Source: a virus
Strand: one strand, 5' to 3'
DNA length: 20,050 nucleotides
Virus record (IMG/VR): IMGVR_UViG_3300030107_003264
Location: 1 to 20,050 of that record
Made by a program: the position numbers and the translations under genes. Of this stretch, positions 1 through 20,050 are shown piece after piece (position 1 is the stretch's first letter; every line of letters begins with the position of its first letter). A model generated the notes under the pieces. That model did not search any database, was not told the origin of the DNA, and was given only the letters and a program-made list of their open reading frames with translations.

Positions 1-269
1 TCCATTTGTTGCTGCTTTTCAAACTCCGCTTGTTGAGTATTTACTGTTAAATCTTCAAGCGTGTTTTCCATGTCAGCATATTGGTTCTGCATTCCTACAT
101 ATGGATTGCTTGTATCTAATTGCTCAAAAGCTGCTCTATGTCTATCCATCTCTACACGAGCGCGCTCAGCCTCCTCAGCAGCTGCGTCAGCTGCTTTCTT
201 ACCCTGCACAGCATTATATACACCAACTCCAGCAGATACTAGAGCAGCTCCGGCCATTATAAAACTCAT
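1..269 (-). CDS. Candidate internal virion (ejection) protein, N-terminal part
   Basis: Partial gene: 89 codons from the ATG at 269 run open to the window edge. The first ~20 residues (MSFIMAGAALVSAGVGVYNA) are hydrophobic and rich in Gly/Ala, like a membrane-active helix. Residues ~24-50 are Ala/Glu/Arg-rich and look like a coiled coil. This layout resembles small internal/ejection proteins of short-tailed phages, such as T7 gp14, but I see no diagnostic motif. Its place after the distal tail genes fits that role. It starts three bases after the amber stop of the cupin-like gene and in the same frame. The start is chosen because the hydrophobic N-terminus is typical of such proteins; a second Met at residue 5 is possible. 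The function is inference from layout and position. Confidence 0.6.
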   Translation of the reverse strand, partial: MSFIMAGAALVSAGVGVYNAVQGKKAADAAAEEAERARVEMDRHRAAFEQLDTSNPYVGMQNQYADMENTLEDLTVNTQQAEFEKQQQM

Positions 270-272
270 AGT

Positions 273-746
273 CTATTTATTTTTAATATATTCTTCATAT
301 TCTTCGTAAGTTATAGCAACTATCTCTTTTTCTAGTTGTTTAATATCCTCAGTATTACTAGGGTTTTTGTGTGTGTTAAACCATATGGAATCTTCATGAG
401 CGTATAAAACTCTTTTAATTCCAGGTGTAGAGATAATAAAACAAGGAGCTATATGATCTATAGTTTCCTTTTCATTTATTACTGTTATTCTACCAGTAAG
501 CAAAAAACACATATGAAGATGCTTGTGTATAGCACCAACGACTGCAATACCTTTTTTCATTGTCATTTCACGAACGTAAACTCCATCCATAAAATAATGT
601 TTTATAGGTATAAGATCACTATCTGTAACGATTGGATCTTCTTTTGTACCAACAACTACATCAACACCATTGGCTTTTTCTTGCATTTGCAGTTGCAAAC
701 TAGCCACCTCGCGTCTAAATTGTTTTTGTAACTTATTATCAGCCAT
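273..746 (-). CDS. Cupin-like small virion-module protein
   Basis: 157 residues, unknown role. The centre looks like a single cupin beta-barrel. Gly66 and Gly71 precede a His cluster (HKHLH; H74, H76, H78), followed by the strand FLLTGRITV. A second half carries STPGIKR (106-112) and H126. This roughly matches the two cupin motifs, but the metal-binding Glu expected 3-4 residues after the second His is not visible, so a structural use of the fold is as likely as an enzyme. The N-terminus (1-26) is basic and Gln-rich; the C-terminus (129-157) is an acidic helix. I recall similar small cupin-like proteins in tail modules of marine phages, but their function is unknown to me. This is the only gene here ending in TAG; the next gene follows in the same frame. 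Confidence 0.75.
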   Translation of the reverse strand: MADNKLQKQFRREVASLQLQMQEKANGVDVVVGTKEDPIVTDSDLIPIKHYFMDGVYVREMTMKKGIAVVGAIHKHLHMCFLLTGRITVINEKETIDHIAPCFIISTPGIKRVLYAHEDSIWFNTHKNPSNTEDIKQLEKEIVAITYEEYEEYIKNK

Positions 747-792
747 TTAATTTAATTATACTATACTGATATATAGTTACACTTTTTAGTGT

Positions 793-1158
793 TTATTTAC
801 TACTGATAAACGTATCCATGCCTAAGCTGTGTAGTTCAGCTTCAGTTGTGGAGTCGTTGACCATTTTCACGCTAGCATAATATCCTAATGGAGAACTAAG
901 GTTTGCTTTGTTATCTTTTGAAAACAAAACAAATTGAGTACCAGATAGTTCACCCTCCCATCCAGCTATAGTAGAATAAACCTTAAGAGTTGGAGTGCTA
1001 TCTCTATCAATTATCTCAACTATAGTTCCTATTTCTACTATATCGTTAGTGTTGACAGTGAAACCTCCATCACTACCTGTGTTTACGTAATAAGCTGTGT
1101 CACCAAGTTGGCAAGACACATTTAATGGGTTGTTTAAGTTTACTGTTACTATTGCCAT
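793..1158 (-). CDS. Small beta-rich putative virion protein
   Basis: 121 residues, no named function. The protein is almost all predicted beta strand (for example AIVTVNL, TIVEIID, FVLFS) with little charge clustering, and no signal peptide or membrane helix. The C-terminal stretch LGYYASVKMVNDSTTEAELH (91-110) is a pattern I recall from small structural proteins in marine phage genomes. It lies between the large beta-rich tail protein and the cupin-like protein, so a minor tail or fibre-associated role is plausible. The start is supported by an AT-rich leader closely similar to that of the preceding gene (both end TAAAATATGGCA). It is followed by the 46-base gap 747-792, where only a weak 5-bp palindrome is visible. 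Confidence 0.75.
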   Translation of the reverse strand: MAIVTVNLNNPLNVSCQLGDTAYYVNTGSDGGFTVNTNDIVEIGTIVEIIDRDSTPTLKVYSTIAGWEGELSGTQFVLFSKDNKANLSSPLGYYASVKMVNDSTTEAELHSLGMDTFISSK

Positions 1159-1169
1159 ATTTTAATTTA

Positions 1170-3509
1170 TTATGAAGCGTCGTTATCAACTAGTAGATCT
1201 ACATAACAGTGTAATGTCACGTCGTTTGATACTTTAAGAATATCTAAATACCCTGATATAGTTGCTACTTCCTTGTTGTTAGCAGGGTCACCACTACTTG
1301 TTGTCATTACGGCTTGAGCATGTAGTAATTGGACACCTTCAACAGTATTGTAAGTGTTCGTAGACACAGCGTCCGGGTGCTCTTCAAGAGTTACTTTATC
1401 TCCATCAAGAAAAGTTACATCGGTCGTTAGGTTTGCACGTTTTGACGAAACATTCATACTACTTACATCCACGTATGTTTTACCGTTTTTAAATATCTTT
1501 TGCGTTCCATCTGCATTTCTAGCCCTTATAACCATACCAGCTCTACCGTGCATTAACGTAGGCTTTACGCATTGTACTTGTGGTATATTATTGCAATCAC
1601 CGCTGATGGTGCATGTTATTGGTCTTCTTTTAAGACCGCCTATAGCAAATTGTGGGAAATAACTATTACCTGTTTGTATTGATAGATTTCTATAACTACC
1701 ACCACTACCACCAGCGCTACACGCTAAAGAAAATGGAAAGATTCTAGATGATTTCAATTCAAATCGAATCTCAGTGTTTGCTGCTATAGTACCAGATATC
1801 GCGTTGCTTAGCACTATTATATTATCTTTGATACTCTTTATAGTCGTTAAATGTGGTATACCACTACCAGCGGCGTTAGAGTTACCAAGCATAGGACACA
1901 TGACATACATACCCTCCGTCAACCTTTGGTTAGACTTTTGACGCTTTAGAACTATTCTATTAGTATCTGTTGCCGCTGACTGTAACTCTGCTTCTACAGA
2001 AATATGGTCAATCGCGGGGTTAAAGCTGTTGTATGGGGTTTTAGGTTTTCTTTTAAACGAAGCTGATACTCCAGAAATATCCCAACGCGAAGGAGTGTCA
2101 ACGACAGGGGTAATGGTTACAGTGTATACCCCATCACTTATAATAGGGCGAGGATCCAATAATGTTGGTACACCATCTCTAATAACGGTGTCTCCCACGG
2201 GATTTACGTAAACCACGTACCTATCATCTGTAGTTGTTTTGGGTAGCAAAACACTGTGAACTTGTTTTTCCGCGCTAGGCATCGTATGCGTGTATTTTTG
2301 AGGTTTGTAGTTCACCATACCTCCCGTGCTCCTAAAATCCCACCAAGAATAACCCGTGTCCGGTCTATTTGTTCTTTCTTTATCCGCGCCAGTAGTCTTG
2401 TATAAGTATATCTCATATGTCGCGCCCTCAGTCCCTCTAACTGTAATATCTTGCCAGCTTGCAGATGTACCAAGACCATCAGGTAATTGCATGCTTTTTA
2501 TAACTGTACCTGAATCTATTTCTTCTTCAACCACCGTGGGTTCAAAAGTCTTCACTTTCCAATCTATCGTATGCCCAAATTGACACATACCATTTGCTTC
2601 GTGGTCAATAGCCCATTGAGAATCTAAAGGGTTTATATTTATATCAAGATACAAGCTATAGACACCGGAGAAATCCCAGCCGTTAGTCTCCCCAAACAAA
2701 CCTCCAGTAGGTATGTACATCTCATTATAAGCCGGGTTATCTAATATCAGACTTGTCCAAAGCCCACCCCACGCGAGAAAAAAGTGAGTATGCTCTGTAA
2801 AATCTGGATCACCCGCACCAGGCAATGGGTCTATAAAATTAGTAAAATCTAAGTTTGTTCTTCTTAAAAGAATCCTCGTGATAGAGTAAGTAGAGTTTTC
2901 TTCGTAATTACTTATAGTGCCACTAAACTTATACTTAGAGTAACCATCTGTTTCTTGAGTCTCAGCGTTAACTAGTGTCCTTGTTATACCACCGCTAGTA
3001 CTAGATTGAGCAATCCAAGTACTTAAATTGTTGCTAGGATCGTAGAACTCATGCGTAAAAGCTTGAGGATCGTCAGCTGCTACATAAGGAACGTTAACAT
3101 AAAAACAAACACTTCTTGGAGGATTTGTAGATACTAAGTTATCAGGTTTCTCATCAATGTCAATGTAGTATGTTGTATCCACCGTTGGCGTTGCTGATCC
3201 AAAAGTAGCCGTGAACTTAACAGTATTATTAATATCACCGGCTGTTCCTTCGTCTTCAAATTGAACCTTTGTTATGGGGATATCCATGTTACCGTTTTCC
3301 CATATGTTACTACCAGTTAAAGCACTACCGCTGCCGTCAGTTTCTGTAGCTCCACCAATCTTAAAATTCGAGGCTTGCAAATATGCGCCACTATGAATAC
3401 CACTACTTGGATTTACAGGTGTTATAATACCATATATATCCGCGTTATTAATATCCGCACCAACTGTTGAAGAGTGCGTGTCATTTACTACTGTATACCA
3501 AAGTGCCAT
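1170..3509 (-). CDS. Large beta-rich tail protein
   Basis: 779 residues. It is Thr/Ser/Asn/Gly-rich, with short alternating strands typical of phage tail or fibre proteins, and has no membrane segment. The N-terminus (about 1-75) contains a YLQASNFKIGGA block, a pattern I associate with beta-sandwich domains of marine phage tail proteins. Residues ~515-582 form another module: LTEGMYVM, then TTIKSIKDNIIVLS, then GTIAANTEIRF. A Gly/Ser loop (SAGGSGG) follows near residue 592, and a Cys-containing segment (CTISGDCNN) follows further on. It comes nine bases after the giant nozzle-type gene, in the same frame, suggesting a distal tail or host-contact role. I see no enzymatic motif such as a lyase or peptidase. 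The exact role is not recognisable. Confidence 0.75.
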   Translation of the reverse strand: MALWYTVVNDTHSSTVGADINNADIYGIITPVNPSSGIHSGAYLQASNFKIGGATETDGSGSALTGSNIWENGNMDIPITKVQFEDEGTAGDINNTVKFTATFGSATPTVDTTYYIDIDEKPDNLVSTNPPRSVCFYVNVPYVAADDPQAFTHEFYDPSNNLSTWIAQSSTSGGITRTLVNAETQETDGYSKYKFSGTISNYEENSTYSITRILLRRTNLDFTNFIDPLPGAGDPDFTEHTHFFLAWGGLWTSLILDNPAYNEMYIPTGGLFGETNGWDFSGVYSLYLDININPLDSQWAIDHEANGMCQFGHTIDWKVKTFEPTVVEEEIDSGTVIKSMQLPDGLGTSASWQDITVRGTEGATYEIYLYKTTGADKERTNRPDTGYSWWDFRSTGGMVNYKPQKYTHTMPSAEKQVHSVLLPKTTTDDRYVVYVNPVGDTVIRDGVPTLLDPRPIISDGVYTVTITPVVDTPSRWDISGVSASFKRKPKTPYNSFNPAIDHISVEAELQSAATDTNRIVLKRQKSNQRLTEGMYVMCPMLGNSNAAGSGIPHLTTIKSIKDNIIVLSNAISGTIAANTEIRFELKSSRIFPFSLACSAGGSGGSYRNLSIQTGNSYFPQFAIGGLKRRPITCTISGDCNNIPQVQCVKPTLMHGRAGMVIRARNADGTQKIFKNGKTYVDVSSMNVSSKRANLTTDVTFLDGDKVTLEEHPDAVSTNTYNTVEGVQLLHAQAVMTTSSGDPANNKEVATISGYLDILKVSNDVTLHCYVDLLVDNDAS

Positions 3510-3518
3510 ATTTTATAT

Positions 3519-6500
3519 TTAATCTGCTGTAACATCCCAAACTCCATCAGCACCACCATCTGTGTTGCCGTCTATTTCCGTGTCAGGATTATACGTTGTT
3601 GACGTGTTGTTTTCTAGTGATATTGTTATTGGAGCCGTTAGAGTAGGATCATCGTGTGTTAAGGTGGCTATACCTAAACCTTGAACTGAAAACTCCTTCT
3701 CATCAAGATTACTTAATGTCGTAGAATCACCCGTAGGATAAGCAAACCATTTTCCTTCTTTGTCTTTAAACTCTAGAATTCCACAAGACTGTAGGTTTGT
3801 AACAATGCTGCTTGTGTACCAACCGGGAATAGTGTCGCCTAAATTATGATACTCACCGTCTGTCACGTTGTCAATTGAGGTGGTTCCAATAGATGCGCCA
3901 GTACCAGTTGTTAAATCATTGTTGTAAAATCCGACGCCGTCAACCCCAACCGTGCTGTCATCCCAATTAGTTATCTTTGCTTGAGATCCCTCGTAGTTTA
4001 TTGTGTTGAAACTTTTAACTGCCTCAGGCGTGTCATTGAATATTGCGGTTATGTCCGACGTGTATTGCACACCATAGAAATTATTTCTAGGTTGTGATTC
4101 TATATGATGTTGCCATATGTGGCCATCTAAAAAAGTATAGTATTTATTATTTAAACTCAAACCACCCTCTAGACCTTGTATTTCACTTGGTTCTGTTTGA
4201 TATGTTTTGTAGAACGTCTTAAAACTTGTCCAACCTTTACTGTTCTCGCTATAAGATGCGGTAACTTGATCGTGGTATAATTTTTGGTTAGAATTATATT
4301 TTTTACCTATAGAGATATTATACTCATTTTTTCTTTCGTCCCAAGTCCCTATAACTTTATCAATATAAGAGTTAGTTGTATCAGCGAAATAATCCTTCAT
4401 TCCAAGATCTGATATAGGCCTAACACCTTCACCAGATAAAGCCAGAACTTTACCTCTATTAATATCAGCAAAATACATGCTATAAGGCGTTGCTACTAGC
4501 GACTCTGGATTCGTAGATATTCCGTAATCTCCTTGATATGCGTTCGCCGCACCGACAACCTTATTGCTAGCTACAACTTGCGAGTTGCCATCCGCATTGA
4601 ATAATACATCTCTATTGGTCTCTGCTCTAAGCACTTTGTCTTCGCAGAACATTATCAACCTAGTGTCTCTTGCTTTTAAAGCTTGTATACTTCCATGCGT
4701 AGGGTTTATATCTTTTGTTATCGCCTCGGCCGCTATAAATTGATTCGTGTCGTTAACACCGGAATTAGAATTATATACTCCCGACCAAATAACACCGTAT
4801 TTTTTATGTTCTTCTGTTACCCTTCTATTACCTAGAGTAGCTGATGCTTTAACTCCATTGTCAACTTGAGGCGCATTAAAATCGTCTCTAATTCTATCTG
4901 ATTCTACGCCATTAGCAAAGCTCCAGCAGTTTTTCCACCCAAGTTTGTGAGTTTGAGAAAATAATTTATACTCTGCGTTTTCAGTTGTTATATCTCCTTC
5001 AAAACTTAACGTATCGTAACCACCCACGGCGTCAGCCGCTAAAACAAGCGTCGACGTACTACCATCAGGTAGAGTAAATTCCACGGGAGTTCCTTGAGTC
5101 ATTGAAACAAGTTCTTCAGTACCACCATATTGAGCTTGACCCGATATCATTTGAGGTGTACCTGATAATGTACCCGTAATCCCTCCGATTTCACCGTTAA
5201 GATATGTAAATGTTTGATTAAATCTTATAGTATTTCCGTCAGTATGATATGCGACGGTGTGTGTTTTTTCTCCCTGTATAACACCGGTGCTACCAGGACC
5301 AAGTATAGGATTGTGGTATCCATATGTTTTAAAAGTAGATCCTACGGGTATATACTCTTCTATAGTTTTCTTATTTAATTTTAGCGGTATTAATCTACTC
5401 GCTTGGTAGTATATATCTAACTCAACAGATTCCCTAGGCTCTGTCTCCCATATGGCTGGGTTTTCAGTATAAAAAGTTTCTTGAGTAGCAAAAGGTGTTA
5501 CAATCTCTATAACATCACCAGCTCCCATACCATCGTGCTGTAGAGCTCTTCTCCAGTTTGTGTCTGTTACGCTATCTATAGTGTCTGGATCAGTTCCATG
5601 AATTGGGTTATAACCGTGTTCTGTGTCACCAATTTTTGGTTTTACAAGTATGGTCCATCTTTGTCTTCTATTATACTGAGCATACAGCGCTCTATTTGGA
5701 CCGGGATTTACCTCACCTTGATTCCATTCTTCTGCGCCAGCGTCGTGGTTCATCCAGTAGTGACTCGACCCACCTATAGTGCAGTTTCTTATACCCCAAG
5801 CCCCGTCATATATAGTAGTTCCAGCCTTGTATATACTGCTATTGTCATATCCCTGGTCAGTGTACGGCTGCATGTAAGGGTAAACTGTATACACTTGTTT
5901 ATCTGGATCTCGCTTAAATCTAAACTTAGTACCAGGTGTAACTAGTTCTCTTATAAACTCCCAAGCAGACGAACCAATTAAATCTTGTACATTTGCAAGA
6001 GTGTGCGGAAGCGCCCCAGAGTCCTCGGCAACACCCCATGAATCACCACTTGGATCATTCCAAGAGCTCCATGATAAATCTATAGCAGATCCATCCCACC
6101 CAGGTGGATTCCATATACCTCTACTAGGTGTTCCTCCACTTGTATTAGAATGCCACCACTGGAAGTCTCCACCGCCTCCACTTGGTATAAACTCATTAGT
6201 TGTAATGCCAGATGGCGAGCCTGTGTATGGAAAAGAGCAATCAAACCCATCAGGCGCGGTATTACTATAGTAATTCCCAGGGTTCATGTTACTAGCGCCG
6301 TAATCATCTGAGTATGCCTCCAAACACAAATCGTTTGCGTAGTAGTTAGCCGATGGTCCACCTGGCCAGAAACTCGTTGGTCCTTTGGCTGTAAAAGGTG
6401 GATATGGAGAACCGTCAATGTAGGTGTTGCCGATTAAGAGGGCGTTATCTCCAACTAAACTGTGTCCCAACCAGTTTCCTCTTGGTACCATTTCCGTCAT

Positions 6501-9500
6501 GTAACCCGCGCCACTTGCTATAGGTAACGTACCGCCATTGTCAGTATAATCTTCAAAGCTACCATCCCCCTGCTCATAAGTCGATGTCAAGCTAAGGTAA
6601 CCACCAGAGTTTGGCGTTACATTTAATGTAGTAAACCTATTACCAGGTAGATCCCTTTTGCTACCAGCAAGTTGGTATGCCGTAGCGCCGTCTATAAAAA
6701 ATCTATCCTTAGAATTAACTTTGACCCAAAACTTTCTTGCAGGTATGCCCCAGTTGACATGGGCAACGCAGTTGTTGAGTTGATCCGAGCCTTCATAACT
6801 GTTACCAGCTTCACCGGATTGGTCATCAAAACCACCTAAAATACCCGAGCCTGGGACTCCATCCAACGCTCTGTATCTTTGTATCTCATTTTCTGTGGCG
6901 CCATTAATAGCTCTAATAGAGCATATGCTCATATTAGATGTTGTCTCACCCCAATAGTCAGAATCTGTATCGTTGTTAAACCATAGGTATTGCGCCCCTT
7001 CGCTATAGTCGTTAGCGTCATAACCAGATAAATTACTCCAATCATACTCGGTTGGATGGCATATTCCATGTGGATAGTTAGAGGAAGTATAATGCCTTTC
7101 CCATTGATTAGCCACCTCCATATTCTGGCCATTTGTATTATGCTGCCAGCTTTGGTCCGATGGCATTGCGTATACAGCGTTGTTTGGTATAGTACCACTA
7201 ATGCCAGGAGGAGTGCCTAATAAACTCGAGTCTGCTCCAGCAGCTAATCTAGTACCAGCGTTTACATATCCGTTATTGTTAATGTATCCGATAGGCCAGG
7301 CCATATTCGTAAACCACGCCTCAGGTAAAGCTTCGGTAACATATTGATCTAAAACGTCATCTTTAAATATCTTAACAAAAAATCTACCATCAAATTCAGG
7401 ATGATTTTCTATTCTCTCTTCTGTAAGTTCTAACGTGATACCATCTATTGCCCCGTTAAAAGTTCCGTCAGTAGACGTGAACGACATGTCTTCACCAAAA
7501 CTTCTGGTTACAGTTATTTTTACTTTGTCCTCATTCTCGCCGCTAGCTACTTTTGAAACTCTGTAATGTTGTGAGCTGTATTCACCACCTGATGTTATTC
7601 TAATAAAAAGTCTTTCTGGTGGATCTATGTGCATTTGATCTCCAAAAGCTGTCTGAAAAGCCTCTTTATCAATCATCACAAACCTAGTTTCAGGAAGAGG
7701 GTATCCTAAACCACCCGCTCCTATTGGAAGCGACTGGTCTCCGTCAGCATAGTTCAGCATCGATCCTAAGCTAACTCTTCTAGTTTTTATGAAATCGGGA
7801 GCTTCATTCTCAATAGCTATAACTCTATACTTAGCTTTTTCATGTACAATACCTTCTGTACCATGTGCTTTTTTGAGGACTAAGAAATCCTCCTCCATAA
7901 CTTTGTTTCTTTCTGATGACGGGAATGAAAGCCATATGTTTCCATCTGAAGCATTATACCAACGATCCATCGACATAGTATAGTACTCCACAGAGGTCTC
8001 CTTTACATAGAAAGAATAATATTCTGCCCACGATGGAATATCTGAAGACATCGACTCATCAAGTTGAACTTTAATGCAATTTGCCTTATCTGAATTAAGT
8101 TTAAGACATCTAATAGAGGAGTCTTTTGTAGTTAACACAGGCGTCTCTCTTCCATACTTATCACTAAAAACAATACCTACTTGATAGTCACGCATAGTCT
8201 TTACTGATGGTTTAGGATAACCTTTCACTGTTCCAGAAGAAATCGATAGATTAAGCTTAGGAGCAAATCTAACATCGTAGCCTTGCACGTAGTTACCGTA
8301 TATAATTCTATTTGCTGAAACCTCTTGAGCTAAAGCCTTTTTAGGTACATTATCCCACGGCCTTAATAGTTGATTTGAAGGCACGATAGAGTGTATCATG
8401 TCCGTGTCTAGCTCAAACTCACCTCGTTGATTATTAGCTCCATCATCTGTATCAGGCCATAAAGGTTGTGGATCTTTAGGTGTAATTGTTTTGACCGTAT
8501 AAACTGTTGGTTTACCAGCTTCTTTATATAGTATGTCTATAGCAACCACGTCTTGCGGTATAGTGTCTCTATGCGGATGATAACCTTTAATTCTTAGCCC
8601 TCTAAGCATGTTTTTCATACCTAGATTGTGACCTTTTTTTGGCTGATAATCAAAGTAATCTGGTAAGAATGCTATCTCTGACCAAGGAGCGAATGTGGAA
8701 TACTCACCATCTGAATACTTCCATCTATAAGAAAATCTAGGAAACTTAAAGTTGAACAAAGTGTCTTTGTCTTCAAGAACCACTTTCCATTGATCATTAG
8801 CTGTAGTTACGCTTTCTTTTATAGCTAAAATTTCTAAATCAAAAGGTCCAACTGCGAGGTTGCCTGGGTATGTCGCGGGACCAGAAACAACTTCAACTCT
8901 CACGTCACGAGTGTTTTCATCTGACGCAGAGTCAAGTGATGCTCCATCTAGATTTTCAAATAATAATACATCTCCTTCTCTGTAATCAACCGGTTGGTCA
9001 AAATTAACACCAGTAACAGTATAACCTACTGGGAATGGGCCTGTAGTATCCCCAACGTTTCCAGCAAATAAAATCGGGTCGTTTATATTAGTCGCTGTTG
9101 TTTGCGTTAGATTCTCCTCGCCAGTCGTAGGATTTACCCTACTAACAGACGTTCTGTACATATCGAGATCTAGAGTTGTGTTTGGAGATTTTTTAATCAC
9201 CGTTATATTACTCTCTTCTACGTATACAGCCTCATTAGTATCAGGGTGCATAACCACTATATAGTTTACCACGTTGCTCGTGGGGTCGTCGATAACTAAT
9301 CTAGTATGGAAGTATCCAGTATCTCCATTAAATGGTATTGTAGTTGCGTTGTTATTAGCGCCGTTTAAACCTCCATTGCCACCTCCTATTAGATACTCAG
9401 TACCACCAGTACCAGCTATAGATCTAGGTATATTAATCTTTTTTGGCTCAGTCTCATTATCTGTCCAAAATAAGAAATCGTCAACTATATTTATACCTGT

Positions 9501-10187
9501 TATAATATTGTTTCTCTCAAAACCTAATACGCTGTCAGCTGTAAACCATACTACAGAATCATCACTAACATCAATTGTAATGTCAGTATCTACGGTTACT
9601 TTCCACTTAGATTCAGTTGTGTCATATGCAATGTCTGTGACAGTAATGTTATTAGTAGATAAAGGATAAGTATCACTAGACATTTTCATCCCAACTCTTA
9701 TACCCGTTTGGTTTGTTGTAACACCAGCACCTAAAGTAATATAAAAACTATTGGTCGTGGTAATATCAGCAGAGACAGTTGCGTTAACCCTAAATATATC
9801 TACAAAAACGTACGTCTGATACTCTCTTATAACGTCGTACTCTATAATATAATTAGCGCCTTTTGCAAGTGAAGCACCAGTGGTAGGGTTTATATCAGAA
9901 TTAACAAAATAGTAGATTTTATCTTTATCTGGAGCAGCTATCGAACCAACACACACTCCTCCTGAAAGATCAGTAATACCCCCACTATTTGCTTGTGTGA
10001 CATCAGTGCCGAGTATATTATTTATTTTTATATTACCACGTAACGTCTGTACGACGCCAGAATTAGACCCCTCTGATGTTGTCACCTCTATATTTGTAGC
10101 ATCTCTATAATCACCTTCTTGAACTAATCTCTCGTCGAGATCTTTATTCATTCGGCCATTACTAAACGTATGTTTTAACTCCGGCAT
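3519..10187 (-). CDS. Giant nozzle/tail-stabilization-type protein
   Basis: 2222 residues, by far the largest gene here. The N-terminus (about residues 5-52) carries the pattern GRMNKDLDERL, then YRDATNIEV, then GVVQTLRGN. This resembles the opening of T7 gp12 / P22 gp10 nozzle proteins and crAss-like stabilization proteins, which close the tail channel. Propeller-blade-like segments occur near 230-250 (DDFLFWTDNETEPKKINI) and near 1885-1932 (GDYGISTNPES, MYFADINRGKVLAL). Residues ~480-570 (FPRFSYRWKYSDGEYS) and ~1575-1605 (NPAIWETEP, DIYYQAS) match blocks I recall from marine phage structural proteins. Residues ~960-1395 are an unusual Gly/Asn/Ser/Trp-rich stretch. P22 gp10 and T7 gp12 are about 470 and 790 residues, so this is much longer. 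It starts three bases after the connector gene and in the same frame. I see no internal stop or frameshift. Assignment is by pattern and position. Confidence 0.8.
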   Translation of the reverse strand: MPELKHTFSNGRMNKDLDERLVQEGDYRDATNIEVTTSEGSNSGVVQTLRGNIKINNILGTDVTQANSGGITDLSGGVCVGSIAAPDKDKIYYFVNSDINPTTGASLAKGANYIIEYDVIREYQTYVFVDIFRVNATVSADITTTNSFYITLGAGVTTNQTGIRVGMKMSSDTYPLSTNNITVTDIAYDTTESKWKVTVDTDITIDVSDDSVVWFTADSVLGFERNNIITGINIVDDFLFWTDNETEPKKINIPRSIAGTGGTEYLIGGGNGGLNGANNNATTIPFNGDTGYFHTRLVIDDPTSNVVNYIVVMHPDTNEAVYVEESNITVIKKSPNTTLDLDMYRTSVSRVNPTTGEENLTQTTATNINDPILFAGNVGDTTGPFPVGYTVTGVNFDQPVDYREGDVLLFENLDGASLDSASDENTRDVRVEVVSGPATYPGNLAVGPFDLEILAIKESVTTANDQWKVVLEDKDTLFNFKFPRFSYRWKYSDGEYSTFAPWSEIAFLPDYFDYQPKKGHNLGMKNMLRGLRIKGYHPHRDTIPQDVVAIDILYKEAGKPTVYTVKTITPKDPQPLWPDTDDGANNQRGEFELDTDMIHSIVPSNQLLRPWDNVPKKALAQEVSANRIIYGNYVQGYDVRFAPKLNLSISSGTVKGYPKPSVKTMRDYQVGIVFSDKYGRETPVLTTKDSSIRCLKLNSDKANCIKVQLDESMSSDIPSWAEYYSFYVKETSVEYYTMSMDRWYNASDGNIWLSFPSSERNKVMEEDFLVLKKAHGTEGIVHEKAKYRVIAIENEAPDFIKTRRVSLGSMLNYADGDQSLPIGAGGLGYPLPETRFVMIDKEAFQTAFGDQMHIDPPERLFIRITSGGEYSSQHYRVSKVASGENEDKVKITVTRSFGEDMSFTSTDGTFNGAIDGITLELTEERIENHPEFDGRFFVKIFKDDVLDQYVTEALPEAWFTNMAWPIGYINNNGYVNAGTRLAAGADSSLLGTPPGISGTIPNNAVYAMPSDQSWQHNTNGQNMEVANQWERHYTSSNYPHGICHPTEYDWSNLSGYDANDYSEGAQYLWFNNDTDSDYWGETTSNMSICSIRAINGATENEIQRYRALDGVPGSGILGGFDDQSGEAGNSYEGSDQLNNCVAHVNWGIPARKFWVKVNSKDRFFIDGATAYQLAGSKRDLPGNRFTTLNVTPNSGGYLSLTSTYEQGDGSFEDYTDNGGTLPIASGAGYMTEMVPRGNWLGHSLVGDNALLIGNTYIDGSPYPPFTAKGPTSFWPGGPSANYYANDLCLEAYSDDYGASNMNPGNYYSNTAPDGFDCSFPYTGSPSGITTNEFIPSGGGGDFQWWHSNTSGGTPSRGIWNPPGWDGSAIDLSWSSWNDPSGDSWGVAEDSGALPHTLANVQDLIGSSAWEFIRELVTPGTKFRFKRDPDKQVYTVYPYMQPYTDQGYDNSSIYKAGTTIYDGAWGIRNCTIGGSSHYWMNHDAGAEEWNQGEVNPGPNRALYAQYNRRQRWTILVKPKIGDTEHGYNPIHGTDPDTIDSVTDTNWRRALQHDGMGAGDVIEIVTPFATQETFYTENPAIWETEPRESVELDIYYQASRLIPLKLNKKTIEEYIPVGSTFKTYGYHNPILGPGSTGVIQGEKTHTVAYHTDGNTIRFNQTFTYLNGEIGGITGTLSGTPQMISGQAQYGGTEELVSMTQGTPVEFTLPDGSTSTLVLAADAVGGYDTLSFEGDITTENAEYKLFSQTHKLGWKNCWSFANGVESDRIRDDFNAPQVDNGVKASATLGNRRVTEEHKKYGVIWSGVYNSNSGVNDTNQFIAAEAITKDINPTHGSIQALKARDTRLIMFCEDKVLRAETNRDVLFNADGNSQVVASNKVVGAANAYQGDYGISTNPESLVATPYSMYFADINRGKVLALSGEGVRPISDLGMKDYFADTTNSYIDKVIGTWDERKNEYNISIGKKYNSNQKLYHDQVTASYSENSKGWTSFKTFYKTYQTEPSEIQGLEGGLSLNNKYYTFLDGHIWQHHIESQPRNNFYGVQYTSDITAIFNDTPEAVKSFNTINYEGSQAKITNWDDSTVGVDGVGFYNNDLTTGTGASIGTTSIDNVTDGEYHNLGDTIPGWYTSSIVTNLQSCGILEFKDKEGKWFAYPTGDSTTLSNLDEKEFSVQGLGIATLTHDDPTLTAPITISLENNTSTTYNPDTEIDGNTDGGADGVWDVTAD
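6000..7305 (-). other. Gly/Asn/Ser/Trp-rich central region of the giant tail protein
   Basis: This segment encodes roughly residues 960-1395 of the 2222-residue tail protein. It is dense in Gly, Asn, Ser, Asp, Tyr and Trp, with Trp pairs and Trp/Pro/Gly clusters (QWWHSNTSGG, WNPPGWDG, WSSWNDPSGDSW) and scattered Cys. Charged residues are sparse compared with the flanks. Such composition is common in loop-rich, exposed or carbohydrate-facing domains, so a surface-displayed insertion in the nozzle is possible. I do not recognise a family. The boundaries are approximate and based on composition. Confidence 0.5.
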
Positions 10188-10190
10188 GCC

Positions 10191-11123
10191 TTAGTGTTTA
10201 ATTATTTTAGATTGACCTCTTAGTATTTGAGTTAACTCTTCTATCTTGAGATTAGATAATCGTAGTTTTGCTTTTCTAGTTTCTGCAAACCTCTCTTTCT
10301 TAATAGTTTGTAATACTCCTGCTGGAGCATCTTTCCTTGCAGATAATACACCGTATAATATATGCTTGTATATTGCTTCTTCAGCAAGTTTAGGAACGTA
10401 AGACGAGCTCAAGCTTATACTTGATGAACTTCCAGAGATACCATCGCTTATGTATTTCAACACCACTGTCTTACCACTAACGTTAGAACTAAAGTGGAAC
10501 TTACCTTGAGTTTCATCAATAAAAAATGTACCGTTAGCTTGTGCGTGCTCTGGATCTAATCCGTATCTCCCGCCAATTAACTCACCATACGAGTCGTCGA
10601 TTTCATCAGCGTTAGTATCGCCAATATCGGTTGATGATTGTGATTTAAAGTTTTCAGAACTCGTTGACCCATAGTTACCATCTACGGCTGCTGTTCTACT
10701 AAAACCATTATATGTTGTAAATCCAGTAGTAAAACCACCCCATGTTTCAACAGATTCATTTACGTCGAACGGATTACCTGACTTACTTGTAGGATATAAT
10801 CGTCTAAATGTTCCGTTGCCATCCACCCATTGTAAACTAACGTAATTAACGTAGTCTACTGGCATAACTAAAACTAATGTAGACGGTATTTCTACCTCTA
10901 TATCTCTCGTGCACTTTAATGTGTCGTAACTAAGCTCCTGTAAACTACGAATAGCATGGAACGTAATATCAGCCAATAAAACGCCTTCACATAACTTACC
11001 TTCTCCAACATACGTAGCGGCGAATGAGTCAATAATATCTTGTAAAGATATTTGCCTATAGTTACCAAAGTCAGTGGTAGTATTATCGTAATACTCAGAA
11101 GGAAGTTGTTTTAATATACCCAT
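10191..11123 (-). CDS. Neck/ring connector protein, crAss-like type
   Basis: 310 residues. The N-terminal helical half (about 20-101) reads NYRQISLQDIIDSF, FHAIRSLQELSYDTLK, then MPVDYVNYVSLQWVDG. The C-terminal helices (about 245-310) include YVPKLAEEAIYKHILYG, RFAETRKAKLRLSNLK and a basic end (RGQSKIIKH). I recall this two-part pattern from head-to-tail connector proteins of marine and crAss-like phages, sometimes labelled P22 gp4-like. The middle (about 120-235) is Ser/Thr/Gly-rich and probably variable or loop-forming. Such proteins stack as a ring between portal and nozzle. Its place between another connector candidate and the nozzle-type gene supports this. It begins three bases after the previous stop in the same frame, with no Shine-Dalgarno sequence. 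Exact ring number is unknown. Confidence 0.75.
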   Translation of the reverse strand: MGILKQLPSEYYDNTTTDFGNYRQISLQDIIDSFAATYVGEGKLCEGVLLADITFHAIRSLQELSYDTLKCTRDIEVEIPSTLVLVMPVDYVNYVSLQWVDGNGTFRRLYPTSKSGNPFDVNESVETWGGFTTGFTTYNGFSRTAAVDGNYGSTSSENFKSQSSTDIGDTNADEIDDSYGELIGGRYGLDPEHAQANGTFFIDETQGKFHFSSNVSGKTVVLKYISDGISGSSSSISLSSSYVPKLAEEAIYKHILYGVLSARKDAPAGVLQTIKKERFAETRKAKLRLSNLKIEELTQILRGQSKIIKH

Positions 11124-11126
11124 TGA

Positions 11127-11876
11127 TTATTGATTTTGAAGTTGTTGCTCACCTTGGTTGTACTGAGCAATAGTTGTTGTAAGTGCTGTTTTATTCATAA
11201 CAATTCCAGCTAGCTCCAAGATCTTATAGACAAGAGTATCTTCTTCTGATACGTGTAGCTCAAAGTCTGTGCTGGCATAAGAGTTATATAGAGCTTTGCT
11301 ATTTACAACGACATACGCCCAGTTTACGTCCAAAGGAACTCTAAAGCATTCTACAGTTATGTCTGTTGTTTCTTCAGCTGTATGATCAGAATCAGTACCG
11401 CCAGCATATACAACTATGTCTCTACCGGTTATCCTGTTGTTTGTATAAAAAGGGGCTTGATTATCTACAGTTGCCATGTGCCTAAGTGATTTCCTTAATC
11501 TTTGAGCATCGTGCATAGATACTTTTTGACAAGGTTCATCACCTAGTAGTATAACACCTGTTTGAAATACATCACGATTAGAGTCTCCTACAAGAACTGT
11601 CTCAGGGAATGTATGCCCATTAACTACAGGTAGAAACTCAGAAAACGGAGCTAATTTTCTATCCAATAACTCACTTATATTTGTTTCATCTATCTCGTTA
11701 GATTTGTTAGCGTCAGCTACTTCTCTAGCATTTTTATGATAAAAGTAACTCTCAAATATTGACATTTGAGCTTGGTTAGCAAGCAAGTTAAACTCCTGCG
11801 GTGTTATATAACCTCGCTGCTCTTTGTTAGCTAAAGCTAATACTCTTTGATATACTGTGTCTACACTTACTGCCAT
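11127..11876 (-). CDS. Head-tail adaptor/ring-type protein
   Basis: 249 residues. The N-terminus is helical (VYQRVLALANKEQRGYITPQ, then EFNLLANQAQMSIFESYFY, residues ~8-44) and the C-terminus has another helix pair (STDFELHVSEEDTLVYKILE, then LAGIVMN, about 203-229) with a Gln-rich tail. The centre (about 80-200) is mostly beta. I recall this arrangement from adaptor-like virion proteins of marine podoviruses and crAss-like phages, which sit on the portal ring. Its place upstream of the connector and nozzle-type genes fits. The start follows a ten-base AT-rich gap after the previous stop. No enzymatic motif is visible. Role is inferred from pattern and gene order. Confidence 0.7.
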   Translation of the reverse strand: MAVSVDTVYQRVLALANKEQRGYITPQEFNLLANQAQMSIFESYFYHKNAREVADANKSNEIDETNISELLDRKLAPFSEFLPVVNGHTFPETVLVGDSNRDVFQTGVILLGDEPCQKVSMHDAQRLRKSLRHMATVDNQAPFYTNNRITGRDIVVYAGGTDSDHTAEETTDITVECFRVPLDVNWAYVVVNSKALYNSYASTDFELHVSEEDTLVYKILELAGIVMNKTALTTTIAQYNQGEQQLQNQ

Positions 11877-11886
11877 GGTTTTAGTT

Positions 11887-12363
11887 TTATATGCTTGCTA
11901 CGAAAATTTCTAAATCTACGGTGGCTGCATCAGCTCTAGCGTGTATATTAACTAGATCGCCTAAGTTATCCATAGAGGCACCACTCGCTTCCCTAGCGTC
12001 AAAAGTGTTTACAACACCACCCTCTAGATTTGAATTATAAATAAAAGATTGGCCATGATCGACTAGTACAATAAACGTATCATTATCCTCGTTTTTAAAT
12101 GTTAGAACAACCCAATTAGTATCATCTCTATTTGTTATTCTAATATATCTAACATTACCTTCAATGAATTGCCCAGCTCCAGCAGTTGTATCCATTTTAA
12201 TTATCTCCGTGTGAGAAGTGTGAGGTATTGATACTATTCTTTTTGATATCTCGTTTATACCAGATATCGAAAACGTGTTTGTTGAACTGTAGTCTTCTCC
12301 TTTGAGAATAATTGATTCCTTCAAAGAAACCGTTAGTGTTGATGCGGTTACTGTACTTGCCAT
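11887..12363 (-). CDS. Small beta-rich virion protein, possible capsid accessory
   Basis: 158 residues. Nearly the whole protein is predicted beta strand: TLTVSLKESIIL near the N-terminus, RYIRITNRDDTNWVVLTF in the middle, and VDLEIFVASI at the end. There is no signal peptide, membrane helix or Cys. Its size, beta content and position just after capsid-region genes would suit a decoration, trimer or head-fibre protein, but no motif proves it. I recall similar short proteins in marine phage structural modules without assigned function. A C(UUCG)G hairpin lies about 20 bases upstream of the start, so its translation begins just downstream of that structure. Confidence 0.7.
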   Translation of the reverse strand: MASTVTASTLTVSLKESIILKGEDYSSTNTFSISGINEISKRIVSIPHTSHTEIIKMDTTAGAGQFIEGNVRYIRITNRDDTNWVVLTFKNEDNDTFIVLVDHGQSFIYNSNLEGGVVNTFDAREASGASMDNLGDLVNIHARADAATVDLEIFVASI

Positions 12364-12382
12364 AATTCGTTTTTATAGTTTA

Positions 12383-12406
12383 GTGACCACCCCGAAGGGT
12401 GGCCAC
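12383..12406 (-). ncRNA. C(UUCG)G intergenic hairpin
   Basis: In minus-strand RNA the arms GTGGCCACCC and GGGTGGTCAC pair over 10 bp around a UUCG loop closed by C-G, an exceptionally stable tetraloop. One pair is G-U on the minus strand but A-C on the plus strand, so the structure belongs to minus-strand RNA. It starts 16 bases after the stop of the upstream gene and ends about 20 bases before the next start. No U-run follows, so it may be a processing or mRNA-stabilizing element, or an imperfect terminator. Confidence 0.7.
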
Positions 12407-12421
12407 CCAACTAAGTGATTA

Positions 12422-13270
12422 TTAATTTAATCGTTTTTCTATATTGGAGTATATCTCCATTCCTTCATCAGTTTTAAACCAAGCGGCTAAAGCTGAGTAT
12501 GGATGTTCGTCAAAAGGAACTGTGAATAGTTTTCTGTCAGTGCTTCCCCATGAGAACGTTCTTTGATCTTGAGATAGCTTGATTATCCCCATTTCATTTG
12601 CTTTAATTCCAAAGTTTCTAAGAATAACGTTATCGTCATTTATTAACTCTAAGAACAACTTTGGATTCTTCTTAGCATATAGTAATAAATCACGCTTAAG
12701 CTCCTTAGAACTCATCTTAGATACGTTAGAACCAATCTCTACTCTCATAACAGCCTCTGCCATATCAATATCTAGATTTTTAGCTGCCATTAGAGCTTCT
12801 ACTTCAAACTCTAACCAATCAAGTTGTGTTTCAGCAACAACTTGCGGTTTGTATTCGAAATACAACATATCTTTATCTGGGTGATATAAAGAAAGTAGTT
12901 TTTGGAGTGTCTGCTTTTCGCGCGTTACGTGTAAAGCTCCATTTCTAAAAACAATGTGAGATAATCTTTGTTCACCTTTCATCTCATCTACAAACGGTGT
13001 TCTTTGATTCGCACAGTATTTCAACTCTCTTTCGTATCCTTTGTCTTCGTCGAAATAGTATATATTACTACCTCTTATTGTTCTTGATAAAGGTCTTTGC
13101 TTGTTTTTTAAGTAATAAACCTTATCTTCAATTACCCAAGAATCTTTTTTAGGTAATTCTTTTTCTACAACAGGTCTAGGTTTAGGCTCTGGTTTTGGAG
13201 CTTCTACCACTACTGTTTCTTCTACGTAGGGTTCTTCGACCTCTACTTTTTTTGTTTGCTTTTTAGCCAT
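12422..13270 (-). CDS. Conserved-looking virion-module protein of unknown function
   Basis: 282 residues. The first ~45 residues are a disordered-looking tail rich in Lys, Glu, Val and Pro (KPEPKPRPVVEKELPKK). A compact domain follows, with FDEDKGYERELKY (73-85), TPFVDEMKGEQRLSH (91-105) and TLQKLLSLYHPDKD (121-134). The C-terminal part is helical, with SSKELKRDLLLYAKKNP (187-203), then LSQDQRTFSWGS and VPFDEHPYSALAAWFKTDEG. I recall this pattern from genes directly after the capsid gene in marine phages, with no function known to me. A head-associated role is suggested only by position. The gene is bracketed by two UUCG hairpins, so it may have its own mRNA level. Confidence 0.7.
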   Translation of the reverse strand: MAKKQTKKVEVEEPYVEETVVVEAPKPEPKPRPVVEKELPKKDSWVIEDKVYYLKNKQRPLSRTIRGSNIYYFDEDKGYERELKYCANQRTPFVDEMKGEQRLSHIVFRNGALHVTREKQTLQKLLSLYHPDKDMLYFEYKPQVVAETQLDWLEFEVEALMAAKNLDIDMAEAVMRVEIGSNVSKMSSKELKRDLLLYAKKNPKLFLELINDDNVILRNFGIKANEMGIIKLSQDQRTFSWGSTDRKLFTVPFDEHPYSALAAWFKTDEGMEIYSNIEKRLN

Positions 13271-13296
13271 AATATAATATAATAAAAATTAATATA

Positions 13297-13326
13297 AAAC
13301 TACCCCACCCGAAGGTGAGGTAGTTT
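13297..13326 (-). terminator. Terminator-like C(UUCG)G hairpin after the capsid gene
   Basis: In minus-strand RNA, AAACTACCTCACC pairs with GGTGGGGTAGTTT over 13 bp around a UUCG loop closed by C-G. One pair is G-U on the minus strand but C-A on the plus strand, which fixes the direction. It begins 13 bases after the capsid stop, and the last stem bases run into TTTTATATTAATTTTTATT, a U-rich tract. This fits an intrinsic terminator, probably leaky because I see no clear promoter before the next gene. Confidence 0.8.
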
Positions 13327-13339
13327 CAACAAATATAGT

Positions 13340-14821
13340 TTACTTCATCAACATGAAGTTGTTAGCACCTTGTACTACTAAGCAACGCTCAGATAGCATG
13401 TGGATTTCCATCGCGTCAAGCGCTGATGTAGTCGCACCAACAGATCCAGTTGTCCAAGTCTTAAACTTACGATTATCAGTTTGAGACGCTCTGTAACGAA
13501 CGTGTAGGAAAGGACGCTTAAGGTTCTTACCTAACTGCTGATCGTATACTGTAGAAGTACCAGCTGGAATAATAACTCCACGGATAGCTTCTGATCCAGC
13601 AGTAGCGTTAATACCACCACGTGTAGCTAGATCGTTTAAGTAACGGAAATCAGACTTGTAGAAGTCATAAGATCCGCGACGGAAGCCAGAGAAGCCAAGG
13701 TTTAGAGCCATGTCTTCGTCGTTTTCAAACACTCCGTAAGAAGTACCACCAGCACCGTAAGAATTCATAGACGCAAGCATGTCGTCAATAGCTAAGCTAG
13801 TTGAACGGTTTACAAACATCATGTTTTCTTCAATAGCACCTTGCTTATCGAATTCTGCTAAGATAGCGTCAAACTCTGCTAGGTCAGTAGCAGCGTTAAC
13901 TCCAGTAACTCCAGAGGTGATGTTTCCACGATCTTCGATAGCCGCGAATAAACCTTCTGTACCAACATTGTTTGCAGATGCACCTAGTTCAGTATCTACA
14001 ACGTTAGCTCCAGAACCTCTAACAGCTTCAAGCATAGTCATCTCTAAGTAGTCAGTGAAACGAGCGCGTGTATCAGCTTCAGCTTTTAGGTACCATAAGT
14101 AACCTGACTGTCCGTCTTCAGCTGCAACTTCAACCCAACCAATACGAGAAGCATCAGAACCAGAAACCACGTAGTTATCCTTCATGATAATTGGCTTGTT
14201 GCTAAACGACTTGAATGAAGCTTCGTTTGATCCTCTTTGCGACGCTGTTTGACTGTCATAAGTGTCGCCTTTCTTGAACTCAGAACCGATAACAAGTAGA
14301 GTACACCCACCAGCTGTTGTAGCAAGCGCGCTTAAATCTACAGCGTCATACGCCATAAGCGAAATCTCGTTTGAGTTGTCAGTGACAGTCTTAACCATAG
14401 CACGAACAACAGCTCCAGGCGTTGAAAGTAGAACTATGTCGTGGTTACGAACACCGTGATCGTCACCAACAGCACTAGTACCAAACCCATCGGCTAGTAA
14501 GTTTCCGTCGATATCAGATGTAACTGTGAATGTACCGTTAGTATCACCTGTCTGGGCAATAGTACCCTTAAGTGATATATGTAATCTAGACTGCTCAGAC
14601 CAGATAACCTGATCAGCTGTCATAGATTCTTCAGCCCCTACTTGAGCAAGGAATCCTGAGATTGTTCTGTTTCCGAACACCTCAGCCTCTTTCTCCATAA
14701 GGTCTGGTACGTATTGTTGACCCCATCCTGATGTAGATGAAAGGTCTAAGTAATTTGAAGATAGCACCTGCTGCTGTGGAGCTGGAACGCTATTCAAATT
14801 TCCTCCTGCTGTTATAGCCAT
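13340..14821 (-). CDS. Major capsid protein, crAss-like type
   Basis: 493 residues, close to the ~490 of crAss-like capsid proteins. Near the N-terminus are SGWGQQYVPDLMEKEAEVFG (31-50) and TADQVIWSEQSRL (68-80). The C-terminal third holds LATRGGINA and GVIIPAGTSTVYDQQLGKNL, then KRPFLHVRYRASQ and the end AMEIHMLSERCLVVQGANNF. I recall these blocks from marine phage capsid proteins, which would have the HK97 fold; the fold itself is not readable here. It follows portal and scaffold candidate, as expected, and is followed by a terminator-like hairpin. Arginine is CGT or CGC at 16 of 21 positions, unlike sampled sites in the giant tail gene. The leader is very A-rich (AATTAAGAAAAAATG), consistent with strong initiation in Bacteroidota. 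No protease-processing site can be read. Confidence 0.85.
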   Translation of the reverse strand: MAITAGGNLNSVPAPQQQVLSSNYLDLSSTSGWGQQYVPDLMEKEAEVFGNRTISGFLAQVGAEESMTADQVIWSEQSRLHISLKGTIAQTGDTNGTFTVTSDIDGNLLADGFGTSAVGDDHGVRNHDIVLLSTPGAVVRAMVKTVTDNSNEISLMAYDAVDLSALATTAGGCTLLVIGSEFKKGDTYDSQTASQRGSNEASFKSFSNKPIIMKDNYVVSGSDASRIGWVEVAAEDGQSGYLWYLKAEADTRARFTDYLEMTMLEAVRGSGANVVDTELGASANNVGTEGLFAAIEDRGNITSGVTGVNAATDLAEFDAILAEFDKQGAIEENMMFVNRSTSLAIDDMLASMNSYGAGGTSYGVFENDEDMALNLGFSGFRRGSYDFYKSDFRYLNDLATRGGINATAGSEAIRGVIIPAGTSTVYDQQLGKNLKRPFLHVRYRASQTDNRKFKTWTTGSVGATTSALDAMEIHMLSERCLVVQGANNFMLMK

Positions 14822-14860
14822 TTTTTCTTAATTTTTAAATTTACTTTTTATTTTTAATTT
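14822..14860 (-). promoter_or_regulatory. A-rich translation-initiation leader of the capsid gene
   Basis: The minus-strand bases before the capsid ATG include AAATTTAAAAATTAAGAAAA and contain no GGAGG-like element. Such A-rich leaders are the usual initiation signal in Bacteroidota, where Shine-Dalgarno sequences are weak. The outer part overlaps the end of the scaffold-like gene (which stops at 14841). No recognisable promoter was found in it. Confidence 0.5.
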
Positions 14861-16037
14861 TGAACTTAAAAGAATCAGAATCATCACCTAACACTCGAAC
14901 TTTTATACCACCTTTAACTTCACCTTGAGTAGATCTAGCTGAGGTGTTAATATTTTTAGCTTTAGTGATACTATCTTGTATAGCATCTGCTTTGCCTTGT
15001 TCGTAGAAGTGCTGAGCAATAGCGTCGGCATTCATCGCTGTGTACAAGCTCTTATGATAGCCCTTAGCGTCTGCCATCATATTGTCTTCGTTAAGAAACT
15101 TTCTTACAAAGTTGTTGATGTCGCTTTGGGTGTCCTTTACTTGGTTTGCGTCCTTAACATTATATCTAAATTTCTTGTCTCCGACATTGTATTCAAAACC
15201 TTTGAATTTGTCACTGAAAACCCGCTCGGTCTCCTTGTTAAATCTAGACGTCTGTTGTTTGACAGCTTTTTGTGTCTGCTCCGACTCTTTATTGTATCGA
15301 TTGAAAAAATCAATTGCTTTCTGTTGCTCTTTCGTGAGCTTGCTTCCAGCTTTAATTTCTTCATAGTATTTAGACTTTTGCCCGTCTAAGTAGGTCTTAG
15401 CCTCGGCAACTTGCTCTTTGAGGGCTAATTTTTTACGTTTAATTTCTCTTTCATCATCTTGATCTTCGTCAAAAGAAAATTTATCTTCCATTAGAAAGTC
15501 AATCTCTTCAGAAGTTAGATGTGGTTTAGTACTTTTGTAATACTCTCGCAATGCATCTTGGTTATCTAACTCGTTAACGTCTCTATTGAGTTTTACATAA
15601 TCACTAAGATCTCCACCGGTGTCATCCATGAAGTCCAATAACTTCTTTACACTTTCGGGTAAAGGTTTACCTGTAGCTTCAGCTTCATCTATAGCGTCAG
15701 CTATCTCTTCTTTAAGCTCTTCTACTTCTTCAGTTACTTCTTCTAGTACTGGTGCTTCTTCTTGTGTTTCTCCTTGCGATTGTACTTCGTCTTCACTTTG
15801 TGAGGAGTCGGTGTTTTCATCGACTCTAACCACTCCTGCGTTGTCAGCGTTATCTTCTTTAGTTTCATTGGTTGTAGGTGTTGATAGATCTACTTTGAGA
15901 ATCTCAGGATTATCTGCGCTTTCAAATTTACTTAAATCTAATTCTGGTTTTTCTTCCACAACTTCTTCAACTTGTGGTGTTTCGTTTTCGACCTCGTTGA
16001 TTACTTCTTCAAGATCTGTTTGATTGTCATTTTCCAT
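14841..16037 (-). CDS. Scaffold-like acidic coiled-coil protein
   Basis: 398 residues between portal and capsid genes, the usual place for a scaffold. Residues 1-120 are extremely Glu/Asp-rich and probably disordered. Residues ~125-200 contain short helices (LPESVKKLLDFMDD, LTSEEIDFLMED). Residues ~196-275 are Lys/Glu/Gln-rich with coiled-coil character. The C-terminus is basic (FKFKIKNKK, 390-398), as in many scaffolds whose basic tail binds capsid subunits. No Ser-His-Asp or other protease motif is visible. Crassvirales-type phages carry a structural protein at this place, but I cannot assign it to a named family. The start is the first ATG after a 21-base AT-rich gap. The role is inferred from position and charge layout. 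Confidence 0.7.
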   Translation of the reverse strand: MENDNQTDLEEVINEVENETPQVEEVVEEKPELDLSKFESADNPEILKVDLSTPTTNETKEDNADNAGVVRVDENTDSSQSEDEVQSQGETQEEAPVLEEVTEEVEELKEEIADAIDEAEATGKPLPESVKKLLDFMDDTGGDLSDYVKLNRDVNELDNQDALREYYKSTKPHLTSEEIDFLMEDKFSFDEDQDDEREIKRKKLALKEQVAEAKTYLDGQKSKYYEEIKAGSKLTKEQQKAIDFFNRYNKESEQTQKAVKQQTSRFNKETERVFSDKFKGFEYNVGDKKFRYNVKDANQVKDTQSDINNFVRKFLNEDNMMADAKGYHKSLYTAMNADAIAQHFYEQGKADAIQDSITKAKNINTSARSTQGEVKGGIKVRVLGDDSDSFKFKIKNKK

Positions 16038-16058
16038 GATAAAATATTATATAATTAA

Positions 16059-18434
16059 TTAATTTCCAATTTGAGGGTTAAATTTATCTAAACCCATTCC
16101 GCCTCCTAGTATATCATTACCTGAAGACTCAAACTTTTTACTCGTTTCCTTTGCGTTTTCTCGTCTATCTTTACCATCTTCTTTCATTTGTTCAAGATCT
16201 TTTGTGTCAGATCTCTCTTGGCTTCTTAATTGTTGGTTAAGATCGAACTCAAATTGCATTAACTCCTTCTTTAATTCAACCTCTCTTTCTAAATGCGTTA
16301 GCTTGGTTTGAGCTCGCGTTTGTTCTAGTTGCGTGTCCGCTTGAGCTTTTGCCTGATTTTTTTGCATCTCAGCTTGAGCAATGGCTTGTTGAGCTTGCGC
16401 ATTTGCTTGTGCTTGCGCTTGTGCTTGTTGTTGTTGGAGTTGTTGATCGCGTTCTTGTTTCTTTTTACGTTTGATTTTTAATAATTGATTTGCTAACTTT
16501 AGATTACGTATTTCTCTAATATCTATAGCATCATCTAAATCTATAAGCTGTTGAGCTAAGGCTGTCTGTATATTGTTTTCAAGTAATTGCTTTTCTTCTA
16601 CATCTGGCTCAAGTTCTAAGAATATACCAAAATCATATAAATAAAGCTCTGACATTTCTTTTAATGTGGCCACATTGTGAGCGCCAATACTTTGAACAAA
16701 CGCATCCGCTGTAGGAGAATACTCTAATACATCTGATATTCGTAAAGATAGCGCTTCAGCAACTTCGGCTGTCAAGAACATTGATCCAAGTAGTATATGT
16801 CTAGTTGCTACATTAGAATTAGCAGCAGCTAGTTTTTGAACACCTACTAAGGACTTAGGATCTGGTACACTTGCATCTCTAGCTTCGTTTAACCCCGTGA
16901 CGTCCCTAATCATTTGCAAGTAATAATTATAATTACCTATTAACGCCTGTAGTTTATTGCCAGCGCCAGCGCCATTAGATATCTCTTTAATAGGCATAGC
17001 CCCAGCGTTAGGATCTCCGTCTGCAGTCATACTCCTACCTATAACACTACCAGTCTGGAAGAACATGTTTAAAGCCTCTTGAGGACTGTAATTAGTTCCA
17101 TTACCTAAATCTATTTCAGCAAGTCCATCAGCATCAAGGTATACTCCATCAGGAACCATGCGCGACATAACTTGCTGTAACTTAAGGTGAGTTAACTGAA
17201 TCATATCAGCAAACCCAGTGATTCTACTAACTAAAGACTCTATACGACCCTCGTACATACGTGGAGCTACTAGGGAGTAGTTCATTTTAACTTTGTTGAA
17301 GTCGCTTTTACTACGCATCATGTTTTCACACTTCTGCCACTTAAGCAGCTTATCTGTGCCTAACACTATAGCACCTTCAAAAACACACTCAACAGTCCTT
17401 TGTAGTCTGTAATATTTATTTTCTTTATCTTTAGGTGGATTAAACGTATCAGGCTTTTCTATAGCCTTCATGCCGCCACTACCTGTTTCCTTTAACTTGT
17501 ACACGTCGTTCATGTACGTTTTATAGTTGAAGTATAGTACTTGAACCTTGTTCTTATCCGTCTCGTTTATACGTCTGCCAGATCGTGATCTCTTACTAGA
17601 CCTACTGTGTATTTCTTCTAAATCACTCTCTGTTAAATGATCAAATTCTCTAGCGAGTTCGTTAATAGGGATAGTTTTAACTTCACCTATGTAGTATATA
17701 TCATCAAAATGAGGAGATTCAGTATATGAGTACACGATATTAGCCGGATCGACGTATTCTATAGTAGCTCCTTCGCTCCAATTAAAGTTTGTTTTAACAC
17801 ATGCTATGCCTAGCACTGTTAAATCATATATCAATCTACGTCTTATTAGATCGTAATTGCTACCATCTAGTAAAACTTCAATAGCTTGTTCCTCTGCTAT
17901 TTCTACAGCTTGCTTGTAATTAAGCTGCATGTGTAAATCTAATTCCTCTTGCGTGTCTGGCAGCTCCTCTTTATTATTTTCATATAAGTCCATATTGAAC
18001 AGCTTAGCCGCTTGATCGTTAAACGATTTCGACATCATGTCTCGCTGTATCGACTCCATGTACTCTGTACGCTTACTTACGCCATATTGATCTTGAGAGT
18101 AAGCATTAATTCTGAACATACGCTCAGACAAACCATTGACAACAATATCAACAAATTTAGGTATAATTGGAACTGGCTTCCAATCTAAATTAAGATATGA
18201 CAAATCACCATTAATAGATAATTCATCTTTGTATTTTTGTATAGATTGTTCTCCTCTAGCGTACAATCTTAAATTATGATAGTTTTTCTGAACTCCTCTG
18301 TATCTATTGTCAAGAGAATCTTTGAACCACTCTTGCTCGATAGCACGTGCTACTTTTAGCCCGTACTCAGAACTTATTTTCTCGAGGTCAGAAACTGCTT
18401 GAGATGGAAAATTTACATATACTGACTCAGCCAT
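16059..18434 (-). CDS. Portal protein, crAss-like type
   Basis: 791 residues, near the ~800 typical of crAss-like portals. Residues 81-113 (LNLDWKPVPIIPKFVDIVVN, then GLSERMFRI) and ~508-545 (VTGLNEARDASVPDPKSLVG, then VQKLAAANSNVATRHI) are blocks I recognise from that portal group. The ring-forming dodecamer sits at one capsid vertex, and TerL docks on it to push in DNA. The C-terminal 150 residues are a long coiled coil with a Gln/Ala-rich start (QQQQAQAQAQANAQAQQ, ~660-690), then an acidic/basic helix and a short Gly-rich end. Such extensions may form the portal barrel inside the head. It starts two bases after the TerL stop, implying coupled translation. The family call is by pattern, not search. 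Confidence 0.85.
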   Translation of the reverse strand: MAESVYVNFPSQAVSDLEKISSEYGLKVARAIEQEWFKDSLDNRYRGVQKNYHNLRLYARGEQSIQKYKDELSINGDLSYLNLDWKPVPIIPKFVDIVVNGLSERMFRINAYSQDQYGVSKRTEYMESIQRDMMSKSFNDQAAKLFNMDLYENNKEELPDTQEELDLHMQLNYKQAVEIAEEQAIEVLLDGSNYDLIRRRLIYDLTVLGIACVKTNFNWSEGATIEYVDPANIVYSYTESPHFDDIYYIGEVKTIPINELAREFDHLTESDLEEIHSRSSKRSRSGRRINETDKNKVQVLYFNYKTYMNDVYKLKETGSGGMKAIEKPDTFNPPKDKENKYYRLQRTVECVFEGAIVLGTDKLLKWQKCENMMRSKSDFNKVKMNYSLVAPRMYEGRIESLVSRITGFADMIQLTHLKLQQVMSRMVPDGVYLDADGLAEIDLGNGTNYSPQEALNMFFQTGSVIGRSMTADGDPNAGAMPIKEISNGAGAGNKLQALIGNYNYYLQMIRDVTGLNEARDASVPDPKSLVGVQKLAAANSNVATRHILLGSMFLTAEVAEALSLRISDVLEYSPTADAFVQSIGAHNVATLKEMSELYLYDFGIFLELEPDVEEKQLLENNIQTALAQQLIDLDDAIDIREIRNLKLANQLLKIKRKKKQERDQQLQQQQAQAQAQANAQAQQAIAQAEMQKNQAKAQADTQLEQTRAQTKLTHLEREVELKKELMQFEFDLNQQLRSQERSDTKDLEQMKEDGKDRRENAKETSKKFESSGNDILGGGMGLDKFNPQIGN
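16382..16446. repeat. Imperfect tandem repeat coding Gln/Ala run in the portal
   Basis: The plus strand shows repeated GCTTGY units and GTT/TTG variants, which read as alternating Gln and Ala codons in the portal gene (from about residue 667). The run is in frame and its units are degenerate, so it looks like a low-complexity coiled-coil tract that could expand or contract by slippage, not an external repeat. Confidence 0.6.
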
Positions 18435-18436
18435 GC

Positions 18437-20050
18437 TTATTTAATTATTTGGGAATTAAACCCCTTATTGTCGTATTTTGCCATATTGAACTGTAATGGT
18501 TGTTTCTCTACTTTTGCGTTAGGAGCATATAAATGTCTGTTACACGCCATGATAGCTAAACCAGAACTTATTGAAGCATCGTGTTTAGTTCTCTTGTTGA
18601 TATCAAACTTAGCCCAATCGTTAAGTAAATCGTTAAAATATACCGTGCCGTAGTTACCATCACCTAGATGACCCACGTGGCTTTGTATATACATTTCGAT
18701 CGCCGCGGCGTGAGCTTGCTTAATGTCTTCACTTGAGTTTGGAATACCTCCCACTTCCTTTTCAGATGTAGAAAGTTTTTTCCAAGTTCTATCTGGTCTA
18801 TTCATGCTATATCCTCTATAGCCTCTACGGCGCAGATAGTATAGTAATCTAGGTTTATTATTCTCTGCTAACAATGGCATGCCATAAAACACTAAAGCCA
18901 TTAACACATCTTCAAAAAACATTTCAGCGGTTTGTGGTCTTGCTATATATTCTAGGAAGAACGTGCTTGATGGCGCGTCTTCCATAGAAAATTTCGTTAA
19001 TCCGTGTAAAGCGCCTTTCGAACCGCGACCGTCAACAGTACCACTAATGTCATAGCTATCACAGCCAAATGCTCCGATGTGCTCGTTGCCAGGATATTTA
19101 ATTCCATTTTTTATAATATATTTATTTTGTAAGTGCGCTGGTGGAACCCAACTCACTTTAAATCTACCTGTTGGATCTGGGTAAAATATTACGCTTGAAT
19201 CTTTAACACCATTAACCCATTGAAAACTACCAGTAGTAGTGTGTGCGTTATGCCTGCTACCTTCGTTGTAGTCTATCTGTTCGTATATTTTAATTAAATT
19301 AAATATACTGTTTTTAGTCTCATCTCTAAACGCGTGCTCTTCAGTGCGTGGAAACTGTCTGTAAAACTCGTTCAAAGCGTCTTGATCGTCACGTAATCCT
19401 TCAGCCTCGTTTTCCCAGTTAGTTATTACACCTACATCTATTAATTCACCGTCTGGTCCCAGTCGTTCGCCATCACATGGATTATCAAAGACTGGAAGTC
19501 CGTACTCGTCAATAAATCCTTCATAGTTCCATTCCATTGGGATAAAGAGAGAATAAAGGCCAGACTTTGTTTGTCCATTAGCATTTCGTCTTGATACGTC
19601 AGAGTCATAGTATAGTTTTTTAAAGTTATCCCCACCTTTATCAAGCGCGTTGCTGGTACTACCCATCATGCACTTACCAACGATTCTACTACCTAACCTT
19701 AAACAGGTTTTAGTAACTCGCCAGTTGTTTAATATGTTGTCAGGCCTCTCCCACTTACCACTCTCATCATGTACTAGTAAACTTAGTTTTTCACCATCAT
19801 AACTATTGTCACCAGTATTTTTCCAGTCGATTGTAGTATCAAGACCCACTATTTCCTCAAGCCTCTCGTTACTTTGTATTTTTTTACGAGTAAACTTACT
19901 AGCTGGAACCCTATATGCAAGTTCAGACTTCGGACGATCCATACCATCTTGTATAGGTTTAAAGAAGAACGGGTAATTTATTGATATAGGTACAACTTTA
20001 TCCGTAAACATCTTCTTGGCATCGGCACCAGACTTAGAAAGGATCCCATA
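18437..20050 (-). CDS. terL: Terminase large subunit, C-terminal part
   Basis: TerL couples ATP hydrolysis to DNA packaging and cuts the concatemer. The frame stays open to the window edge, reading YGILSKSGADAKK before the Met at 20011, so that Met is internal and the Walker A part lies outside. Counting from that Met, LLVHDESGKW (79-88) fits the Walker B / catalytic Asp-Glu (D82, E83) and GSTSN (117-121) the coupling motif. PRTEEHAF (221-228) matches the linker pattern. The C-terminal RNase H-like nuclease shows three acidic positions: D318 (or D321) in GCDSYD, E383 in LAENN and D478 in KHDAS. All expected catalytic residues of the visible part are present. It is followed two bases later by the portal gene. 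No small terminase gene is visible. Confidence 0.9.
   Translation of the reverse strand, partial: YGILSKSGADAKKMFTDKVVPISINYPFFFKPIQDGMDRPKSELAYRVPASKFTRKKIQSNERLEEIVGLDTTIDWKNTGDNSYDGEKLSLLVHDESGKWERPDNILNNWRVTKTCLRLGSRIVGKCMMGSTSNALDKGGDNFKKLYYDSDVSRRNANGQTKSGLYSLFIPMEWNYEGFIDEYGLPVFDNPCDGERLGPDGELIDVGVITNWENEAEGLRDDQDALNEFYRQFPRTEEHAFRDETKNSIFNLIKIYEQIDYNEGSRHNAHTTTGSFQWVNGVKDSSVIFYPDPTGRFKVSWVPPAHLQNKYIIKNGIKYPGNEHIGAFGCDSYDISGTVDGRGSKGALHGLTKFSMEDAPSSTFFLEYIARPQTAEMFFEDVLMALVFYGMPLLAENNKPRLLYYLRRRGYRGYSMNRPDRTWKKLSTSEKEVGGIPNSSEDIKQAHAAAIEMYIQSHVGHLGDGNYGTVYFNDLLNDWAKFDINKRTKHDASISSGLAIMACNRHLYAPNAKVEKQPLQFNMAKYDNKGFNSQIIK

Follow-up and report, generated by a model that had tools for sequence, protein, structure and literature searches.

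The 20,050-nucleotide stretch of viral DNA analysed here (the window, part of a 31,977-base IMG/VR virus record that is itself a fragment) raises the question of how a single tail protein comes to bear propeller signatures at both of its ends, and of whether the very long chain between them interrupts one propeller or links two. The initial annotation had favoured the first arrangement for a 2222-residue nozzle-type product, with some 1600 residues inserted in one propeller. Our analysis indicates that this product is almost certainly the tail muzzle (nozzle), of the type of phicrAss001 gp44, of a podovirus related to the crassviruses and to the flavobacterial podoviruses of Cellulophaga and Flavobacterium, with one seven-bladed propeller that carries a distal insert.

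The open reading frame matches a family of virion structural proteins (PHROG_14478, E 1.5e-119), and its product scores above the curated cut-off of 27 bits with both Pfam models of the crassvirus muzzle, crAss_MUZ (40.1 bits) and crAss_MUZ_C (40.7 bits, covering residues 2033-2150). Both termini match the phicrAss001 muzzle in HHalign comparisons: residues 1824-2159 align with gp44 from position 1055 onward (E 1e-15), and residues 1-257 with gp44 1-152 (E 3e-14), the former being the only match given by whole profiles and the latter coming from a comparison of that part alone. The features that had first suggested a nozzle are all present in these homologous regions. They comprise the nozzle-like N-terminal motif (MPELKHTFSNGRMNKDLDERL...), a WTD-like blade (FLFWTDNETEPKKINIPR, residues 238-255), whose WTD motif (241-243) falls on gp44 YWVDGLNQARVINI in the N-terminal alignment, and a second blade-like segment (YFADINRGKVLALSGEG, near 1905-1921), although the C-terminal blades run on to about residue 2070, beyond the segment originally noted. 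Searches of PDB sequences with phmmer and with profiles gave nothing usable, one of them reaching the C-terminal 493 residues only; picornavirus 3C matches in these searches (E 0.18) were dismissed as chance. Judged by muzzle and capsid, most of the isolated relatives are phages of Cellulophaga and Flavobacterium, which are classed outside Crassvirales; in their muzzle proteins the N- and C-terminal blocks share about 29-32% identity with the query, over 36-40% of its length.

The genomic neighbourhood (Table 1) also favours a muzzle. Along the minus strand, the order begins with a terminase-like gene (so labelled from its position and its likeness to the phi38:1 gene order), the portal (PHROG_6547), a 398-aa acidic protein and a capsid candidate (PHROG_13704). 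It continues with genes for proteins of 282 and 158 aa, the PHROG_14543 and PHROG_13977 proteins and the muzzle, which is followed by the gene of 779 aa, then by one of 121 aa and one of 157 aa that matches tail-fibre PHROGs. This arrangement resembles those of Cellulophaga phage phi38:1 and the Flavobacterium elemo phages, and the succession of terminase, portal, capsid, ring candidate and muzzle is common to the window and phi38:1. The proteins at the muzzle position in those phages, found in the same gene order, are shorter than the one described here (1324 aa for phi38:1 gp097, 1470 aa in the elemo phages). As with gp44, the muzzle gene comes after putative ring-protein genes. With regard to the ring-gene paralogues of Crassvirales, one candidate, the 249-aa protein, matches phicrAss001 gp34 (R4/R5; HHalign probability 76, E 2e-5), and the 310-aa neighbour has no detectable similarity to crassvirus ring proteins.

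Table 1. Features of the muzzle locus in the window; residue numbers refer to the 2222-aa protein.
Feature	Coordinates	Strand	Basis
Muzzle gene, whole, 2222 aa	3519..10187	-	ATG at 10187, TAA 3519-3521
Virion structural protein, 310 aa, directly upstream of muzzle	10191..11123	-	PHROG_13977, E 4e-31
Tail-barrel ring protein candidate, 249 aa	11127..11876	-	PHROG_14543; HHalign to phicrAss001 gp34
Gene downstream of muzzle, 779 aa, candidate muzzle-associated tip subunit	1170..3509	-	blastp to fused extensions of relatives
Residues 1-45, N-terminal ring-joining segment	10053..10187	-	HHalign to gp44 (1-257); near relatives 47-84% identical
Residues 46-257, propeller blades 1-2	9417..10052	-	HHalign to gp44 up to 152; strands in L042 model
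Residues 258-604, clade-specific insert (~258-475), then IG1-like domain (~476-600)	8376..9416	-	Conserved in clade
Residues 605-640, blade 3 strands (NRIIYGNYVQGY)	8268..8375	-	61-83% identity in relatives
Residues 641-975, IG2-like and barrel strands bearing insert	7263..8267	-	Conserved block; confident part of middle model
Residues 976-1550, hypervariable insert, presumed distal face	5538..7262	-	Lowest occupancy and identity; low pLDDT
Residues 1551-1745, conserved return block (1551-1625), second variable insert (1626-1745)	4953..5537	-	Identity in relatives
Residues 1746-2070, return block with the other propeller blades	3978..4952	-	HHalign to gp44 from 1055
Residues 2071-2222, ring-joining part at the C-terminus, with tail	3522..3977	-	crAss_MUZ_C; conserved to about 2170

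The propeller itself was approached through L042, a natural short relative of 1214 aa with 36% identity to the 2222-aa protein, whose first 1199 residues were modelled with AlphaFold2 from a 51-row alignment (pLDDT 67, pTM 0.65), and the result was transferred to the longer protein by alignment. The first Foldseek matches of this model are to the phicrAss001 muzzle (E 1.8e-29), and VIA-align superposes it on gp44 chain 7qol_P over 683 residues (Z 26.9, rmsd 5.2) and on P22 gp10 over 375 of 471 residues (Z 22.8, rmsd 3.8). Within the range 32-998, and hence with both chain ends, the model also accommodates a complete lyase propeller, 2qc5, over 281 of its 298 residues (Z 18.9, rmsd 3.8), and the alignments to single complete propellers span model residues 46-998. 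Because the model matches gp44, P22 gp10 and complete single propellers, the two ends are taken to build one propeller; as shown through relatives, the N- and C-terminal parts are predicted to form a single seven-bladed propeller plus a ring-joining domain, by which the protein docks beneath the barrel of the tail. Blade motifs lying about 1600 residues apart might also point to two separate propellers, or to a protein of the fibre type whose two ends both bear propeller-like repeats. We regard such proteins as extremely improbable here, since the L042 model needs both ends for its one propeller and the profile matches of the protein are to the muzzle family, with none to fibres. The single interrupted propeller of the initial annotation is thus supported, and neither an absence of propellers nor a pair of complete ones was found.

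This architecture has a close precedent in gp44 (PDB 7qok, 7qol), which consists of a ring-joining domain and a seven-bladed propeller, both split, with IG1 between blades 2 and 3, and with IG2 and the crass domain held in blade 3 (PMC10172136). The present protein shares the ring-joining domain, the single propeller and the large inserts at two places, one behind blade 2 and one within blade 3. The chain leaves the propeller after blade 2, would then make an Ig-like domain and return for part of blade 3, and would exit again into IG2 and a long distal domain; it comes back for the remaining blades, and the identities of the middle domains are suggested by comparison with gp44. Residues from 477 match gp44 IG1 from 181 weakly (HHalign, E 0.0074), with about 190 extra residues ahead of IG1 relative to gp44; the blade-3 strand NRIIYGNYVQGY looks by eye like gp44 NTLFLGNYTLK; and IG2 gave a short HHalign match only (E 0.012). 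The last propeller region (1746-2070) corresponds to about 18 strands in the L042 model. The proposed insertion of about 1600 residues agrees well with the 1565 residues measured between the WTD blade and the propeller block at the C-terminus, with the refinement that about 36 of them (605-640) return for blade 3.

Is this size exceptional? The initial annotation had compared the protein with P22 gp10 and T7 gp12. It is longer than gp44 as well (2222 against 1371 aa), and the 1565 residues that separate blade 2 from the C-terminal blades stand against about 900 in gp44, as estimated from the HHalign alignment ends. Among its own relatives it is ordinary. An alignment-based scan found that at least 517 IMG/VR stretches encode relatives, and 96 full-length relatives span 1214-3450 aa with a median of about 2100, so that a large muzzle is normal for this group of marine phages; in 98 muzzles, blade 2 and the C-terminal blades lie 652 to 2507 residues apart (median 1282). 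The short-tail nozzles of P22 (gp10), Sf6, Pa223, GP4 and SU10 share the fold of propeller plus ring-joining domain, as seen through L042 for P22 gp10, but their matched chains have 470-910 aa, they lack a giant insert of this size, and their sequence similarity to the protein is undetectable. T7 gp12 is not among the structural matches listed, which does not speak against a shared fold. The fair yardstick is gp44 rather than P22 gp10 or T7 gp12, because both the architecture and the habit of varying in length, with insertions taken up in the crass and IG2 regions, are already published for crassviruses (PMC10172136). The largest muzzle found has 3450 aa (L039:7001-17350) and also the largest gap of the family between blades 2 and 3, 1366 residues, a site that differs from that of the main insert in the window.

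The insert inside blade 3 evolves very differently from the propeller. Identity to near relatives is 19-34% for residues 976-1400 and 11-27% for 1626-1745, against 54-75% for the C-terminal propeller. Residues 976-1400 hold 16 of the 46 tryptophans of the protein (p 0.008, for a region picked after inspection), and are also rich in Gly, Asn and Ser. An AlphaFold2 model of residues 480-1640 was weak (pTM 0.49, confident in the flanks only) and matched nothing in the PDB at an E value of 0.001 or below. Its flanks gave only weak matches to small beta-barrels (Z below 7), with a Z of 6.4 to 7qol_P; in this low-confidence model they fit the barrel described under IG2 in gp44, without proving it. 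The insert shows no sequence similarity to the crass domain of gp44 that HHalign could detect with the middle part (960-1700), and a search for tandem repeats as its source found none.

From its position and its variability, we infer that the hypervariable part touches the host. Most likely, by analogy with gp44, six copies of the muzzle would close the end of the tail as a gate, which would open when the large and fast-changing distal part senses or touches the surface of the host and moves, a mechanism like that proposed for gp44 (PMC10172136). The extra mass of the same muzzle might instead be mainly structural, lengthening or widening the muzzle or letting it reach across a capsule, with receptor binding left to other fibres. 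Insert length does range widely with no recognisable binding domain within the insert, muzzles of 1214 aa persist without the extra mass, and phicrAss001 has tail fibres separate from its muzzle (PMC10172136). We nevertheless consider this rather unlikely, given that no part of the protein changes faster than the insert, and that a Trp-rich, rapidly diverging region suits a host-driven surface better than a spacer.

The 779-aa gene starts nine bases past the muzzle stop, in frame, and blastp shows its product to be a homologue of the C-terminal extensions that 13 distinct relatives carry on the muzzle ORF itself, the best match being to the extension of L066 (9e-29), with others that include those of L065, L059, L055 and L057. 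Since many relatives have it as a domain at the C-terminus of their own muzzle, the 779-aa protein probably sits on the distal part of the muzzle, as judged from these sequence relationships. Of the 101 muzzle cores placed on a tree, 37 bear a C-terminal extension longer than 300 aa, in 38, the window included, a homologue of such extensions is encoded by a separate gene downstream, and 26 have neither or are unclear. Well-supported branches force at least nine changes of the fused label, in a quick tree where fusion was set by length, some records are cut and mutual homology of the extensions is shown for part of them only. The loci with homology between downstream gene and extension are L055, L057, L058, L059, L065, L066, L071, L072, L075, L015, L016, L024, L083 and L090. 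A few of the relatives' extensions carry Ig-like, cadherin-like or Fn3 domains.

The nine-base, in-frame spacing, together with the existence of fused relatives, could suggest that the muzzle stop is read through, so that some of the muzzle and 779-aa product is made as one chain. In-frame junctions number 13 of the 38 with separate genes, the one third expected by chance, and the window has a clean TAA stop followed by a new ATG; we accordingly rejected programmed readthrough, which appears very improbable.

The propeller itself can be divided between genes, at two positions. In L027 and L040 (both 7001-12608) and L029 (7001-12647), the muzzle is encoded by two genes cut just past the blade-3 strand, giving products of 597-605 aa (the first half ends NRLVYANYLQNYNLR stop) and 1271-1276 aa, so that one propeller would need two chains. 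In L002:10010-15577 (phi13:2), L050:12001-18018, L080:7001-13333 and L114:7001-15115 the cut falls near residue 1960-1975, inside the C-terminal part of the propeller; in phi13:2 the muzzle position is thus occupied by gp120 and gp121, with the C-terminal part in a separate gene. In all the split muzzles the first gene ends at an ordinary stop and the second has its own new start. The two muzzle halves of L050 are separated by a gene with a glycosidase annotation.

What is new is the homology of a downstream gene to fused extensions, with at least nine switches on the tree, and the cutting of a propeller into two genes at two positions; this modular fusing and splitting is what most deserves to be followed. 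Tentatively, and as a possibility rather than a probability, the muzzle of this marine group could be seen as a modular, exchangeable tip, in which a split propeller tolerates huge inserts, is repeatedly cut into two genes, and repeatedly gains or sheds a C-terminal tip module (here the separate 779-aa protein), host contact evolving as muzzle parts are fused, set free and exchanged rather than through fibres alone. The analysis supplies a name and an architecture for a gene that hundreds of viral contigs from uncultured viruses contain, and points to possible sites of host-range determinants. Testable hints on which tail-tip proteins touch come from the split propellers and from the downstream gene, which has been fused and separated repeatedly.

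Two further muzzles depart from the common pattern. In L103:7001-16084, a Hint (intein-like) domain at residues ~2887-3026, which starts CFVGDTKVLLADGS and ends VLVHNKG, closes a muzzle ORF of 3028 aa. Phage cr56_1 (L136:1974-6143) probably reassigns a stop codon, since its muzzle frame contains 24 stop codons under table 11.
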